Below, in pieces: positions 1 to 64,000 of a DNA stretch of 64,000 nt. Both the position numbers and the translations under genes were made by a program. Every line of letters begins with the position of its first letter. Position 1 is the stretch's first letter. The notes below the pieces were generated by a model. It made no database searches. It was given only the letters and a program-made list of their open reading frames with translations, and was not told where the DNA came from. This stretch comes from Streptomyces carpinensis (GTDB lineage: Bacteria; Actinomycetota; Actinomycetes; Streptomycetales; Streptomycetaceae). Location of the stretch: NCBI RefSeq assembly GCF_002154505.1, contig NZ_MUBM01000086.1, positions 1-64,000 on the forward strand, written 5' to 3'.

Positions 1-2
1 TG

Positions 3-914
3 CGGACCGCGGTCCGCACGCTGGCCGATGTCGACCTTCCCCCCGACGAACTCCTTGTGCACCTGGACGACCTGGTCATCCACCTCGCGGCAGAGGAGGA
101 CACGGCCGTCGACGCCGACCTGGAGATCGTCACCGATCTCATCGCCACGTGCGTGTACACGGTCTACGACCCGATCTCGCGCCGCTGCACCGTCGCCAGC
201 GCCGGCCATCCCCCGCCCGCGGTGGTCACCCCGGACGGCACCGTCGACTTCATCGACGTCCCGCCCGGTCCCCCGCTGGGAGTGGGCGGGCTGCCTTTCG
301 AGGCCGCCGAGCGGGAACTGGCCGAGGGCAGTCTGCTCGCCCTCTACACCGACGGGCTGGCGGAAGCCTGCGGCCGTGACATCGATGCGGGGCTCGAACA
401 GCTGCGCCAGGCCTTGGCCAGGCCCGCCGACTCGCTGGACGAGGTGTGCGCAGCCGTCCTGGACAGTCTGCTCTCCGGCCAGCCCGCGGACGACGTCGCC
501 CTGCTGATCGCCCGCACCCGCGCTCTGGACACCAGCCAGGTGGCCACCTGGGACCTGGACCGCGACCCCGCGGCCGTGGCCGGCGCCCGCGCCGAGGCCA
601 CTCGCCAACTCGGGGCCTGGGGGCTGCAGGAGATCGCCTTCACCGTCGAGCTGGTGGTCAGTGAGCTGGTCACCAACGCCATGCGCTACGGCGGCCCGCC
701 CATCCAGCTGCGCCTGATCCAGGACACCGCGGTCATCTGCGAGGTGTCCGACGGCAGCAGCGCCGCCCCCCACATGCGGCGGGCCCGCACCTTCGACGAA
801 GGCGGGCGCGGCTTGATGCTCGTCGCCCAGCTCGCCCGGCGCTGGGGGACCCGCCACAAAGGCGCCGGCAAGATCATCTGGGCGGAGCTCACCGTTCCCG
901 GGGCGTGGGCGTGA
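3..914 (+). CDS. SpoIIE-type PP2C phosphatase with C-terminal HATPase domain (5' end outside window)
   Basis: The reading frame is open from base 3, so the N-terminus lies upstream of the window. The visible part starts inside a PP2C/SpoIIE phosphatase domain (roughly the first 160 residues, with 'LYTDGL' and 'DDVALLIAR' motifs). It ends in a GHKL ATPase domain whose N-box 'ELVTNAMRYG' and G-box-like 'GGRGLMLV' are clear. In Streptomyces such proteins combine anti-sigma kinase (RsbW-like) and anti-anti-sigma phosphatase activities and feed sigma-B-like partner switching. Sensor domains (PAS/GAF) are expected upstream but cannot be seen. The stop is followed by about 115 bases without a gene. 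Family assignment is secure; the controlled sigma factor is unknown. Confidence 0.9.
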   Translation, partial: RTAVRTLADVDLPPDELLVHLDDLVIHLAAEEDTAVDADLEIVTDLIATCVYTVYDPISRRCTVASAGHPPPAVVTPDGTVDFIDVPPGPPLGVGGLPFEAAERELAEGSLLALYTDGLAEACGRDIDAGLEQLRQALARPADSLDEVCAAVLDSLLSGQPADDVALLIARTRALDTSQVATWDLDRDPAAVAGARAEATRQLGAWGLQEIAFTVELVVSELVTNAMRYGGPPIQLRLIQDTAVICEVSDGSSAAPHMRRARTFDEGGRGLMLVAQLARRWGTRHKGAGKIIWAELTVPGAWA

Positions 915-1031
915 CAGCGCGGGACCGGGTGGCTGAGCCGCCCGCTGCTCTGCCCCTGCCTTGTCGGCGCCGCACCCACTGTCCGGCGTCATGCCGGTCG
1001 ACGCTGTGGCGAGTGACGGCTGAAGATTTCC

Positions 1032-1388
<357 letters not shown>

Positions 1389-1487
1389 TCACAACCGGCA
1401 TGACCAGCCTTCCGATCCCGGTTTCCGGCCTCATCCCGGTTCCCGGCAGCTCGTCGCGGATCCCGACCAGGCGCGACGGCGAAGCCG

Positions 1488-2126
1488 TCAGGTGGCTGCC
1501 GCCCCTCCGCCCTCTTCCGGGAACAGCGATCGCAGTGCCATCCTGGTCAATTCGGCCTCTACGGCATGCCGGTTCGGGACCACGGCCGCGCGGAAGGGGC
1601 GACCGGCCAGGAGCGAGACGATCCACCAGGCGGCGGTGTGCGGGTCCACGTCGTTGCGGACGTCGCCGACCGCCTGGCCGCGGCGGAGCAGTTCCGCGAG
1701 GGTGGCGGCGAAGTGCCGATGGACCTGGCGCAGGGCTTCGCCGAGCTCGGGGTCGTCGGCCAGGGCGGTGGCGTCGGCGAACAGGAAGCCATGGGAGCCG
1801 GGCTGGTGGAAGCGTTCCATGTGGGCCGGGTCGAGAAAGGTTGTCAGCACCTCGGGAACCGGTCGGCCCGCGTCGGCGGCCCCCCGAAGAAGCGCGGAGA
1901 CCGAGGACGTGGCGTGTTCGAGTGCCGCGCGGTACAGCGCGGACTTGGAGCCGAAGTTCTGGAAGACGACCGGCTCGGTGACGCCGACTCGCTTGGCGAT
2001 CTCGGAGACCTTGCCGCGTTGGTATCCGGTCTCGGAGAAGACCTCCGTGGCCGCGGCGAGGATCGAGGCGCGCCGTTGGGCGGCGGGCAGGCGGGTGCGC
2101 GTGCGGGGCTCGGTCACAACGGCCAT
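1488..2126 (-). CDS. TetR-family repressor
   Basis: A 212-aa TetR regulator. The N-terminal helix-turn-helix occupies about residues 15-60 ('ASILAAATEVFSETG', then 'VSEIAKRVGVTEPVVFQNF'). The C-terminal ligand domain is unassigned. It is divergent from a methyltransferase gene starting at 2212. The short intergenic region carries two copies of a CTTAGT/ACTAAG palindrome, so it very probably represses both itself and the methyltransferase. The ligand is unknown. Confidence 0.88.
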   Translation of the reverse strand: MAVVTEPRTRTRLPAAQRRASILAAATEVFSETGYQRGKVSEIAKRVGVTEPVVFQNFGSKSALYRAALEHATSSVSALLRGAADAGRPVPEVLTTFLDPAHMERFHQPGSHGFLFADATALADDPELGEALRQVHRHFAATLAELLRRGQAVGDVRNDVDPHTAAWWIVSLLAGRPFRAAVVPNRHAVEAELTRMALRSLFPEEGGGAAAT

Positions 2127-2152
2127 CGTATGCCCGCCCCCTTGCCAGCTTT

Positions 2153-2168
2153 CTTAGTCGTGACTAAG
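2153..2168. promoter_or_regulatory. TetR operator copy 1
   Basis: CTTAGTC-GT-GACTAAG, a perfect 7-bp-arm palindrome in the tetR/methyltransferase divergent region. A second copy is 12 bp to the right. Confidence 0.8.
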
Positions 2169-2180
2169 TTAGAGCTTGTA

Positions 2181-2196
2181 CTTAGTGGCGACTAAG
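2181..2196. promoter_or_regulatory. TetR operator copy 2
   Basis: CTTAGT-GGCG-ACTAAG repeats the first operator with one changed central base. It ends 15 bp before the methyltransferase start codon, where a bound repressor would block initiation. Centre-to-centre spacing is 28 bp. Confidence 0.8.
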
Positions 2197-2211
2197 TTGT
2201 GGAGGAGAGTC

Positions 2212-2874
2212 ATGTCTCTCGGACGCCTCATGCAGGGCGAGCCCCACGCGGCTACGCCCGGCGTGACCATCGCAGCCCCTCGCACTTACGAAGCGTTCGG
2301 CGCCGTCTGCTTCGCCGGCCGCCGCAACCGTTCCTTCACCCGCCTCGCCGGACTCAGCGGAGCCGAGCCCGGGGACCGGGTTCTCGACGTCGGCTGCGGC
2401 ACCGGCTACCTCGCCCGGCGAATGGCCGCGCGGGTCGGGCCGGGCGGTGCGGTGACGGGGGTGGACCCCTCACCGCCGGTCCTGGACTACGCACGGAGCA
2501 AGAAGCAGCGTCCCGGCAGTGCCCCCTGCACCTTTCAGGAGGGCATCGCCGAGTCCCTCGACCTGCCGGACGCCTCTTTCGACACCGTCGTCACCAGCCT
2601 GATGCTGCACCACCTGCCGGAGGAGCTCCGTCCCGCGGCACTGCGCGAGATGCACCGCGTCCTGCGGCCCGGTGGGCGGCTGCTGGTCGTGGAGTTCCGT
2701 CCGCCGCGGAGCCGGATCGGCCGCCGTCTGGTGCATACGGGAACAGCTCATGCCATGGCGTACAACCGGGCGGATCTGCTGGGCGGCCTTGTCGCGGACG
2801 CCGGCTGCGAGGTCCGCGGGAGCGGCGATCTGCGGCCCTGGCTGTGCTACGTACAGGCGACGCGGGCGCGGTAG
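2212..2874 (+). CDS. class I SAM-dependent methyltransferase
   Basis: A 220-aa Rossmann-fold methyltransferase. Motif I 'VLDVGCGTGYLARRMA' lies near residue 60, an acidic ribose-binding loop 'VTGVDPS' follows, and '[16 protein letters not shown]' is the usual post-motif III. ATG 2212 is chosen because GGAGGAG lies just upstream; the frame is open a little further 5' but runs into the operator. It is the only gene facing the tandem operators, which suggests induction by a small molecule seen by the TetR protein, for instance O- or N-methylation of a toxic compound (inference). The substrate cannot be read from sequence. Confidence 0.85.
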   Translation: MSLGRLMQGEPHAATPGVTIAAPRTYEAFGAVCFAGRRNRSFTRLAGLSGAEPGDRVLDVGCGTGYLARRMAARVGPGGAVTGVDPSPPVLDYARSKKQRPGSAPCTFQEGIAESLDLPDASFDTVVTSLMLHHLPEELRPAALREMHRVLRPGGRLLVVEFRPPRSRIGRRLVHTGTAHAMAYNRADLLGGLVADAGCEVRGSGDLRPWLCYVQATRAR

Positions 2875-3089
2875 TGCCGGGCGCCGTCCCGCCGTTTTTC
2901 GATCACGCTCCACGGTGCGTGGCAGCTGGCGCCGAGCCGCGGTCGCACGGCCCCCACGGGGCGGCCACCGCGCGAGACCACGGTGTGGACCAGTCACTCC
3001 CCGGGGCGCCCTGGAGGGGTCCGGCGAGCGACGGTGAGCGCGGCCGCAGCAACGGATGCCGGACGCGAACGGGAGCCGAGACCGTGACC

Positions 3090-3725
3090 ATGAAGACGCT
3101 GGAGTCGCACACGGGCCACCCGGAACAGTCCGAAGGCCGGCCGGACACCGGAGGGAACGCCGCGGCGACGTTCCTCAGCGCAAGGCCCCTTCTCCTCTCG
3201 ATCGGGCTGCGTGTCCTGCAGGACGTGGGTGAGGCCCAGGACGCGGTGCAGGAGACGTGGCTGCGCTGGGCCCGGACCGACCGCTCCGCCGTCACCAACC
3301 CGCCCGTGTTCCTCGCGCAGACCACGAGCCGGATGGCCATCAACGTCACCCAGTCCGCCCGCCGACGCCGTGAGACCCTTGGCGGTCCATGGCTGCCCGA
3401 GACCGTGGACCGCACCGGCAACCCCGAGTGGGCGCTGGAACGCCATGAGACGGTCGACGGCGCGATCCGGCTGCTCGTGGAGCGGCTGCCCGCCGCGGAA
3501 CGGGCCGTCCATCTCCTGCGCACGGCCTTCGACCACCCCTGTCCCCGGATCTCCGAGCTCCTCCACCTGAGCGAGGCCTACGCACGCCAACTCCTGCGCC
3601 CTGCCCGCCGAGGGGGCAGTCGGCGGTGGCATCAGGCGCGCGGGGCGGTCGCGGCTTCGGGCTCTGGTTCCACTGCCGGTGCCACCGTGTCGCTCAGGCC
3701 GAGGCGGAGGTGCTCGACGTGGTAG
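3090..3725 (+). pseudogene. truncated ECF sigma factor (SigJ/ECF41-like), C-terminal domain missing
   Basis: The translation shows sigma region 2 ('GEAQDAVQETWLRW', 'FLAQTTSRMAINV') and most of region 4 ('ERLPAAERAVHLLRTAF', 'ISELLHLSEAYARQLL'). Recognisable homology ends near 3605. The SnoaL-like C-terminal domain that ECF41-type factors carry and need is absent. The frame instead runs to 3725 across the 3' end of the converging arsR gene. ATG 3090 or GTG 3084 could start it behind a weak GGGAG. It is probably a remnant; a short functional sigma factor is possible but less likely. Confidence 0.7.
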
Positions 3726-4036
3726 AGGGCCTGGTCGAGGAGTTCGGCGACGTGGTTGTCGTAGAGGGCGTAGACGACGGAGCGTCCCTTGCGGGTGCCG
3801 GTGACCAGGCCGAGGTTGCGCAGCAGCCGTAGCTGGTGGGAGCAGGCGGACTGTTCCATGCCGACCTCGGCGGCCAGCTCGGTCGCGGGCAGGGGGCCTT
3901 CGCGCAGGCGGGCGAGTATGAGCAGGCGGGAGGGGGTGGCCAGGGCCTGGAGGGTGGTGGCGACCCTGGCGGCGCCGGCCGCGTCCAGGCGCGCGCGGGG
4001 GACGTTGCTGGAAGGCGGTGCGGCTCCGTGACCCAT
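3632..4036 (-). CDS. ArsR/SmtB-family metal sensor, NmtR-like
   Basis: A 134-aa winged-helix repressor starting at ATG 4036. The recognition region is 'QSACSHQLRLLRNLGLV'. The helix alpha-5 metal site reads D-x-H-x10-H-x2-H ('YDNHVAELLDQALYHVEHL'), the spacing described for NmtR, a Ni/Co sensor of mycobacteria, and there is no alpha-3 CxC site. It diverges from a P1B-4 ATPase, matching the known NmtR-CtpJ pairing. Release from DNA by Co/Ni (or Zn) would de-repress export. The metal preference is inference. Confidence 0.88.
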   Translation of the reverse strand: MGHGAAPPSSNVPRARLDAAGAARVATTLQALATPSRLLILARLREGPLPATELAAEVGMEQSACSHQLRLLRNLGLVTGTRKGRSVVYALYDNHVAELLDQALYHVEHLRLGLSDTVAPAVEPEPEAATAPRA

Positions 4037-4068
4037 GCGTCCATCGTAGGGCACCCTTCCATGAATGC

Positions 4069-4084
4069 ATGAATGAGTCTTCAT
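4069..4084. promoter_or_regulatory. putative ArsR operator
   Basis: ATGAA-N6-TTCAT inverted repeat in the divergent arsR/ATPase region, preceded by a direct repeat ATGAATGC-ATGAATGA (4061-4076). ArsR/SmtB operators are AT-rich imperfect repeats of this kind, and this is the most AT-rich part of the intergenic region. Confidence 0.6.
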
Positions 4085-4157
4085 CTGTTCCTGTTACGGT
4101 GGAGGCGTCGGTCGGACTGTGCTCCGTCCCCCTCTTTCCGTGAAGGACCCCGTGTCG

Positions 4158-6134
4158 ATGTCTTCCACCCTCACCCGCCCGGCGCCGCCCGGCACTGCCC
4201 GGGAGGCGGTGGCACCCCGCCGCCCCACCCGGATCTTCGCCCTGCCCGAGGCCCGCTGGGCGGCCGCGGCGCTCGTGCTGTTCCTGCTCGCGCTGCCGCT
4301 GTATCTGGCCGGTACGTCGGCCTGGACATGGGCCCCCTTGTTCGCGGCCGTCTACGCGACCGGCGGCTGGGAGCCGGGCTGGGCAGGGCTCCGGGCACTG
4401 GGCGAGAAGACCCTCGACGTGGACCTGCTGATGGTGGTCGCCGCGCTCGGGGCGGCGGCGATCGGGCAAGTGCTGGACGGAGCGCTGCTGATCGTCATCT
4501 TCGCCACCTCCGGCGCTCTGGAGGCGATCGCCACCGCCCGCACCGCCGACTCGGTGCGTGGCCTGCTCGACCTCGCTCCCGCCACAGCCACCCGGCTTGC
4601 CGGCGACGGCACCGAGGAGACGGTGCCGACCGACCGGCTCGCGGTGGGCGACGTCGTTCTGGTGCGGCCCGGTGAGCGGATCGGTGCCGACGGCCGGGTG
4701 CTGGACGGCGCGAGCGAGGTCGACCAGGCCACCATCACCGGCGAACCGCTGCCCGCGGCCAAGCAGGAGGGCGACGAGGTGTTCGCCGGCACCCTGAACG
4801 GCACCGGTGCGCTGCGGGTGGTGGTCGAGCGGGACCCGTCCGACTCGGTGATCGCCCGGATCGTGGCCATGGTCGAGGAAGCCTCCGAAACCAAGGCCCC
4901 CACCCAGCTGTTCATCGAGAAGGTCGAACAGCGCTACAGCCTCGGGATGGTCGCCGCCACGGTGGTCCTGTTCGTCCTGCCTCTGGTGTTCGGCGCCGAT
5001 CTGCGGTCCACGCTGCTGCGCGCGATGACCTTCATGATCGTCGCTTCGCCGTGCGCGGTGGTGCTGGCCACCATGCCGCCGCTGCTGTCCGCCATCGCCA
5101 ATGCCGGACGGCACGGCGTGCTGGTCAAGTCGGCCGTGGTCATGGAGCGCCTCGGACAGGTGGACACGGTCGCCCTCGACAAGACCGGCACGCTGACCGA
5201 GGGCACCCCGCGCGTGACCGACATCCGCCCGCAGGCCGCCTCCGGCCTGAGCAAGGACGAGGTGCTGCGGCTGGCGGCGGCGGCCGAGCACCCCAGCGAG
5301 CACCCGCTGGCCCGCGCGATCGTCGACGCCGCCCGCGCTCGCGACCTGGACATACCGCTGGTGGAGGACTTCGTTTCCGCCCCGGGCGCCGGAGTCAGCG
5401 CGAGGGTGGAGGGCAGCACCGTCGCGGTCGGAAGCCCCGCCCGCATCCTGGACGATCCCGCCGGCCACCCGGCCGTCGCCGTGGCCGCCGCCCTGGAGCA
5501 GGACGGCCGCACGGCCGTGCTGGTCACCCTCGACGGCACCCCGGTGGGGGTGCTGGGCATCGCCGACCGGCTGCGTGAGGACGCCGCCGCCACCGTCGCC
5601 GCTCTGGGCAGCCTGACCGGTACGGCCCCGGTGCTGGTCACCGGCGACAACCCCCGCGCCGCGGGCCGGCTCGCCGCCGAGGTCGGCATCACCGACATCC
5701 GCGCCGGTCTCCTCCCGCAGGACAAGGTGAATGCGGTGCAGGAGCTGGAACAGGCCGGGCGGAAGGTGCTGGTGGTCGGCGACGGTGTGAACGACGCCCC
5801 CGCACTGGCCGCCGCCCACACCGGTATCGCCATGGGCCGTGCCGGATCGGACCTGGCCCTGGAGACCGCCGACGCCGTCGTCGTGCGCGACGAACTGGCC
5901 ACCATCCCCACCGTGGTACGCCTCTCGCGCCGAGCCCGCCGCATGGTGGTGCAGAACCTCGTCATCGCCGCGCTCTTCATCACCGGCCTGGTCGTGTGGG
6001 ACCTGGCCGGCACCCTGCCCCTGCCACTGGGTGTCGCCGGCCACGAGGGCTCCACCGTCATCGTCGGCCTCAACGGGCTGCGCCTGCTCGCCGACGGCGC
6101 CTGGCGCCGTGCCCTCGCCGGGACAGACCGTTGA
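4158..6134 (+). CDS. P1B-4-type heavy-metal exporting ATPase
   Basis: A 658-aa P-type ATPase. It has the actuator 'TITGEPLP' (about 193), the metal-binding transmembrane motif SPC (about 296), the phosphorylation site 'DKTGTLTEG' (about 340), the HP motif 'SEHPLARAI', the hinge 'GDGVNDAPAL' (about 540) and a last helix with 'HEGST' (about 628). SPC plus HEGST, no N-terminal metal-binding domain and only about six membrane helices define the P1B-4 group (CoaT/CtpD/CtpJ; Co, Ni, Fe or Zn efflux). ATG 4158 or in-frame GTG 4152 could start it; AAGGA lies at 4143-4147. It is controlled by the divergent NmtR-like gene and runs into a ferredoxin gene. Confidence 0.92.
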   Translation: MSSTLTRPAPPGTAREAVAPRRPTRIFALPEARWAAAALVLFLLALPLYLAGTSAWTWAPLFAAVYATGGWEPGWAGLRALGEKTLDVDLLMVVAALGAAAIGQVLDGALLIVIFATSGALEAIATARTADSVRGLLDLAPATATRLAGDGTEETVPTDRLAVGDVVLVRPGERIGADGRVLDGASEVDQATITGEPLPAAKQEGDEVFAGTLNGTGALRVVVERDPSDSVIARIVAMVEEASETKAPTQLFIEKVEQRYSLGMVAATVVLFVLPLVFGADLRSTLLRAMTFMIVASPCAVVLATMPPLLSAIANAGRHGVLVKSAVVMERLGQVDTVALDKTGTLTEGTPRVTDIRPQAASGLSKDEVLRLAAAAEHPSEHPLARAIVDAARARDLDIPLVEDFVSAPGAGVSARVEGSTVAVGSPARILDDPAGHPAVAVAAALEQDGRTAVLVTLDGTPVGVLGIADRLREDAAATVAALGSLTGTAPVLVTGDNPRAAGRLAAEVGITDIRAGLLPQDKVNAVQELEQAGRKVLVVGDGVNDAPALAAAHTGIAMGRAGSDLALETADAVVVRDELATIPTVVRLSRRARRMVVQNLVIAALFITGLVVWDLAGTLPLPLGVAGHEGSTVIVGLNGLRLLADGAWRRALAGTDR

Positions 6135-6532
6135 GCCGCCGCGCCCGCAAGGCCGCCCCCGCGGGGGCGGCCAGGTGCACCGTCACCGTGTGCCGCGGCT
6201 GCTGCTGCGGCACCGAGAAGATCCCCGGCGTCGACCACGCGGCCCAACTGGCAGGCCTGCGGCAGGCCCTCGCCGACACCGCGCAGATCCGGGTGACCGG
6301 GTGCCTGGACGCCTGCGAGCACGCCAACGTGATCGTCGTCCAGCCCTCGCCGGCCGGGCGGGCCGCCGGCGGGCGGCCCGTGTGGCTGGGCCTGGCCAAC
6401 GACCCCGAGGCCGCCGATGACATCGCCACGTGGATCGCTGCCGGCGGGCCCGGACTCGCGGACCCGCCCGGCGTGCTCGACCTGTACGCATTCACCCCGT
6501 CCCGGCGCATGCGCCAGGCGGTCGAGGGCTGA
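6131..6532 (+). CDS. thioredoxin-like [2Fe-2S] ferredoxin coupled to the metal ATPase
   Basis: About 133 aa. The Cys-rich 'VCRGCCCGT' near residue 20 and 'GCLDACEHA' further on fit the thioredoxin-like [2Fe-2S] ferredoxin fold (C-x3-C second pair). No ATG or GTG gives a complete fold. The best start is TTG 6131, which overlaps the ATPase stop, implying translational coupling. A 22-base perfect palindrome (6151-6172) lies in the first codons. Pairing of such ferredoxins with P1B-4 pumps suggests redox handling of the metal, or Fe/Co stress protection of Fe-S chemistry; this role is inference. Confidence 0.75.
   Translation: MSRRARKAAPAGAARCTVTVCRGCCCGTEKIPGVDHAAQLAGLRQALADTAQIRVTGCLDACEHANVIVVQPSPAGRAAGGRPVWLGLANDPEAADDIATWIAAGGPGLADPPGVLDLYAFTPSRRMRQAVEG
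6151..6172. repeat. 22-bp perfect palindrome at the start of the ferredoxin gene
   Basis: GGCCGCCCCCG followed by its exact reverse complement. As RNA it gives a 9-bp GC-only stem with a CGCG loop, 16 bases after the ATPase stop codon. It could attenuate read-through or limit ferredoxin translation. Confidence 0.6.
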
Positions 6533-6688
6533 TCGCACCCGGCGCCGGGAGCGGCACGGCGAGGCGCCCAGCCCTTCCGCCGGTCGCGCTGGGCCGCTGT
6601 TCTCCGAAGGGGCCACGGGACTGACTGCTGCTTGCCGCCCGGACAAGGCGTTACCCTGATCTGCGGCTGTGGCTCCCGATCACAGCGC

Positions 6689-6744
6689 GGCGGTGGGGCT
6701 CGCCGTACCCGAACCGCGGCATCGTCGCCGCCGACAGTCCCTAC
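6689..6744 (+). ncRNA. fluoride riboswitch (crcB motif)
   Basis: P1 is GGCG (6689-6692) with CGCC (6701-6704), enclosing a GUGGGGCU loop. It is followed by AACCGC (6712-6717), a GCGGC/GCCGC stem (6716-6720 with 6727-6731) and CGACAGUCCCUAC. Loop bases GGGGCU (6695-6700) can pair with AGUCCC (6736-6741), giving the pseudoknot that defines the fluoride aptamer, and the 3' CCUAC is the conserved end. It lies 58 bases upstream of a crcB gene, as known fluoride switches do. The UGAUG element is degenerate (CGACAG). Confidence 0.85.
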
Positions 6745-6759
6745 TTGCGATGGAGCGAC

Positions 6760-6777
6760 GCCCGCATCCGTGCGGGC
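6760..6777 (+). promoter_or_regulatory. expression-platform hairpin of the fluoride riboswitch
   Basis: GCCCGCA-TCCG-TGCGGGC, a perfect 7-bp stem with a 4-base loop, between the aptamer and the AGGAG ribosome-binding site (6788-6792). There is no U-tract, so it may act as a factor-assisted terminator or control the leader in another way. Confidence 0.6.
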
Positions 6778-6802
6778 CCAGGCGAGTAGGAGACGTGCGT
6801 TC

Positions 6803-7288
6803 ATGACTGCCCCGAACACCAGGGTGACGGACGAGCCCACGGCTCCCGACGTCGATCTGCACCTGCCGTCTCAGCGGCGGCAGTCGTGGCGGGCGCAGGG
6901 GCCGATCGTTGCGGTGGTGGCGATCGGCGGGACGATCGGGGCGACGGCCCGGTACGGGGCGTCCCTGGTCTGGCCGGTCGCCGCGGGTGGCTTCCCGTGG
7001 ACGACGCTGTGGGTCAATGCCGCCGGCTGCGCGGTCATCGGTGTCTTCACGGTGCTGATCACCGACGTGTGGGCGGCGCACCGGCTGGTGCGGCCCTTCT
7101 TCGCGACCGGGATTCTCGGCGGGTTCACGACCTTCTCCACGTATGCCGTGGACATCCAGAAGCTCGTGCAGGGCGGGCATCCCAGGACCGGGCTCGCCTA
7201 TCTCGCCGCGACGCTGTGCGCGGCGCTTGCGGCGGTATGGCTCGCGGCGACGACGACGCGCCGCATGGTGGCATGGAGGCAGCGGTGA
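6803..7288 (+). CDS. crcB: fluoride channel CrcB/FluC, subunit 1
   Basis: A 161-aa membrane protein with four helices after a polar N-terminal tail of about 35 residues. Family signatures are '[11 protein letters not shown]', '[13 protein letters not shown]' (the conserved Asn of the pore) and '[12 protein letters not shown]' (the polar track). Fluc channels are dual-topology dimers that let F- leave the cell. Actinomycetes often encode two non-identical subunits that heterodimerise, which fits the second crcB 340 bp downstream. ATG 6803 has AGGAG 10 bases upstream. Control by the riboswitch in front is expected. Confidence 0.92.
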
Positions 7289-7626
7289 CAAGGCTGACGG
7301 GCAGCGCCCTTCGAGTGACGATCTTCATCGGTGAGAACGACGTCTGGCACCACAAGCCCCTGTACAGCGAGATCGTGCACCGGGCGCACAAGGCCGGGCT
7401 GGCCGGAGCGTCGGTGTTCCGCGGTGTGGAGGGCTTCGGGGCCTCCTCTCTCGTCCACACCTCGCGGCTGCTGTCGCTGAGCGAGGACCTGCCGGTGGCG
7501 ATCGTCATCGTGGACACGGCGGAGCGGGTGCGGGCCTTCCTGCCGCAACTGGACGAGCTGGTCGGGTCGGGGTTGGTGATCCTCGACGACTGCGAGGTGA
7601 TCCGGTACGTGGGCAGGGAGAATTAA
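7285..7626 (+). CDS. DUF190 (PII-like fold) protein in the fluoride operon
   Basis: A 113-aa soluble protein of the DUF190 family ('[23 protein letters not shown]', '[15 protein letters not shown]', '[10 protein letters not shown]'). The fold is related to PII signalling proteins. It starts with GTG 7285 overlapping the crcB stop (GTGA) behind GGAGG, so it is translationally coupled and sits between the two channel genes. DUF190 next to crcB recurs in bacteria, but its biochemical job is unknown to me. A ligand-sensing or channel-gating partner is a reasonable guess. Confidence 0.88.
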
Positions 7627-7629
7627 GGC

Positions 7630-8004
7630 ATGAACTGGCTGCTCGTGGCCCTTGGTGCCATGGTCGGGGCTCCCCTGCGGTACCTGACCGACCGGGCGGT
7701 GCAGAAACGGCACGACACGGTGTTCCCGTGGGGCACGTTCACCGTGAACGTGGCCGGCTGCCTGATCCTGGGCCTGCTCTCCGGCGCCGTGGCGGCAGGG
7801 GCCGCTTCGTCGCACGTCCAACTGCTGCTGGGCACCGGGCTGTGCGGGGCTTTGACGACCTATTCGACGTTCTCGTACGAGACACTGCGGCTGGCGGAGG
7901 ACGGGGCGAGGTTCTTCGCCGCCGCCAACGTGATCGCCAGTGTGGTGGCGGGCTTGGGGGCGGCGTTCGTGGGGGTGTCGTTGGCGGAGGCGCTGTGGGC
8001 GTGA
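7630..8004 (+). CDS. crcB: fluoride channel CrcB/FluC, subunit 2
   Basis: A 124-aa four-helix channel subunit: 'GAMVGAPLRYLTDR' at the N-terminus, 'WGTFTVNVAGCLILG' with the pore Asn, and 'GLCGALTTYSTFSYET' as the polar track. It starts 3 bases after the DUF190 stop and its own stop overlaps the next start (GTGA). Unlike subunit 1 it lacks a long N-terminal tail. The pair likely forms a heterodimer with fixed, opposite topology. Confidence 0.93.
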   Translation: MNWLLVALGAMVGAPLRYLTDRAVQKRHDTVFPWGTFTVNVAGCLILGLLSGAVAAGAASSHVQLLLGTGLCGALTTYSTFSYETLRLAEDGARFFAAANVIASVVAGLGAAFVGVSLAEALWA

Positions 8005-9221
8005 ACCGGCCCGGCCCCACGGCGCGGGAGGCGGACCGGCCGCCCGGGCGGATGGGGCCGTGGCGGTTCGTGGTCTGGTTCGGCACGGTCAGCCTGCTCG
8101 CGGATGTCGTGTACGAGGGGGCCCGCTCGATCACCGGGCCCCTGCTGGCCTCCCTGGGTGCCTCCGCTCTGGTCGTCGGGTTGGTGACCGGCGCCGGGGA
8201 GGCGGCGGCACTGGGGCTGCGACTGGTCTCCGGCCCGCTGGCGGACCGGACCCGCCGCTTCTGGGGTCTGGCGATCGCCGGATACGCGTTGACCGTCGTG
8301 TCGGTGCCGCTGCTCGGCGTGGCGGGTGTGCTGTGGGCTGCCTGCGTGCTGGTGATCGCCGAGCGGGTGGGGAAGGCGGTGCGCTCGCCCGCGAAGGACA
8401 CCCTGCTCTCGCACGCCACCGCCGCGACGGGCCGGGGGCGCGGCTTCGCCGTCCACGAGGCGCTCGACCAGATCGGCGCCCTGGTCGGCCCGTTGCTGGT
8501 GGCGGGCGTGCTCGCGCTGACCGGGAACGACTACGGTCCCGCGCTGGGCGTGCTCGCCCTCCCCGGCATCGCCGTACTGCTGCTCCTGTCCTGGCTACGG
8601 GCCCGGGTGCCCGACCCGGAAGCCTACGAACGTGAGGTGACAGCCGCGGCGCCCGCGACACCTGTCGCGCACGACGGGCGGCTGCCGAGGGCGTTCTGGA
8701 CGTATGCCGGGTTCACCGGGGCCACCACGACCGGGTTCGCCACGTTCGGCGTGCTCTCCTACCACCTGGTCCAACGGCATCTGCTGGCCGCCGCGTGGGT
8801 GCCGGTGCTGTACGCCGCGGCGATGGCCGTCGACGCCGTCGCCGCGCTGGCCACGGGGTGGCTCTACGACCGGCACGGTCCGCGTGTGCTGATCGCCCTG
8901 CCCGTCCTGACCGCGGCCGTGGCGGCACTGGCGTTCACCGACACGATCGCGATCGCGGTGGCCGGATCGCTGGCCTGGGGTGCCGCCATGGGCATCCAGG
9001 AGTCCACTCTGCGCGCCACGGTCGCCGACCTGGTGCCCAGCGGGCGGCGGGCGACCGCCTACGGGCTGTTCGCAGGCGTCGTCGGCGCGGCGAGCCTGGC
9101 CGGCGGCACCCTGACGGGCGGCCTGTACGGCTACTCCATCCCAGTACTGATCACGGTCGTCGTCGCCATCCAGGTGCTGGCAGTGGTGCTGCTGGCCGCT
9201 ACCCGCGTGCGGCGGCTCTGA
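8001..9221 (+). CDS. MFS transporter closing the fluoride operon
   Basis: A 406-aa 12-helix major facilitator. It has 'GPLADRTRRFWG' (the loop 2-3 motif A variant) and a repeat-like 'GWLYDRHGPRVL' in the second half. GTG 8001 overlaps the crcB2 stop, so it belongs to the same transcript under the same riboswitch. MFS proteins of this group have no defined substrate that I know; co-transcription points to export of fluoride-related or stress metabolites, or to ion homeostasis (inference). The next gene remnant begins about 170 bp downstream. Confidence 0.85.
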   Translation: MNRPGPTAREADRPPGRMGPWRFVVWFGTVSLLADVVYEGARSITGPLLASLGASALVVGLVTGAGEAAALGLRLVSGPLADRTRRFWGLAIAGYALTVVSVPLLGVAGVLWAACVLVIAERVGKAVRSPAKDTLLSHATAATGRGRGFAVHEALDQIGALVGPLLVAGVLALTGNDYGPALGVLALPGIAVLLLLSWLRARVPDPEAYEREVTAAAPATPVAHDGRLPRAFWTYAGFTGATTTGFATFGVLSYHLVQRHLLAAAWVPVLYAAAMAVDAVAALATGWLYDRHGPRVLIALPVLTAAVAALAFTDTIAIAVAGSLAWGAAMGIQESTLRATVADLVPSGRRATAYGLFAGVVGAASLAGGTLTGGLYGYSIPVLITVVVAIQVLAVVLLAATRVRRL

Positions 9222-9389
9222 CCGCCGGGCGGAAGGCGACTGCCGCGAGGCGAGGAGCTTTCTGGCGGCCGCCGGCTGGTTCGCCGGATCCGCGGATTCG
9301 CCGGCATCGCCCTCGCCTACGGCTCCTACCGGCGCAGCCGCTGGTCCAGCCGCTCCGCACTCACCTGCGCCTCCTTGAGACATCCGACC

Positions 9390-9815
9390 CGCCACTCGCG
9401 TCAACAGACGGAGCAGGCTTGTGCGGAGCGCGTCCTGTGCTTCGGTGTCGGACATCCGGCCGGCGCCCCGTTCCTCACTTGCGACATGGGCAAGCCTGAT
9501 GGTAGCGGCGACCGGCCAGTGGACCGGTAGCCGGTCAACGAACTCCCCGGTCTCCCGGCCCCTGGCGATCACCTGTCCGACACGGTCGGCGAGGGGCCTG
9601 TGCTGGTCCCGGTCGGCCTGCGGGCTGACGGGCAGGGCGCTGACCTTCTGCAGCAGCACGGGGTAGCGCCGGGCCGCCCTCATTCCCGCTTCGAGCAGAC
9701 GCATCGACGCGTCCGCAGCGGGTCCGGTGTCGAGATCGACGCCATCCATCGCAGCGACGGCGTCCTCGGTGACGCGGTCGACGACGGCCAGCAGCTGCTC
9801 GCGCGGGAGGGGCCG
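9390..9815 (-). pseudogene. TetR-family regulator remnant, DNA-binding half missing
   Basis: Translation of the minus strand gives a TetR C-terminal ligand domain ('PLPREQLLAVVDRVTEDAV', 'LADRVGQVIARGRETGEFVD', 'DALRTSLLRLLTRVAG'). The N-terminal helix-turn-helix is absent because the sequence right of 9815 belongs to a copZ-type gene on the other strand. The normal stop is also gone, the frame running on leftwards into the MFS gene. It is a dead fragment. Confidence 0.7.
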
Positions 9816-9820
9816 GCGCG

Positions 9821-10024
9821 ACCGAGACCAGCTTCACCATCACGGGCATGGTCTGCGCGCACTGCGCGGCACCCGTCACCGAGGAGATCGAACGCATCTC
9901 CGGGGTCACCGCCGCGAGGCTGGACGTCGACAGCGGAAGGGCCGTGGTGATCAGCGACGGAACCCTGGACGTCACCGGCGTACGTGCCGCCGTCGACGAA
10001 GCGGGCTACGCGTTGTCGACCTGA
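9821..10024 (+). pseudogene. heavy-metal-associated (CopZ-like) domain, start codon missing
   Basis: The frame encodes an HMA domain ('TETSFTITGMVCAHCAAPVT', ending 'VRAAVDEAGYALST') with the metal site M-x-C-x2-C. The expected start just before the first strand is not there. The only in-frame ATG is inside the metal loop (9848), giving 58 residues without strand beta-1. A GGAGGGG at 9806-9812 may be the old ribosome site. It abuts the TetR remnant head to head at about 9815. It is probably inactive unless a non-canonical start is used. Confidence 0.65.
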
Positions 10025-10049
10025 GATACGAAACCGGCGGTGGACGGAG

Positions 10050-10077
10050 CCCCCGTCGGGATCACCCGGCGGGGGCC
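10050..10077. terminator. intrinsic-type terminator after the CopZ remnant
   Basis: GCCCCCGTCGGG-ATCA-CCCGGCGGGGGC forms a 12-bp stem (one U-G pair) with a 4-base loop, 25 bases after the HMA frame. It has no T-tract, as is usual in Streptomyces, and could act in both directions. Confidence 0.75.
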
Positions 10078-10159
10078 TGGGCCTTCGGCCCCGTCAGCTG
10101 CCGCCGGTCGAGCGGCAGTTCTGGCGGGAACCGGAGCCGGCGTTGTCGCCGACTCCGGC

Positions 10160-10218
10160 GCGGCGGCGGAGGACCGGGAGCGCCGCGACAGGGCGGGGCG
10201 GCGGTCCTCCGCCGCCGC
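10160..10218. terminator. long-stem terminator of the S53 peptidase gene
   Basis: Two perfectly complementary 17-base arms (10160-10176 and 10202-10218, core GGCGGAGGACCG) separated by 25 bases, beginning 33 bases downstream of the peptidase stop on the minus strand. Together with the 10050 hairpin it isolates the converging transcripts. Confidence 0.8.
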
Positions 10219-10250
10219 ATACGGCCGAACGGCCTGTCCCGTAGGGAGGT

Positions 10251-11471
10251 TCAGCCGGTGAAGGCGGTGGTCCCGTTCGGGACGCCGAGACCGGACGGGC
10301 CGTCGTACCCGGTGGTGCCGGTGCAGAGGTAGGAGCCGCCGCAGCTGCCGTTGGAACCGCTGGTGACGTCGTACAGCGCCGAGGTGTGCGCGTAGGGGAA
10401 CGATGCCGGGTAGGAGCCGGCGGACGGGGTGCCGCCCAGGGCGTAGGTCGCCGCGATCAGCGGGGAGGAGGCGCTGGTGCCGCCGAAGACCATCCAGCCC
10501 GTGCCCTGGCTGTAGGTGTCGTACACCGCGACACCGGTGTTGGGGTCGGCGACCGCCGAGACGTCCGCGACCGTGCGGTTGGCGCAGCCGGTGTCCTTCT
10601 GCCAGCTGGGCTTGGCGTCGTAGGAGGAGCAGCCGGAGCCGGCCCCGCTCCACACCGTGTCGGTCCAGCCGCGCGTGTTGGAGGCCGTCTTCAGGGACGT
10701 ACCGCCCACCGCCGTCACGTACTTGGAGGCCGCCGGGTACTCGACGCCGTAGCCGTTGTCACCGGAGGAGACGGTGATGGCGACGCCCGGGTGGTTGAAG
10801 TACGAGGAATCGTACGTCGCGTCGCTGGAGGACTCGGAGCCGCCGTAGCTGTTGGAGACGAACTTCGCGCCCAGGTTGACCGCGGTGTTCACGGCCGTAC
10901 CCAGGTTGGTCATGGTGGCCGAACTGGCCTCCACCAGCAGGATCTTGCAGTTCGGGCAGGCAGCGCTGACCATGTCGAGGTCGAGGGAGATCTCCTCGGC
11001 CCAGCCGGAGTTGCCGCGCGGGTACTTGGTGCCGCCGTTCTGGTCGACCTTCTTGAAGCAGCCGTTGGCCGTGGTGCAGGCGGACAGGCCGTACTGGGAG
11101 CGGTAGACGGCGAGGTCGGCCTCGGCGTTCGGGTCGTCGTAGGCGTCGACGATCGCCACCGTCTGGCCCGAACCTCCGGTCGCGGACGGGAGGTTGTACG
11201 CCGCCTGGAGCGAGGCGGGACCGTAGCCGGAAGGTGCGGCGGCCGCGGTCAGGTCGCTCTCGGCGTGCGCCGACTTCGGGGTGCCCGCGGTGACCTCGAG
11301 GGCGTGGCAGGCCATCTCGCCCTTCTTGGCCGGGGCGGCACAGGCGTGGGCGACGGTGACGCCGTGGGACGGGGAGGCGGTGGCCTGGGCCGCCTGGCCG
11401 ACGGGGGCGGCCAAGGCGAGGGCGGCCGTGGCGAGCGTGGCCACGGCGGTGAGGGATACGGTTCTGCGCAA
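10251..11471 (-). CDS. secreted S53 (sedolisin-type) serine-carboxyl peptidase
   Basis: A 406-aa exported peptidase. I start it at TTG 11471, with GGAGG seven bases upstream; a signal peptide follows immediately ('RRTVSLTAVATLATAALALA', cleavage near Ala-Gln-Ala). S53 catalytic residues are visible: Glu160 and Asp164 in 'WAEEISLDLDM', the oxyanion Asp238 in 'SSGDNGYG' and the nucleophile Ser333 in 'GGTSASSP'. The large pro-kumamolisin activation domain of classical sedolisins is missing; only about 50 residues separate the signal from the catalytic core. Likely an extracellular acid protease. It is monocistronic with its own terminator. Confidence 0.9.
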   Translation of the reverse strand: MRRTVSLTAVATLATAALALAAPVGQAAQATASPSHGVTVAHACAAPAKKGEMACHALEVTAGTPKSAHAESDLTAAAAPSGYGPASLQAAYNLPSATGGSGQTVAIVDAYDDPNAEADLAVYRSQYGLSACTTANGCFKKVDQNGGTKYPRGNSGWAEEISLDLDMVSAACPNCKILLVEASSATMTNLGTAVNTAVNLGAKFVSNSYGGSESSSDATYDSSYFNHPGVAITVSSGDNGYGVEYPAASKYVTAVGGTSLKTASNTRGWTDTVWSGAGSGCSSYDAKPSWQKDTGCANRTVADVSAVADPNTGVAVYDTYSQGTGWMVFGGTSASSPLIAATYALGGTPSAGSYPASFPYAHTSALYDVTSGSNGSCGGSYLCTGTTGYDGPSGLGVPNGTTAFTG

Positions 11472-12069
11472 CGTACGTCCTCCGCAGGGTGGGTGAACCG
11501 GGAAGGGCTGTGGGGGGTGCGCGGCCTCGGCGCGGGGTGCGCACCACGGCCGCGCAGAACCTACGGATGTCGGGGCCACGTCAACAAGATGGATGTTGAA
11601 GCCGGAACGTTCCTTTGCCGTTCTTGGGGCGTTCATATGTCGTTCCTGGACGAGTCGTAACCGACACCGGGAGCGACCATGGCTTGACCGTGCTTCGTTC
11701 GGAACCGGATCGTCGACACCCTGTGTCAGCGACTTCCCATGGTGCGTTCCTGTCCAGCGACCGCCTCACACCGGGCTGCGTCCAGTGGACGCCCCATCAC
11801 ATCGCCCGCTCCCCGGAGCAGTTCGAGGTGACCGAGCGCGCGGTCGGCGAGTCGGGGCCGGCGCCGCCGCTGGAGCCCGAAGTCGTGGAGGCCGTCATGC
11901 GGTGCCTCGACTGGATGCGGCCCGTGGAGGCACGGCCCGGTTTCGGCCTCTCCTGCAGGCAGTGGACGAGACGACCGGACAGCCGTTCCGTCCACCGAAT
12001 CGATGCGCACCCTGGCCCCCGTCTCCTCAAAGCTCATGCACGAAGGGCGGGGCCGCCGCGCGGTTGTGT
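11472..12069. other. 600-bp gap without a supported gene
   Basis: It holds the upstream region of the S53 peptidase and then sequence with long open frames in several phases but no recognisable protein. A short plus-strand stretch near 11815-11860 ('FEVTERAVGESGPAPP') faintly recalls the N-terminus of a zinc alcohol dehydrogenase; this is too weak to call. Confidence 0.5.
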
Positions 12070-12449
12070 TCAGAGGTGCGAGCCGCCGGACGCGTCGATG
12101 GTTTGGCCGGTGATCCAGCGGCAGTGTCGGATGCGAGGAACGCGATGATGTCGGCGAAGTCGGAGGGGTCGCCCATGCGGTTGAAGACCGAGTGCTGTGC
12201 GTGGGCGGTTTCGCTTTCCGGGGTGTTCCAGCGGTGCTTGTTCATGTCGGTTTTGACGTGGTCCGGGGCTACGGCGTTGATGGTGATCTGGCGGGGCCCG
12301 AGTCGTTTGGCGAGCGTGCAGCTTTTTCGTTGGTCGCGTAGTGGACGGCGACGAGTGTCCCGTCGGCGGCGAGACGGTGGGCGATGGCCCGGCCGATGCC
12401 GCCGTCCTGCGCCGGTGACCAGTGCGGTTCTGCCCGTCAGGGCTGCCAT
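12070..12449 (-). pseudogene. short-chain dehydrogenase (SDR) remnant
   Basis: The start is 'MAALTGRTALVTGAG' (the SDR cofactor motif). The frame shifts to 'GIGRAIAHRLAADGTLVAVHY', then jumps to 'LAKRLGPRQITINAVAPDHV', and a further shift gives the terminal 'GQTIDASGGSHL'. At about 380 bp it is half the usual length. The part with NNAG, the catalytic Ser and YxxxK is deleted, and at least two frameshifts are present. Non-functional. Confidence 0.82.
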
Positions 12450-12617
12450 GGTTGTCGCTCCGCACGTGTGTTGTGTGCTCCTGTGGTGTGCCGGTGCCGG
12501 TGCCGGTGCCGGGCCCGGGCCGTCCGGCACCGGGCGGTCTGGGGCGGGACGGTCCAGCCCCGCCCCGGCGCCGGCCGGCGTGGGACTGAGGTGCCCGCTG
12601 TCGTTTCGCCGGCTGGG

Positions 12618-12839
12618 TCAGCGTGAGCGGAGTTCGCGCCGCAGGGTGCGTTCGAGCGGGGTGAGGGGGATGTCGTGCCGTATGCGTTCGGGGTGCCTGG
12701 CCGCGGGTCCGGTCAGGTCGTGGAGTGACCCCGCGGGGAAATACGGTCCGGCTGGCGGCGGGCCCATGGTGTTGTAGGGCTCCAGGCCTGTGTAGACGTA
12801 CAGGGCGTGCAGCATGCGGCGGGGCAGTGACAGTGCCAC
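12618..12839 (-). CDS. small DUF6059-like protein
   Basis: A 73-aa protein from GTG 12839 with GAGG five bases upstream. It has a short hydrophobic/aromatic N-terminal stretch ('MLHALYVYTGLEPYNTMGPP') and a C-terminal 'HPERIRHDIPLTPLERTLRRELR'. I recall this 'HPERL..D.PLTP.E..L' ending from DUF6059 proteins, small Streptomyces proteins often near specialised-metabolite genes. The function is unknown. It is flanked by the SDR remnant and the lysE gene, on the same strand. Confidence 0.65.
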   Translation of the reverse strand: MALSLPRRMLHALYVYTGLEPYNTMGPPPAGPYFPAGSLHDLTGPAARHPERIRHDIPLTPLERTLRRELRSR

Positions 12840-13021
12840 GGGGGACCTCGCTTGGCTCGTCGACGGAACCGGTCGGATGTCTCACCGTGCGGCTGTACGG
12901 TCGGCACGCGGTCCTGACGCGCTGGAGGCGGAGTCGGGGTGCGGTGGTGCTGAGGTGGGGGAGGACCCCAGGCGCCGGGCCGGCAGGGTGGCCGCGCGAT
13001 CGCCTGCGGGAGACCCGGCCC

Positions 13022-13642
13022 TCACCAGCCGGCCAGGCGCTCCACCAGCAGAGAACCGCCGATGACGATCATCATGGCACCGGAGACCCGGGTCACGGCC
13101 CGAGCCGCGGAGGGCCGCGTCTTGAGCACGGTGCGGGCCAGGACACCGACGGAGAGATAGACGACGGCGCTGGCCGTCATGTGGAGCGTGCCGAGCAGGC
13201 CGGTCTGCGCGGCGACGGGCCAGCCGCCCGAGGGGTTGATGAACTGCGGGAACAGTGAGAAGTACAGCAGCAGCGCCTTCGGGTTCAGGCCGCTCGTGCC
13301 GGCTCCCCTGAGCGCGACCTGCCAGTGCGAGGAGGCCATGGTCTCCGTGGACGCCGCCAAGGCGGCGGGCTGCCTCAGCACGCTCCACCCCAGCCAGATC
13401 AGATAGGCGGCCCCGGCGACGGTCAGCGCAGTGAGAACGGTGGTCGAGTTCGCCACGATCACCACCAGCCCTGCCACGGCCAGCAGCGTGTACCCCGCGT
13501 ATCCGGCGATCAGTCCGGCGACGGCCGGCACGACCGAGCGGTCCCGAAGCCCGGCCGAGATTGCATAGGCCCAGTCCGCACCAGGGGTGAAGACCAGCAG
13601 CAGATCCACTGCCAGGAAAGCCGCAACCGTCGTCGTGTGCAT
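13022..13642 (-). CDS. LysE/RhtB-family amino-acid exporter
   Basis: A 206-aa membrane protein with about six helices. The family start 'FLAVDLLLVFTPGADWAYAIS' and the motif 'GLNPKALLLYFSLFPQFI' are diagnostic. It exports amino acids or small analogues. ATG 13642 has GAGAGGGAA eight bases upstream, and that site lies inside one arm of a perfect 12-bp inverted repeat. An Lrp/AsnC regulator is divergent at 13755, the usual arrangement for feed-forward control by the exported amino acid. Confidence 0.9.
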   Translation of the reverse strand: MHTTTVAAFLAVDLLLVFTPGADWAYAISAGLRDRSVVPAVAGLIAGYAGYTLLAVAGLVVIVANSTTVLTALTVAGAAYLIWLGWSVLRQPAALAASTETMASSHWQVALRGAGTSGLNPKALLLYFSLFPQFINPSGGWPVAAQTGLLGTLHMTASAVVYLSVGVLARTVLKTRPSAARAVTRVSGAMMIVIGGSLLVERLAGW

Positions 13643-13648
13643 CGATCG

Positions 13649-13680
13649 TTCCCTCTCACATTCCTTGCTGTGAGAGGGAA
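13649..13680. promoter_or_regulatory. 12-bp-arm inverted repeat overlapping the lysE ribosome-binding site
   Basis: TTCCCTCTCACA (13649-13660), 8 bases, then TGTGAGAGGGAA (13669-13680): perfect arms. It is either the Lrp operator or, in the lysE mRNA, a hairpin that hides the GAGAGGG ribosome site. Confidence 0.75.
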
Positions 13681-13754
13681 GGTTAGGTGCGAGTTGCCCG
13701 AAAGTGTTTGCTTCTTTACTCCATGATCGCGCTTCTTCGGGGAAAATCTCCCCC

Positions 13755-14207
13755 ATGGATGCCCTGGACCGGAAGATTCTTACCGAGCTGCAGCTGGACG
13801 GCCGCCTGACGGTCACTGAACTGGCAGCGCGCGTGCAGCTGAGTGTCTCGCCCTGCCATCGCCGGCTGCGCGACCTCGAACGCGAGGGCGCCATCCGTGG
13901 CTATCGCGCCGTCGTCGACCCGGCTGCCGTCGGCCTGAACTTCGAAGCCGTGGTCTTCGCCACCCTGCGCTGGGAGGACGCCGGCACCGTCACCGCCTTC
14001 GAGGAGGCCGTGAGCGCCATTCCTCACGTCATCCAGGCCCAGCGTCTCTTCGGCGACCCCGACTACCTCCTGCGCGTCGCCACCACCGACCTGGCCGCCT
14101 ACCAGCAGCTCTACGACCAGCAGTTGGCCAAGCTCCCGGGCGTCCAGCGCCTGACCTCGACCCTCGTCATGAAGAACGTCGTGCAGGACCGGCCGCTGCC
14201 CGAGTAG
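13755..14207 (+). CDS. Lrp/AsnC-family regulator
   Basis: A 150-aa protein with an N-terminal winged helix-turn-helix ('MDALDRKILTELQLDGRLTV', 'VSPCHRRLRDLEREGAIRGYR') and a C-terminal RAM ligand domain ('DPDYLLRVATTDLAAYQQLY'). It is divergent from the LysE exporter and presumably activates it in the presence of an amino acid. A GGGGA/TCCCC mini-hairpin (13739-13753) directly precedes the ATG and there is no obvious ribosome site, so the message may be leaderless. Confidence 0.9.
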   Translation: MDALDRKILTELQLDGRLTVTELAARVQLSVSPCHRRLRDLEREGAIRGYRAVVDPAAVGLNFEAVVFATLRWEDAGTVTAFEEAVSAIPHVIQAQRLFGDPDYLLRVATTDLAAYQQLYDQQLAKLPGVQRLTSTLVMKNVVQDRPLPE

Positions 14208-14432
14208 CCGCACCCTCGAGGACGCCGGATTCGCCGATGCCCGAGGCATCAGGACGCACGCCGGCGGGCGGTGCCGCGCGGAGACACGCCGGCGTCCATC
14301 CCCTGGCGGGGCAGGCCCGCGCGTTTCGTGCAGCGGGACGCGCGCATCGTGCAGGAATCCACGCGATCGCGCTGCGGATACTCGTGCGCAAACGACCGAC
14401 GTACCTCAGATGACATGCGGAGGCAGAGCTCC

Positions 14433-16361
14433 ATGCGGACGTTCGTCTACACATCTCCTCCCTCGCGGGTGGTCTTCGGCGCCGGCACGGTGGGCCGCCT
14501 CAGGGCGGAGGTCGAGCGGCTGGGCTGCTCCCGGGTTCTGCTGCTGTCCAGTCCGCCCGTGGCGGAGGCCTCCGCGCGGGTCCGCGACGCGCTCGGGGAC
14601 CTGCTGGCGGCGGAGTTCGACGGCGCGGCCATGCACACCCCGGTGGAGGTGACCGAGCAGGCGCTCCAGGCGCTCAGGCACGCCTCGGCCGACGGCATCG
14701 TGGCCGTCGGGGGCGGTTCGACGACCGGCCTGTCGAAGGCACTGGCCCTGCGCACGGACCTGCCACAGGTGATCCTGCCGACCACGTACGCCGGTTCCGA
14801 GGTGACGCCCGTCCTCGGCGAGACCCGCGACGGGCGCAAGGTCACACAGTCCTCCCCGGCGATCCTGCCCGAAACCGTCGTCTACGACGTCGACTTCACC
14901 CTCACCCTGCCGCCGGCCATGACACTCACCAGCGGCGTCAACGCCCTCGCGCACGCCGTGGAGGCCCTCTACTCCGCCGACGCCAACCCGGTCACCGACC
15001 AGCAGGCCCTGGACGCGATCTCCCGCATCGCACGGGCGCTGCCCCGGCTGGCGGCCGATCCCGCCGACCCCGAGGCGCGGGCCGACCTGCTGCACGCGGC
15101 CTGGCTCGCCGGGACCTGCCTCGCCACGGTCGGCATGGGCCTGCACCACAAGTTGTGCCACACCCTCGGCGGCAGCTTCGACCTGCCGCACGCCCAGACG
15201 CACACCGTCGTGCTCCCGCACGCCATGGCCTACAACGCGCCCGCGGTGCCCGACGTGATGCGCCGCATCGCCAAGGCCCTGGGCGCGCCGGACGCCCCGA
15301 GCGGCGTGTACGACCTCGTCGCCTCCCTGGGCGGACCCACGTCGCTGCGCGAACTCGGGATGCCGGAGTCCGGCCTGGCCCGCGCGACGGAACTGGCCAC
15401 CTCGACGCCGTACCCGAATCCGCGCGAGCTGACCACCGAGGGGATCGCGCGGCTGCTGGCCGACGCCTGGCACGGACGCCGCCCCGAGGATTCCCCCTCC
15501 ACGGAAGCCAGGCTGGCGCGTCTGACCGAACAGGTGGTGGCCAGCTTCGCGCAGGCCCCCGACCCGCGCGTCCGCACCCTGCTGAGCGACCTCGTCCGGC
15601 ATCTGCACACCTTCGTCGCCACCAACGACGTCACCGATGCCGAATGGCAGTACGCCATCGACTTCCTCACCCGCACCGGACAGATCTGCGGCCCGACCCG
15701 CCAGGAGTTCGTGCTGCTCTCGGACACCCTCGGTGTCTCCAGCGCCGTGGACCTGCTCACCAACTCCCGCACGCCCGACACCACCCCGTCCGCGGTGCTC
15801 GGCCCCTTCTATGTGGAGGGCCCGCCCGAGGCCGCGCCCGGCAGCGACATCTCCGGAGGCCTGCACGGCACCCCGCTCTGGGTGGACGTACGGGTCACGG
15901 ACACCGAGGGCGTGCCGGTCAAGGACGCCGTGGTGGACGTGTGGCAGTCCAACGAGGACGGCTTCTACGACGTGCAGCTCCCCGACCTGGACGGGCCGGT
16001 GCTGCGTGCCCGGTTGCGCACCGACGCCGAGGGGCGGATCACCTTCTGGTCCATCCTGCCCTCGCACTACCCCATCCCCGGGGACGGGCCGGTCGGGCAG
16101 ATGCTCGACGCGGTCGGACGCCACCCCTACCGGGCGCCCCACCTCCACTTCATGTTCGACGCGCCCGGCCACCGCCGGCTCGTCACCCAGCTGTTCGTGG
16201 CCGATGGGGCCTACCTGGACAGCGACACCGTCTTCGGCGTCAAGGACGAACTCGTCGTCGACTTCACGCCGCAGACCGGTCCCACCCCCGACGGCCGCCC
16301 GCTCGACGGCCAGTGGTGCCGTCTCGACTACACCTTCCGTCTCGCCCCCCTGGCCGGATGA
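14433..16361 (+). CDS. fused maleylacetate reductase - hydroxyquinol 1,2-dioxygenase
   Basis: A 642-aa two-enzyme fusion. Residues 1 to about 355 are an iron-type alcohol dehydrogenase of the maleylacetate reductase group ('AVGGGSTTGLSKALAL', 'LPTTYAGSEVTP', 'HHKLCHTLGGSFDLPH'). From about 358 comes an intradiol dioxygenase of the hydroxyquinol type, with Fe(III) ligands Tyr460 (GPFYVEG), Tyr546 (HYPIPG), His570 and His572 (APHLHF). The two halves catalyse consecutive steps: hydroxyquinol to maleylacetate, then to 3-oxoadipate. ATG 14433 has GGAGG nine bases upstream. The ATGA at the stop overlaps a possible start of the hydroxylase gene, so the two form an operon. Confidence 0.93.
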   Translation: MRTFVYTSPPSRVVFGAGTVGRLRAEVERLGCSRVLLLSSPPVAEASARVRDALGDLLAAEFDGAAMHTPVEVTEQALQALRHASADGIVAVGGGSTTGLSKALALRTDLPQVILPTTYAGSEVTPVLGETRDGRKVTQSSPAILPETVVYDVDFTLTLPPAMTLTSGVNALAHAVEALYSADANPVTDQQALDAISRIARALPRLAADPADPEARADLLHAAWLAGTCLATVGMGLHHKLCHTLGGSFDLPHAQTHTVVLPHAMAYNAPAVPDVMRRIAKALGAPDAPSGVYDLVASLGGPTSLRELGMPESGLARATELATSTPYPNPRELTTEGIARLLADAWHGRRPEDSPSTEARLARLTEQVVASFAQAPDPRVRTLLSDLVRHLHTFVATNDVTDAEWQYAIDFLTRTGQICGPTRQEFVLLSDTLGVSSAVDLLTNSRTPDTTPSAVLGPFYVEGPPEAAPGSDISGGLHGTPLWVDVRVTDTEGVPVKDAVVDVWQSNEDGFYDVQLPDLDGPVLRARLRTDAEGRITFWSILPSHYPIPGDGPVGQMLDAVGRHPYRAPHLHFMFDAPGHRRLVTQLFVADGAYLDSDTVFGVKDELVVDFTPQTGPTPDGRPLDGQWCRLDYTFRLAPLAG

Positions 16362-16378
16362 CCGAGGAGCGCCCACCC

Positions 16379-18151
16379 ATGACGACCACCGATGCGCACG
16401 ACCCGTACGACACCGACGTCCTCGTCGTCGGCAGCGGCCCCGCCGGCGGCTCGGCCGCCCTCCTGCTGGCCAGCTACGGCATCCGCACCCTGCTGGTGAC
16501 GAAGTACGGCTGGCTGGCCAACACCCCACGGGCGCACATCACCAACCAGCGCACCATGGAGGTGCTGCGCGACCTCGGCGTCGAGTCGGAGGCGCTGATG
16601 TTCGGCAGCCCGTCCCACCTCATGGGGGACACCGTGCTGTGCACGGCGCTGACCGGAGACGAGATCGGGCGCATCCGCAGTTGGGGCACGGGCCCCGCGA
16701 CGGCCACCGAGTACGCGTCGAAGAGCCCCTGCGAGATGATCGACCTGCCGCAGACCTACCTGGAGCCGATCCTGGTGAGCAACGCGGCGGCCCGCGGCGC
16801 CAAGGTCCGCCTCGACACCGAGTTCGTCAGCCTCACTCAGGACGACGACGGCGTCACGGCCCTGCTGCGCGACCGGATCCGCGGCGACGAGTTCACCGTA
16901 CGGGCCCGCTACCTGATCGGCGCGGACGGCGGACGCAGCACGGTCGCCGAGCAGCTCGGCCTGCCCTTCGACGGGCGCATGGCCAAGGCCGGCAGCATGA
17001 ACATCGTCTTCAAGGCCGACCTCACCCGCTACTGCGCCCACCGGCCCAGCGTCCTGTACTGGGTGCTGCGGCCCGGGGCGGAGACCGGCGGCATCGGCAT
17101 GGGCCTGGTACGCATGGTCCGCCCGTGGAACGAGTGGCTACTGGTGTGGGGTTACGACATCGAGCAGCCGCCGCCGGATATCGACGAGGAGTCCGCGCGG
17201 AGAATCGTGCGCGACCTCGTGGGCGATCCCGACCTGCCGGTGGAGATCACCTCCACCTCGCTGTGGACCGTCAACCACGCCTACGCCACGCAGTACTCGT
17301 CCGGGAGGGTCTTCTGCGCCGGCGACGCCGTGCACCGTCACCCGCCGTCCAACGGGCTGGGCTCCAACACCTCAGTCCAGGACGCGTACAACCTGGCCTG
17401 GAAACTCGCGATGGTGATCCGCGGCGAGGCCGGTCCGGCGCTGCTCGACAGCTACACGGCCGAACGCGCCCCCGTCGGGCGGCAGATCGTCGAGCGGGCC
17501 AACCTCAGCCGCGACCAGTTCGGCCCGATCTTCGACGTGCTCGGCGTCGGCGCCGGCAGCGACGAGAACGCCATCTCCGAAGGCATCGCCGCGATACGGG
17601 CCCGGACGCCCGAGGGCGCCAAGAAGCGACGCCTCCTTGACGAGGCCGTCCAGCTCAAGAACTACGAGTTCAACGCGCACGGCGTGGAGATGAACCAGCG
17701 CTACGCCTCCTCGGCGGTGCTCCCCGACGACACGGGCGCCGAAGACTGGGAGCAGGACAGGGAGTTGGTGCACAGCCCGACGACCCGGCCCGGCGCCAAG
17801 CTGCCGCACGCCTGGCTCGTCGGCGCACAGGGAGAGCGCATCTCCACACTGGATGTCGTCGGCAAGGGGGTCCTCACCGTGCTGACCGGACTGGCGGGCG
17901 ACGTCTGGGACGCGGCCGCGAGCGCCTGCCGGGACACCCTGGGCGTACCGCTGCGGGTCGTGCGCATCGGTGCCGAGAACTCCCGTGACGCGTACGGCGA
18001 ATGGACCCGCGTCAGCGAGATCGCCGAGGACGGCGTCCTGCTGGTGCGCCCGGACGGCCATGTCGCCTGGCGCCGGGCCACCGCCCCTCGGACCGCGCGG
18101 TCGGCGCAGGACGAACTGCTCGGCGCCCTGCGCCACGTCCTGGCGCGATAG
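16379..18151 (+). CDS. FAD-dependent phenol/resorcinol-type hydroxylase
   Basis: A 590-aa group A flavin monooxygenase. The N-terminal FAD motif is 'VVGSGPAGGSAALLLASYG', the DG motif 'YLIGADGGRSTVAEQLG' and the GD motif 'GRVFCAGDAVHRHPPSNG', followed by a thioredoxin-like C-terminal domain. I start it at ATG 16379, which has GAGGAG nine bases upstream, rather than at the ATG (16358) overlapping the previous stop. By context it supplies hydroxyquinol, most simply by hydroxylating resorcinol or another dihydroxybenzene with NAD(P)H and O2. The substrate is inferred from the operon. Confidence 0.88.
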   Translation: MTTTDAHDPYDTDVLVVGSGPAGGSAALLLASYGIRTLLVTKYGWLANTPRAHITNQRTMEVLRDLGVESEALMFGSPSHLMGDTVLCTALTGDEIGRIRSWGTGPATATEYASKSPCEMIDLPQTYLEPILVSNAAARGAKVRLDTEFVSLTQDDDGVTALLRDRIRGDEFTVRARYLIGADGGRSTVAEQLGLPFDGRMAKAGSMNIVFKADLTRYCAHRPSVLYWVLRPGAETGGIGMGLVRMVRPWNEWLLVWGYDIEQPPPDIDEESARRIVRDLVGDPDLPVEITSTSLWTVNHAYATQYSSGRVFCAGDAVHRHPPSNGLGSNTSVQDAYNLAWKLAMVIRGEAGPALLDSYTAERAPVGRQIVERANLSRDQFGPIFDVLGVGAGSDENAISEGIAAIRARTPEGAKKRRLLDEAVQLKNYEFNAHGVEMNQRYASSAVLPDDTGAEDWEQDRELVHSPTTRPGAKLPHAWLVGAQGERISTLDVVGKGVLTVLTGLAGDVWDAAASACRDTLGVPLRVVRIGAENSRDAYGEWTRVSEIAEDGVLLVRPDGHVAWRRATAPRTARSAQDELLGALRHVLAR

Positions 18152-18162
18152 GGGAGAGGCAG

Positions 18163-18393
18163 ACGGACAAGCTCGTGGCCACGGCCGAGGATGCCCTGGC
18201 GGAGGTGACGGACGGACAGTCGTTCGCCGCCGGGGGCTTCGGACTGAGCGGTGTTCCGGAAATCCTCGTCGCAGCCCTGCACGCGACCGGGGCGAGCGGC
18301 CTCACGGTCGTGTCGGACAACTGCGGTGTCGGCGGCCGAGGCCTCGGCATCCTGCCGGCCTCGGGCCGCATCGCCCGGGTCACGGGCTCGCAC
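18163..18393 (+). pseudogene. 3-oxoadipate CoA-transferase subunit A, N-terminal fragment
   Basis: The frame encodes the first 77 residues of a PcaI/ScoA-type subunit ('TDKLVATAEDAL', 'GGFGLSGVPEILVAAL', 'SDNCGVGGRGLG', 'GRIARVTGS'). It ends at 18393, just before the expected VGENKEF segment, and runs into unrelated codons to 18450. The usual ATG before TDK reads CAG; GTG 18175 is the only start. It lies 11 bp behind the hydroxylase, where the next pathway gene is expected, so this is the operon's own broken CoA-transferase. Confidence 0.8.
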
Positions 18394-18526
18394 TGCGCGC
18401 CGCGCGGTGGAGGACGAGGCTGCCGTGCCGGTCCCCACGCGCGGCCCTGACCAGCGAGTAGTCGGTCGAGACGGCGTGCTCCAGGATGCGGTCCAGCCCG
18501 TTGAAGCCGCGCACCTGGCCTGACAC
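18390..18526 (-). pseudogene. 3-oxoadipate CoA-transferase subunit A, inverted internal fragment
   Basis: On the minus strand this stretch reads 'VRGFNGLDRILEHAVSTDYS' then 'LVRAARGDRHGSLVLHRAAR'. It matches the C-terminal half of the same subunit family, with the conserved GDRHGNLVF..SARNF motif. It directly abuts the N-terminal fragment but points the other way, so the gene was split by a local inversion and lost its middle part and the B subunit. Confidence 0.72.
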
Positions 18527-18574
18527 CGGAGACGGTCGCGGCCCGAACGCCGTCGACCATCCGTCGCCCCGTCT

Positions 18575-19492
18575 CTATGGGAAGGCGGCGGACGCGGCCT
18601 CGTCCTGCCGGTGGCCCTCGGCCCGGCGCAGGGCGGCCGGGGTGGTGCCGAGCCGGGCGCGCATCACCCGGGTGAGGTGCTCCTGGTGGGAGAATCCGCA
18701 GGCGACGGCCACCTCGGCGATCGGCGCGGAGTCGGTGCGCAGCAGCCGGCAGGCCCGCTCCAGCCGCAGCTTGAGCAGGAACTGGTGCGGGGACTGCCCG
18801 GTGCTCGCCCGGAACTGCCGTGTGAACTGGCTGCAACTGAGAGACGCCGAGGCGGCGAGGTCCGCGATCGGCAGCGGCTCGGCGAGCCGCGCCTCCATCA
18901 GCTCGTGCACGGCGGCCAGCTGCCGCGCGGAGAGCCCGGACCGCGCGGGGCGGGACGCGGCGGAGCCGACGGGGCCGACACCGTGGCGGCGCACGAGCTG
19001 CGCGGCGAGCATCCCGGTCAGGTGGTCGGTGTAGGTGCGGGCCGACGGCTCCCAGGAGCGCACCGCGTCCTCCAGTGCGAGCACCAGCTGCTCGGCGAGT
19101 GGATCTGCCGCACCCAGTTCCTCGCACAGCTCCACCGGCCGCCCGTCGTTCGCCTCGCGCAGCGCCCCGTCGGTGAGATAGGCGTGGACCGTGTCCAGTC
19201 GGCCACCGAGCTCGACGGCGAGGGCCCGGCCGGCCGGCTGCAGGAAGAGCCCGCCGGCCGCGATCCGCCGTGACCGTGCGCCGCCGCCCCGCCCGCGGCG
19301 CACCGTGACGGGCCCGCTCAGGTGCAGGATCAGCAGGTGGGTCGGCGCGGGATCGAACGTGGCGCGGTAGGGCTGCTCCTGTTGGGCGGCGAGGTACAGC
19401 TGCTCCCAGCCGAGCCCCGAGCTGGTGTGCCGTGCCCGTATACCGGGCTGGCGCAGGATGCCGACCGTGTCGGCCGGACCGAGCTCCGTCAT
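18575..19492 (-). CDS. AraC-family regulator beside the hydroxyquinol genes
   Basis: A 305-aa regulator with an N-terminal AraC-like sensor domain (about 1-195) and a C-terminal double helix-turn-helix ('LPIADLAASASLSCSQFTRQ', 'PIAEVAVACGFSHQEHLTRV'). It converges on the hydroxyquinol operon and is the nearest regulator, so it is the first candidate for its activator (inference). The upstream region of this gene (19493-19560) also lies before nothing on the plus strand. Confidence 0.9.
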   Translation of the reverse strand: MTELGPADTVGILRQPGIRARHTSSGLGWEQLYLAAQQEQPYRATFDPAPTHLLILHLSGPVTVRRGRGGGARSRRIAAGGLFLQPAGRALAVELGGRLDTVHAYLTDGALREANDGRPVELCEELGAADPLAEQLVLALEDAVRSWEPSARTYTDHLTGMLAAQLVRRHGVGPVGSAASRPARSGLSARQLAAVHELMEARLAEPLPIADLAASASLSCSQFTRQFRASTGQSPHQFLLKLRLERACRLLRTDSAPIAEVAVACGFSHQEHLTRVMRARLGTTPAALRRAEGHRQDEAASAAFP

Positions 19493-19689
19493 TGGTGCGA
19501 CCTCCTCGCGGCACCCGATGTAGTTGAACTGTAAATCGCCAGGGGCTTCCCGAAAAGCGACCGGGCCGTAGAAGTTGCCCGACGAAGCGAGGAGGTGGGG
19601 CGGCCGGGCGGAGCCGGAGCCGGCCGCGGGTGAACAGCCGCGCGCGACGCATGGCGCGTCGGGGAGGGTGTCCGGGGGACGGACGGACC

Positions 19690-20565
19690 CTACTCGGTCG
19701 CGACCTGAGGCGGGAGCTGTACGGGGTAGGGCTCGCCGAAGTCGGCGGAGCGGCTGACCTTCTCCCAGGCGGTCGCCTCGGACAACTGGCGGCGGGAGTA
19801 GTCCAGTGCCATCTCCGCCGCGTTCGCGCCCAGCAGGAGATGGCTCGGGACCTGCCCGCGTCGGACGGTGCGCACGATGATCCCGGCAGCGCGCTCGGGG
19901 TCCCCGGCCGCTCCGTCCGTGCTCTGCCGCACCCGCCGGTTCATCGCCCCGACTGTCTCGTCATAGGCGTCGGGGATCGGGTGGACCGTCATGGACGAGC
20001 CGGCCCAGTCGGTGGCGAAACCGCTCGGTTCGACGACCATGACCTGCACACCGAACGGCGCGGTCTCCGTGGCCAGGACTCTGCTGAAGCCGTCGACCGC
20101 GAACTTGGCCGCCTGGTACGACGCGATTCCCGGCGAGCCGCCGACGCGCCCGCCGATCGAGGAGATCTGCACGACGGTGCCCCTTCCCTGTTCCCGCAGG
20201 GTGGGGAGCGCGGCCTTCGTGACGTTGTAGACACCCCAGAAGTTCGTCTCGAACTGGGTGCGGAAGTCGTCGTCCTCCGTCGTCTCGATGGGGGACACGT
20301 TCGCGTATCCCGCGTTGTTCACGATCACGTCGATGCGTCCGAACCGGGCCAGCGCCGCTTCGACGGCCTTGCGCGCCTCGTCCGGGCGCGTGACCTCCAG
20401 TGAGAGGGGGTGAATGCGGTCGCCGTACTCCCTGAACGCTTCCGCGAGGGCCTCGGGGCGGCGGGCGGTGGCCACGACGCTGTCGCCGGCCCCGAGGGCG
20501 GCGGTGACCAGGGCGCGGCCGAGGCCGCGGGATGAACCGGTGATGAACCAGACCTGTGAACTCAT
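19690..20565 (-). CDS. short-chain dehydrogenase/reductase
   Basis: A 291-aa classical SDR. The cofactor motif is 'WFITGSSRGLGRALVTAAL' (TGxxxGxG), followed by 'NNAGYANV', the catalytic Ser in 'QISSIGG' and 'YQAAK' as YxxxK. The Arg after the first strand ('ATARRPE') favours NADPH. It is divergent from a TetR gene at 20635 with a palindrome between them, so it is probably the TetR target. The substrate is unknown. Confidence 0.92.
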   Translation of the reverse strand: MSSQVWFITGSSRGLGRALVTAALGAGDSVVATARRPEALAEAFREYGDRIHPLSLEVTRPDEARKAVEAALARFGRIDVIVNNAGYANVSPIETTEDDDFRTQFETNFWGVYNVTKAALPTLREQGRGTVVQISSIGGRVGGSPGIASYQAAKFAVDGFSRVLATETAPFGVQVMVVEPSGFATDWAGSSMTVHPIPDAYDETVGAMNRRVRQSTDGAAGDPERAAGIIVRTVRRGQVPSHLLLGANAAEMALDYSRRQLSEATAWEKVSRSADFGEPYPVQLPPQVATE

Positions 20566-20596
20566 GCTGTTAGTACAACACCGTTCTCTTAATTAC

Positions 20597-20609
20597 GCAA
20601 CGCCGTTGC
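20597..20609. promoter_or_regulatory. TetR operator between SDR and TetR genes
   Basis: GCAACG-C-CGTTGC, perfect 6-bp arms around one base, flanked by ATTAC on the left and GTAAT on the right (one base out of register). It occupies the 69-bp divergent region. Confidence 0.7.
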
Positions 20610-20634
20610 GGTAATGGTTCCTATGATGTCCTGC

Positions 20635-21294
20635 ATGACTACGCCTGCCTTTCAGCGCGCGCGCAGTGTCCAGGCCAAGCAGGCGCGAGAAGAGGCGATC
20701 CTGGACGCGGCCCGTACGCTCGGCCGCCGGCGCGGCATCCGGGAGGTCACCCTCACCGACATCGCCGCTGCCGTGGGCATGCACAAATCGGCGTTGCTTC
20801 GCTACTTCGAGACGAGGGAGCAGATCTTCCTCAAGCTCACGGCGGAAGGGTGGCGGCAGTGGTCCGCCGACCTGCGCGGCGACCTCGAACGGAGGGCGCA
20901 CGCCACACCCGCCGAGGTCGCCGCGGTCATCGCCGCCACGCTGGCGGCGCGGCCGATGTTCTGCGATCTCCTCGCGCAGGCGCCCCTGAACCTCGAGCGC
21001 AACGTGTCGATCGAATCGGTGCGCGCCTTCAAGCTCGTGACCTTCGAGGAGATCGAACTGATCGGCGCCGAGCTGCGACGACTGCTCGGACTGACCGAGC
21101 TGCAGACGATCGACACCATCGCGACGGCGACCAGCATGGCCGGGGCCCTGTGGCAGATGTCCAGCCCCGGCCCGCGTCTGCGGGAGCTCTACGAGACGGA
21201 TCCCCGGCTCGGCCACGCGGTCGTCGAGGTGGAACCCCGCCTGCGCCGCGTCCTTGCAGCCTTCCTCACCGGACTCGGTGCGGGCGCCCTGTGA
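20635..21294 (+). CDS. TetR-family repressor of the adjacent SDR
   Basis: A 219-aa TetR protein with helix-turn-helix 'VTLTDIAAAVGMHKSALLRYFETREQIF' at about residues 40-67 and a C-terminal TetR domain. Four in-frame ATGs lie at 20614-20635; the last gives the usual family N-terminus and leaves the operator outside the coding region. Divergent pairing and the palindrome indicate autoregulation and SDR repression. Confidence 0.88.
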   Translation: MTTPAFQRARSVQAKQAREEAILDAARTLGRRRGIREVTLTDIAAAVGMHKSALLRYFETREQIFLKLTAEGWRQWSADLRGDLERRAHATPAEVAAVIAATLAARPMFCDLLAQAPLNLERNVSIESVRAFKLVTFEEIELIGAELRRLLGLTELQTIDTIATATSMAGALWQMSSPGPRLRELYETDPRLGHAVVEVEPRLRRVLAAFLTGLGAGAL

Positions 21295-21380
21295 CCGCGG
21301 CTGGAACGCCGTGATCGGTGCCCCGGCCGGCCCCGAAGTGTGCGCGCCGAGCCCGGCGTGAAGGCGCCGGGACGCCGTCG

Positions 21381-22283
21381 CTACCGGGCCGGGGCGTGCT
21401 CCGCCGGCTCCGGCCGTTCCTCGTCCGCATGCAGGCAGTTCGCCAGACACCGTGTGCGGGACAGCGCGAAGATCCCGTAGGTGAGCAGGGCGAAGCCCAC
21501 CAGGGCCGACAGCAGCCACATTCCCGTGCGTGGCTCCTCGCCGTAGATCGTGACGCCCAGGAGGACACCGGCCGTGGCGTCGGTCAGCGTCAGCGCGGGC
21601 TGTGAGGCGATGAGGGGGCCGGCCTGCATGGCGGTCCCCAGCAGGAACAGGGAGGTGCCGCCGATCACCGCGAAGCCGTAGGTCTGCCACGCCAGGAGAA
21701 AGGCCTGAAGACCCCGATCGCCCAGGATGCCCATGGCCGATTTCATGAGCGCGGCGGTGAGGGCGTTGCCGAGGGCCGCCCCCGCGGCCAGGCAGGCCGC
21801 CCGCGTCATGCCCAGAGGCCTTCGGGTACCCGCGAGTACCAGCGCCGCGCCGATGCCGCCGACGACCAGGAGCGTGGGCACCCACAACAGGCCGGGCACC
21901 TCGTCCCTTCCACCGGAGGGAGCGAGGGACAGCAGGAACAGCGTCAGCCCCACGGCGATGCACGCCACCGAATACCAGGCCTTGCGCGAGCGGTGCACGT
22001 GGAAGACGGCTCCACCGATCATGAGAGCCAACGGCAACTCGAGGATGAAGACCGGCTGAACCGCGGCGAGTGAGCCGGATGCCAGGGCCAAGGCCTGAAG
22101 AATCGCGGAGGCGGTGACGCCGACGATGCCCGCGAGCCAGACGGGGGTGCGCAACAGATCGAGGAGGAGACCCACCCGCAGGGACATCGTGGCCGGCACG
22201 GTCAACGCCGCGCGCCGCTGCAGAACCGTTCCGAGCGCATTGCTGCACGCGGCAAGAACGGCGAGAATCAGGGAAAGAACCAT
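21381..22283 (-). CDS. DMT-superfamily (EamA-like) permease
   Basis: A 300-aa membrane protein with about nine or ten predicted helices and the internal duplication of drug/metabolite transporters ('LILAVLAACSNALGTVLQRR', 'AVQPVFILELPLALMIGG', repeated as 'LIASQPALTLTDATAGVLLG'). The C-terminal tail 'RCLANCLHADEERPEPAEH' is soluble and has two Cys. Likely an exporter of small metabolites; the substrate is unknown. It stands alone between the converging tetR and the divergent phosphatase gene. Confidence 0.82.
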   Translation of the reverse strand: MVLSLILAVLAACSNALGTVLQRRAALTVPATMSLRVGLLLDLLRTPVWLAGIVGVTASAILQALALASGSLAAVQPVFILELPLALMIGGAVFHVHRSRKAWYSVACIAVGLTLFLLSLAPSGGRDEVPGLLWVPTLLVVGGIGAALVLAGTRRPLGMTRAACLAAGAALGNALTAALMKSAMGILGDRGLQAFLLAWQTYGFAVIGGTSLFLLGTAMQAGPLIASQPALTLTDATAGVLLGVTIYGEEPRTGMWLLSALVGFALLTYGIFALSRTRCLANCLHADEERPEPAEHAPAR

Positions 22284-22674
22284 GCCCGGGTCACTCCTTG
22301 GTCATCGCGGCCCTGCCTACCGGAATGCTTCGAACAACCGCGGCGTGGAATCTCTGATTCCGCCTACCCCGTCGGCGTTGGGACTGCCTGCCGGCCATGC
22401 AGGCATCGGTCGCACGGACCGTTGACAGCCCAGCCCCTGCTCACCGCACCGCTGGGGCGGCACCCCCGCAGATCGCCGGCTGTCCTCGTCGCCTGCTGCT
22501 CTCGCCGGCGAACGCCGTGACGCCCGCTTGGCTCCGCGCCTGTCAGGGCGGCCTCATGGGCGTATCGTCCTGATATGCGTGGCGATGGCGCTAGGTGTGA
22601 CCGGTGACACCGCCCGCCGCCGTATCGCGCAGGTACGGCAGTCACCGACCGGTGCTCGCACAGGGAGGTGAAGC
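22284..22674. other. 390-bp divergent intergenic region
   Basis: It separates the DMT permease and the SpoIIE-type phosphatase genes and must hold both promoters. The only structure I see is a 7-bp inverted repeat TGCCTGC-N7-GCAGGCA at 22385-22405, resembling a MarR/TetR-type site. No small ORF is convincing. Confidence 0.5.
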
Positions 22675-24810
22675 GTGTCCGACGCCACCCCCGAAAAGAC
22701 CTGCGCGGGCTGTGTTCCGGAAGCACTGGACCCCGTCCTGAGCCGGTTCACGCGGGAGGCCGGCGCCAGCGTGAGCGCGGTCTACCTGCCGTCGCCGGAC
22801 GGCCAGGTGTTGCACCTGGCGGTGCTCAGCGGAGTCTCATGGCAGATCGCCACCCCCTGGGCGCAGGTCGCGCTGGAGGCCACGACCCCGGTGAGCGACG
22901 CCGTGCGGGAACGACGTCTGGTGTGGATCGGCGACCAGGAGGAACTGGCCCGCCGCTATCCGCAACTCGCGCTGGTCCTGCCGCACCCCTTCACCATGGC
23001 CGCCGCTCCGATCACCACCGGCCCGACCGCGTGGGGCGGCCTGGTGCTGCACTGGCCCGCCACGCACCCACCGGTCCTGGACTGCGACGAACAGGATGCG
23101 ATCACCGGCGTCTGCGACCACCTGGGCCTGATCCTGCAGCAGGCCGTCAGCAGCGGAGGTGCCGTGTCGCCCGGGTCCGAGCCGCGGATCCTGCCCGTGC
23201 CGCTGACCTGTGCCGCCGGGCCGGACGAGGCACAGGCCGCGGTCGGCTTCGCCGAGCGCCTCCCCGACGGCTGCTGCGCGCTCGACCCGGACGGTCGGGT
23301 CACCTTCATCACCACCTCCGCGGCGGACCTCCTCGGCGTCGGCAGGCCCGACCTGCTGGGCGTTCGGCCCTGGGAGGCACTGCCGTGGCTGGACAACCCC
23401 GTGGCGGAAGACCGGTACCGGGCCGCGGTTCTCAGTCGTCAGCCCACGTCCTTCACCTCGCGGCGCCCGCCGGACCACTGGCTGTCCTTCCACCTCTATC
23501 CGGACACCTCCGGCATCAGCGTGCGCATCGTCCCCGTCTCCTCGGCCGACCTCCTGGCCCCTCCACGGCTGGTGCATCCCGCGCCTGCCGCCGGGCCTGT
23601 CCGCGCCCCGGCCCTGTACCACCTGATGCATCTGGCTGCCGCTCTCACCGAAGCCGTCGGCGTGCGGGACGTGGTGGACAGGGTCGCCGACCAGATCCTG
23701 CCCGCCTGCGGCGCCCAGGCCCTGGCCCTGCTGGCGGCGGAGGAGGGGCGGCTGCGGATCATCGGCTACCGCGGCTACACCGGCGAACTCATGGACCGCT
23801 TCGACAACGAACCCCTGACGTCGGACACCCCCGCCGTGCGCGTCCTGACGACGGGCGTTCCCAGCTTCTTCGCCACCTTCACCGACCTGAAGGAGGCCTA
23901 TCCTCCCGCGGTCCTCCAGGACGACATGGCCGCCTGGGCGTTCCTGCCGCTGATCACCTCCGGACGCCCCGTCGGCTCGCTGGTCCTCGCCTACGACCGG
24001 CCTCGTTCCTTTCCCGCCGACGAGCGTGCCGTGGTGATCTCGGCGGCCGGGTTGATCGCCCAGGCGCTGGACCGCGCCCGTCTCTACGACGCCAAACACC
24101 GGCTCGCCCGCAACCTCCAGGCCGGCCTGCTGCCCCGCACCCTGCCCCGCATCCCGGGCCTGGAGGTGGCCGCCCGCTACCTCCCTGCCGGGCGCGGCAT
24201 GGGCATCGGCGGCGACTTCTACGACCTCATCCGCCTCGGCGAGGCGACCGCCGCCGCGGCCATCGGCGACGTCCAGGGTCACAACGTGCACGCCGCGACC
24301 CTCATGGGACAGGTCCGCACCGCCGTCCACGCCACCGCCGGAGCACCCCCGGGCGAGGTCCTCGCCCGCACCAACCGCCTGCTCACCGACCTCGACGCCG
24401 GACTGTTCACCAGCTGCCTCTACGCCGCCCTCGACCTCGCACGCCACCGAGCCTGCCTGGCCACCGCCGGACACCCTCCGCCGATCCTGCGCCACCCCGA
24501 CGGCCGCACCGAAGTCCTCCATCCGCCGCCCGGACTCCTGCTCGGCATCGACCCCGACGCCGACTACCCCACGACCGAGATCCCCCTGCCGCCCGGCGCC
24601 GTACTCACCCTGTACACCGACGGACTGGTCGAAGAGCCGGGTAGCGACATCGAGGACTCGATCAACACCCTCGCCGACCGGCTCGCCCGAACCCGGGACC
24701 AGACGATGGACGCCCTCGCCGACAGCCTCATCGACCACGCCCAGCGGTCCGCGCCCTGCAGCGACGACATCGCCCTGCTCCTCATCCACCATCGACACAC
24801 AGTCGGCTGA
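22675..24810 (+). CDS. multi-sensor SpoIIE-type PP2C phosphatase (GAF-PAS-GAF-PP2C)
   Basis: 711 aa, starting at GTG 22675 behind GGGAGGTGAAGC. A GAF-like N-terminal domain (to about 165) is followed by a PAS domain (about 195-300, 'DGCCALDPDGRVTFITTSAA'), a second GAF (about 318-470) and the SpoIIE phosphatase (about 480-711) with 'GIGGDFYDLIRLGE', 'IGDVQGHN' and 'DDIALLLI' metal-binding motifs. Such proteins dephosphorylate anti-sigma-factor antagonists in response to light, redox or small molecules. It has no HATPase domain, unlike the protein at the left edge of the window. No antagonist gene is nearby, so it acts in trans. Confidence 0.92.
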   Translation: MSDATPEKTCAGCVPEALDPVLSRFTREAGASVSAVYLPSPDGQVLHLAVLSGVSWQIATPWAQVALEATTPVSDAVRERRLVWIGDQEELARRYPQLALVLPHPFTMAAAPITTGPTAWGGLVLHWPATHPPVLDCDEQDAITGVCDHLGLILQQAVSSGGAVSPGSEPRILPVPLTCAAGPDEAQAAVGFAERLPDGCCALDPDGRVTFITTSAADLLGVGRPDLLGVRPWEALPWLDNPVAEDRYRAAVLSRQPTSFTSRRPPDHWLSFHLYPDTSGISVRIVPVSSADLLAPPRLVHPAPAAGPVRAPALYHLMHLAAALTEAVGVRDVVDRVADQILPACGAQALALLAAEEGRLRIIGYRGYTGELMDRFDNEPLTSDTPAVRVLTTGVPSFFATFTDLKEAYPPAVLQDDMAAWAFLPLITSGRPVGSLVLAYDRPRSFPADERAVVISAAGLIAQALDRARLYDAKHRLARNLQAGLLPRTLPRIPGLEVAARYLPAGRGMGIGGDFYDLIRLGEATAAAAIGDVQGHNVHAATLMGQVRTAVHATAGAPPGEVLARTNRLLTDLDAGLFTSCLYAALDLARHRACLATAGHPPPILRHPDGRTEVLHPPPGLLLGIDPDADYPTTEIPLPPGAVLTLYTDGLVEEPGSDIEDSINTLADRLARTRDQTMDALADSLIDHAQRSAPCSDDIALLLIHHRHTVG

Positions 24811-25070
24811 CCGAACGGGCCACCGACAAGCAGCCGGCTGAACGAACGGGATCGTACGCGCCGCCGGACGGCCGGATCCGCCACCGGACGGGCAAGCGGG
24901 GGCGGCGCTGGTCCCAATTACCGCCGTTCGTCATGATTGGCAAGGCTGCTCACTCGAAGGTGTGGCGTGGCGCCGCCCGGCACAGACGGCATATGCCTGC
25001 GTGTCCTACTGTCACGTCCCTACCTGCCCATGGGGCAGGCAGCCGCTGGCCGAAAAGGGGAGAGGACCGG

Positions 25071-25415
25071 GTGGGGACGGTGGGAATGATTGCGGGCAAC
25101 GAGAGCTGGGCGGAGCGGGCGACTTGCCGAACCGCTGATCCGGAGCAGCTGTTCGTCGAGGGAGCGGCCCAGCACCAGGCCAAGGCCCTGTGCACGGGCT
25201 GCCCCGTGCGCACCGAATGCCTGGCGCACGCGCTCGACAACCGGATCGAGCACGGCATCTGGGGCGGCATGACGGAGCGGGAGCGGCGCGCCCTGCTGCG
25301 GCGCCGCCCGACGGTGACGTCCTGGCGGCTTCTGCTGGAGACCGCGCGTGCGGCGCACGCGCAGCAGGCCACAGGGAGCGCCGGCGCCGGGGAGTACTGG
25401 GCCCAGGCCGGCTGA
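25071..25415 (+). CDS. WhiB-like [4Fe-4S] transcription factor
   Basis: About 114 aa. The four cluster cysteines are visible (one before 'RTADPEQLFVEG', then 'CTGCPVRTEC', i.e. C-x2-C-x5-C), followed by the turn 'GIWGGMTERERRALLRRRP' and a short basic tail. GTG 25071 has AGAGG five bases upstream; ATG 25086 is an alternative. Wbl proteins respond to NO/O2 and partner with sigma-A. A CTGCCC-ATG-GGGCAG inverted repeat (25024-25038) lies just upstream and may be its operator. Confidence 0.88.
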   Translation: MGTVGMIAGNESWAERATCRTADPEQLFVEGAAQHQAKALCTGCPVRTECLAHALDNRIEHGIWGGMTERERRALLRRRPTVTSWRLLLETARAAHAQQATGSAGAGEYWAQAG

Positions 25416-25490
25416 TGCGCTGATGCGGCGTGGTGGCGGGTCGCCGGCGTTCAACCGGTCCGGCAGCTGCGGTCGTTCACTCAGGCGCGG

Positions 25491-26120
25491 CTACGTCGGC
25501 GCTTGCTTGAAGGCGGTGACCAGCTCGGTCGTGGTGAGGATCGCGTGCGCGAAGGTGGGGCCGATCAGTTCGTGCGCGGCGTGCATCATCTCGGGTGTGT
25601 AGGCCGCGGTGGCGTCACGGACAAGGGTCACGTGGTAGCCGAGCTCCATCGCGAAACGCGCGGTGGTCTCGACGCAGGTGTTCGCCAGCACCCCGACGGC
25701 CACCACATGTGTGATGCCGTGCTGCCTGAGCCGCATGTCCAGATCGGTGTTGGCGAATCCGCTCTGGGCCCAGTGTTCGTGCACGACGAGGTCACCTGCC
25801 TGCGGCTGGAAGTCCGTGTGGAACTCCCCTCCCCAGGTGCCCAGAGCGAACGTGTGCTGCGTCTGGATTCTCCGCTGGGTCGGATTCGGGTGGTCCCAGG
25901 CGTCGTAGTCGCCGGGCCGCCAGCGGCGGTGCGGCACGAAGACCACCTGCAAGCCGGCCTCCCGTGCGGAGGCGATCACGGTACGCAGATTGTCCAGCAG
26001 GCCGACCTGCGTCGCGACGGGCTTCAGGCGCTGCCAGACCTTGCCTCCCTCGGAGAGGAAGTCGTTGTAGGGATCGATGAGCATGACCGCCGTGCGGCAC
26101 GGGTCGTAGGCCTCGATCAC
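25491..26120 (-). CDS. isochorismatase-fold cysteine hydrolase
   Basis: 209 aa with the cysteine-hydrolase triad elements: Asp in 'AVMLIDPYNDFL', a Lys/His region around 'VVHEHWAQSGFANTDLDMRL' and the nucleophile in 'VGVLANTCVETTARFAMELG'. The family hydrolyses isochorismate, nicotinamide, N-carbamoyl compounds or biuret; the individual substrate cannot be assigned. It stands alone. Confidence 0.88.
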   Translation of the reverse strand: MIEAYDPCRTAVMLIDPYNDFLSEGGKVWQRLKPVATQVGLLDNLRTVIASAREAGLQVVFVPHRRWRPGDYDAWDHPNPTQRRIQTQHTFALGTWGGEFHTDFQPQAGDLVVHEHWAQSGFANTDLDMRLRQHGITHVVAVGVLANTCVETTARFAMELGYHVTLVRDATAAYTPEMMHAAHELIGPTFAHAILTTTELVTAFKQAPT

Positions 26121-26278
26121 GGTATCTCCTCACCCTCTGGGCAACCGACATCAACGCGGAACAGGGGAAGCCGTCCCGCACCGTAGCGGCGGACGGGTCG
26201 ACGTGACGAGCCGGAACGAGCGGCCGCTCACGGGCCCGTGGCGCGCCAACGCCGTCCGCTCGTCGCGACGGGGAAGGT

Positions 26279-27082
26279 TCACGTGGGGTGCTCTCGCTCC
26301 CATACGGCTCTGGTGACAGCGGACGGGCGGGGCAGCAACTGTCCGTCGAGGTGGAGATCCACGCGCTCGTTGTAGAAGGCGACCAGGCCGGCGATGGGCG
26401 TTACCTGCCGGGTCGGGAAGTCGTACGACCAGGCGAGGTCGGGGTAGGTGTCCGTGTCGGTTGTGACGGACCAGTAACCGCTGGTCCTGCCCTTGTACGG
26501 GCAGCTGGTGACGGTGTCGGTGGGCTGCATGCGTGTCCAGTCGATGTGCACCCGGTCGAGGTAGTGGCGCGTCGGGAGGCCCGTCTCCAGCACCATGACC
26601 GAGGACGGTGCGTCCGCGAGCACCACTCCGTCGAGCATGACGCGGACACCGCGGCCCGACCGCAGTGCGTCGACGCGGGTGTAGGGGCTGCGCGGATGAA
26701 CGAACACCTGCTCGTCCTCCTCGAACCATGCGTCGATGGCCTCCCAGCGGAAACTGGCAGTGCCGTGGATACCGGACGGCGTGTCCTCAGCCCACTCCCA
26801 GGCCGCTCCCGGTCGGGAGAGCGAGCCCAGTCGAAGGGTGTGACGCCGCGCCGTGCCGACCCGCAGAGCCATGGTTCGGCCCTCGTCGAGCAGAGCCCCA
26901 TCGCGGATGTCCTCCCACGGGATGCAGTACTGCGGGTAGCCCGGCCACAGCCACACATAGCGGGCCCGCACGGTGTCGAAGACGGGAAGGCCGGCCACGT
27001 AGCCGCGGACGCGGCGCGGCACAGGCTCCACATGGCCGACCGGGACGATCATCTGCGGGTAGTCCGGTGCGTGCTGCTCCAT
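26279..27082 (-). CDS. tandem DUF427-domain protein
   Basis: 267 aa with two copies of the DUF427 beta-fold: about residues 35-135 ('FDTVRARYVWLWPGYPQYCIPWEDIRDGALL') and 150-255 ('VMLDGVVLADAPSSVMVLET', 'CPYKGRTSGYWSV'). The second has the canonical CPYKG motif; the first is divergent and lacks it. DUF427 proteins are common in actinomycetes and fungi and are of unknown biochemistry. Confidence 0.85.
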   Translation of the reverse strand: MEQHAPDYPQMIVPVGHVEPVPRRVRGYVAGLPVFDTVRARYVWLWPGYPQYCIPWEDIRDGALLDEGRTMALRVGTARRHTLRLGSLSRPGAAWEWAEDTPSGIHGTASFRWEAIDAWFEEDEQVFVHPRSPYTRVDALRSGRGVRVMLDGVVLADAPSSVMVLETGLPTRHYLDRVHIDWTRMQPTDTVTSCPYKGRTSGYWSVTTDTDTYPDLAWSYDFPTRQVTPIAGLVAFYNERVDLHLDGQLLPRPSAVTRAVWEREHPT

Positions 27083-27276
27083 GATGCGTTCCCTCGTAGC
27101 GTCTCATGCCGGACCTGGACGGCCGAAAGCCGTACACGGCCCGACGGCACCAGGCAATCACGGGGGCGGCTGTCCGGCACCCCGAGCATCGGACAGGCCG
27201 GATGGCCTGTCGGAGGTGACCGCTAACGTTCTTGCGACGTGAAACCGCGCCGGCGGCTGACTCGGAGGGGTGCAGG

Positions 27277-27720
27277 ATGGGTGCTTCGGCCTGGGACTAC
27301 TACGTGCCCTACCAGGCGGATCTCGGCGCCGCGCTGGAGGAGTTGCACCAGCGGGTGTTCCTCGCCGGTGACTACTACTGGGTGCGCGGCGACGACTCGC
27401 TTCCCGAGGAGGAGCGCCGCCCACGACCTTCCACTCCGGACGAATTGTGGGCCGACGAGTGGACGCAGCACTCCGGCACCCACTCGGTCCTCGACGTCTT
27501 CCACGTGCAACGCGAGGACGAGGAGCCCGAGGTCTGTGCCGTACAGCCGGTGACCGCCGAAGAGGCCCGGAAGGCCGCCGGCACCGAACGGCTCACCCGC
27601 GCACACGTCCCGGCGATCCAAGACCTTGCCCGCGACCGCTGGTACGGACGCTGCGCAGTACTCCACGACGACCACGGAAGACCACAGGAGATCTACTTCT
27701 GGGGTTGGTCCGGAGACTGA
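27277..27720 (+). CDS. conserved hypothetical protein (147 aa)
   Basis: An acidic soluble protein ('MGASAWDYYVPYQADLGAAL', 'DVFHVQREDEE', ending 'HGRPQEIYFWGWSGD') from ATG 27277. No signal peptide, membrane helix or catalytic motif. The style (aromatic, acidic, solitary) resembles immunity or housekeeping DUFs scattered in Streptomyces genomes. I do not recognise a function. Confidence 0.65.
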   Translation: MGASAWDYYVPYQADLGAALEELHQRVFLAGDYYWVRGDDSLPEEERRPRPSTPDELWADEWTQHSGTHSVLDVFHVQREDEEPEVCAVQPVTAEEARKAAGTERLTRAHVPAIQDLARDRWYGRCAVLHDDHGRPQEIYFWGWSGD

Positions 27721-27832
27721 GCCATGCATCCGGCGGCTGCGGCAGGGCACGCGCACTGTGCCGCCAAGCATCACGAACGTTGCGACGGAAATGCCGTTGA
27801 GCTCGTGGCCGGCGGCCCGGAAGACTGCTGCC

Positions 27833-28261
27833 ATGAGCCTGCGGCGCTTCGTCTTCGTCGATCCCGACGGCATCAGCGGCGGCGGTTGGCTGTATGTGGT
27901 GGTCGAGGCGAAGACCGGCGTCCTCTACCAGCAGCAGTACGGCGGAACCGCCTGTCGGCAGGGACAGGCGGAGGGCTTCCTGGTGCCGCTGTTCGGCCCG
28001 GACGAGCTGGACGCGCTGCGCGAGCTGTTCGAGAGGGACTTCCGTGGTGCCGGCACATGGAACTACGCGTGGCCGGACGACGAACGCGACAGACTCCGCG
28101 GGATCATCGAAGTCATCCGCTACTGGACGTGCGACGGGACCACCGAGGAGCCTCACGGCCTACGGTTGGACGAGAGCCGGATGCACGAGGCGGACGAGGC
28201 GTGGGTCCCGGTGATCACACCGGACGGCCCGGGCGTGTTGCCGTGGTTCAACTCCGACTGA
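27833..28261 (+). CDS. DUF6210-like protein
   Basis: A 142-aa soluble protein ('RFVFVDPDGISGGGWLYVVV', 'YQQQYGGTACRQGQAEGFLV', 'WNYAWPDDERDRLRGIIEVI'). I recall this pattern as DUF6210. No catalytic residues are evident. It follows another small hypothetical gene on the same strand with a 112-bp gap. Confidence 0.65.
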   Translation: MSLRRFVFVDPDGISGGGWLYVVVEAKTGVLYQQQYGGTACRQGQAEGFLVPLFGPDELDALRELFERDFRGAGTWNYAWPDDERDRLRGIIEVIRYWTCDGTTEEPHGLRLDESRMHEADEAWVPVITPDGPGVLPWFNSD

Positions 28262-28361
28262 GCTCGGCCGGGCACGTCGGTTCCACGACAGGTCCTACTA
28301 GGTCCGGTCCTACGTCTGCGGCCTGTTACGCCGCTGTGCGGCCTCACCTACCGTCCTGACC

Positions 28362-29370
28362 ATGGATAAGACAGCCATACTCGACGAGGCGCTCCAGCGG
28401 CTGCACAGTTCCGGGCCGGAGCGGCTCGGGCGGCTCACCAACCACGCGCCGATGGCCGTCGAGGCCCTCGCCGCGCACGGTCGGGCCGGCTCGGTGCACC
28501 GGTGGCTCGACCTGTACACACGCAAGCTTGAGGAGTTCCCGTCCGGTGTCGAGCCGGTCACGGCCGCCAACTGGCGTGCCGCTCGGCGATTCCCGTCGAG
28601 CCGCAGACTGGATCGGCTACCTCGGCCGCGAGATCGCCGAGCGCCCCTGGCGCGACGTGCTCACTGAGTGGTGGCCCCGTCTCCTGCCCGGCATGTACGG
28701 CGGCTCGACCCACCCGGTGATCCGGGTGGGTCACGCCGTGCGCACTCTTCTGGCCGACGACGTCACCGAACCACGTCTGACCGAGCTTGCCCACGGCCTC
28801 GGTTACTGGGCCGCCCGCTACCACCCGGTCGCGGACCTCGCCCCGCTGCCCGGTGCCGACAGCGCAGCCGCCGCCCTGGACGCGGTGGCGCCCATCGCCG
28901 CACGGGAGGGCGGCTTCCCCGACCGGCTCGGCCGCGTCACGGGCCTGCCCCGGTGGGCGGCCGCGGTCACGGACCCGCACGAGGCGCGACGCCGTCTCAC
29001 CGAACTGGTGCGGGCGGCCACGCACCGGTACGCCACCCACGGCCACGGAGAGGAGACGATGCTGGTCCACGCGGCCACGGCCCCCAACGCCGTGCTGCGC
29101 ACCCTCCCCGCGCTCCCGCCTGGCCTGTGGGCACCGAGCCTGCGGGCCGCCTGGACGGCATCCGCGGCAGTGACCGCGATGTACGCACCCGACACCCCGG
29201 TCGCCTACACGCCACCGGGCACCCTCATCCCCGAGGAGGTCTTCGAGCGGGCCCTGTCGCACGGCGACGAACACGTCATCAAGCTGACCGACACAGCCCT
29301 CGACGTCGGCGACGAACAGGCACTGACGGCCGCACTGCGCTCCATCGAGCTGAGCGAACCGCTGGTCTGA
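28362..29370 (+). pseudogene. questin-oxidase-like (DUF4243) gene with one frameshift
   Basis: Codons from ATG 28362 read 'LTNHAPMAVEALAAHGRAGS' and 'YTRKLEEFPSGVEPVTAANW', then the protein continues one frame over from about 28575 as 'LGDSRRAADWIGYLGREIAE' to the stop at 29370. A single extra base near 28575-28585 explains the break. The joined product (about 335 aa) is of usual length and has the His-rich N-terminal 'NHAPMA' typical of questin oxidases, enzymes that open anthraquinone rings. Either a young pseudogene or a sequencing error; the rest of the frame is intact. Confidence 0.75.
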
Positions 29371-29504
29371 AGGCCGTCCCGCAACTGCCGGTTGCACCCG
29401 CGGAGGGAAGCTCGAAACCTGGTGGCCGCCGTCCTCGAGCAGTCGATACGGTCGGGCTCCCGGCCGGCCGCATCGGCGGCTACCCCGTCCAGAGAGCGAT
29501 TCCC

Positions 29505-29855
29505 GTGACCAGCCAAGCAACGACGACCCTGTGGCGTCCCAGCGGACCCAAGGAACTGGAGCTGGTACGTGAGCTGGACTGGCGTGCCTGGCCGCCCCGG
29601 CTTCCCGAGCAGCCGATCTTCTACCCGGTCCTCAACGAGGACTACGCCGTCAGGATCGCGCGAGACTGGAACGTGAAGCATGACGGCGCAGGCTTCGTCA
29701 CCCGGTTCGAAGTCGAGTCCGGCTTCCTGCGCAGGTATCCGGTCCGGCAGGCGGGCGGACAGACGATCGTCGAGCTGTGGGTACCGGCCGAGGAACTGGA
29801 CGAGTTCAACGCTCACATCATCGGCAGGATCGAGCTGGTCCACGAGTTCCACTGA
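29505..29855 (+). CDS. conserved hypothetical protein (annotated elsewhere as ADP-ribosylation/crystallin J1-like)
   Basis: A 116-aa protein from GTG 29505 ('LWRPSGPKELELVRELDWRA', 'QPIFYPVLNEDYAVRIARDW', 'IVELWVPAEELDEFNAHI'). I recall close relatives carrying the automatic label ADP-ribosylation/crystallin J1, but no ADP-ribosyl hydrolase metal site is visible, so that label should not be trusted. Widespread in actinomycetes; function unknown. Confidence 0.7.
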   Translation: MTSQATTTLWRPSGPKELELVRELDWRAWPPRLPEQPIFYPVLNEDYAVRIARDWNVKHDGAGFVTRFEVESGFLRRYPVRQAGGQTIVELWVPAEELDEFNAHIIGRIELVHEFH

Positions 29856-30077
29856 GCTGCCAAGGCTCCGTGACGTGGCGTCGCGACCCGACACGACTTA
29901 CCGCACAGCCCATTTGACTTGCGGTCGTTCGCTCGGCTGTTCAGGGTCTCGAAGTCCGGGGCCGACCGGATCGTCAACCGCCGGTGACCGGCTCGGTGAC
30001 CTGGCACGGGTCACGGAACACCGGTGGCCGCGCGGTCATGCCACAGATGGTCCGTGACTCCCGGATGCCGCAAGCCC

Positions 30078-30797
30078 TCAGGCGACGGCTCCAGCCTCAG
30101 CGCCTGCGGGGGTGAGGGCGAGGACTCCGGTGCCGCGCACCCGCGTGTCCTTCGTCAGTGTGAGCGGGCTGGGTCCCAGGGCAGCGGCGATCTCGGGAGC
30201 GAGATGGAACGCGACCGACGTCCATTCGCTCTCGGACTCGTCGTCGGCGTCCTCGCCCCAAGTGGGCGACAGCATCAGCTGCTCGCGTCGGGACCTTTCC
30301 AGTGGCAGCGGTTCACCCCGTGTGAAGCCCGCGTCCTCGGCCTCCCCGGTTGCGCAGTACCGCCGGAGCACGGCACCGTGCTCAGCGACGAGCCAGGCAG
30401 AACCATCGCCCTGCGCACCGTAGTAGTACGCCTGCGCCCGGCCGTAGCGTGCGCTCAGCTCGGTGCACAGTCGCAGCATCTCGTCTGCGCGCTCGGCGCC
30501 GCACGGATCGCACCACCAGCCGATGACGAGCGTCCACCCGTCGACTTCGGGGCTCACGTACACCCGGGCAAGGCCATCGGGATTTCCGTCCGCATCTCCG
30601 TGGCCGTCCTCGTCGATGACCGACTCGGCTTCCGCGAACGTCACTGGTCTGGGTCGGGTGAGCCCCAGCATCGCCATGACTCCTGCTTGATCACCGGTCG
30701 GTACCGCGATCCAGGACAGCCAGCATGTCGCCAGGGGCCTTGGCCGATCGTCTGCCGAGATGTGCACGGACACACGATGCCACGCCGCTGTCCGCAC
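30078..30797 (-). CDS. hypothetical protein (239 aa), actinomycete family
   Basis: A soluble acidic protein with 'RVYVSPEVDGWTLVIGWWCD', 'LSARYGRAQAYYYGAQGDGS', 'WLVAEHGAVLRRYCATGEAE'. The start is uncertain: GTG 30797 as given, or one of two GTGs 24-30 bases in. No transmembrane segment or catalytic signature. The composition and style resemble SUKH/immunity-like proteins, but I cannot assign it. Confidence 0.65.
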   Translation of the reverse strand: MRTAAWHRVSVHISADDRPRPLATCWLSWIAVPTGDQAGVMAMLGLTRPRPVTFAEAESVIDEDGHGDADGNPDGLARVYVSPEVDGWTLVIGWWCDPCGAERADEMLRLCTELSARYGRAQAYYYGAQGDGSAWLVAEHGAVLRRYCATGEAEDAGFTRGEPLPLERSRREQLMLSPTWGEDADDESESEWTSVAFHLAPEIAAALGPSPLTLTKDTRVRGTGVLALTPAGAEAGAVA

Positions 30798-30963
30798 CCT
30801 GAGACCAGGTCAGAACTCAAGCCGACCCGGTGATCCCGAGGCCACTGTCGGGCCGGCAGAGGGGATCGCGAACGGAAGGAACCACGAGCACCGACACACC
30901 GCCTGGCAGGATGGGCGTGGCTTCCGGCACGCATCGGTCGAAGAGACCAGGCCCGACGCAATG

Positions 30964-31017
30964 AACCGGCCCCGGCCCGCCCTGGAAGGGGCGCGCCGGG
31001 GCCGGTTCGGATCGCCG
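30964..31017. terminator. strong bidirectional terminator
   Basis: Perfect 13-base arms AACCGGCCCCGGC (30964-30976) and GCCGGGGCCGGTT (31005-31017) around a 28-base loop. It lies 35 bases downstream of the small secreted-protein gene on the minus strand. Confidence 0.85.
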
Positions 31018-31051
31018 CCGCTACGGGCGGGTGCCGGCGTCAGCTACCGGG

Positions 31052-31312
31052 TCAGCGGTGGCAGTCGCGGTGGACGGGGCGCCAGGCGCGGGTCCAGTGG
31101 CCGGGGTGCCAGCGGTGGTGCCGGTCGCGGAATGCCGGGTGCCACTGGCGTGCCCACTGGCCCCGCGCGTCCTGGCAGTGGTGCGACGCCACCGGCGGCC
31201 GGTGGTGCTGCGGCGCGGCCGACGCGGTGCCGACCGTGCCGACGAGCGCGCCCGCGGCCAGAGCCACCGTCGCCGCCCCCAGGGCCGCGGCCCTCTTCAA
31301 CCCGTTGATCAT
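31052..31312 (-). CDS. small secreted His-rich protein
   Basis: An 86-aa precursor from ATG 31312 with GGAAAGG upstream. The signal peptide is clear ('LKRAAALGAATVALAAGALV', cleavage near Ala-Ser-Ala-Ala). The mature chain of about 53 residues is rich in His, Trp and Arg ('HHCQDARGQWARQWHP', 'DRHHRWHPGHW') with two Cys. It may bind metal or nucleic acid, or may simply be a structural exoprotein. It has its own terminator and an AT-rich upstream region. Confidence 0.78.
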   Translation of the reverse strand: MINGLKRAAALGAATVALAAGALVGTVGTASAAPQHHRPPVASHHCQDARGQWARQWHPAFRDRHHRWHPGHWTRAWRPVHRDCHR

Positions 31313-31794
31313 GTTCAGACCTTTCCGTACGAACCGGGGCTGGCGCCCCGTCACTGCCCGAACCATTCGGCCGGGCACGGACTGATCTTTGCTCTCCGAC
31401 GCGACCAAATCACCGCAGAACACTGTCTGTTACGAAATACCAATCAATTTCTCATTGGGCTCAAATACTCATATAAATACGTCGATAGGGTGCAGTGCAC
31501 TAGAATGGTCGGCCGCCGGCAGTCATGAGCGAGCGGCTCGGTTCACGGGCTTGCCGACTGAGCCGCTCAGGCGATGCCCGCGCGGGCGAGGACGAGGACG
31601 ATTCGGTGGCCCAGGATTACGGGCGGGTCGGTATCGTTCCAGGTCAGACAACCGGTGGCCGGCTCGACAATCGCCTCACCAGCCTGCCACGCCCACCCGT
31701 GTGCGGTTCAACTGGGCTGCCACACCGAGGGCTTGTGGGGACAGGTGTGAACCGACGTCCAGACCATCCCACCGACCGGGCGACGGTGAATAAC
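31313..31794. other. 480-bp region with an AT-rich patch
   Basis: It contains the promoter region of the secreted-protein gene. Bases about 31400-31500 are far more AT-rich than anything nearby (for example CATATAAATAC at 31470-31480), unusual in this DNA. From 31520 composition is normal and no gene is supported. Confidence 0.55.
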
Positions 31795-32562
31795 CTACTT
31801 ACCGGCGTGCGCCGTGAGCAGAGGCTGGAAGAAGCCCGTCTCCTGCGGCATGCGCCACCGAGGGGCCACAAACCCAGCCTCGGCCACGAGGCCGGCCAGC
31901 CTGTCGCGGCCGAGCGCCCAGGAGACGGTCCGACGGACCCGGACACGCCACTCTCCGGCTGCCGGCAGGAGTTGGAAATGCTCCAAGTCGTAGTGTTCGC
32001 CGTCCTCGTGCCAGTGCCAGAGCTGGAAGGTGACGGTCCGTTCTCCATCGCCCGCGTACCGATGGACCTGCGGAGGCGCCGAAGCCGGCCGGCTGCGCAA
32101 CAGGTCGTCATAGGCGCGCGTGCTGACCATCAACAAGCCCCCGGGACGCAGTACGCGGCGCATCTCCGCCAGCGCGGCATGAACGTCCTGCTCCGTCAGA
32201 AGATGGGGAAGGGAGTTGTCGGCGCAGACGACGGCGTCGAACCGGGCGTCGGGAAACGGGAGGCGTCGCATGTCGGCGGCGGCTGTGCGCAGCGTGACAT
32301 CCCGCTGGGCGGCCTCACGGGCAGCACGGGCGGCGGCGCGGGGGCTGAGGTCCGTCCCGATGACGCGATGCCCGCGCAACGCCAGCCCGATGGCCTGTGT
32401 GCCGATGCCGCAGGAGCAGTCGAGCACCGCCGTACGGTCCTGACCTATCAGGGCGTGCAGAGCTTCCCCCTGCCGGCGAATGCCCGCGTCCCAGTCTGCG
32501 TAGATCAGGTGGTAGTCGTCGGCCAGGTCGTCGTAAAACTGTGCCACCGAGTTCTCGGGCAT
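31795..32562 (-). CDS. class I SAM-dependent methyltransferase
   Basis: 255 aa. An N-terminal 'FYDDLADDYHLIYADWDAGI' precedes motif I 'VLDCSCGIGTQAIGLALRGH', the acidic loop 'IGTDLSP', 'FDAVVCADNSLPHL' and '[20 protein letters not shown]'. The N-terminus and 'DCSCGIGTQ' resemble glycine/sarcosine N-methyltransferase-like enzymes. The substrate is unassigned. Single gene with no regulator beside it. Confidence 0.87.
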   Translation of the reverse strand: MPENSVAQFYDDLADDYHLIYADWDAGIRRQGEALHALIGQDRTAVLDCSCGIGTQAIGLALRGHRVIGTDLSPRAAARAAREAAQRDVTLRTAAADMRRLPFPDARFDAVVCADNSLPHLLTEQDVHAALAEMRRVLRPGGLLMVSTRAYDDLLRSRPASAPPQVHRYAGDGERTVTFQLWHWHEDGEHYDLEHFQLLPAAGEWRVRVRRTVSWALGRDRLAGLVAEAGFVAPRWRMPQETGFFQPLLTAHAGK

Positions 32563-32818
32563 GGAGCGAGGCTACCGTGCGGGATTGCCGGAGGCACTGG
32601 TTATGCCGGTGCTCCATGGTCGCCTGGACACCCTCTGCCGAGCACGCCGCTGCCAGTTCTCGCGAACATCCGCGAGCGTGCTGATCGCCGACTGCTGCCG
32701 AAACCCGCCGACAGCCGGCAAGCGCCGCTACCGAAGGTGAACGAAGCCACCCTCTCCATCGAGCAGCATCACCAGCGCGTGCTTCAGCCCGATGAGGATG
32801 GCTGCGGCGCGCGTGTGG

Positions 32819-33202
32819 TCAGAGGGGCTGGAGCCGGCGGCGCAGGAGGCAGAACACGTTGCCTTCCGGGTCGGCCAGGACGTGCCAGCTCTCGGTGCCG
32901 GTCTGGCCGACGTCGGCGGGCTTGGCGCCGAGCGCGAGCAGCCGCTCCAGCTCGGCGTCCTGGTCGCGGTCGGTGGCGTTGACGTCGATGTGAAGCGGCA
33001 GCTTCCCGGTCCGCGGGTCACTGCTCGGGCTGAGGATGAGGGTGGGCTGCGGGCCGCCGAAGCCGGCGTCGGGCGGCCCGATCTCGATGCTTCCGTCGTC
33101 CTCCCGGCCGAGTTCGACGTAGCCGAGGACCTGGCTCCAGAAAGCGGCGAGGCGTTCGGGGTCGGCGGCGTCGAGGACCAGCTCACTGATGCGGCATGCC
33201 AT
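32819..33202 (-). CDS. VOC-family (glyoxalase-like) protein
   Basis: A 127-aa protein with two beta-alpha-beta-beta-beta modules ('RISELVLDAADPERLAAFWS', then 'LPLHIDVNATDRDQDAELER', ending 'LADPEGNVFCLLRR'). Start ATG 33202. Proteins of this 'glyoxalase-like' subgroup bind a metal or an antibiotic such as bleomycin; no substrate can be read. It is followed 50 bp upstream on the same strand by the GNAT gene. Confidence 0.87.
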   Translation of the reverse strand: MACRISELVLDAADPERLAAFWSQVLGYVELGREDDGSIEIGPPDAGFGGPQPTLILSPSSDPRTGKLPLHIDVNATDRDQDAELERLLALGAKPADVGQTGTESWHVLADPEGNVFCLLRRRLQPL

Positions 33203-33253
33203 GCCCGCCAGTGTAGGTGGACAACTCCCGCCGGGCGATCGCATTTTGCTTGC

Positions 33254-34120
33254 TCAGGCGTCCCGGCGCCGGTCCCGGATCTCAGGGCGTTGCTCGAAGC
33301 CGGCTGACGTGTAGGTGGCGACGGCGCCGACGTTGGAGCTCGGGGTGCAGACGATCGCGCTCGACGAGCCCAGCTCCCGGAGCGCGGCCGCCGCGGCGAC
33401 GGTGATCGCCTTGCCGTAGCCGTGACCGCGGTGTTCCCGGTCCACGCCCATCGGCTCGAGCAGCCCGGGCTTTCCCGGACCGGCGGACCACACCGTCACC
33501 GCCGCCACCGCGTTGCCCTGATCGTCGTACGCGACCAGACACCGGGCGTCGGCGTACGGCAGTCCGGCCGCCATCGCGTACCAGTGCTCGTCCGTGAACG
33601 TCGACCTGTCGAACGATGCGCGCTGCACGGCGGTCCGCACGTGCGCCTGCTCCGGCCCGATCACCTCGATCCGCACGCCTGGGTCCTCCACCGGCTCCGT
33701 GAGGTCGCGGCGCAGCGGCGTCCACGGCTCGTCAGCGCTCCAGCCGTCCTCGAACAGCAGATCTTGGACGAGCGCACCCATCGGCGCCTCGACGTACACC
33801 TTCCCCTCCATCAGTACGCCGCGCTCCGGTTCGGTCACGTCCTCAACCAGTCGCTGCGCCAGCTCCTCGTCCCGCTGAACGTCCGGCGCGATCGTCAGCC
33901 GCAACAGCTCGGGACCGTCCAGCAGCCCGACGGCGAGGATCCGTCCGTCCCGGCTCCAGGTCCGGACCGCAGCGGCCGTCGCCTGTGCACCGAACCGCCA
34001 GAACCAGCCCAGATCCCCCGGATGCAGTTGCATAGGCGCCCCGTCGTACTGCCACTCCCGCAGCACGCCCACAGCCTCGCCCAACCCGTCGACTCCCGGC
34101 TTGCCCGACACAATCGCCAT
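33254..34120 (-). CDS. two-domain GNAT N-acetyltransferase
   Basis: A 288-aa protein from ATG 34120. The C-terminal GNAT domain carries the acetyl-CoA loop 'DREHRGHGYGKAITVAAAAA' and 'NVGAVATYTSAGFEQR'. The N-terminal half (about 1-140) looks like a degenerate second GNAT copy ('WFWRFGAQATAAAVRTWSRD'). The substrate is unknown; such proteins often acetylate small amines or antibiotics. Confidence 0.85.
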   Translation of the reverse strand: MAIVSGKPGVDGLGEAVGVLREWQYDGAPMQLHPGDLGWFWRFGAQATAAAVRTWSRDGRILAVGLLDGPELLRLTIAPDVQRDEELAQRLVEDVTEPERGVLMEGKVYVEAPMGALVQDLLFEDGWSADEPWTPLRRDLTEPVEDPGVRIEVIGPEQAHVRTAVQRASFDRSTFTDEHWYAMAAGLPYADARCLVAYDDQGNAVAAVTVWSAGPGKPGLLEPMGVDREHRGHGYGKAITVAAAAALRELGSSSAIVCTPSSNVGAVATYTSAGFEQRPEIRDRRRDA

Positions 34121-34367
34121 ACCCCCGATCACACACCACCGCGCCGGCGGCCCGCACCCGGTTTCCGGCCGGTTGGCGCGGTAGGGCGGGTGGATTCGGG
34201 AAGGGGCACGAGGCGGGCTCGATGATGCCTGAAGTCCGGAGCGGTTCCGCGTGCACGACGGCTGCGAGCGGACCACGCGCGACGACGACCACTGAACCAC
34301 GGACGTCGGCATCAGCGCCGGACTGACGACCTACGCTTGCTGCTGCCCCAGGGGCGGGGCCGACGAT

Positions 34368-34550
34368 GCTGACCTGGAAGCGTTCCGCGGCCCGCCGCAG
34401 CGGCCATCCGTCGTCCACGACACACCGGGCCAGACGCAGCCTGCCGGTCGGAATCAGCGGGGCATTACGGTGGGACACGAGGGCCTCCTGCGATCGGGCG
34501 TAGATGTCGCAATCCACACCGAACCCAGAAGGCCCTCACCTGTTCAAGCA
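34368..34550 (-). mobile_element. IS481-family insertion sequence, 5' end only
   Basis: On the minus strand the sequence begins with an IS end (CAGGTGAGGGCCTTCTGGGT) and a GTG start at 34478. It continues with a transposase N-terminus 'VSHRNAPLIPTGRLRLARCV' and 'RRAAERFQVS', typical of IS481 transposases. Similarity stops at about 34368; the integrase core and the other end are missing. Confidence 0.75.
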
Positions 34551-34637
34551 CCCAGCACGCGTGTCACCAACGTCCCGGGACAGCACACCTAGGCCTGCCC
34601 GGCGAGGGGATGCCTTCACGTCTCGGCTCGGCGGAAC

Positions 34638-35378
34638 TTACGGTTTGTGGGTTACCCAGAGCAGTTCCGCCGGCCAGCGGTGTGCCCAGTCGGGTGGGTC
34701 GGTTTCGTTGTAGCCGTTGGGTGTTCCGAGTTCGGGCCGCGGCTCGATGAGGTCGTCGATGATGAGACCCGCGCCGCGCAGGACCTTGACCCAGTCGCCG
34801 TAGGTGAGCTGATAGCTGGTCGCGCCGTCGTCTTCGGCGATGGTGTTCAGCCCGAAGTAGTCCTGCTGCAGCGTCGTGGTCACGCGGCTGGCGGCTTCGT
34901 CGTAGCAAGCTTCGAACCATGGGCTGGCGACGTTGAACACCAGGCGCCCGCCTCGGCCCAAGACGCGTGCGGCCTGCGGGACGGCCAGGTGCGGGGGCGC
35001 CCAGCTGAGCCCACCGAAGTCGCAGAACACCAGGTCGAAGCTGCCGGCGGCGAAGGGGAGTTGTTCGGCGGCGCCTTGCACTAGCGGATAGCGGGCCGCT
35101 CCCATCGCGCGGGCCGCGGCGGCGAGTTGGGCTTCGGACAGGTCGAGCCCGACCACGGTGGCGCCCTCGGCGGCGAGCGCCCTGGACCACTGGCCGGCGC
35201 CGCAGCCGAGTTCGAGGACCCGCTTGCCGGTGACGTCGCCCAGGGCGTGCAGGTGCGCGTCGGGGATGGAGTACATGCCCCACAGCCGGGGTGTGGCGCC
35301 GATTCGCGGGTCGTGCTCGTGCTGGTAGGCGCTGCTGATCTGGTTCCAGAGCCGCCGGTTGGCGGGGATGCTGTCCAC
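34638..35378 (-). CDS. class I SAM-dependent methyltransferase
   Basis: About 246 aa from GTG 35378. It has 'NRRLWNQISSAYQHEHDPRI', motif I 'VLELGCGAGQWSRALAAEGA', 'VVGLDLSEAQ', 'FDLVFCDFGGLSWAP' and 'ARVLGRGGRLVFNVASPWFE'. This subgroup is frequent and uncharacterised in actinomycetes. The frame is open further upstream (to 35468) but that part is low-complexity and lacks a ribosome site. Confidence 0.85.
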   Translation of the reverse strand: MDSIPANRRLWNQISSAYQHEHDPRIGATPRLWGMYSIPDAHLHALGDVTGKRVLELGCGAGQWSRALAAEGATVVGLDLSEAQLAAAARAMGAARYPLVQGAAEQLPFAAGSFDLVFCDFGGLSWAPPHLAVPQAARVLGRGGRLVFNVASPWFEACYDEAASRVTTTLQQDYFGLNTIAEDDGATSYQLTYGDWVKVLRGAGLIIDDLIEPRPELGTPNGYNETDPPDWAHRWPAELLWVTHKP

Positions 35379-35485
35379 GTGCCGACCCCACCACTGCCTG
35401 CCGGGGGCGGTCAACACGATTAGGGCACTGGCCGGCCCTCGCCTCGGTCCGGCCCTGGCTCGGCCCATGATCCGCCGGACGAGCC

Positions 35486-35944
35486 CTAGCCGTTGACGTC
35501 GAGCGCCGTTCCGTACAGCCGGTCCACCCGCAACCGGATCACCACTCGGCGCTCGGCAACGACCTGTTCCAGGAACGCGTCCTCATCCTCCGGCTTGGCG
35601 GCCTGCGGGATCATCTCCAGCAGTTCCCGACCGATCGCATCGCCTGGAACCGTCGTGACCTCGGAGACCCCGGCCTCGCCTTCGGCGACTGCGAACGACC
35701 ACATGTCGCCGCCCTGCACATGCAGCGCCGCACGCGGGTCGCGCCGCAGGTGCCGCACCTTGATGCGATCGGCCGTCGTCGAGAACCGCACCATGCGGGC
35801 AGCAGGGTCCCAGCTGTACAACATGGTGGTCAGATGGGGATGGCCGCTGCGTTTGACGGTGGCGAGCGTGCCGAACCGCTGCTTGCCGAGGAGGTCGGAG
35901 AGGGATTCGTCGGACAGTGGGCGAGGCGCTGGTCCTTGAGTCAT
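35486..35944 (-). CDS. PPOX-class (F420- or FMN-binding split-barrel) protein
   Basis: A 152-aa split beta-barrel protein ('LGKQRFGTLATVKRSGHPHL', 'VRFSTTADRIKVRHLRRDPR', 'HVQGGDMWSFAVAEGEAGVS'). The pattern matches TIGR03618-type F420-dependent enzymes of actinomycetes, which reduce small redox compounds. It is divergent from a CatB-type acetyltransferase with a 94-bp shared intergenic region. Confidence 0.87.
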   Translation of the reverse strand: MTQGPAPRPLSDESLSDLLGKQRFGTLATVKRSGHPHLTTMLYSWDPAARMVRFSTTADRIKVRHLRRDPRAALHVQGGDMWSFAVAEGEAGVSEVTTVPGDAIGRELLEMIPQAAKPEDEDAFLEQVVAERRVVIRLRVDRLYGTALDVNG

Positions 35945-36038
35945 GCCTGATCAACAACGAAGACCGCTCGGCAATTTCCAGGAAATGGCGCGATCATGGA
36001 CCGGTCACTGATCCGCAACCGCCGAGGAATCGAATCGC

Positions 36039-36677
36039 ATGCCTGTGCCGGCCGACCCCACGGTCCTCCATCCGATGCCCGAGCAGCCGCGGGTGGTGTT
36101 GCTCAAGCCGCTCGTCAAGTCCCCGCTGATCGAGGTCGGTGAGTACTCCTACTACGACGACCCGGACGACGCGACCGCGTTCGAGACGCGCAACGTGCTC
36201 TACCACTACGGGCCCGAGAAGCTGATCATCGGCAAGTTCTGTGCGCTGGGCACGGGCGTACGGTTCATCATGAACGGCGCCAACCACCGTATGGACGGCC
36301 CCTCGACCTTCCCCTTCCCCACCATGGGCGGCTCCTGGTCGGAACACTTCGACCTGCTCACCGGCCTGCCCGACCGAGGGGACACCATCGTCGGCAACGA
36401 CGTCTGGTTCGGCCATGGCACGACGGTCATGCCCGGCGTACGGATCGGACACGGCGCGATCATCGGCACCGGTGCCGTGGTCACCAGCGACGTACCCGAC
36501 TACGGCATCGTCGGCGGCAACCCTGCCCGCCTCGTCCGCACCCGCTACAACGCCCGGGACATCGCCCGGCTCCTGGCCGTGGCCTGGTGGGACTGGCCCG
36601 CGGAGCACATCACCGACCACGTGCGGACGATCATGTCGGGCGGCATCGCCGATCTGGAAGCCGCCGCTCCGGCGTAG
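36039..36677 (+). CDS. CatB/Vat-type xenobiotic O-acetyltransferase
   Basis: A 212-aa left-handed beta-helix acetyltransferase with hexapeptide repeats ('TIVGNDVWFGHGTTVMPGVR', 'GHGAIIGTGAVVTSDVPDYG', 'IVGGNPARLVRTRY'). The catalytic His is in 'FIMNGANHRMDG'. It belongs to the xenobiotic acetyltransferase group, which includes streptogramin-A and chloramphenicol acetyltransferases. Whether it confers resistance or makes a metabolite is not decidable from sequence. Confidence 0.9.
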   Translation: MPVPADPTVLHPMPEQPRVVLLKPLVKSPLIEVGEYSYYDDPDDATAFETRNVLYHYGPEKLIIGKFCALGTGVRFIMNGANHRMDGPSTFPFPTMGGSWSEHFDLLTGLPDRGDTIVGNDVWFGHGTTVMPGVRIGHGAIIGTGAVVTSDVPDYGIVGGNPARLVRTRYNARDIARLLAVAWWDWPAEHITDHVRTIMSGGIADLEAAAPA

Positions 36678-36718
36678 GCGCATGCTCAAAGGATCAAAGG
36701 TCGTCATATCCGGCCCGG

Positions 36719-37414
36719 TCAGTTGGGGTGCTGCGTGGTCCGGAGGTGTTCAAGGAGGTACGGGTCGTCGAGACGTGCGTCGGTGACGCGGTCCCGTACA
36801 TCGGTGAGGAGCCAGCCCAGTAGCTCCGCAGTGGCGTGGTACTCGTCGTAGAAGCCCATGCGCAGGTCGGTGATCTCGAACTCGAACATCACGTCGTCGA
36901 CGAGGTCTGCCAGGTGCGCGTCGGCGGCCGGGCCGTGGGTGACGGCCCATCTGTCCAGCCAGGGACGAAGGCTGTCGGTGGCGACGGTGATGAGGCTGAG
37001 GGTCGCCCGGATGGGCACGGGGCTGGGGTGGATGTCCAGGGTTGCCTGCCACCAGGCGGTCCAGACGCCGCGAAGTGCGTCGGCCAAGGGCGCATCCCAG
37101 GTGGTCCAGCCCGCCTGCGTCAGACGGGAGGCGATGAGTTCCTCGTCGACGTGGAACCGGCCGGTGACGACGGGGCGGATGATGCGCGGGACAAGGCGGC
37201 GGTAGAGACGCGGGAAGTCGTCCCAGTGGCTGGGCACCTCCGCGGCGGCGGAGGACACCAGATCGTCGGGTATCAGGTGCAGCGGCCCGGAGAGTTCGGC
37301 GAGGTCCTGCTCGCCGTAGCAGAACAAGCACCCCGTCACAGGGAAGGGCTCCTCGGCGGCGAAAGCACGATCCAGGGCATCGAGAGCTCTCGTGAGCTGC
37401 TCGGAGCGAGACAT
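36719..37414 (-). CDS. hypothetical protein (231 aa)
   Basis: A soluble, helix-rich protein with a short N-terminal 'CLFCYGEQDL' (a C-x2-C that might bind metal) and 'VPSHWDDFPRLYRRLVPRII'. No known catalytic motif. ATG 37414. Similar proteins occur sporadically in Streptomyces; I do not recognise the family. It converges on the acetyltransferase gene. Confidence 0.65.
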   Translation of the reverse strand: MSRSEQLTRALDALDRAFAAEEPFPVTGCLFCYGEQDLAELSGPLHLIPDDLVSSAAAEVPSHWDDFPRLYRRLVPRIIRPVVTGRFHVDEELIASRLTQAGWTTWDAPLADALRGVWTAWWQATLDIHPSPVPIRATLSLITVATDSLRPWLDRWAVTHGPAADAHLADLVDDVMFEFEITDLRMGFYDEYHATAELLGWLLTDVRDRVTDARLDDPYLLEHLRTTQHPN

Positions 37415-37776
37415 GGCGACCTGCCGGGGGACTCCGTCCGGGCGACCGGCGAAGAGCGCAGGCTATCAGAAGGGGCACCGTCTCATCGACTCCCCGCGTG
37501 CGTTGAGCGCAGGAGCACCGGTCATTGGTCATAGGTCGAAGGTCGGTGGTCAATTGACCTGCCTACAAGAAGATTGGAGCCGTGGCTTGTCCTGGTTCTG
37601 ACGCGGACTCCTTCTTGCGCCGGCCGCTCACCGCTCGCATCGCGACCAGCGGGCCGACCGTGCGCCGATCAGTGCCGCAGGTCCCGCGCAGCCTGGGAGC
37701 GCCGCTCCGCAGACCGAGGGCATCGACACTGAGGTGGAGTCCGCGAGCTGGGGCAGGCAGCAGGAGGATTGCCGCA
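37415..37776. other. 360-bp gap without a supported gene
   Basis: It lies upstream of the 231-aa gene and downstream of the VanX-like gene, both on the minus strand. I see no conserved ORF, inverted repeat longer than 6 bp or IS end in it. Confidence 0.5.
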
Positions 37777-38430
37777 CTACATGAGCTCCTTCGGGCCGTA
37801 GAAGGCTGCCGCGGATCCCGTGTCCAGTGCCCAGTACCGGTCTCCGAACGACCAGTGCCACCACTCCGTGGGGTAGTTCACCAGACCCGCCGTGGCCAGG
37901 GCGGTTCCCAGAATCCGCCGGTGAACGCGAGCCTCATCGCTGATGTCGGCGGCCTGGGTGTAGCAGGCGCCCGCGCTCTCTTCCGGACTCGCGTTCAACC
38001 GGGTGCCCAGGTCGAGTTCTCGGCCTTGAGCATCGGCGAGCGTCAGATCAACGGCAGCCCCGGCGCTGTGCGGTGCGATCTCGGGCGGCGACACGTAACG
38101 GCTTGCCGCGGATCGGATCTGCCCGGCCGACCACTCGGGATGGACGGTGCTCAGTTCGGCGGCGTACTGGCCGAAATAGTGACGTTGCAGAGCCGGCGGA
38201 CGGTACCCCTCGACGAAGAGCAGCCGCAGGCCGTCGGGTAGCGTCCCCTGGGCTTTCAGAAGACGCTCCAGCACGCCTTCCCGCAGATGGGCGAAGGCCC
38301 CGGAACCATCCTGCCTCCGCTCGTCGATCAGTATCCGACCGCAGCGGCGCACGTCCACGAGCCGCTCGCCGTCTTCGCGTACGGGCACAGCGGCGACCCT
38401 CGGGTCGGACATCAGGATGATCTCGCTCAT
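37777..38430 (-). CDS. VanX-like D-alanyl-D-alanine dipeptidase
   Basis: A 217-aa M15-family zinc dipeptidase. It has zinc/catalytic signatures 'APHSAGAAVDLTL' (SxHxxGxAxD) and 'YPTEWWHWSFGD' (ExxH), plus 'LLFVEGYRPPALQRHYF'. It cleaves D-Ala-D-Ala. In vanHAX clusters this supports glycopeptide resistance, but here no vanH, vanA or vanRS lies alongside, so a role in peptidoglycan recycling (as for DdpX) is as likely. ATG 38430. Confidence 0.9.
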   Translation of the reverse strand: MSEIILMSDPRVAAVPVREDGERLVDVRRCGRILIDERRQDGSGAFAHLREGVLERLLKAQGTLPDGLRLLFVEGYRPPALQRHYFGQYAAELSTVHPEWSAGQIRSAASRYVSPPEIAPHSAGAAVDLTLADAQGRELDLGTRLNASPEESAGACYTQAADISDEARVHRRILGTALATAGLVNYPTEWWHWSFGDRYWALDTGSAAAFYGPKELM

Positions 38431-38516
38431 AACTGGCTCCGACGAAGGCCGTTTGATCGTGTGAGCGCAGTCTGCTGCGTCGTAGGCGTGTTCGTGGGGA
38501 AGAGACAGCCGAAGCC

Positions 38517-38960
38517 GTGGATGTGTCGGACGACCCGTGGCCGCTGATCGAGCCGCCCCTGCCGGAGCCTGGATCCAAACTGGTGGGAGGCTCACCAAGG
38601 GTTGCTGGACAGGTGCGCTCTGTCCGGGAACCCGTTCGCGCTGCAGGTCGCCATTCAGCGGGAGCACCCGGCCCAGGGGCTGGGCTTCGGCTCGGCATGA
38701 CCCGCTGGCGGCGCCTTGTGTCCTGGAAGGTGACCTGTGTCCGGACCCGGCTGCGTACGGTGCTGCTGAGAGGGTGCTGGGTCGAAGACGGAAGCTGATG
38801 ATCGACTCCTCCCGTGGCAGGGGAGGCTCGGCCGGCTCCAGAGTGAGTCCAGCCTGGTCGGCCCCGGACATCGGGACACGAGCACCACCTCTTCGCCGAG
38901 GGGCGGGGTATGCCGCTGACGGTGTCACTGGCCGGCGGATACCTGCTTCGCCGAAAGTGA
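38517..38960 (+). mobile_element. decayed IS5-family transposase
   Basis: Pieces in three frames match IS5-type transposases: 'VSDDPWPLIEPPLPEPGSKL' (N-terminal DE.W..IEP.LP), then 'GLGFGSAMTRWRRL' near 38680, 'RKLMIDSSRGR' near 38795 and 'GHEHHLFAEGRGMPLTVSLA' near 38875-38935. Several frameshifts and an internal deletion make it inactive. The C-terminal third is missing. Confidence 0.7.
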
Positions 38961-39469
38961 GGAGCGCGCAGCTCCGCCGGACCAGGCGTTGGCCCCCGCG
39001 TGGCCCGCCGCCTAGGATCGGCGGACCGACGCCTCGGAGGACGTCCACGCGGGGTAAACGGAACGTACGCCTCCGCCCGGCCGTATCGGAAGCCCCGCAG
39101 CTGTGTGTCGTGGCTCACGTCGGCGCGGTCGGGTCGCGTACCTCGGGTAGAGGACGACACGAGCAGCCACGCACCCGGCCTGCAGGAACGGCCTGTGCCC
39201 CATCCGGCGGGGGCGGCCGGCGTGCCCGAGGCCGTGTCCGGCGGCCGCCGGGCACGCTCGCGCCGGCCGGCGCACTGCTCCGGGCCCCGCGTACGCCGAC
39301 GGTGCGCGGCTCTGTTCCCGATGCGGCTCCTGCGCGCCGCATGGCCTGCGCCGACTCGCTGCGAGAGAGGCTGGGAGAGAGCCGTACGATGGGCGCTCGC
39401 CCACATCCGGCGCCGGTACGGACGTGGCGTTCCGGGCGTACGTTGCGCGACATCACCCGAGGGGGACCC
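38961..39469. other. 510-bp gap downstream of the IS5 remnant
   Basis: Extremely GC-rich sequence without a convincing gene. Long open frames in all phases are compositional. It ends in the GAGGGGG ribosome site of the next small gene. Confidence 0.45.
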
Positions 39470-39691
39470 ATGGCTCGCAAGAAGATCGAACACGCCGCGC
39501 CGAAGAAGCAGTTCATGACCCTCGACGAACTCGCCGTGTTCGTGCAGGACGCCATGCGCTCCGGCGCGCAGGGCGATGAGATCGTCATGGCCACCGTGTC
39601 CATCGGCGGCAAGCTGCAGAAGCTCGGCGTCGACGTCGAGCTCCGCCCGGCCGTCACCGACCAGCCACCGGCCGTACGGCTCGACAAGTGA
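39470..39691 (+). CDS. small conserved hypothetical protein (73 aa)
   Basis: ATG 39470 behind GAGGGGG. The sequence 'KQFMTLDELAVFVQDAMRSG' and 'ATVSIGGKLQKLGVDVEL' looks like a compact alpha/beta domain with a basic N-terminus. No known motif. Good ribosome site and codon usage support it being real. Confidence 0.7.
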   Translation: MARKKIEHAAPKKQFMTLDELAVFVQDAMRSGAQGDEIVMATVSIGGKLQKLGVDVELRPAVTDQPPAVRLDK

Positions 39692-39777
39692 CGCAGGGAT
39701 CGTCACCCGCCCACTGGAAGGCCCGGTCAGTCATGCCGCTGGCCGGTGGTTCCTTGCTCGCACGTCGCGTACTCGGG

Positions 39778-40305
39778 CTACCTGTAGAAGACGGCCACAC
39801 CTCCATGGTGCGAGCAGGCTCCCTGATGGTGGGCGGCGTACGAGTAGGTGCCGTCATTGCACAGAGCGGTGGCGCCGTTACCGGCACTGCTGGAGCCGCC
39901 CGAGCCGCTGGAGCCCCCACTCCCGGAGCTGGAACCACCCGACGAGCTCGAGTCACTGCTCCCGGATGACCCGCCGGAGGAGCTGTCGCTGCTTCCCGAG
40001 CCTGCGCCGGCGGCCCGCGCGGTGACGGTCACCTTCACCTTGACCGTCTTCGTCGCCGTCACGGTCGGGGCCGGCTCCGGCGTAGCCATCTGAGTGGCCG
40101 TCGCCGTGGCTGTAGCAGTGACCGTGGCGGTCGGCTGCACCTTGGCAGCCGCAGCCTTCGCGTCGTTCCCGTCGTCCTGCCCGCCGGCACCGGCACCGAT
40201 GCCGAGGAAGAAGGCGAGGCCTATGGCGGGCAGCACGTACCGCTTCCGCGCCCACTTGGGAGCAGGCGAGGCAGGCTGCGGCGGCATGGTGAATGGATTG
40301 GTCAT
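39778..40305 (-). CDS. membrane-anchored DUF3761 protein with Ser/Gly linker
   Basis: 175 aa from ATG 40305 (GGGGGAC upstream). A cytoplasmic Pro-rich tail leads into one membrane helix ('YVLPAIGLAFFLGIGAGAGG'), a Thr/Ala-Val-rich repeat region ('TATVTATATATAT'), a long Ser/Gly linker (about 125-155) and a C-terminal DUF3761 domain ('CNDGTYSYAAHHQGACSHHG'). The exported domain has His and Cys residues and unknown activity. The repeats are prone to length variation. Confidence 0.82.
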   Translation of the reverse strand: MTNPFTMPPQPASPAPKWARKRYVLPAIGLAFFLGIGAGAGGQDDGNDAKAAAAKVQPTATVTATATATATQMATPEPAPTVTATKTVKVKVTVTARAAGAGSGSSDSSSGGSSGSSDSSSSGGSSSGSGGSSGSGGSSSAGNGATALCNDGTYSYAAHHQGACSHHGGVAVFYR

Positions 40306-40509
40306 GTGTCCCCCCGGGATGTATCGACAGCGTTGAAGGTAGCGCCAGTTGTGAAGATGATGTGCTGTTTTGGTGCAGCAGTCATCTACTTGTGATCTGC
40401 CGAACAGGATCCAAGTGTCCGAGAGCCTCAGCGCTTCGACGACGTGACGGTCGGAGCTGAGTTCACCAGGGCCTGTCACGGCGGATCATGTGACTACTAG
40501 GCTGCGACG

Positions 40510-41283
40510 ATGGAACGTGTTACCGATGTGCCCGAGAGCTTCGATCGGTCCGCGGATCTGGTCCAGGCGAACGACTACGACAGCTTCGCCGAGGCGTACT
40601 CGGCGGAGAACGAGAACAACCTCGTGAACGCGTACTACGCGCGGCCCGCGATGTTGGCCCTCGCCGGAGACGTGGCCGGCCGTCGGATCCTGGACGCCGG
40701 CTGCGGCTCAGGCCCCCTGTCCGCTGCACTGCGCGACCGCGGTGCCGTCGTCACCGGCATCGACGCCAGCGCCGGGATGCTGGCGTTGGCCAGGCGGCGG
40801 CTCGGTGACGACGTGGCCCTGCACGTGGTCGACCTGAGCGACCGCCTGCCGTTCGCCGACGGTGCGTTCGACGACGTGGTCGCGTCGTTGGTCCTGCACT
40901 ACCTGGAGGATTGGGGGCCGACGCTGGCCGAGTTGCGGCGAGTGCTCAGGCCCGGCGGCCGGCTGATCGCTTCGGTGGACCACCCATTCGTGGCCTACAC
41001 GATCCAGGATCCTCGGCCCGACTACTTTGCGACCACCAGCTATACCTTCGACTGGACGTTCAACGGGAAGTCCTTCCCGATGAGGTTCTGGCGCAGGCCG
41101 GTGCACGCGATGATCGATGCCTTCACCACCGCCGGCTTCCGCCTCTCCGGCATCAGCGAGCCGCAGCCCGACCCGGCCGCGCGTGAACTGTTCCCGGACG
41201 GCTTCCATGACCTTTCGACCAGACCCAACTTCCTGTTCTTCGTCGTCGAGGTACCGCCATCGGCTGCCGACTCGGACGACTAG
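40510..41283 (+). CDS. class I SAM-dependent methyltransferase
   Basis: 257 aa from ATG 40510: '[20 protein letters not shown]', motif I '[20 protein letters not shown]', '[20 protein letters not shown]', '[20 protein letters not shown]'. The '[21 protein letters not shown]' start is typical of UbiE/MenG-related small-molecule methyltransferases. Its last codons overlap the converging DinB-type gene by 4 bp. Confidence 0.9.
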
Positions 41284-41801
41284 GACTGGTCAAGCCGATC
41301 GTGTTCGGAGCCAGAAGGTGAGGGCCTGGCCGTCCGCCGCATGAGCCTTTGCGCAGGCGGCGGTCTGGCTGTCGGTCTTCTCCGGGATCGTGTGCCGGCT
41401 GCCCCGGCGTCGCAGGCACTTGCGGCAGGGCCCGTTTCACGAGGTTTCCCACGGGCCGGGTGTCTGGCGATCAGTCCCGTGGGTGGTCGTCCGTTCCCGT
41501 CCAGAAGTTCGCGCACGATGTCCATGTGCCCGACGTGCCGTGCGGTTTCTTCGATCATGTGAATGAGTGTCCAGCGCAGGGACACGGATTCGCCATGCCA
41601 TGCGGTGCCCAGACTGTCGATCTCCAACTCGTCGATCACTTTGTCGGACGCGGCACGAGCCCGGGCATAGAACGCGACGATGTCCTCGGCCGTCTCCGAG
41701 GGTGTCGGGCGCGGTGTCCAGGGCGTTGGGGTTGCCGGCGAAGGGAGATCATGGTCGGCGATGCGGGTACGGACGGTCTCGACGAACTCGTCATCCGCCA
41801 T
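41280..41801 (-). pseudogene. DinB/DUF664-type gene lacking its N-terminal half
   Basis: The C-terminal half of a DUF664 four-helix protein is clear ('[20 protein letters not shown]', '[20 protein letters not shown]', '[12 protein letters not shown]'). Its metal-site His before the third helix is expected in the missing N-terminal half; upstream codons are unrelated. The tail beyond about 41450 is also unlike the family. A 173-aa product from ATG 41801 is possible, but I think it is a remnant. Confidence 0.65.
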
Positions 41802-41992
41802 GGCCCGCCGTCCCCAGCCGGCCTGGTTCCAGTAGTGGCATACGGGGCGAAGCTCCCCGGATACCTGAGCACTCGTCGATACGCGTCGCGGCCGTCGGCG
41901 ACGACGGCCGTACGCGTGTAGAGGAACGGCCGGAAAGGCCCCGGTTGTGGGGAGTCTCCCCGACAGCAAGTGCCGAGAGGGCGCCGGGCCGC

Positions 41993-43372
41993 TCAGGCGG
42001 ACAGGTAGGAGAAGAAGAGACCCTGCGGGTCGTACTCCGCCCGCAGGGATTGCAGGCGCTCCCAATCGGCAGTCGTGAACGATCGCCGGGCACGGGACGG
42101 GTCGGCGGTCAGGTCCGCTTCGGCGATGTAGTGACCGGTTCCGAACGGCTCCACCGCGCGCATGGCATCCCGCAGCCAGTGCACGTTGACGTCATCATGG
42201 GCGGGATCGGTCCAGACGGCGTAGGGCACGACATAGCTCTCACCGAGCACGGAGAACGCCATGTTCCGCAGCAACGCGTCCTCCCGCGAGACCGGTGAGA
42301 CGGGCGCCAGCACGACGGACTTCCCGGAGGGCGCTTTGGCGAACGCGTCGCCCAGCTTCGTCAGGAGCGAAGCGTAGTTCTCGTGCGACCACAGCGTGTC
42401 GGCCGCGTAGCGGTGCTTTTCGGGCCACAGGCCCATCGAGGTGTCATAGAGAACGGCAAGAGATGCCGGCTCGTCGAGTCGCCTGGAAAGCGGTCGTTCG
42501 GGGAGGGGGCGGCTCCGCAGCGGATGCAGGGCGTCAACGGCTTCGGTGTGCGAGTTCGCGAACGCGGTGGCGGTGACGACGACGACCTTGAACCCCGGCC
42601 CATCCGTCACACCTGACGCTTCCTGCGTGGCCAGCAGGAAGGACAGTTCCACGTTCGCAGGCAGTTCACGCGCCGTCTCGGTGGCCCAGTCGGCTACGGG
42701 GCCGACTGCCGCCAGGGGAAAGACGTAGGAGGTCCCGGCAAGGGCGGTCGGGCGCGGCTGCAGACGGAGACGGAAGCGGGTGACGACGGCGAAGAAGCCG
42801 GGCCCGGCTCCCCGTGCCGCCCAGAGCAGGCCGGGATTCTCTTCTTCGGTGCACCTGAGCACTTCACCGCCGGCAGTCACAGCGGTGATCGCCAGTACGC
42901 TCGCGCAGCCCACTCCCCACAGACCGGAGTTCCAGCCGAGGCCGCCGCTGAGGAGGTAGCCGCCCAGCGCGACGGTAGGGCAGTGTCCTGCCGGAAAGGC
43001 GAGATCGTGCCGGGCCAGCTCCCTCGCGAATCTGCTGCCGATGACACCTGGTTGCACGGTCGCCGTCGCCGACTCGGCGTCGATCTCCCACCGATCGAGG
43101 CCTGAGAGGTCGAGGAGTATGCCTCCGTCCCGTAGTGGTGAACCGCACCAGCTGTGTCCACCCGCGCGTACGGCGACTTGCAGTCCGCGGGACACGGCCA
43201 GCTTCAGGACCTCCTGAACATCCCGCTCGCAGGCGGCTCGGACGATCACATCGGGGTACCGGTCCGGCTTGAGTTCGTTCCAGAGTGCGCGCACACGGGC
43301 GGTCTGGTAGTCCGCGTCGCCCCTGCGGAGGAGCGGGCCCTCGATCCCTGAGCGCCAACTGTGTTCGCTCAT
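41993..43372 (-). CDS. BBE-type FAD-dependent oxidase
   Basis: A 459-aa PCMH/VAO-family flavoprotein with an N-terminal FAD domain ('[20 protein letters not shown]', '[20 protein letters not shown]') and a C-terminal berberine-bridge segment ('[13 protein letters not shown]'). The His of 'AGGHSW' and the Cys of '[11 protein letters not shown]' are the two residues that attach FAD bicovalently in this family. Substrates range from sugars to alkaloids. It is the last gene of a possible two-gene unit with the ABM protein, both on the minus strand with a 39-bp gap. Confidence 0.9.
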
Positions 43373-43411
43373 GACGGCCTCCTCGTCGTGAGCATCTGCT
43401 GGGGCCGGCCG

Positions 43412-44407
43412 TCAGCCGGTGGTCAAGCCGAAGACCACGATGAACGCCAGCCAGCAGATCGCCACGACTGCGGCACCTGCCACGTCGATGCGGAATGATC
43501 GCGCCTGGCCGGGCATCAGCCAGAAGGCGAGGGCTCTGTTCACCAATGGCATCAGCAGCCACGTCAGAATGCACACACTCAACACGTTCGAGATGAACAA
43601 GGCGAGATATCCGGGCAGGCCAAGAGCATCAAGTTGGGGACTCACCGCAAGGTTGAGGATCTCGACGGTGGGATAGAGGGCCAGCACCACGGACATGGCC
43701 TGCTTCCAGTTGGGCGGAACACCCTCTTCCGTGCCCTGCTCGAAGCGGAACCAACTGCCGAACGCGGAGCCGACCTTGCGCACGTCGTAGGAGACGAAGG
43801 TGCCTCGGCCTTCGTCGAGGAGCTTGCGACGAGTGCTGGACTCGAGCCACTTGTCCAAATGATGGCGGGTGTCGAAGCGGAAGACGGTGACCCACCTGTC
43901 CTGTACGCCCTTCACGGGCCGGAACAACTCCGAGCCCATGAAGCCGGGGAACTTCCGTTGAGCTGACAGGATCTTCTCCTGCCAGCTCACGAACGCATGC
44001 TCCTGGTCGGCTTGCACGTCGTGCGAGATCACCGCGGTGACGGCGTCATGGACCGGCGTGCCACCCGCCAGAACTTCCTGTGTGGGGGCCTCCTCGAACA
44101 GATCTCGTGCCTGTTCGAGGAGTTCACGGCGTGTATCGGAGTCCATCCACGCGGTCAGCTGATCCAGATGGGAGAAGCGGAAGACAACGACCCACTCGTT
44201 ACCTTCGACGGATGGCGGAGGGTACTGCTCCGTGCCCTCGAACCCGTCGAATTCGCCTGCGACCTCGTTGGTCCGATCCTGCCAGTGCCGGTAGTCGTCT
44301 TCACACCCGGGACGGACCTTCTGCGAGATCACGACGGTCGCGCTGTCATCGGGGGAGCCATGAGTTGCACGAGGACTCACGACTCCTAGAGTAGATAGAA
44401 ACCTCAT
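43412..44407 (-). CDS. double ABM-domain membrane protein
   Basis: 331 aa. It has two antibiotic-biosynthesis-monooxygenase-like ferredoxin folds (about 20-115 'SATVVISQKVRPGCEDDYRH', and 118-215 'AVISHDVQADQEHAFVSWQE'), then three hydrophobic helices ('WKQAMSVVLALYPTVEILNL', 'LFISNVLSVCILTWLLMP', 'IDVAGAAVVAICWLAFIVVF'). Cytosolic ABM domains fused to membrane helices form a known but uncharacterised family. ATG 44407 lacks a good ribosome site; an internal GTG is possible. It is divergent from a deaminase 36 bp away. Confidence 0.8.
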   Translation of the reverse strand: MRFLSTLGVVSPRATHGSPDDSATVVISQKVRPGCEDDYRHWQDRTNEVAGEFDGFEGTEQYPPPSVEGNEWVVVFRFSHLDQLTAWMDSDTRRELLEQARDLFEEAPTQEVLAGGTPVHDAVTAVISHDVQADQEHAFVSWQEKILSAQRKFPGFMGSELFRPVKGVQDRWVTVFRFDTRHHLDKWLESSTRRKLLDEGRGTFVSYDVRKVGSAFGSWFRFEQGTEEGVPPNWKQAMSVVLALYPTVEILNLAVSPQLDALGLPGYLALFISNVLSVCILTWLLMPLVNRALAFWLMPGQARSFRIDVAGAAVVAICWLAFIVVFGLTTG

Positions 44408-44443
44408 ACGCCGCAAAAGTAACGTTGGATCGGAGGCGCCGAG

Positions 44444-45010
44444 ATGGGACACAGGGAGTACCTGGCCGAAGCGGCGCAATTGGCCACCGAATCGGTCGAG
44501 AACGGCTGGGGAGGCCCATTCGGCGCGTTGATCACCCACGATGGTGAGGTGATCGCTCGCGGCCAGAACCGCGTGCTGCTCACGGCGGACCCCACCGCGC
44601 ATGGCGAGGTGGAAGCGATACGCAAGGCCATTCAGTACCTCAACCCGGATGCTCCCACGGTCTCGGAAGAGCACCAGAACGAGTACACACTGGAGTTGGT
44701 GCCCCGTCCCGAAGGGTCCCCGGACATCTTGCCGGAGCGTGCCCGCATGCTCCAGGGATGCTCGATCTACACCAGCGGCGCGCCCTGTCCCATGTGCATG
44801 AGCGCTATCTACTGGGCGCGAATGGACGCCGTCTACTACAGCTGTGACTGGAAGGCCACCCAGGAGATCGGGTTCAGCGACGACTTCCAGTACGAGGACT
44901 TCCAGCGGCCTCCGGACCAGCGGAGCATCAGCATCAAGCAGATGTACCCCGAGTTGGGCGCACAGGCATACCAGGCGTGGCAGGACAAGCCGAACCACCA
45001 TCCGTACTGA
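44444..45010 (+). CDS. nucleoside/guanine deaminase
   Basis: A 188-aa cytidine-deaminase-fold enzyme. The zinc/catalytic site is 'DPTAHGEVEAIRKA' (H-x-E) and 'GAPCPMCMSAIYWA' (PCxxC). C-terminal 'SDDFQYEDFQRPPDQRSISI' matches guanine deaminases. The usual HAE is HGE here, which keeps both functional residues. It removes ammonia from guanine or a related base. It shares a very short divergent promoter region with the ABM protein. Confidence 0.9.
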   Translation: MGHREYLAEAAQLATESVENGWGGPFGALITHDGEVIARGQNRVLLTADPTAHGEVEAIRKAIQYLNPDAPTVSEEHQNEYTLELVPRPEGSPDILPERARMLQGCSIYTSGAPCPMCMSAIYWARMDAVYYSCDWKATQEIGFSDDFQYEDFQRPPDQRSISIKQMYPELGAQAYQAWQDKPNHHPY

Positions 45011-45281
45011 CGGTCACTGACTCGGTACGCGGAACTCCGGCTCGGGGGTGCCCGGTCGTGTGACGGCGCGGACCTCCAAGGGCGGACACGCACGGATGCA
45101 TTTACGGCCTGTCCGATGGGGCACGTGACCGCCGAGCCTCGCAACTCGCATGAGCCGGTGGCCACTTCACGGGCATCGTCCACCTACGTCTCGTGGGCGC
45201 GGCGGAGGTACAGGGTGGAAGGCGCGACCGGCAGGGCGAGGGGCTCTTGCGGTGTGCTGGCGGCGGGGGGGCGTCCGCCCT

Positions 45282-45884
45282 TCAGGGCCGGAAGATCCGG
45301 TCCAGTTGGTAGTGGAGGACGGCCGTGGCGGATTCGGCGTCACGCTGGCCCACCAGGACGCTGGTGCCGAGCCCTGCGGACATGGCCAGCAAGCCGACCG
45401 CTTCGGCGTGAGGGTCCGTACCTGGCCGGAGTAGTCCGGCGTCCGCCGCCTGCTGCAGCAGCCCGGTGAGGGTGATCTCGGCGGCGTCCGGATCCTTGAT
45501 GAAGGGCTGGGCCGCGAGGGTCTCGTCGGTCACCGACAGCACGGCGTACGAGGTGTAGAGGTGATGGAACAGGCGGCTCTCCTCGTCGACCGGCAGGGCT
45601 GCCATCAGCAGCGCCTCGATCACCGCGCGCGGCCCGGGGCTGTCACCGGCGGCGCGGACCCGGGCGGTCACTCGTTCCCCGAACCTGCCGGCCAGATGCC
45701 GCAGTCCGAAGAGGAGCAGCTTCTCCTTGGACTCGAAGTAGTACTGCACCAGCCGCAGTGAGACGCCGGCCTCGGCCGCCACGTCGCGCATCCCCACAGC
45801 GTGCAGCCCGAGCCGTCCGGCGGCCCGGACGAGGGCCTGCGCGATCTCGGTGCGCCGCTCCGCGTGATCCACCCGCTTGGGCAT
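45282..45884 (-). CDS. TetR-family repressor
   Basis: A 200-aa TetR protein from ATG 45884 with helix-turn-helix 'GMRDVAAEAGVSLRLVQYYF' and a BetI-like C-terminal domain ('ESRLFHHLYTSYAVLSVTDE'). A 38-bp nested palindrome lies upstream, shared with the divergent alpha/beta-hydrolase gene. It probably represses both. Confidence 0.9.
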   Translation of the reverse strand: MPKRVDHAERRTEIAQALVRAAGRLGLHAVGMRDVAAEAGVSLRLVQYYFESKEKLLLFGLRHLAGRFGERVTARVRAAGDSPGPRAVIEALLMAALPVDEESRLFHHLYTSYAVLSVTDETLAAQPFIKDPDAAEITLTGLLQQAADAGLLRPGTDPHAEAVGLLAMSAGLGTSVLVGQRDAESATAVLHYQLDRIFRP

Positions 45885-45926
45885 GGTTCGACTCTCCGCT
45901 CTTCGGATCGTGCCTCCGATTTTTGA

Positions 45927-45964
45927 TGATACAGCCGTACCATGTTCGTGGTACGTTCGTATCA
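45927..45964. promoter_or_regulatory. nested-palindrome TetR operator
   Basis: TGATAC-N4-GTACCA-N6-TGGTAC-N4-GTATCA: two perfectly symmetrical half-site pairs about the same centre. It spans the divergent promoter region, 28 bp before the hydrolase start and 43 bp before the repressor start. The spacing suits two TetR dimers or one dimer with extended contacts. Confidence 0.85.
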
Positions 45965-45991
45965 CAATGACCGACTGCCCAGGAGGTGGCC

Positions 45992-46927
45992 GTGCCCGAG
46001 TCCACACCAGCCCGTTCCAAGCCCGATGTCGGCCGCTTTGTCAGCGACGCCTGGCGTGAGCGCTACTTCGCGGCCTGCGACGCGGTCTACGCGCTGGGAG
46101 CGCCCGCGTCCTGGGAGGAGGATGTGGAGACCTCCTTCGGGGCCACGCACGTCTACCGCTACGACCCCGAGGACCCGGCCGCCCGAGAGCGCATCCCTCT
46201 CGTCCTCGTCCACGGAGCCGGCTCCTGCTCCGCGATGTGGTACCCGAACACTGCCGCCCTCAGTGCCGAACGGCCCGTCTATGCCATCGACACCCCGGGC
46301 GACCCGGGCCGCAGCGTGCAGCGCGAACCCATACACGAGCCCGAGCGTGCCGCGAAGTGGCTGGACGAGACACTCGCCGGCCTCGGGCTCGACCAGGTGC
46401 ACCTCCTCGGCTCGTCGTACGGCGGCTGGCTCGTCCTGAACCAGGCGTACCGCGCACCGGAACGCCTCGCCTCGGTAACGCTGCTCGACCCCGGAGGCCT
46501 GGAGAAGGTAGGAATGCGCTTCTTCGTGTGGATCTTCGCCAGTCTGTTTGCCACCTTCGCCCCCAAGGCGCTGCGGCCCCGTCTCGCGTCCTGGCTGGAA
46601 CAACCCGTCCTCGTCGTGCCGGAACTGCGCACCATGATCCGGACCGGGGTCCGCGCCTACCGCATCCGCCGGCCGGTGCCGCAGCCGCTCACCGACGCCG
46701 AACTGGGGGCGATCCGCAAGCCGTTGTACCTGGTGCTCGGCAGGCGCAGCCTCCTGGTACACCCCGACCGACAGGCCGAACGCGTGCCTCGGCTGATCCC
46801 CGGCGCAAGGGCCGAGATCATCTCCCGGACCGGCCACGGCCCGCAGATCGACCACGCGGCACTGACCAACCGGAAGATGCTCGACTTCATGAACGCCGCC
46901 GACCTCGGTCTGCCGACAGTGCGCTGA
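45992..46927 (+). CDS. alpha/beta hydrolase under TetR control
   Basis: 311 aa from GTG 45992 with AGGAGG five bases upstream. It has the oxyanion loop 'LVLVHGAGSCSAMW', the nucleophile elbow 'LLGSSYGGWLVL' (G-x-S-x-G) and the terminal catalytic His in 'SRTGHGPQIDH'. An esterase or C-C hydrolase; the substrate is probably the inducer of, or related to, the TetR ligand. An IS5 copy lies right after its stop. Confidence 0.88.
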   Translation: MPESTPARSKPDVGRFVSDAWRERYFAACDAVYALGAPASWEEDVETSFGATHVYRYDPEDPAARERIPLVLVHGAGSCSAMWYPNTAALSAERPVYAIDTPGDPGRSVQREPIHEPERAAKWLDETLAGLGLDQVHLLGSSYGGWLVLNQAYRAPERLASVTLLDPGGLEKVGMRFFVWIFASLFATFAPKALRPRLASWLEQPVLVVPELRTMIRTGVRAYRIRRPVPQPLTDAELGAIRKPLYLVLGRRSLLVHPDRQAERVPRLIPGARAEIISRTGHGPQIDHAALTNRKMLDFMNAADLGLPTVR

Positions 46928-47872
46928 GGACTGCCCGTCAGGTGACGAGCGAAGCCAGAGCCGGGCCGCGGCGACAGCCACGGTGCCGTGAAAGACATAG
47001 GCCCGCTTGTCAAAGCGGGTTGCCACGGCCCGGAGGCCCTTGCGCTGATTGATCGTCCGCTCGACCTCATTCCTGCGGGCGAAGCGTGATTGGTCGGTGG
47101 GCCGATCTCCTCGGCTGCCGCGGTTCTGGCGGTGGGTCCGCTGGTCGCGGCGGTCGGGAATGGTGTGTTTGACCTGCCACCGCCGCAGGTAACGGCGGTT
47201 GCGGCGGCGGGAACTGTACGCCTTGTCGCCACTGGGATGATCCGGCGGGGTCCGCGGGTGCCCGCCTGCCGGGCGGGCGCGCGGATGCGTTCCAGGCCCG
47301 GGATCATATGCGAGGCGTCGCCCCACTGATCAGGCGTGACCAGCCGAGCAAGAGGCCGCAGCCCGCCCTCACCAGCCAGGTGGATCTTTGTGCTCAGCCC
47401 GCCGCGTGAACGGCCGAGGGCTTCATCAGGGCGGAGCCGGGCAGGCGGGCCTACCGGGTCTCCGCGGTGCCTGCTTGCGGGCACCCGGCAGCGTGCTGGT
47501 GGGCGCGGCACACGGTGGAGCCCACACTCACCATGGACCAGTCGATGCGGCCCTCCGCACCGGCATCGGCTTGGACGGCCCGCAGAATCCTGTCCCAGCT
47601 GCCGTCCGCTGACCACCTGCGATGCCTGTCATGAACCGTCTTCCACTTCCCGAACCGCGTCGGCAGATTCCGCCACGGGATGCCGGTCCGCTGACGGAAC
47701 AGGATCCCGTTGCTCACAGACGGTGGTTCTTCCAACGCCCGCCGCGTCCAACGTCCTTCGGCAACTGAGGCCCCAGACGGGCCCATTCCTCGTTCGACAG
47801 ATCACCTTGCCCCACGCCGACCGGAACGATCGCAATGCAAGGTAGTCACGTGGAACCATCGGACAGGTCCTA
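46928..47872 (-). mobile_element. frameshifted IS5-family insertion sequence
   Basis: A transposase on the minus strand is broken into four frames: 'LSNEEWARLGPQLPKDVGRG' (about 47810-47720), 'VSNGILFRQRTGIPWRNLPT' (from 47715), 'LGRSRGGLSTKIHLAGEGGL' (from about 47440) and 'YLRRWQVKHTIPDRRDQRTH' with 'RNEVERTINQRKGLRAVATR' (to about 46990). At least three frameshifts. Ends resemble imperfect inverted repeats (GGACTGCCCGTCAGG on the left against GGACCTGTCCGATGG on the right, reverse strand). Near full length but inactive. Confidence 0.82.
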
Positions 47873-48034
47873 GTCGGCCATCGGATCCATGTCGGCCGGC
47901 CCGCCTTCCGGGCTGATGTAGGTTCCCTGGCCGCCCGAAGAGGCGGAAGCAGCGGATCGCCGGCTTGTCGGGACCACTCATCGTGAGCGGACCCGAACCG
48001 GGCCTGGCCCGGTTGGTGGAAGGGCCCGCATCCT

Positions 48035-48580
48035 CTACGGGAAACGCCGATCCTCGTGACTCGTTGTCGGCGCAGCAGCGCGGAGCCATCGGGCCAGCGC
48101 GGCGAAGTCGGCGTCTACGAGGCCTTTGGCCGGGTCGACGCGGTGAAGGAGCGACGGACCGGGATGTCCGGCAGCGACCCAGAGGCGGTCCATCGCGCTG
48201 ATCTCGTCGTCGACCCAGATGAACGGCCGGCCGTCGGCCCACTCGACAAGGGGACGGGTCTTCCAGTGCACTCCGTGCGGGGTGTCGTCGTCGCAAGCGT
48301 CCGGCCACTCCACCACAGGCAGCCTCGGGAGCCCAATACGGGGGGCGACGGACTCGTTGGCATCCTCCGCCCATGTCGACGCCCACACGAGATGACAGCC
48401 CAGGGCCATGAGGCGCGCACCAAGGCCGGGTTCAAGTCGTCCTAGCAACGGGTTGTCCCGGTCGAGGGGTGCTCGGGCGTCGGGCACAGGGGCTTGCAGA
48501 CGACCGGGTGGCGATCCGAAGGGGATGAGTGGACCGTCGACGTCGAGGAAGAGGATGGGGCGCTCTGTCGCGCATGTCAC
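48035..48580 (-). CDS. HAD-like hydrolase domain protein
   Basis: A 181-aa protein from GTG 48580. Motif 1 is 'ILFLDVDGPLIPFG' (DxDG), motif 2 'LVWASTWAEDAN' and the acidic motif 4 'FIWVDDEISAMDRLW'. It belongs to a HAD group common in actinomycetes, with no known substrate. Isolated gene. Confidence 0.85.
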   Translation of the reverse strand: MTCATERPILFLDVDGPLIPFGSPPGRLQAPVPDARAPLDRDNPLLGRLEPGLGARLMALGCHLVWASTWAEDANESVAPRIGLPRLPVVEWPDACDDDTPHGVHWKTRPLVEWADGRPFIWVDDEISAMDRLWVAAGHPGPSLLHRVDPAKGLVDADFAALARWLRAAAPTTSHEDRRFP

Positions 48581-48730
48581 GACGGCACGATAGCTCGGCC
48601 GGCGGGGGAGTGGCCAAGCCGCCTTCACTCTCGCATGTGCGCGTTCATCTGCTGGAGGGGCCCGAAGCCGTCGCGCAAGGAGTGCGGTGCCGAGACCGGA
48701 GCACCGGCTCCGCATGGCTTCGCGGCAGGT

Positions 48731-48760
48731 GTCCAGCTTGCCTGCGCAGGCAAGCTGGAC
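48731..48760. promoter_or_regulatory. 30-bp perfect palindrome, MarR operator
   Basis: Fifteen bases followed by their exact reverse complement, with the core TTGCCTGCGCAGGCAA typical of MarR sites that pair with MFS exporters. It ends 31 bp before the marR start codon. Autorepression and repression of the downstream exporter are expected. Confidence 0.9.
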
Positions 48761-48791
48761 AATTCGCGTGGACGTTTCTAGGGTGAGGATC

Positions 48792-49238
48792 ATGAGTGAA
48801 CACCGTGAGCCGTCGCCTTCAGCCGTCCGTGCCTCGCGGGACGTGCGGGCGGTCATCGGGCGCCTGCGGCGCCGTATCCGCGCCGCCGGGGACACCGGGG
48901 ACATGAGTCTCACCCAGGCATCGGTCCTGGCCCGCCTGACGGACAACGAGGGCCTCACGGTCAGCGATCTCGCCGCCATCGAGGGCATGCGGCACCAGTC
49001 GATGACGACCACGGTCGCTGCTCTGACCGGCCTGGGGCTGGTCGAGCGGCGTCGCGACCCCGGCGACGGTCGCCGCCTGCTGATCGCGCTCACCGCCGAG
49101 GGGCGTCGGCGGGCCGAGGAGGGCAGACAGGCCCGTGGCGAATGGCTCGCCGCGCAGCTGCAGGAGAAGTGCACCGAGGAGGAGCGTCAGACGGTGATCG
49201 CGGCCATGGCTGTGCTGGAGCGACTCGTCCATGACTGA
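48792..49238 (+). CDS. MarR-family repressor
   Basis: 148 aa with winged helix 'LTVSDLAAIEGMRHQSMTTT' and wing 'RRDPGDGRRLLIALTAEGRR'. It starts at ATG 48792, just behind a 30-bp palindrome, and overlaps the MFS gene by 8 bp, so the two are translationally coupled. Typical drug-responsive repressor of an exporter. Confidence 0.93.
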   Translation: MSEHREPSPSAVRASRDVRAVIGRLRRRIRAAGDTGDMSLTQASVLARLTDNEGLTVSDLAAIEGMRHQSMTTTVAALTGLGLVERRRDPGDGRRLLIALTAEGRRRAEEGRQARGEWLAAQLQEKCTEEERQTVIAAMAVLERLVHD

Positions 49239-50652
49239 CCAGACGACCGCGGCGCGCGGCGACACCAGGAAGGCAGGCTTCGACCGCCGGCTCGTCCCCC
49301 CGATGATGCTGGGCTCGGTCCTGAACCCGATCAACTCCACCATCATCGCCGTGGCGCTCGTGCCCATCGGCGCCGCGTTCGGGGCGCCGCCGTCGGAGAC
49401 CGCCTGGCTGGTCTCGGCCCTCTACCTGGCCACCGCCCTCGGGCAGCCGATCGTCGGCCGACTGATCGACATCTTCGGTCCGCGCCGTCTGTTCCTCCTC
49501 AGCACCAGCCTCGTCGGCGTCGCCGGCATCGTCGGCGCCCTGGCCCCCGACCTGGGGGTCCTGATCGCGGCACGGGTCCTGCTCGGCTTCGGAACGTGCG
49601 CCGGCTACCCCGCCGCCATGGCACTGCTGCGCAGCGAGGCCAAGCGGACCGGCCAGGACAGCCCCGCGGGCGTGCTGACCGCTCTGGCGGTCGCCAACCA
49701 GACCATCGCCGTGGTCGGTCCCCTGCTCGGCGGGCTGCTGATCGGGCTGGGCGGATGGCGCTCCACCTTCGCGCTCAACATCCCCCTGTCCGCGGTCGCG
49801 GTCACGCTCGGCGCGCTTCGGCTGCCCGAACAGCCGAGCACCGGCGCGGCGGCCCGGGGCAGGCCTGCGGCACAGATCGACCTGCCGGGCATGGCCCTGT
49901 TCGCGGCCATGTTGTTCTCGCTCCTGCTGTTCCTGATGAACCTGCACGCCGGCAGCTGGTACCTACCGGTGATCACCCTCGCCGCCGGAGCCGGTTTCAC
50001 TGTGCGGGAGCTGCGCGCCGAGACGCCGTTCATCGACCTGAGGGTCCTCGGCGGCAATGCACCGCTGCTGGCCACCTACGGACGCGCGCTGGTGGCCTAC
50101 GTCGTCTCCTACGCCTTCCTCTACGGCTTCACCCAGTGGACCGAGGAGGGCTACGGGCTCTCGCCCTTCCACGCCGGGCTCGTGCAGATACCGATGTTCC
50201 TCGTGGGGATCGCCGTCTCCGTCAGCGTGGGCCGGCGCAGCGGAGTCCTGGGAAAGCTCCTGCTGGGCGCCATCGGCCAGATAGCCGCCTGCGCGCTGAT
50301 GCTGACCCTCACCGCAGGCAGCCCCGTGTGGATGCTGGTCCTGCTCGCCGTGGTCTTCGGTGTGCCCCAGGGGTCCAACAGCCTGGCCCTGCAGAACTCC
50401 GTGTATTTCCAGGCCGATCCCCAGCGCACCGCATCCTCCGCCGGACTGCTGCGGACCTTCGCCTACGTGGGCTCGATGATCGCCTCCTCCGCGACCGCCG
50501 CGTCCTTCGGGCGGCGTGCCGGCACCTCCGGCATGCACCACCTCGCCTGGATCATGCTCGCCGCCGGGGTCCTGTACCTCCTGATCACCGTCTTCGACCG
50601 AAGCCTGCGACGCCTCTCGGCCGACCGGGCCGAAGGCACGCCAAAGGCATAG
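49231..50652 (+). CDS. MFS drug-exporter-type transporter
   Basis: A 473-aa membrane protein of the DHA2 (EmrB/QacA) group ('NPINSTIIAVALVPIGAAFG', 'GRLIDIFGPRRLFLLST' as motif A, 'GYPAAMALLRSEAKR'). About 12-14 helices. It is coupled to MarR and so probably exports the compound that MarR senses; the natural substrate is unknown. The downstream hydrolase gene may be in the same unit. Confidence 0.92.
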   Translation: MTDQTTAARGDTRKAGFDRRLVPPMMLGSVLNPINSTIIAVALVPIGAAFGAPPSETAWLVSALYLATALGQPIVGRLIDIFGPRRLFLLSTSLVGVAGIVGALAPDLGVLIAARVLLGFGTCAGYPAAMALLRSEAKRTGQDSPAGVLTALAVANQTIAVVGPLLGGLLIGLGGWRSTFALNIPLSAVAVTLGALRLPEQPSTGAAARGRPAAQIDLPGMALFAAMLFSLLLFLMNLHAGSWYLPVITLAAGAGFTVRELRAETPFIDLRVLGGNAPLLATYGRALVAYVVSYAFLYGFTQWTEEGYGLSPFHAGLVQIPMFLVGIAVSVSVGRRSGVLGKLLLGAIGQIAACALMLTLTAGSPVWMLVLLAVVFGVPQGSNSLALQNSVYFQADPQRTASSAGLLRTFAYVGSMIASSATAASFGRRAGTSGMHHLAWIMLAAGVLYLLITVFDRSLRRLSADRAEGTPKA

Positions 50653-50818
50653 GCGTTGCGCGCCGGTGAACCCGTGCAGTCCGTCCGGGCGGCACCCGCG
50701 CCCTCCTGAGCGGGTGTGCCCGAGGCCGAGACCTGCGCACCGCAGCCCCGTACGGCGAGAGCGCCGGAACACCGAGCCCCATCCCCAAGACCCAGTACCC
50801 GTAGTGAAAGGCCGGACC

Positions 50819-51376
50819 GTGTCCCGCACCGCTCTGCTCTCCATGGACCTCCAGGTCAACCACCTCGCCCACGTTCGCGCCGACTACCTGCCGACCGCTG
50901 TCCGGGCATTGGAAACGGCCCGAGCCGCCCAGCTTCCCGTCATCCACGTCGCCCTCCAGCTCCGCCCCGGTCACGCCGACGTCCATCCGCGCAACAAGGT
51001 CTTCGGCTCGCTGCCGTTCCACCTGTTCACCGCCGACGACCCCGGTGCCGCCATCCACCCGGACGTCGCCCCTCGCGGCGACGAGATCGTCGTGCACAAG
51101 AACCGCGTCAGTGCCTTCGCGGGCAACAACCTCCAGCAGATCCTCGCCGCCCAGGACATCGACCACCTCGTCATGGCCGGCATCGCCACCGGCGGCATCG
51201 TCCTGTCCACCGTTCTGCAGGCGGCCGACCTGGACTACCGCGTCACCGTCCTGTCCGACGCCTGCGCCGACCCCCACCCCGACCTGCACGACATGCTGCT
51301 GACCAAGGTCTTCAACCGCCGCGGCGACGTGGTCACGACGAACGAGTGGGCTGCCGGCCTGTCGACCGACGCGTAA
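50819..51376 (+). CDS. isochorismatase-fold protein lacking the catalytic Cys
   Basis: 185 aa from GTG 50819. The fold is clear ('LLSMDLQVNHLAHVRADYLP', 'IVVHKNRVSAFAGNNLQQIL', 'VMAGIATGGIVLSTVLQAAD'). The general base Asp and the Lys are present, but the nucleophile Cys position of 'GxxTxxCVxxT' reads Gly (ATGGIVLST). It is therefore either a non-hydrolytic relative or a different chemistry. It follows the MarR-MFS pair by 166 bp on the same strand. Confidence 0.8.
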   Translation: MSRTALLSMDLQVNHLAHVRADYLPTAVRALETARAAQLPVIHVALQLRPGHADVHPRNKVFGSLPFHLFTADDPGAAIHPDVAPRGDEIVVHKNRVSAFAGNNLQQILAAQDIDHLVMAGIATGGIVLSTVLQAADLDYRVTVLSDACADPHPDLHDMLLTKVFNRRGDVVTTNEWAAGLSTDA

Positions 51377-51562
51377 CCAGGCCTTGGAACTCCTGCCACG
51401 ATGACTTCGGGCGTCCCCAGCAGACGAGCGCGCATGGGGCCAGCCGGCGCTCATCACCAAGACGCCACAGCCGAGTTGGCTCCGCCGATCGCCCCGTACA
51501 GTGCACGGCGAGAGGACATGGGCGATCAGAACTGAGACGACGACAGCGACTATCGCCAAGCC

Positions 51563-51688
51563 GTGGGACGGGCATGGGTCATGGTGGCGATCGCTTCCTG
51601 CTGCTCGCTACTGGTTGTCGGGATCGTCGCCGTCGTCGTCTTCGGCTTCGGCTTCATGATGGCCCTCGCGGCAGATCTCAGCAGGTGA
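51563..51688 (+). CDS. tiny single-helix membrane protein
   Basis: 41 codons from GTG 51563, mostly one hydrophobic helix ('IASCCSLLVVGIVAVVVFGF'). In the same frame a better start, ATG 51518 with GAGAGG just before it, is followed after five codons by an in-frame TGA and then an acidic stretch ('DDDSDYRQAVGRAW'). Either the small form is used or this is a nonsense-mutated gene. Confidence 0.4.
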   Translation: MGRAWVMVAIASCCSLLVVGIVAVVVFGFGFMMALAADLSR

Positions 51689-51949
51689 CCGCTGCTGCGG
51701 TACGGACGCGGGCAGAGAGCAGCCGCGCGTCGTCCTCCTCCGCGTGCCCTCCGCGGCCACGACCGGCCCACCGGGTCGGTGTACGCCGAGTTCCGTAGAC
51801 TGCGGGTGTGGCTGAGCAGAGGACGAGTGGCGGGCGGCGAGTACTCCAACGGGAGTGGCCCCGGCAGCAAGCACTTCGACCTGTGGCCGCTCTCCAAGGC
51901 AGCCGAGGCATGCTTCGGCACGGCCCAATGGCCCGCCGACCGGGTGGTC

Positions 51950-52180
51950 CCGCAGCCATGATGCCCTTGAACGACGGGTAACGGGCCTCACCCGACTGGT
52001 CGGTCACCGACACCACCGCCGGCAGCAACGCCTGAAGCTGCTCGGAGGCAACGTCGCCATCCCGGCGACCCTTGACCGTGCCGTCCTAGACGGAGACCTC
52101 GAAGAGCAGGGTGACCTGCGGGACGCCGAGGCGCTCCGCCAGCAGCGCCGGAACCACCGTGCTGCGTTCCTTCCGCGTCA
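51950..52180 (-). pseudogene. electron-transfer-flavoprotein beta subunit (etfB) fragment
   Basis: The minus strand encodes 'MTRKERSTVVPALLAERLGV', 'PQVTLLFEVSV', a TAG stop in place of the usual Glu, then 'DGTVKGRRDGDVASEQLQAL', 'LPAVVSVTDQSGEARYPSFK' and 'GIMAA'. This is the C-terminal half of EtfB with the conserved 'RYPSFKGIMAAKKK' end. The N-terminal half is missing and the nonsense codon confirms decay. It abuts the P450 gene's 3' end. Confidence 0.82.
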
Positions 52181-52198
52181 TGCCGCAGCGACGACGGG

Positions 52199-53488
52199 CT
52201 ACGAGGAGCCGGCCACCCGCACGGGCAGGGTTTTCAGGCCGTTGATGAAGTTCGACACCAGGCGGCGCGGTGGGGACGCGAGACGGAGTGGGTCGGGCAG
52301 GGCGCTGCGGGCCTCGTCGTACAAGGCTCGTAGCTGGAGGCGGGCGAAGTGTGCGCCCAGGCAGACGTGGGGGCCGTCACCGAAGGAGATGTGGGGGTTC
52401 GGGGAGCGGGAGAGGTCGAGGGCGTACGGGTCGTGGAAGACACGTTCGTCGTGGTTGGCCGAGGCGTGGAAGACGACGACCTTGTCGCCGGTGCGGATAC
52501 GCGTGCCGGCCAGTTCCGTGTCCTGGGCGGCGGTGCGGCGGAAGGTCAGGACCGGTGGATGGCGGCGCAGCAGTTCTTCCACGGCGGTGGTGAGCCTAAC
52601 CTCGGCGGCGCGCAGGCGGCGGTATGCGTCGGGATGTTGGGCCAGGAGGTGCAGGCCACCGGGAGCCGCGCTGCGCACCGTGTCGTTCCCGGCCACCACC
52701 AGAAGGAAGAAGAACATCTCCAGTTCCGGCTCGGTCAGTTCCGGGTCCATGGCGAGGGCTGTCATCACGTCGTCGTCGGGGTGTTGCCGCTTGTGTGCCG
52801 CCAGGGAGAGCGCATAGTCGAACATGTCCCTCAGCGACGCCGGGGATCTCGGGTTGATGGGCTTGGCGTCCGTCCCGAGTCTCGGTGTCCCGGCCTCATC
52901 GGGGTCCTGGTAGCCGATGACGCGCTGGGTCCAGTGCAGGAGGAGGCTTCGGTCGCTGTCCGGTACGCCCAGCAGGTCGGTGAGATTGAGCAGGGCGTAG
53001 TCGTCGGTGACCTGGGCGACGAGGTCACAGATGCCGTCGGTGGTCTGTGCCCTGGCGATCGCCCGGGTGAGCAGGGAGCGGGCGCGTTCGCGGACGACCG
53101 CGGTGAAGCGATCCAGGCGCTTCGGGGTGAACGCACGGCTGACCAGGACCCGCAGTCGCCGGTGGTGCGGTGGGTCCTGGTTGAGCATCATGCGGCGGAT
53201 GAACGGCAGGTCGTCGGGGTCCGGGTCACGAATCTGGGTGGCCCCCAGGTACGAGGAGTAGGTCGAGGAGTCCCTCAGGACGCGAACGGCGTCGTGGTGC
53301 CGGGTGACGGCCCAGAAGCCGGTGCCGGCCGGCCAGCCGAGCACCTCCGGCTCCTCCTGCCACGCCACGGGATGGTGATCGCGTAGCGCGCGGTAGCGGT
53401 CGTGGGGGATGCCCTGCGCGTACCGCCTGGGGTCGAACACATCCGGTACCGCCGCCCGTCCCGCCGCTTCGGGGTGTTGCCCGCTCAC
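52199..53488 (-). CDS. cytochrome P450
   Basis: A 429-aa bacterial P450. The heme ligand is in 'SFGDGPHVCLGAHFARLQLR'. The I-helix oxygen motif 'FLLVVAGNDTVR' keeps AGxxT, and the K-helix ExxR is 'VEELLR'. The sequence resembles the CYP124/125/142-like group ('LNQDPPHHRRLRVLVSRAF'), which oxidises fatty or sterol chains; substrate uncertain. GTG 53488 overlaps the upstream hydrolase stop (GTGA), so the two form an operon. No ferredoxin gene is adjacent. Confidence 0.92.
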   Translation of the reverse strand: MSGQHPEAAGRAAVPDVFDPRRYAQGIPHDRYRALRDHHPVAWQEEPEVLGWPAGTGFWAVTRHHDAVRVLRDSSTYSSYLGATQIRDPDPDDLPFIRRMMLNQDPPHHRRLRVLVSRAFTPKRLDRFTAVVRERARSLLTRAIARAQTTDGICDLVAQVTDDYALLNLTDLLGVPDSDRSLLLHWTQRVIGYQDPDEAGTPRLGTDAKPINPRSPASLRDMFDYALSLAAHKRQHPDDDVMTALAMDPELTEPELEMFFFLLVVAGNDTVRSAAPGGLHLLAQHPDAYRRLRAAEVRLTTAVEELLRRHPPVLTFRRTAAQDTELAGTRIRTGDKVVVFHASANHDERVFHDPYALDLSRSPNPHISFGDGPHVCLGAHFARLQLRALYDEARSALPDPLRLASPPRRLVSNFINGLKTLPVRVAGSS

Positions 53489-54279
53489 GCGCCCGCCCGG
53501 TCGCTCTGCCCGTCGGCCCGTAGGAAGTCTTCCATCAGCCCGATCAGGTCGAGAGGTGCCTCATCCATCGCGTAGTGACCGCACGAGGGCAACTCCACCA
53601 ATTCGGCCCGCGGAAACCAGCGCGTCCAGGTGGCACGCTGTACCTCGGCCGTCAGCGCCGGGTCCAGTGCGCCCACGACAGCCAGGGCCGGCACGGGCGA
53701 ACCGTCGATCTGGCCATGGAAGTCCTCGCCCGCCCAGGAGTCCAGCCAGGCCCGGAACGCCTTCACGTCGCTGCGTTCGAGCGAACGACGCACCATGCGG
53801 TCCAGCCAGGCCGAAGGTCGTCGGCCACCCGTGGTGATGTCGATGATGATCCGGCGGTTCTCCGGGTTGTCTGCCGCAGCGGAGAAGAGTTCCCACTGCT
53901 CGGGCGGTAGGGGCAGGCCGGATGCGGGTACTGGCGACACACCCACGATCCTGCGCACCCGCCCAGGCGCGACGGCCACCGTCCGCTGAGCGACGCAACC
54001 GCCCATCGAGTGGCCGACCAGCGAGAACCGATCCCAGCCCAGCCGATCGGCCAGCGAGATCACGTCGGCGGCTCCCTCAGCCGTGGTGTACGCGCCCTTC
54101 ACGTCCCTGGCCTCTCCGTACCCTCGCAGGTCCACTACCGCGTACTGGAACGAGGCCAGGTCAAGATTCGGCAGCACCGGATCGTAGGCGGAGCGGTCGG
54201 CGAACCAGCCGTGTACCGCGATCACTTTGTGCGGGCCATCGCCGTGCAGTTCATGGGGCAGAACAGGAAATGCGGTCAC
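53485..54279 (-). CDS. alpha/beta hydrolase in operon with the P450
   Basis: 264 aa; I start at GTG 54279 with GGAG six bases upstream (an earlier GTG is at 54294). It has 'VIAVHGWFADRSAYDPVLPN' (oxyanion hole), 'SLVGHSMGGCVAQRTV' (nucleophile Ser) and 'LPSCGHYAMDEAPLDLIGLM' (catalytic His). It resembles haloalkane-dehalogenase/haloperoxidase-like esterases. Pairing with a P450 suggests oxidation followed by hydrolysis of the same xenobiotic or metabolite. Confidence 0.88.
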   Translation of the reverse strand: MTAFPVLPHELHGDGPHKVIAVHGWFADRSAYDPVLPNLDLASFQYAVVDLRGYGEARDVKGAYTTAEGAADVISLADRLGWDRFSLVGHSMGGCVAQRTVAVAPGRVRRIVGVSPVPASGLPLPPEQWELFSAAADNPENRRIIIDITTGGRRPSAWLDRMVRRSLERSDVKAFRAWLDSWAGEDFHGQIDGSPVPALAVVGALDPALTAEVQRATWTRWFPRAELVELPSCGHYAMDEAPLDLIGLMEDFLRADGQSDRAGA

Positions 54280-54530
54280 GCTGACTCCGGTCACCGAATC
54301 GAGAAGCCGGTCGGTTCAAACCGGCCCAACTCCGACCACTGTGGCGGTAACTCGCAGCCCGCGCAAGGCTCGCGCAAGTGCGGAAACCTCAGGCTCGCAG
54401 CATCGAGGACACACTCGCGCGCAAGAACTTCCAGACCCTCGCCGAGAAGCTGTCAGAGGCCCCGGAACCGGAGTTACTGCTCGTTGCAGAACGAGATGGG
54501 CGTAGTACGCCTCGACTACCGCCAGGGGTG

Positions 54531-55159
54531 TCAGCGGCTGAGAGTTCCGTCCCAGACGTTGCCGCGGTTGGCCCAGGTCCACAGCCATTGCCGCAGTGAG
54601 AGGGTCGCATGGAGCAGGCCGTCGTGGGGACGCCGGCCCAGTGTGGGATGCCAGCCCCCAGCGTCGTAAAGGAGCACCGGGTTGTCGACGGCGAGCAGTG
54701 AGACGTACCACTCCATTGAGCAGCCGCCTGAGGTCAGGTGGAGCCACGACGCCGGCAACCCGTGCAGGCGTTGGTGTTCGTGGGCGCGAACTGCGGATGG
54801 CCAGTCGACTGGGTAGAACGGTGTGCGATTGCCGTCGGTCAAAGCCGCTAGGCCGCTCTCGGGTCCGAAGCCCCCGTTGGCGACCTCGGTGTAGATGCGC
54901 CGGAGCAACCCGGGCAGTGGTCGTCCGATTCGGCTCTCAGCGTGCTCAACCTCGGCCATGGTGATCGAGGGGAACAACGGCCCGGGGGAGCATCCGCATA
55001 CAGTTCGGCCATATGTTCCATATCGAAGCGCAGGCCCGGGTCCCATGCGCGAACGCGCAACTTCTCGATCAGCGCGTCGTCGTCTCTCTCCTCGGCACTG
55101 GTCTCAGGTCGGGGCGTCGGCGGGGAAGATGCCGGGCCGTCGGGCAGAGCCGAGGTCAT
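54531..55159 (-). pseudogene. SMI1/KNR4-family gene with one frameshift
   Basis: Codons from ATG 55159 ('DDALIEKLRVRAWDPGLRFD', 'MEHMAELYADAPP') switch frame near 54985 at a CCCCCGGG run and continue as 'FPSITMAEVEHAESRIGRPL' and 'IYTEVANGGFGPESGLAAL' to the stop at 54531. One missing base explains it. The joined product of about 209 aa is a typical SMI1/KNR4 protein, often an immunity protein of contact toxins; no toxin gene is nearby. It may be a homopolymer sequencing error. Confidence 0.75.
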
Positions 55160-55199
55160 GGATCGGCAGCCTACTGCGAGGCGCAGACTGTGCTCCGAT

Positions 55200-55730
55200 G
55201 GCCGATGCTCGCCGTGCAGCCACGCAGGCGGTTCCGTAAGGACACCGTCCTCACCGTCGACGGCACGCTGGTACCCACTCGGGACCACACCGTCGCTGAG
55301 CAGACGAAGAACCACCGTTGTTCCACGACCCACCAGGTCGTCATCGACGCCGACACCCGCCTGGTCGTGGTGGTCGGCCGGCCCGTGCCGGGCAACCGGC
55401 ACGACTCCCGCGGCTGGGAAGAATCCGGCGCCAAGGCCGCCGCCGGCAACACGATGACCATCGCCGACGTCGGCCATCAGGGCACCGGACTGGTCATTCC
55501 GCACCGTCGCCGCAAGGGCGAGGAACTCCCGGACTGGAAAGAGGAACACAACCGGTCCCACAAGCAGGTCCGCGCCCGTGCCGAGCACGACTTCGCCCGG
55601 ATGAAAGCCTGGAAGATCCTTCGCGACTGCCGTCTGAAAGGCGACGGCGTTCACACCGCCATGCTCGGCACCGCCCGGCTCCACACCCTCGCCCTCACGG
55701 GAAAACTATCCGCCCCATATGAGACCAGAG
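55200..55730 (+). mobile_element. IS5-family transposase, N-terminus lost
   Basis: The frame reads 'RKDTVLTVDGTLVPTRDHTV', 'HQVVIDADTRLVVVVGRPVP', 'ADVGHQGTGLVIPHRRRKGE', 'NRSHKQVRARAEHDFARMKA' and ends near 55710. This is the DDE catalytic core of an IS5-group transposase, with D in DGTLVP and in ADVGH and E in the RAEHDF segment. About 90 N-terminal residues and the left end are missing, so it is inactive. Confidence 0.8.
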
Positions 55731-55775
55731 AGACCCCAGGGAGGGGGCTCCCCGCCTCTCCGGCTCAGAGAACGC

Positions 55776-56204
55776 TCAGTCGATACAGAACTCGTTGCCC
55801 TCGATGTCCAGCATCGGGATGCACGCATCGTTGCCGTCATACAGCGTTCGCACGTGTACCGCGCCGAGCGGGACCAGCCGCGCACATTCGGCCTCAAGCG
55901 CGGCGAGGCGCGCTTCACCCACGAGACCGGTGCCGACCCGCACATCAAGATGCACCCGGTTCTTGACGGCCTTCCCTTCGGGGACACGCTGGAAGTACAG
56001 CCGCGGGCCCACTCCTGAGGGATCTATGCAGGCGCACCATGAGTCCCGCTGCTCAGGTGGTTGCGAACGATTGAAATCGTCCCAAGTGGCAAACCCCTCC
56101 GGTGGCGGCGGTACGACATAGCCCAATACCTCGCACCAGAAACGAGCGAGACGCTCAGGTTCTGCGCAGTCAAAGGTGACTTGGAACTTCTTGATCGCTG
56201 ACAT
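55776..56204 (-). CDS. VOC-family protein
   Basis: A 142-aa glyoxalase-fold protein from ATG 56204 ('KKFQVTFDCAEPERLARFWC', 'RLYFQRVPEGKAVKNRVHLD', 'DACIPMLDIEGNEFCID'). It differs from the VOC protein at 32819 in the central loops ('PPEGFATWDDFNRSQ'). No substrate is assignable. It lies between two IS fragments. Confidence 0.87.
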   Translation of the reverse strand: MSAIKKFQVTFDCAEPERLARFWCEVLGYVVPPPPEGFATWDDFNRSQPPEQRDSWCACIDPSGVGPRLYFQRVPEGKAVKNRVHLDVRVGTGLVGEARLAALEAECARLVPLGAVHVRTLYDGNDACIPMLDIEGNEFCID

Positions 56205-56414
56205 CGGCGCACAGTAGCAGGGGCTCTGCCGCTCATCACCCGAGGTGGATCCGCCCGCCACCCATCACGCCCTGGGCCTCCTTGGACGCCAAGTGATCAA
56301 ACCGGACGGTCGACGAGAACGACGCGACCGTGGTGGTGGGGCCCACCGGTGGTCCCCACGATCCATTCCTGACCAACGACCGCCAAGATCAGTTACGGGA
56401 CTTGCCAATGCTGA

Positions 56415-56850
56415 AGTCAAGCCGCTGCAGATCGATGGCGATTTCGTCGCCGGGCCTGACAGCCCCAGATCCCGGCGGATGCGGGCCTGGTCGGCGATGA
56501 GGAAGGCGCCCTTCGCGTCGGTCTTTCCCTCACCTCGATAGGTGGCCGAGGCCCGGTGCACTGCCAGGCCGGTGAGATAGGCGACAGACTGATCGTGAGC
56601 GGTAAGCAGGCCGATCAGCAGGGCAGCACGACCATGGTTGAGGTCGGCTGCCCACAGCACATCGTCGGATATTGCGAGCACGTCGCCGAGCAGTGCCAGC
56701 AGCTCAGCCTCGTCGTTCTGGACCTGGCGCGAGAGCAACCGCTCGCCCTCCGCGTTGAGTACCACGGCGTGGTGATGGGTGTTGCCGATGTCCACCCCGG
56801 CCCGGATCTCCGGCACGTTCCCCTCCACCAGCTCGTCCCATATCGATCCC
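56415..56850 (-). mobile_element. IS110-family transposase N-terminal fragment
   Basis: The minus strand reads 'EGNVPEIRAGVDIGNTHHHA', 'VVLNAEGERLLSRQVQNDEA' and 'GKTDAKGAFLIADQARIRRD', the DEDD N-terminal domain of IS110 transposases. After 'RRDLGL' the frame shifts (about 56465) and the remnant 'LRPGDEIAIDLQRL' runs out near 56415. No C-terminal Ser/Tnp domain. The first catalytic Asp is present. Inactive. Confidence 0.75.
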
Positions 56851-57298
56851 GCAGACGACCTCGCCGGCGTTGTCCTACAGCAGCGACGGAGTCGCGTCTC
56901 CCAATCAGCGGTCAAGTCGTCGAGGGGCTCCGGGCGGCCAAGTCCCGTAAGCCATCCGGTGTCTCAGCCTTTACAGCCATACCTGGAGCCCCCGGGGCCT
57001 CCGATCCTACGAATGACCAGACCGGACCCACGTCTTTAAGGTAGGACAGCCCTTGGGCGAGGCCACTGACAACGACCGCCCACAGCGGCCGTCTCGTTTT
57101 CCTGCCTCACTCAGCTCGGTTGGCAGACGTTCGACCGAGGCGCGGGGGCGATCGCAAACTGTTCGGGAGCTGCCCAAGAACCCAGTTGAACGGCTCGGTA
57201 CTCTGCTCAAGTCCCTTGAGGACGGGGAGATCCTGAGCTCAGGGCTCGCGCAGTCAGCAAGTGCCATGCCGGACTGCGTGAGTCCGGCGCTCCGTGGA
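56851..57298. other. 450-bp gap without a recognisable gene
   Basis: It follows the IS110 fragment. A plus-strand open frame (57053-57754) is long but has no recognisable motif and overlaps the next gene in opposite sense. I see no repeats. Confidence 0.45.
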
Positions 57299-57688
57299 TC
57301 AGACCAGCGCCGGTATGAAGCCACCGCGGGCGGTGCCCGAGGACAGCACGGCAGACCAGTCGAGTTCCTCGGGTATGTGGTCCAAAGACAGAACGACGGC
57401 TCCGCCGGCCTGCTCTGCGTCCGCGCACCAGTCGCCCATGCCGCTCGACGGCGTAGCTTCGTCGCCCCCGCCGACCACCGGCGCAGCGAGAGCGGGTACG
57501 ACCAGTCCTTGGTCCCCAGGTCCGTCCACGACGCACAGGGTGAGCCGGGGGACGATGCTCCAGCCCTCACACAAGGGCACCGCCCCGTCCGGCGCGATCA
57601 GGAGCGGCAGGGCATCGTGGACGGGCGCGTCGGCCAGCAGAAGCACGGGTGTGGCACCACGAACGAACAGAGTGTTCTCAGGACTCAT
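57299..57688 (-). CDS. hypothetical protein (129 aa)
   Basis: An acidic, hydrophobic-rich soluble protein from ATG 57688 ('TLFVRGATPVLLLADAPVHD', 'PLCEGWSIVPRLTLCVVDGP'). No signal, membrane segment or known motif. The frame extends upstream to 57865 but that part is Arg/Pro-rich and unlike protein. Unassigned. Confidence 0.55.
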   Translation of the reverse strand: MSPENTLFVRGATPVLLLADAPVHDALPLLIAPDGAVPLCEGWSIVPRLTLCVVDGPGDQGLVVPALAAPVVGGGDEATPSSGMGDWCADAEQAGGAVVLSLDHIPEELDWSAVLSSGTARGGFIPALV

Positions 57689-58030
57689 CAGCACGGGACC
57701 ACTCTCGCAGGCTGGGGCATCGGGGCGGCAGGAGGGTGCCGAAAAGGGCAATGAGCGCGCGCGGGGTCGGAATCGTCGAACCAATGCCTGACAACCGTCA
57801 CTGACATCGACTGCCTCGAACAGCGGCGCATCACCTGCGAAACCGGGGTCGACGCGCGGTGGCAAGGCGCCGAGGGCTCAGAGACCTGATCGACTCCTGG
57901 AGCGGGTGCCGCACCTTCGATCCCTGCCCGAAGCCGGTCATTCTCAGCTCGGTTACGCTCGGCATCACCCACGTTCACTAGGCGATCCGGGCCAACAGCC
58001 ACCGAATCGCCACTCGGGAGACGCCACCAC
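57689..58030. other. 340-bp upstream region of the substrate-binding-like gene
   Basis: No gene is supported. It must hold promoters for the divergent 129-aa gene and the plus-strand gene at 58031. A GGGAG near 58016 could be the ribosome site of the latter. Confidence 0.45.
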
Positions 58031-59143
58031 ATGAATACGCCACCGTCGCCGACCGGAGCGGAGCGGGCTGACGAATCAGCCGTCCGGATCGGTGCTCTCG
58101 TTCCGCTGACTCGGCCAGGCTGGGTCGAGGCAGGCCGACACCTGCTCGCCGGAATGGAGCTGGCCGTTCGCGAAGTCAACGACGCCGGCGGGATCTCCGG
58201 AAGACCACTCGAGCTGGTGGTCCGAGACACCGCGGCTGATCCACAGAAGGCCGCCGCGGCCGTAGACGAATTGGCTCGCCTGGGCGTGGCCGCCTTGGCG
58301 GGGGAGTATCACAGCGTCGTCGCTCGCGCCGCTGCTGCCGGGGCCGACGCCCTCGGCCTGCCGTTCCTCTGCTCATCAGCGGTTCTCGACGCGCTCACCG
58401 AACAGCCGACGGATTGGGTCGCGCGCCTCGCTCCGGCGCAGTCACACGGCTGGCAGATCTACGCGGACTTCCTCCTCGGCGCGGGCCACAGTCGAATCGC
58501 CGTCGCAGCCGAGCCGAGTGTCTACTGGGCATCTGGCGCCCGCATTCTGCGGGACTACCTCGCTCCACGCGGCGGCACCATCATCGAGCTCGACATGCGC
58601 GCGCTCGCCCCCACCGCGGTGTGCGACGAACTCGTCGACCATGGCGCGACAGCCCTCCTTCTTCTGGTCGGCCACCCGGAGCCGGCGGTGCCGATCGTCA
58701 AGTCCGTCCGCCGCGACCAGCGCCTCACCGAGATCATGATCGGTGCTCCGGCCGGGCAACCGGAGTTCGCCGAATGGGCGAGGTTGCTGGGTGGCGACGG
58801 CGCCGCGATCCCGTTCCTGCGCTATCTGCCCGAGCGCCTCAGCCCACTGGGTGCACGAGTCGAGACGGCCCTTTGCGAGCGGCTGGCCGATGCGCCCTCG
58901 TTCGTCGCCTTCGAGGGCTACGACACGGTCGCCGTCCTCGCCGAATTGCTGCGTTCTCACGGCGCGGACCGGGCGCGCACTGCCGAATCCTGGCCGCGCG
59001 TCGCAGTCGAAGGCACCCGTGGGCGGATCCGGTTCTCCCGCACGCCAGGCATCAGCGTTTGGCAATGGGCCTGGGCGCCGGTCCAGGTCGTCGATCGAGA
59101 TCCGGTCGAACCGGAGCGCTTTCGGATCCTCCACGCCGGCTGA
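58031..59143 (+). CDS. leucine-binding-type periplasmic-fold protein without signal peptide
   Basis: 370 aa of the PBP type 1 (branched-chain amino-acid binding) fold: 'VRIGALVPLTRPGWVEAGRH', 'LAGMELAVREVNDAGGISGR', 'ALLLLVGHPEPAVPIVKSVR', 'FVAFEGYDTVAVLAELLRSH'. There is no signal peptide or lipobox; the first strand begins at about residue 18, so the protein should be cytoplasmic. No ABC permease or ATPase gene is adjacent. It may be a cytosolic ligand sensor of the AmiC or LivK-derived kind, or a decayed transporter part. Confidence 0.82.
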   Translation: MNTPPSPTGAERADESAVRIGALVPLTRPGWVEAGRHLLAGMELAVREVNDAGGISGRPLELVVRDTAADPQKAAAAVDELARLGVAALAGEYHSVVARAAAAGADALGLPFLCSSAVLDALTEQPTDWVARLAPAQSHGWQIYADFLLGAGHSRIAVAAEPSVYWASGARILRDYLAPRGGTIIELDMRALAPTAVCDELVDHGATALLLLVGHPEPAVPIVKSVRRDQRLTEIMIGAPAGQPEFAEWARLLGGDGAAIPFLRYLPERLSPLGARVETALCERLADAPSFVAFEGYDTVAVLAELLRSHGADRARTAESWPRVAVEGTRGRIRFSRTPGISVWQWAWAPVQVVDRDPVEPERFRILHAG

Positions 59144-59195
59144 GAGAGCACGGAGCTCCGACCGCGCAGACCTGTAAGAAGGCTCGCACGGCGGA

Positions 59196-59351
59196 CGCGA
59201 GTACAGCTTCGACCAGGAGCTGTACAAGGGCCGACATGCAGTGGAACGCGGAATCGACCGCCTCGAGCGACACAGTGCCGTCGCGACCCGGTACGACAAG
59301 CTCGCAGTCCGCTACGAAGCCGCCGTCCGGACCGCCGCCGTCAATGACTGA
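59196..59351 (+). mobile_element. IS5-family transposase C-terminal fragment
   Basis: The frame 'REYSFDQELYKGRHAVERGI' then 'DRLERHSAVATRYDKLAVRY' to a stop at 59349-59351 is the end of an IS5-type DDE domain (the E-containing 'ERGIDRLKRHRA..TRYDK' helix). Nothing upstream matches. It is a 156-bp relic just after the binding-protein gene. Confidence 0.75.
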
Positions 59352-59386
59352 CTCTGAGCCCATGAGCCAAGGGACCCTGGGCCGGG

Positions 59387-60487
59387 TCAGTATCCGATGG
59401 CCTCACGGAGGAGCAGCACGGTGCCGCGCCCCGGGCGGGGTTCCGCGTTGAGAATGAGCAGGCGGTTGACGGCGCTGGGCATCCCGTACACCGCCTGGGC
59501 CCGGGCGTTCTCCAGCGGAAGGGCGTGCTCCTCGACGCGGCGCAGCGCTGTGCTCAGGTCAGGCACCACCTTCTGCGCGCCGACGATCCACACCGCGTGG
59601 GCGGCGCCGCCCGCGTTGGCAGGGAGTTGGCTGCCGCTGCCCGACGCAAGAACGAGCGAACCGGTCTCGGTGACCGCGGCGACGCTGTTGACGACGAATT
59701 CGGGGCCGGCGACCAGCCTTCGGATCTCGTCGGCGCCGGTGGTCCGGTCGATGCCCAGGACGCGCGGCCTGATGGCGTCGTACCGGCCGCCGGAGTTGAT
59801 GTCCTCGTCGATGCCGGACAGCCGGAGGGTTTCGCTGGCTCCGGTGAGCACGGCGGCGCCCTCGGGGACCAGGTCCTTGACGCGGGCGCGCGCGGCCGCG
59901 GCGTCGTCGAGGATCTCGGCGGCGAAGCCGTTGGCACGCAGTGCGGTGGCCACCCGCTCCAGTCGTTCGGCCGATGCCGGGGCGGCGAAGGACGCGGCCG
60001 GAGCCGGGGTGGCCGTGGTGTCTGCCGGGTCGGTCCCGGAGCCCTGCGCCGTGTGGGGCGCCGCGCCCGCCAGCGGGGAGGTGTCGAGGTACCTGACCTC
60101 GTACACACGCTCGGCGAACTTCCAGCCCTCCGCGGTGCGCTGGTAGCGGTCGTGGTAGACGGCGTAGTTCAGACCCTGGCGTCCGTCGAGGGTTCGCACG
60201 AGTTCTTGGATGTAGGCGCGGCCGGTGGCGGTGTCGCCGTCGAGCAGGATCGTGCCGGGGTGTGTGGTCTGTACGAAGAAGTCCCACTGGCTCTGCAGTC
60301 GCTCGCCCCCGGCACGGATCTCCTCGCGGCCGATGTGCTCGGCGGGGATGTTGGGCATGCGCAGGGCACCGTCCGGTGTGAACAGCGAGGCCAGGCGGGG
60401 CCGGTCGCGCATCATCGCCGCGTCGGTGAACTCGCCGCGCAGTGCCTCGATCTCGACGCGGTCCGCGATGGCCTGGAAGTCGTTCAT
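59387..60487 (-). CDS. SnoaL-like / LUD-domain fusion protein
   Basis: 366 aa. An N-terminal SnoaL/NTF2-like domain (about 1-135: 'FTDAAMMRDRPRLASLFTPD', 'NYAVYHDRYQRTAEGWKFAE') is joined by an Ala/Pro linker to a LUD (LutC/YkgG) domain (about 165-366: 'LVPEGAAVLTGASETLRLSG', 'EFVVNSVAAVTETGSLVLAS', 'WIVGAQKVVPDLSTALRRVE'). LUD proteins belong to lactate oxidation complexes and bind a small acid. SnoaL domains bind polyketide-like ligands or serve as catalytic barrels. The combination is unusual. Divergent from an ECF41-type sigma factor. Confidence 0.83.
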   Translation of the reverse strand: MNDFQAIADRVEIEALRGEFTDAAMMRDRPRLASLFTPDGALRMPNIPAEHIGREEIRAGGERLQSQWDFFVQTTHPGTILLDGDTATGRAYIQELVRTLDGRQGLNYAVYHDRYQRTAEGWKFAERVYEVRYLDTSPLAGAAPHTAQGSGTDPADTTATPAPAASFAAPASAERLERVATALRANGFAAEILDDAAAARARVKDLVPEGAAVLTGASETLRLSGIDEDINSGGRYDAIRPRVLGIDRTTGADEIRRLVAGPEFVVNSVAAVTETGSLVLASGSGSQLPANAGGAAHAVWIVGAQKVVPDLSTALRRVEEHALPLENARAQAVYGMPSAVNRLLILNAEPRPGRGTVLLLREAIGY

Positions 60488-60548
60488 CGAAAGTCTCCTC
60501 TGCGTCTTGTCGTCGTCTTCACCGGTACGACAACGCAGCCGTTGGGAA

Positions 60549-60573
60549 TGTGAGGCGGCGCGTCGGCCTCACA
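60549..60573. promoter_or_regulatory. inverted repeat in the sigma/SnoaL-LUD divergent region
   Basis: TGTGAGGC-N9-GCCTCACA, perfect 8-bp arms. It sits midway between the two divergent start codons (60487 and 60639). A repressor site or the overlapping promoter elements of the ECF41-type factor are possible. Confidence 0.65.
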
Positions 60574-60638
60574 GTCAGGTGCGCTGTCTTGTCGTAACGG
60601 GTAGAGCCACGGAAGCGAGCGAGGGAGACGGCCAGACC

Positions 60639-61580
60639 ATGACCACCAGAGCGGAGCCCGGCGATGATCAGAGCGATCCGGGCCTCAGCGCGATCATGAG
60701 CGAGCGGCGCCGGCTGATCAACCTCGCCTATCGACTCCTCGGGTCCCTTGCCGACGCCGAGGACGTCGTGCAGGAGACCTACGCCCGCTGGTACGCCATG
60801 TCCGCAGGGGAGCAGCAGGCCATCGAGTCGCCCGGCGCCTGGCTGGTGACGGTCGCCAGCCGCATCTGCCTGAACCTGCTCGGCTCGGCGCGGGTCAGGC
60901 GGGAGTCGTACGTGGGCGACTGGATCCCGGAACCGCTGCCCGAGCCCGCGGAGTGGGTCACCGGGCGCTCCGGCGTCGGCGGGATCGACCTTGCCGATCG
61001 GGTCACCCTGGACGAGTCGGTGACGATGGCCTTCCTGGTCGTCCTCGATTCGATGACCCCGGCCGAGCGAGTCGCGTTCGTCCTGCACGACGTCTTCCGC
61101 TACCCCTTCGGCGAGGTCGCCGAGATCGTCGGCCGCACTCCGGCGGCGTGCCGCCAGCTGGCCTCGTCGGCCCGTCGCCGCATCCGCACCGCGCAGAGCC
61201 CGGCGGCGGGCCCGAGTGGCGGGCAGGCGGGCATCGTCAGGCAGTTCAAAACGGCCTGGGAGGCCAAGGACATCGACGCCCTGATCGGCCTGCTCGATCC
61301 CGAAGCTACCGCGACCGCGGACGGCGGCGGGCTGGCCGTCACACACCTGGAGCCGATCGTGGGCGGTGAGCAGATCGCACGTGCCTACGCCGAGATCGCG
61401 CGTGTGTCGGGCGACCGCACGACGTTCCTGGAGTGCACGGTCAACGGCGTGCCCGGTCTGGTGGCGCGGCAGGACGGCGACATCGCGACCGTGTTCGCGT
61501 TCGAGATCGCGGGCGACCGGATCAGGCATATCTGGGCGGTGCGAAACCCCGAGAAGCTCCGTCCCTGGCGGATCAGCTGA
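60639..61580 (+). CDS. ECF sigma factor of the SigJ/ECF41 type
   Basis: 313 aa from ATG 60639. Region 2 'RRLINLAYRLLGSLADAEDV', the conserved 'ESPGAWLVTVASRICLNLL', region 4 'TPAERVAFVLHDVFRYPFGE' and a C-terminal SnoaL-like domain ('FKTAWEAKDIDALIGLLDPE'). Such factors have no separate anti-sigma factor; the C-terminal domain itself controls activity and a partner redox or SnoaL/COE gene lies beside them. Here the partner is the divergent SnoaL-LUD protein, presumably its target. Confidence 0.93.
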   Translation: MTTRAEPGDDQSDPGLSAIMSERRRLINLAYRLLGSLADAEDVVQETYARWYAMSAGEQQAIESPGAWLVTVASRICLNLLGSARVRRESYVGDWIPEPLPEPAEWVTGRSGVGGIDLADRVTLDESVTMAFLVVLDSMTPAERVAFVLHDVFRYPFGEVAEIVGRTPAACRQLASSARRRIRTAQSPAAGPSGGQAGIVRQFKTAWEAKDIDALIGLLDPEATATADGGGLAVTHLEPIVGGEQIARAYAEIARVSGDRTTFLECTVNGVPGLVARQDGDIATVFAFEIAGDRIRHIWAVRNPEKLRPWRIS

Positions 61581-62165
61581 GGAGCGATCCGGAACACAGC
61601 GGCGATCGGATCGTGACCAGCACCGACCCGCATCGGCGCCACGTCTCGAAGCCGCCCTGGCGATGCGATACGGACCATCCCATGTGCGGCAGACGGGACG
61701 GGGGGCGCCCGTGCGCAGGCGCGGCCACCCTCAGAGTGCACATCCTCGGTGTGTCGTCGATCGCTCATTGGCTGATGAACGATCGTTGAAGCGGGGCGTC
61801 GGCCGCCGATAGAGTGCCATGCAGTCGGCCCGCTACGACCGCAGCCGGACCGCCCCGATTCACCCCGGCTGAGCGCCTGTTCTTGAACGGCCTGGACGGT
61901 AGTGGATCAACTGCCGACGTCGAGGCCGCCTGGTGATCGGTGTCCATGCGGTACCAGGCTCCGCAGAATCGGTCCCTGCCGGCGCACGATGCTGGATTTG
62001 TCACCCGACGGCGACGCACCGGGCACCTGACTGAGAGGGAAGAAGAGGTCTTTCGCCGCGTCCGGCAGCGGATCGAGGAGCGCGGTGAGGGTCCGTCGGC
62101 ATGGCAAGACACGCCTCCCAGATGCGAACTGGGTCCTGTCCGGGCCGACGCCGCTTCATGTCGCC
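61581..62165. other. 585-bp gap between converging genes
   Basis: It lies between the ends of the sigma and Lrp-type genes. I find no supported gene. A 10-bp palindrome AACGATCGTT occurs near 61780-61790. No terminator-like stem of 10 bp or more is visible. Confidence 0.45.
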
Positions 62166-62606
62166 CTACTCGTTGTTCTTGATCTCCTTCATCGTCAGGT
62201 GGGATTCGAGGCGCCGGACGGCAGGCAGGCCGCTGAGCTTGCCGGTCAGGAAGGCCTCGTAGGCGGCATGGTCGGCGACCGCCACGCGGATGAAGTAGTC
62301 GGGGCGCCCGTACATGCGGCGAAACTCGACGACCTCCTCGTAGGAGGCCACGGTGTCCTCGAACTCCTCGAAGCTCCTGCGGTCCTGGGCGTAGATCTCA
62401 ACGTCGATCAGGACGTCCAGTCCGCGGCCCAGGGCCTCGCGGGAGATGACGGCCCGGTAGCCGGTGATGACGCCGGCCTCCTCCAGCCGCTTGACGCGGC
62501 GCAGGCAGGGCGGCGGAGTCAGGCCGACCCGCTTGGCCAGCTCGACGTTGGTCAGCCGCCCGTCCTGACGCAGATGAAACAAAATTTCCCGGTCGAGCGT
62601 ATCCAT
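62166..62606 (-). CDS. Lrp/AsnC-family regulator of azlCD
   Basis: A 146-aa protein with helix-turn-helix 'LTNVELAKRVGLTPPPCLRR' and RAM domain 'PDYFIRVAVADHAAYEAFLT'. It has no ribosome site. GTG 62624, six codons earlier, lies 6 bases after a TATGCT -10-like box and could be a leaderless start. Divergent from azlC; Lrp-azlCD pairs are a known arrangement in which branched-chain amino acids induce their own export. Confidence 0.9.
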   Translation of the reverse strand: MDTLDREILFHLRQDGRLTNVELAKRVGLTPPPCLRRVKRLEEAGVITGYRAVISREALGRGLDVLIDVEIYAQDRRSFEEFEDTVASYEEVVEFRRMYGRPDYFIRVAVADHAAYEAFLTGKLSGLPAVRRLESHLTMKEIKNNE

Positions 62607-62686
62607 GCTGAATTCATTGCTCACAAGAACAGCATAGAGCCATAGTCGGTAACCATATGAGGCGGGTTTCTTCCTAAAATTTCGCC

Positions 62687-63436
62687 ATGGGTACACCTCC
62701 TCTCGCCACCGGTGGCCGGCCTCGGCCCGCGCCCGCGGCTCGGTCCGCGGCACCGTCCGAGGCGCGTTTGGCCTTCAAGGACTCCGCCGGTGTAGGCCTG
62801 GGATTCCTTCCGCTCGGGCTCGCCTTCGGGGCGCTCGTGACGCAGTCGGGGCTGCCCTGGTGGTGGGCGGCGCTGTCCGCGGCGGTCGTCTTCGGTGGAT
62901 CGTTCGAGTTCCTGCTGATCGGCATGGTCGTCGCCGCGGTCCCGCTCGCGGCGATCGCGTTGTCGGCGTTCATGGTGAACGTCCGGCATGTCTTCTACGC
63001 GCTGTCCTTCCCTCTGGACCGCGTGATCGGCCGCCTCGGCAAGGCGTACAGCACCTTCGCGATGTGTGACGAGGCGTACGCGCTGACCACCGGTGAGGGG
63101 GCCCGTTCCTGGTCCGGTCGGCGCATCCTGTGGCTGCAGTTGTTGCTGCACGTGTACTGGGCGGGCAGCTCGACCGTGGGGGCCCTGCTCGGTTCCCGCA
63201 TCCTTGCCAGTGTCACCGGGCTGGACTTCGCCCTCACCGCCCTGTTCACCGTCCTCGCCCTCGATGCGGTCCGGGATCTGCGCGGCGACCTGCCCACCCC
63301 CGCACTGGCACTGCTCAGCGCCCTGGCCGCCCGGCTCCTCTTCCCGGGCCAGATGCTCCCGGCCGCCTTCACTCTGTTCACCACCGCCCTCCTGGCCCGC
63401 CACCTCACAAGCCGCAGGAAGTCGAGCCATGCCTGA
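62687..63436 (+). CDS. azlC: AzlC branched-chain amino-acid exporter, large subunit
   Basis: 249 aa with a polar N-terminal tail of about 25 residues, then five or more helices carrying the family signatures 'GFLPLGLAFGALVTQSGLPW', 'FVNVRH'-type 'FMVNVRHVFYALSF' and 'AMCDEAYAL'. With AzlD it exports branched-chain amino acids and toxic leucine analogues. ATG 62687. Its stop overlaps the azlD start by 8 bp. Confidence 0.93.
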   Translation: MGTPPLATGGRPRPAPAARSAAPSEARLAFKDSAGVGLGFLPLGLAFGALVTQSGLPWWWAALSAAVVFGGSFEFLLIGMVVAAVPLAAIALSAFMVNVRHVFYALSFPLDRVIGRLGKAYSTFAMCDEAYALTTGEGARSWSGRRILWLQLLLHVYWAGSSTVGALLGSRILASVTGLDFALTALFTVLALDAVRDLRGDLPTPALALLSALAARLLFPGQMLPAAFTLFTTALLARHLTSRRKSSHA

Positions 63437-63758
63437 CACGCACTACGCCGTCGCCGCCGTTCTCGTCGCCGCCGCCGTCACCTGGGGTCTGCGCGTGCTG
63501 CCCTTCGCCGCCCTCACGCCCCTGCGCTCCAGCAGAACCGTCCAGTACCTCAGCACCCGCATGCCCGCCGGTGTCATGGTGATCCTCCTCGCCTACTGCC
63601 TGCGCGACCTCCCCCTCACCCACACGCGCGCGCTGGCCCCGATGGCCGCCCTGGCCGTCACCGTCGGGCTGCACCTGTGGCGCCGCAATGCGCTGTTGAG
63701 CATCCTCGGCGGCACCGCCGTCCATGTGGTCCTGGCCAGCACCGTCTTCACTCGCTGA
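63429..63758 (+). CDS. azlD: AzlD branched-chain amino-acid exporter, small subunit
   Basis: A 109-aa four-helix membrane protein ('VTWGLRVLPFAALTPLRSSR', 'YLSTRMPAGVMVILLAYCLR', 'NALLSILGGTAVHVVLASTV'). Overlaps azlC by 8 bp, so it is translated in coupling and makes the AzlCD heteromer. Confidence 0.92.
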   Translation: MPDTHYAVAAVLVAAAVTWGLRVLPFAALTPLRSSRTVQYLSTRMPAGVMVILLAYCLRDLPLTHTRALAPMAALAVTVGLHLWRRNALLSILGGTAVHVVLASTVFTR

Positions 63759-63870
63759 GCCCGCCCGGCATGAAGCCCGGTGCTGCCGCTCCTGCTGAGC
63801 ATCGAGCACGGCACAACGTCAGCTCCGCCCGGAGCAGTGAACAACACGGCCCAGCCCGACAGTTCCAACC

Positions 63871-63876
63871 TATTGA
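63871..63876 (+). promoter_or_regulatory. putative -35 box of the right-edge gene
   Basis: TTGACA at 63871-63876, 75 bp before the GTG of the partial gene. A plausible TAGCCT-like -10 lies at about 63896; spacing is long (19 bp), so the assignment is tentative. Confidence 0.45.
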
Positions 63877-63914
63877 CAGTGAACGGAGCTTCCCCAGTAG
63901 CCTTTATGGGCCGA

Positions 63915-63930
63915 AGTGGTCTAGACCACC
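63915..63930. promoter_or_regulatory. DasR-responsive element (dre site)
   Basis: AGTGGTCTAGACCACC contains the perfect palindrome GTGGTCTAGACCAC (63916-63929), matching the DasR consensus ACTGGTCTAGACCAGT. It lies 16 bp before the start of the right-edge gene. DasR represses chitin and GlcNAc utilisation genes and leaves DNA on binding GlcN-6-P. Confidence 0.85.
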
Positions 63931-63945
63931 TGCCTGGAGGGCTTT

Positions 63946-64000
63946 GTGACAAGACGTGGAATCGCCGTCGGAGCGTTCGCGATGGCCGGCTGGATGGCAC
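63946..64000 (+). CDS. start of a secreted protein gene (cut by the window edge)
   Basis: GTG 63946 with GGAGG five bases upstream. The 18 visible codons read 'VTRRGIAVGAFAMAGWMA', the n- and h-region of a signal peptide. With a dre site directly upstream, the product is probably an exported chitinase or another aminosugar-related protein (inference from the operator). Confidence 0.7.
   Translation, partial: MTRRGIAVGAFAMAGWMA

Follow-up and report, generated by a model that had tools for sequence, protein, structure and literature searches.

A fluoride-riboswitch-like leader before crcB, DUF190, crcB and MFS genes in a Streptomyces-type soil bacterium: genetic association with a wider fluoride set

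In the DNA of a Streptomyces-type soil bacterium, a leader resembling a fluoride riboswitch is followed by crcB, a DUF190 gene, a second crcB and a gene for a transporter of the major facilitator family (MFS), which raises the question of whether fluoride defence at this locus extends beyond the Fluc channel itself. An earlier note on the stretch analysed here (64,000 nucleotides, hereafter the window) had proposed such a wider set, and this is supported as a genetic association by comparison with other genomes, through the riboswitch, the frequency of the cassette and the fluoride contexts in which the MFS gene recurs. We consider it probable that the locus is a fluoride-induced operon with the MFS and DUF190 proteins as working parts, and advance the roles of these two proteins with much less assurance. 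What sequence comparison establishes is the aptamer with its alternative stem, and the recurrent gene set.

The gene assignments of the earlier note agree with the Pfam and TIGR00494 results and with the gene coordinates (Table 1), both CrcB copies lying above the cut-offs of Pfam CRCB and TIGR00494. Its description of tight junctions also stands (in order, a 4-nt overlap, a 3-nt gap and a 4-nt overlap), but its count of four junctions does not, since four genes have three. A scan of positions 6500-9400 for a sigma-70 promoter or a T-run terminator found neither.

Table 1. Features of the leader and of the four genes, in window coordinates.
Feature	Position	Strand	Remarks
Fluoride-riboswitch-like aptamer, divergent crcB-motif subfamily	6684..6749	+	RF01734 21.0 bits; model R1 91.2 bits
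Pseudoknot 5' strand GGGGCU	6695..6700	+	pairs with 6736-6741
Pseudoknot 3' strand AGUCCC	6736..6741	+	pair counts over 29 aptamers
Putative anti-Shine-Dalgarno strand CCUACUUGC	6740..6748	+	9 bp with 6782-6790; C6740-C6741 common to pseudoknot
Putative sequestered strand GCGAGUAGG	6782..6790	+	runs into Shine-Dalgarno AGGAG (6788-6792)
crcB, first Fluc half, 161 aa	6803..7288	+	Pfam CRCB 87 bits; TIGR00494 80.7 against cut-off 80.45
DUF190, PII-like protein, 113 aa, GTG start	7285..7626	+	Pfam DUF190 129.8 bits; sequence and fold matches to PDB 2dcl, 1o51
crcB, second Fluc half, 124 aa	7630..8004	+	Pfam CRCB 103 bits; TIGR00494 93.1 against 80.45
MFS transporter, 406 aa, GTG start	8001..9221	+	Pfam MFS_1 92.8 bits

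Comparison with the RF01734 family supports reading the leader element as an aptamer that resembles the fluoride riboswitch, belongs to a divergent subfamily and would bind fluoride. The window copy aligns with the consensus from end to end, both hairpins included (GGCG 6689-6692 with CGCC 6701-6704; GCGGC 6716-6720 with GCCGC 6727-6731), and the six-pair pseudoknot is present as the earlier note had claimed. The P1 and P3 hairpins and the pseudoknot of the consensus are retained in 29 related aptamers, with 99.5% of 435 cells paired; the pseudoknot pair adjoining P1 is C-G in 22 of these, U-A in four, U-G in two and broken in one. Covariation is thin, as the helices are almost invariant: two-sided changes occur at two of 15 pairs, a count reached by 64 of 500 shuffles. 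Free folding of the leader is no better than that of shuffled sequences (z -0.48).

With the curated covariance model, the earlier assignment to the crcB motif held in part. The Rfam search of the window gave no match at gathering level (34 bits for RF01734), the RF01734 match at 6680-6750 falling below it (E=0.0014 over 401 bases searched), but the window copy is the best of 18 matches at E<=10 in the 10.4 Mb genome (E=0.0085). Given this score, we call the element a divergent relative that would work like the family rather than a curated member. Thirteen other loci of the genus searched with RF01734 likewise all fall under the Rfam threshold, the element being present in ten of them, and such scores are what one would expect if the leader were some other conserved crcB element and no fluoride riboswitch. 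We regard this as very improbable, because the RF01734 consensus is matched throughout, hairpins and pseudoknot included, and because R1, a model built from the 29 aptamers (window copy among them), finds gathering-level members of the family. Among 20 distant crcB-DUF190 loci, RF01734 exceeds its threshold at eight places, seven of which lie directly before crcB on the same strand; R1 recovers six of the eight at identical coordinates, and also matches locus L313, where RF01734 gives nothing. Against the whole genome, R1 returns the window copy (E=8.3e-23) and one other clear copy. At E<=0.001 this G+C-rich subfamily occurs in about half of the sampled genomes of the genus (154 of 295). Since the Rfam threshold missed the subfamily wherever it was tried in the genus, catalogues of riboswitches in these bacteria may have gaps.

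The leader sequence also allows an alternative stem, formed between the 3' strand of the aptamer and the region of the first ribosome site. In a register-free test of 73 leaders, of which 72 could be scored (L218 was dropped, having no recognisable ribosome site), a stem of at least 7 bp was found in 62 and a shorter one in ten (L063, L196, L246, L182, L279 and L213, plus the second hit in each of L207 and L234 and two of seven hits in L178). Over 54 distinct leaders the leader's own stem averages 7.98 bp, against at most 7.06 bp in 1000 between-leader shuffles. Two of the three units in which an aptamer precedes an MFS gene directly (L218, dropped from scoring, and L279) yielded no hiding stem. 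Since the 3' strand of the aptamer is able to hide the Shine-Dalgarno sequence, we infer that translation is turned on by fluoride. In our model, 6740-6748 would pair with 6782-6790 when fluoride is absent and so mask the first crcB's ribosome-binding site; once fluoride is bound (with Mg), the pseudoknot would take C6740-C6741, the hiding stem would weaken and translation would begin. The tight overlaps would then pass translation on through DUF190, the second crcB and the MFS gene.

The two CrcB halves would together form a heteromeric Fluc channel, the outlet for fluoride. That DUF190 recurs next to crcB, as had been supposed, is borne out within and beyond the genus: 50 of 56 genus DUF190 loci have the order crcB-DUF190-crcB, and crcB lies beside DUF190 on the same strand in 29 of the best 30 phylum-wide loci. 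The DUF190 protein itself scores over the cut-off of its profile (PF02641) and is predicted to have a PII-like fold (model pLDDT 74, PII-like neighbours). The model matches 2dcl with a Z of 12.2 and 1o51 with 11.7, and CPII, SbtB and GlnK1 at about 8-9; CutA1 stands at about 8, with the CutA proteins roughly on a par with GlnK and SbtB. A statement in PMC8469502 calls CutA1 'formerly DUF190', at odds with Pfam PF02641. By analogy with GlnK acting on AmtB and SbtB on SbtA, we think it most likely that the protein forms a PII-like trimer, reads adenine nucleotides and tunes either the channel or the MFS protein. Gating of Fluc by DUF190 would involve a symmetry mismatch, PII proteins being trimeric and Fluc dimeric.

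The MFS protein passes the Pfam MFS_1 cut-off and is predicted to have an MFS fold (model pLDDT 89, MFS neighbours) that resembles many MFS families about equally. Searches for its substrate by NCBIfam, PDB sequence and fold gave no specific answer: the window protein reached no NCBIfam cut-off (PgtP 23.5 of 407.75 bits, MdtH 19.1 of 469), and four relatives fell under every cut-off, those of the PgtP, MdtH, Tet and UhpC subfamilies among them. The expectation that the MFS gene would recur next to crcB elsewhere held for a minority of loci: upstream of 20 of 80 named relatives there is a riboswitch, crcB or DUF190, or what is left of them, against two of 80 in each of two control sets, and the other 60 have no detected fluoride context (five of the 80 have less than 2 kb of upstream sequence). 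The link is therefore partial, and we reject the idea of a family exclusive to fluoride. Remnants of crcB or DUF190 were called by blastn, which counts L151 in and L138 out and leaves L142 with one weak match (E=4.5e-4). On the MFS tree the fluoride-context label is scattered, needing 12 changes, at least nine of them forced, and the link is seen in Streptomyces, Kitasatospora, Streptantibioticus, Frankia, Demequinaceae, Mycolicibacterium, a Rhodococcus plasmid and the distant family f18. In Mycolicibacterium sp. J2 and on plasmids of Rhodococcus qingshengii and M. rufum, an RF01734 match over the gathering score precedes crcB-crcB-Usp-MFS. Plasmid cassettes join the MFS gene to NhaA, enolase, phosphoglycerate mutase or Usp; the row on pFRL5 reads nhaA, DUF2180, crcB, DUF190, crcB, MFS, eno and phosphoglycerate mutase, and one plasmid copy adjoins an M56 peptidase and a P-type ATPase.

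A proton-coupled exporter is the likeliest identity of the MFS protein, which would aid survival in fluoride by moving either fluoride itself or a metabolite piling up at fluoride-blocked enolase. Carriage of fluoride, as a third kind of exporter beside Fluc and CLC-F, is suggested by the three loci in which an aptamer stands immediately before the MFS gene (L147, L218 and L279) and by open MFS frames where the adjoining crcB or DUF190 has decayed, with dN/dS of 0.111-0.335 over 36 pairs (the window and eight loci with decayed cassettes), values that point to purifying selection but may mostly reflect earlier selection, given that crcB may have decayed recently. We think fluoride export unlikely all the same: crcB is also present in all 22 MFS genomes tested, so that outright replacement of Fluc by the MFS protein was never seen, neither sequence nor fold points to fluoride, and we know of no MFS protein that carries it. 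Transport of a metabolite or of a proton and anion that relieves the effects of fluoride (phosphoglycerate, a monocarboxylate or phosphate, for example) would suit the enolase and phosphoglycerate mutase genes on pFRL5, the enolase and phosphatases that accompany the MFS gene on a Rhodococcus plasmid, the faint resemblance to the PgtP and UhpC profiles, and the presence of GlpT, G6PT and MCT1 among the structural neighbours. These similarities lie far under the family cut-offs, and the drug exporters NorA and Tet score equally or better; we therefore treat metabolite transport as possible, short of an even chance.

The MFS gene might instead have landed by chance behind a crcB cassette and be co-transcribed as a bystander with no part in fluoride defence. 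The three-quarters of relatives found elsewhere would fit this, as would the lack of an MFS gene in most crcB-DUF190-crcB cassettes of the genus; in 60 loci around DUF190 or crcB (L043-L102) no intact orthologue was found, L083 alone holding a 30-bit fragment. Against it stand the recurrence of the link from Streptomyces to f18 with its forced label changes, the direct aptamer-MFS units and the frames kept open beside decayed genes. Blind clustering of 883 genes around the 80 MFS loci also made crcB the most frequent neighbour family, in eight loci, the next reaching six; an ORF family covering DUF190 occurs in five, and others are scattered at five to six loci each. A bystander thus seems to us quite improbable.

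With much reserve, and as a joint proposal to which we give low credence, the MFS protein could represent a novel type of exporter for fluoride (or fluoride/proton) under fluoride riboswitches, and DUF190 a PII-type, nucleotide-sensing gate of Fluc. Such a gate would couple fluoride export to cellular energy status and, if real, would be the first known protein regulator of Fluc; to our knowledge none has been described, and none was found in searches of open-access papers. The locus also brings to light two protein families of predicted role repeatedly beside fluoride genes, with natural experiments at hand in riboswitch-MFS units that lack crcB, in cassettes whose crcB has decayed and in those where no riboswitch is recognisable.

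The window element shares with the RF01734 fluoride riboswitch its two hairpins, its pseudoknot and 3' tail, and its place before crcB; it differs in belonging to a G+C-rich subfamily that scores well under gathering. Its platform would hide a Shine-Dalgarno sequence, whereas overlapping terminators are described in PMC2864571 for many members of the class. The fluoride operon of Enterobacter cloacae FRM, given as ppaC-uspA-eno-gpmA-crcB-orf5249 in PMC5533749, shares a fluoride riboswitch and crcB with the window, and enolase, phosphoglycerate mutase and Usp with its plasmid relatives; the terms DUF190, MFS and major facilitator are absent from the main-text wording of that source. As in two-gene Fluc channels, a single operon encodes two CrcB proteins that exceed curated cut-offs, but here the halves are separated by a DUF190 gene and followed by an MFS gene. 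The fold predicted for DUF190 is that of the UPF0166 proteins TM0021 (1o51) and PH1503 (2dcl), and DUF190 resembles the PII-like transporter regulators GlnK, SbtB and CPII both in fold and in being encoded next to a transporter, with the difference that its partner would be the Fluc channel.

The leader at the head of this operon possesses the two hairpins and six-pair pseudoknot of a fluoride-riboswitch aptamer at the exact positions proposed from sequence in the earlier note, which was also right about the gene order and the tight junctions (the first and third are overlaps of 4 nt, the second a gap of 3 nt). Its membership of the known class, RF01734 in Rfam (crcB motif), is only partly borne out by the covariance model. 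Rfam at its own threshold reports no match in the whole 64 kb window, and under relaxed settings RF01734 aligns end to end at 6680-6750, scoring 21.0 bits where the gathering score is 34; however, this is the top of 18 matches (E<=10) in the 10.4 Mb genome, at E=0.0085. Upstream, at 3632-6134, the operon adjoins metal-resistance genes: one for a heavy-metal P-type ATPase and, judged by eye, a minus-strand gene for an ArsR-like regulator. Between the ATPase gene and the riboswitch, 6131-6529 encodes a Cys-containing 133-aa protein with no Pfam match, relatives of which are likewise encoded upstream of MFS in three loci where no crcB was found (L143, L152, L224).

Proposed riboswitch-headed operon of the window
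Feature	Position	Strand	Remark
Aptamer	6684-6749	+	fluoride-riboswitch-like leader; two hairpins, six-pair pseudoknot
crcB	6803-7288	+	first gene after leader
DUF190	7285-7626	+	second gene
crcB	7630-8004	+	third gene
MFS	8001-9221	+	fourth gene

The same element is present in crcB leaders of other Streptomyces genomes, and an alignment of 29 distinct copies, from which the covariance model R1 was built, is paired in 99.5% of 435 cells. One pseudoknot pair varies (C-G in 22 copies, U-A in four, U-G in two, broken in one), U-A being seen in the window copy and in those of three relatives that share its MFS gene, and the last pair of hairpin P3 occurs as C-G, A-U and U-A. Covariation alone is nevertheless modest, since most remaining pairs are invariant and 64 of 500 shuffles gave at least as many two-sided pair changes. 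R1 is positive in 154 of 295 Streptomyces genomes (E<=0.001). Within the S. carpinensis genome it finds two copies (E=7.7e-24 and 8.3e-23, both among the 29 used to build it), each lying before crcB-DUF190-crcB, with the next match not below 0.035. Rfam at its threshold reported none in 13 loci of the genus, although ten hold the element. The subfamily is tied to the fluoride class by distant relatives that both models match: across 20 phylum-wide crcB-DUF190 loci, RF01734 exceeds its threshold at eight places, seven directly before crcB on the same strand and one (L295) on the opposite strand, and R1 coincides in coordinates with six of the eight. In a locus from another family of the class (L313, 863-924), R1 scores 49 bits before crcB-DUF190-crcB with no RF01734 gathering match, so the divergent subfamily extends beyond the genus. 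Fluoride riboswitches in Streptomyces are not new as such, since the review PMC11139923 describes extensive riboswitch regulation as used by Streptomyces cattleya.

The leader also offers a plausible switching mechanism. The strand CCUACUUGC (6740-6748) is able to pair with GCGAGUAGG (6782-6790), which extends into the Shine-Dalgarno of crcB, and C6740 and C6741 are shared, as the pseudoknot also requires both. Among 73 leaders tried, 72 were scorable and 62 of these have a hiding stem of at least seven contiguous pairs; the mean of 7.98 over 54 distinct leaders compares with a mean of 6.56 and a maximum of 7.06 when strands were swapped between leaders (1000 shuffles). Changes in one strand are matched by its partner, for example CUUGU with ACGAG, or CCUGGUC with GACCAGG in L137, a riboswitch before a pyrophosphatase gene. 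A scan of 6500-9400 for T-run terminators found none. From the alternative stem with the Shine-Dalgarno strand and the lack of such a terminator in this interval, we conclude that control is probably translational, and we infer that it would be on with fluoride.

The crcB-DUF190-crcB cassette is ordinary in Streptomyces, where DUF190 is present in 53 and crcB in 97 of 101 genomes. Over the window and 55 fetched DUF190 loci, crcB stands on both sides in 50, on one side in one and not beside it in five. Phylum-wide (296 genomes, with DUF190 in 75 and crcB in 160), crcB is adjacent on the same strand in 29 of the 30 DUF190 loci with the highest scores (one per genome), so DUF190 does recur next to crcB. 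Many of these 30 loci carry a single crcB, and DUF190 is thus not bound to two-gene channels. The best structural neighbours of an AlphaFold model of the protein (pLDDT 74, from ten sequences) are 2dcl and 1o51, then CPII, SbtB and GlnK1, with CutA1 close behind. PII-like proteins form transporter complexes (SbtA-SbtB, 7egk; AmtB-GlnK, 2ns1) and, given this binding by SbtB and GlnK and the fixed place of DUF190 beside a channel gene, our best guess is that DUF190 is a putative channel regulator. Searches of the open-access literature, judged from listings, gave no paper linking DUF190, PII-like, UPF0166 or COG1993 proteins with crcB/Fluc or fluoride; the adjacency may well have been noted already in databases or subscription papers. 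By pattern and eye, intact cassettes without a recognisable aptamer occur in L044, L047, L053, L054, L074 and L092, and an aptamer lacking most of P3 in L072, all possible cases of natural riboswitch loss. Eight genomes (G331, G335, G371, G389, G403, G441, G455, G505) have three consecutive DUF190 matches within one long open frame, as tandem or fused repeats.

An MFS match at E<=1e-20 is found in 51 of 295 Streptomyces genomes, 27 of which, S. carpinensis included, reach >=65% identity over a long stretch; one further genome has only a 52-residue piece. We fetched loci from 20 of the 26 others at >=65%, and blastn placed part of the window's leader-cassette stretch upstream of MFS in eight (L133-L137, L142 (weak), L147, L151), with the aptamer directly before MFS in L147. 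From a GTDB search with the MFS alignment, the best 80 of 549 matches were kept as named loci; among these 80, some from the same genomes and five with <2 kb of upstream sequence, such parts lie <=2.2 kb upstream in 19 by blastn. R1, found directly before MFS in L218 and L279, adds the latter for a fluoride context in 20 of 80, compared with 2/80 downstream and 2/80 upstream on the reverse strand in control searches. The MFS gene is therefore recurrent near fluoride genes, although as a minority state, and the counts are of related genomes rather than independent events. The full riboswitch-crcB-DUF190-crcB-MFS order is found in Kitasatospora phosalacinea, Streptantibioticus rubrisoli, Streptomyces sp. 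CBMA152 and Frankia sp. AgB1.9; Streptomyces violaceusniger (with a partial match for the first crcB) and two Demequinaceae MAGs share the gene order but have no R1 match. In Mycolicibacterium sp. J2, an RF01734 match above threshold is followed by crcB, crcB, a Usp gene and MFS. One genome of a distant family (f18) has crcB, crcB, DUF190, DUF190 and MFS consecutively, and in a second genome of the same genus this set is interrupted by a gap separating the DUF190 genes. A further genus contributes three genomes with crcB, DUF190 and a more distantly related MFS, which scores 162-168 bits compared with 107-120 for other Streptomyces MFS proteins. In a tree covering 86 proteins, of which 23 are fluoride-linked, the linkage takes 12 changes (starred branches force at least nine) compared with a mean of 20.3 after shuffling, and is thus clustered yet not one event. 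Searches of the open-access literature, judged from listings, gave no paper on fluoride riboswitches together with MFS proteins.

Eight Streptomyces loci with broken or partly missing crcB/DUF190 (L133, L135, L136, L137, L209-L212) retain an open MFS frame, and dN/dS is 0.111-0.335 in the 36 pairwise comparisons among these loci and the window, part of which reflects earlier selection as the decay may be recent. Since crcB is present in all 22 MFS genomes tested, and the 20 of these that belong to the genus carry a crcB pair elsewhere than at the MFS locus, its loss at that locus is bearable. This suggests that the kept MFS does something that the second cassette does not.

The clearest context for the MFS gene is on named plasmids, with nine records at 60-80% identity, four of which were examined. 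pFRL5 of Streptomyces sp. F8 carries, in one direction, nhaA, DUF2180, crcB, DUF190, crcB, MFS, enolase and phosphoglycerate mutase, with R1 before crcB (79 bits) and RF01734 just under threshold (32.3 bits) between nhaA and the DUF2180 gene. On plasmids of Rhodococcus qingshengii and Mycolicibacterium rufum, RF01734 exceeds its threshold ahead of crcB, crcB, Usp and MFS; the plasmid of Mycobacteroides abscessus has no fluoride gene within 4 kb either side of MFS. On the R. qingshengii plasmid, R1 (31.5 bits; L317, 2176-2248, minus strand) also lies just before an enolase gene, opposite the crcB-crcB-Usp-MFS operon. A fluoride island in genome G233 (L178, 1645-17074) has seven R1 matches (E<=0.001) in ~13 kb, which precede crcB, genes for inorganic pyrophosphatase, a NUDIX hydrolase and a DUF2180 protein, and frames that are short or unclear; enolase and NADH-dehydrogenase/hydrogenase-like genes lie alongside. 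Fluoride-riboswitch-like elements near MFS also stand before a pyrophosphatase gene in L137 (5691-5750 and 5772-6338) and just upstream of partial pyrophosphatase matches of 32-38 bits in L207 (9423-9483) and L213 (9977-10037).

The wider fluoride set including DUF190 and MFS that the earlier note envisaged is hence supported as an association, and the place of both families in fluoride defence looks real at the level of sequence. Several of their neighbours have precedent: the review PMC11139923 names Na+/H+ antiporters, enolase, pyrophosphatase and formate hydrogenlyase as known riboswitch partners, and the experimentally tested E. cloacae fluoride operon (PMC5533749) joins crcB with enolase, phosphoglycerate mutase, pyrophosphatase and UspA. 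The S. carpinensis operon is a known riboswitch class in divergent form and a known channel, with two added families.
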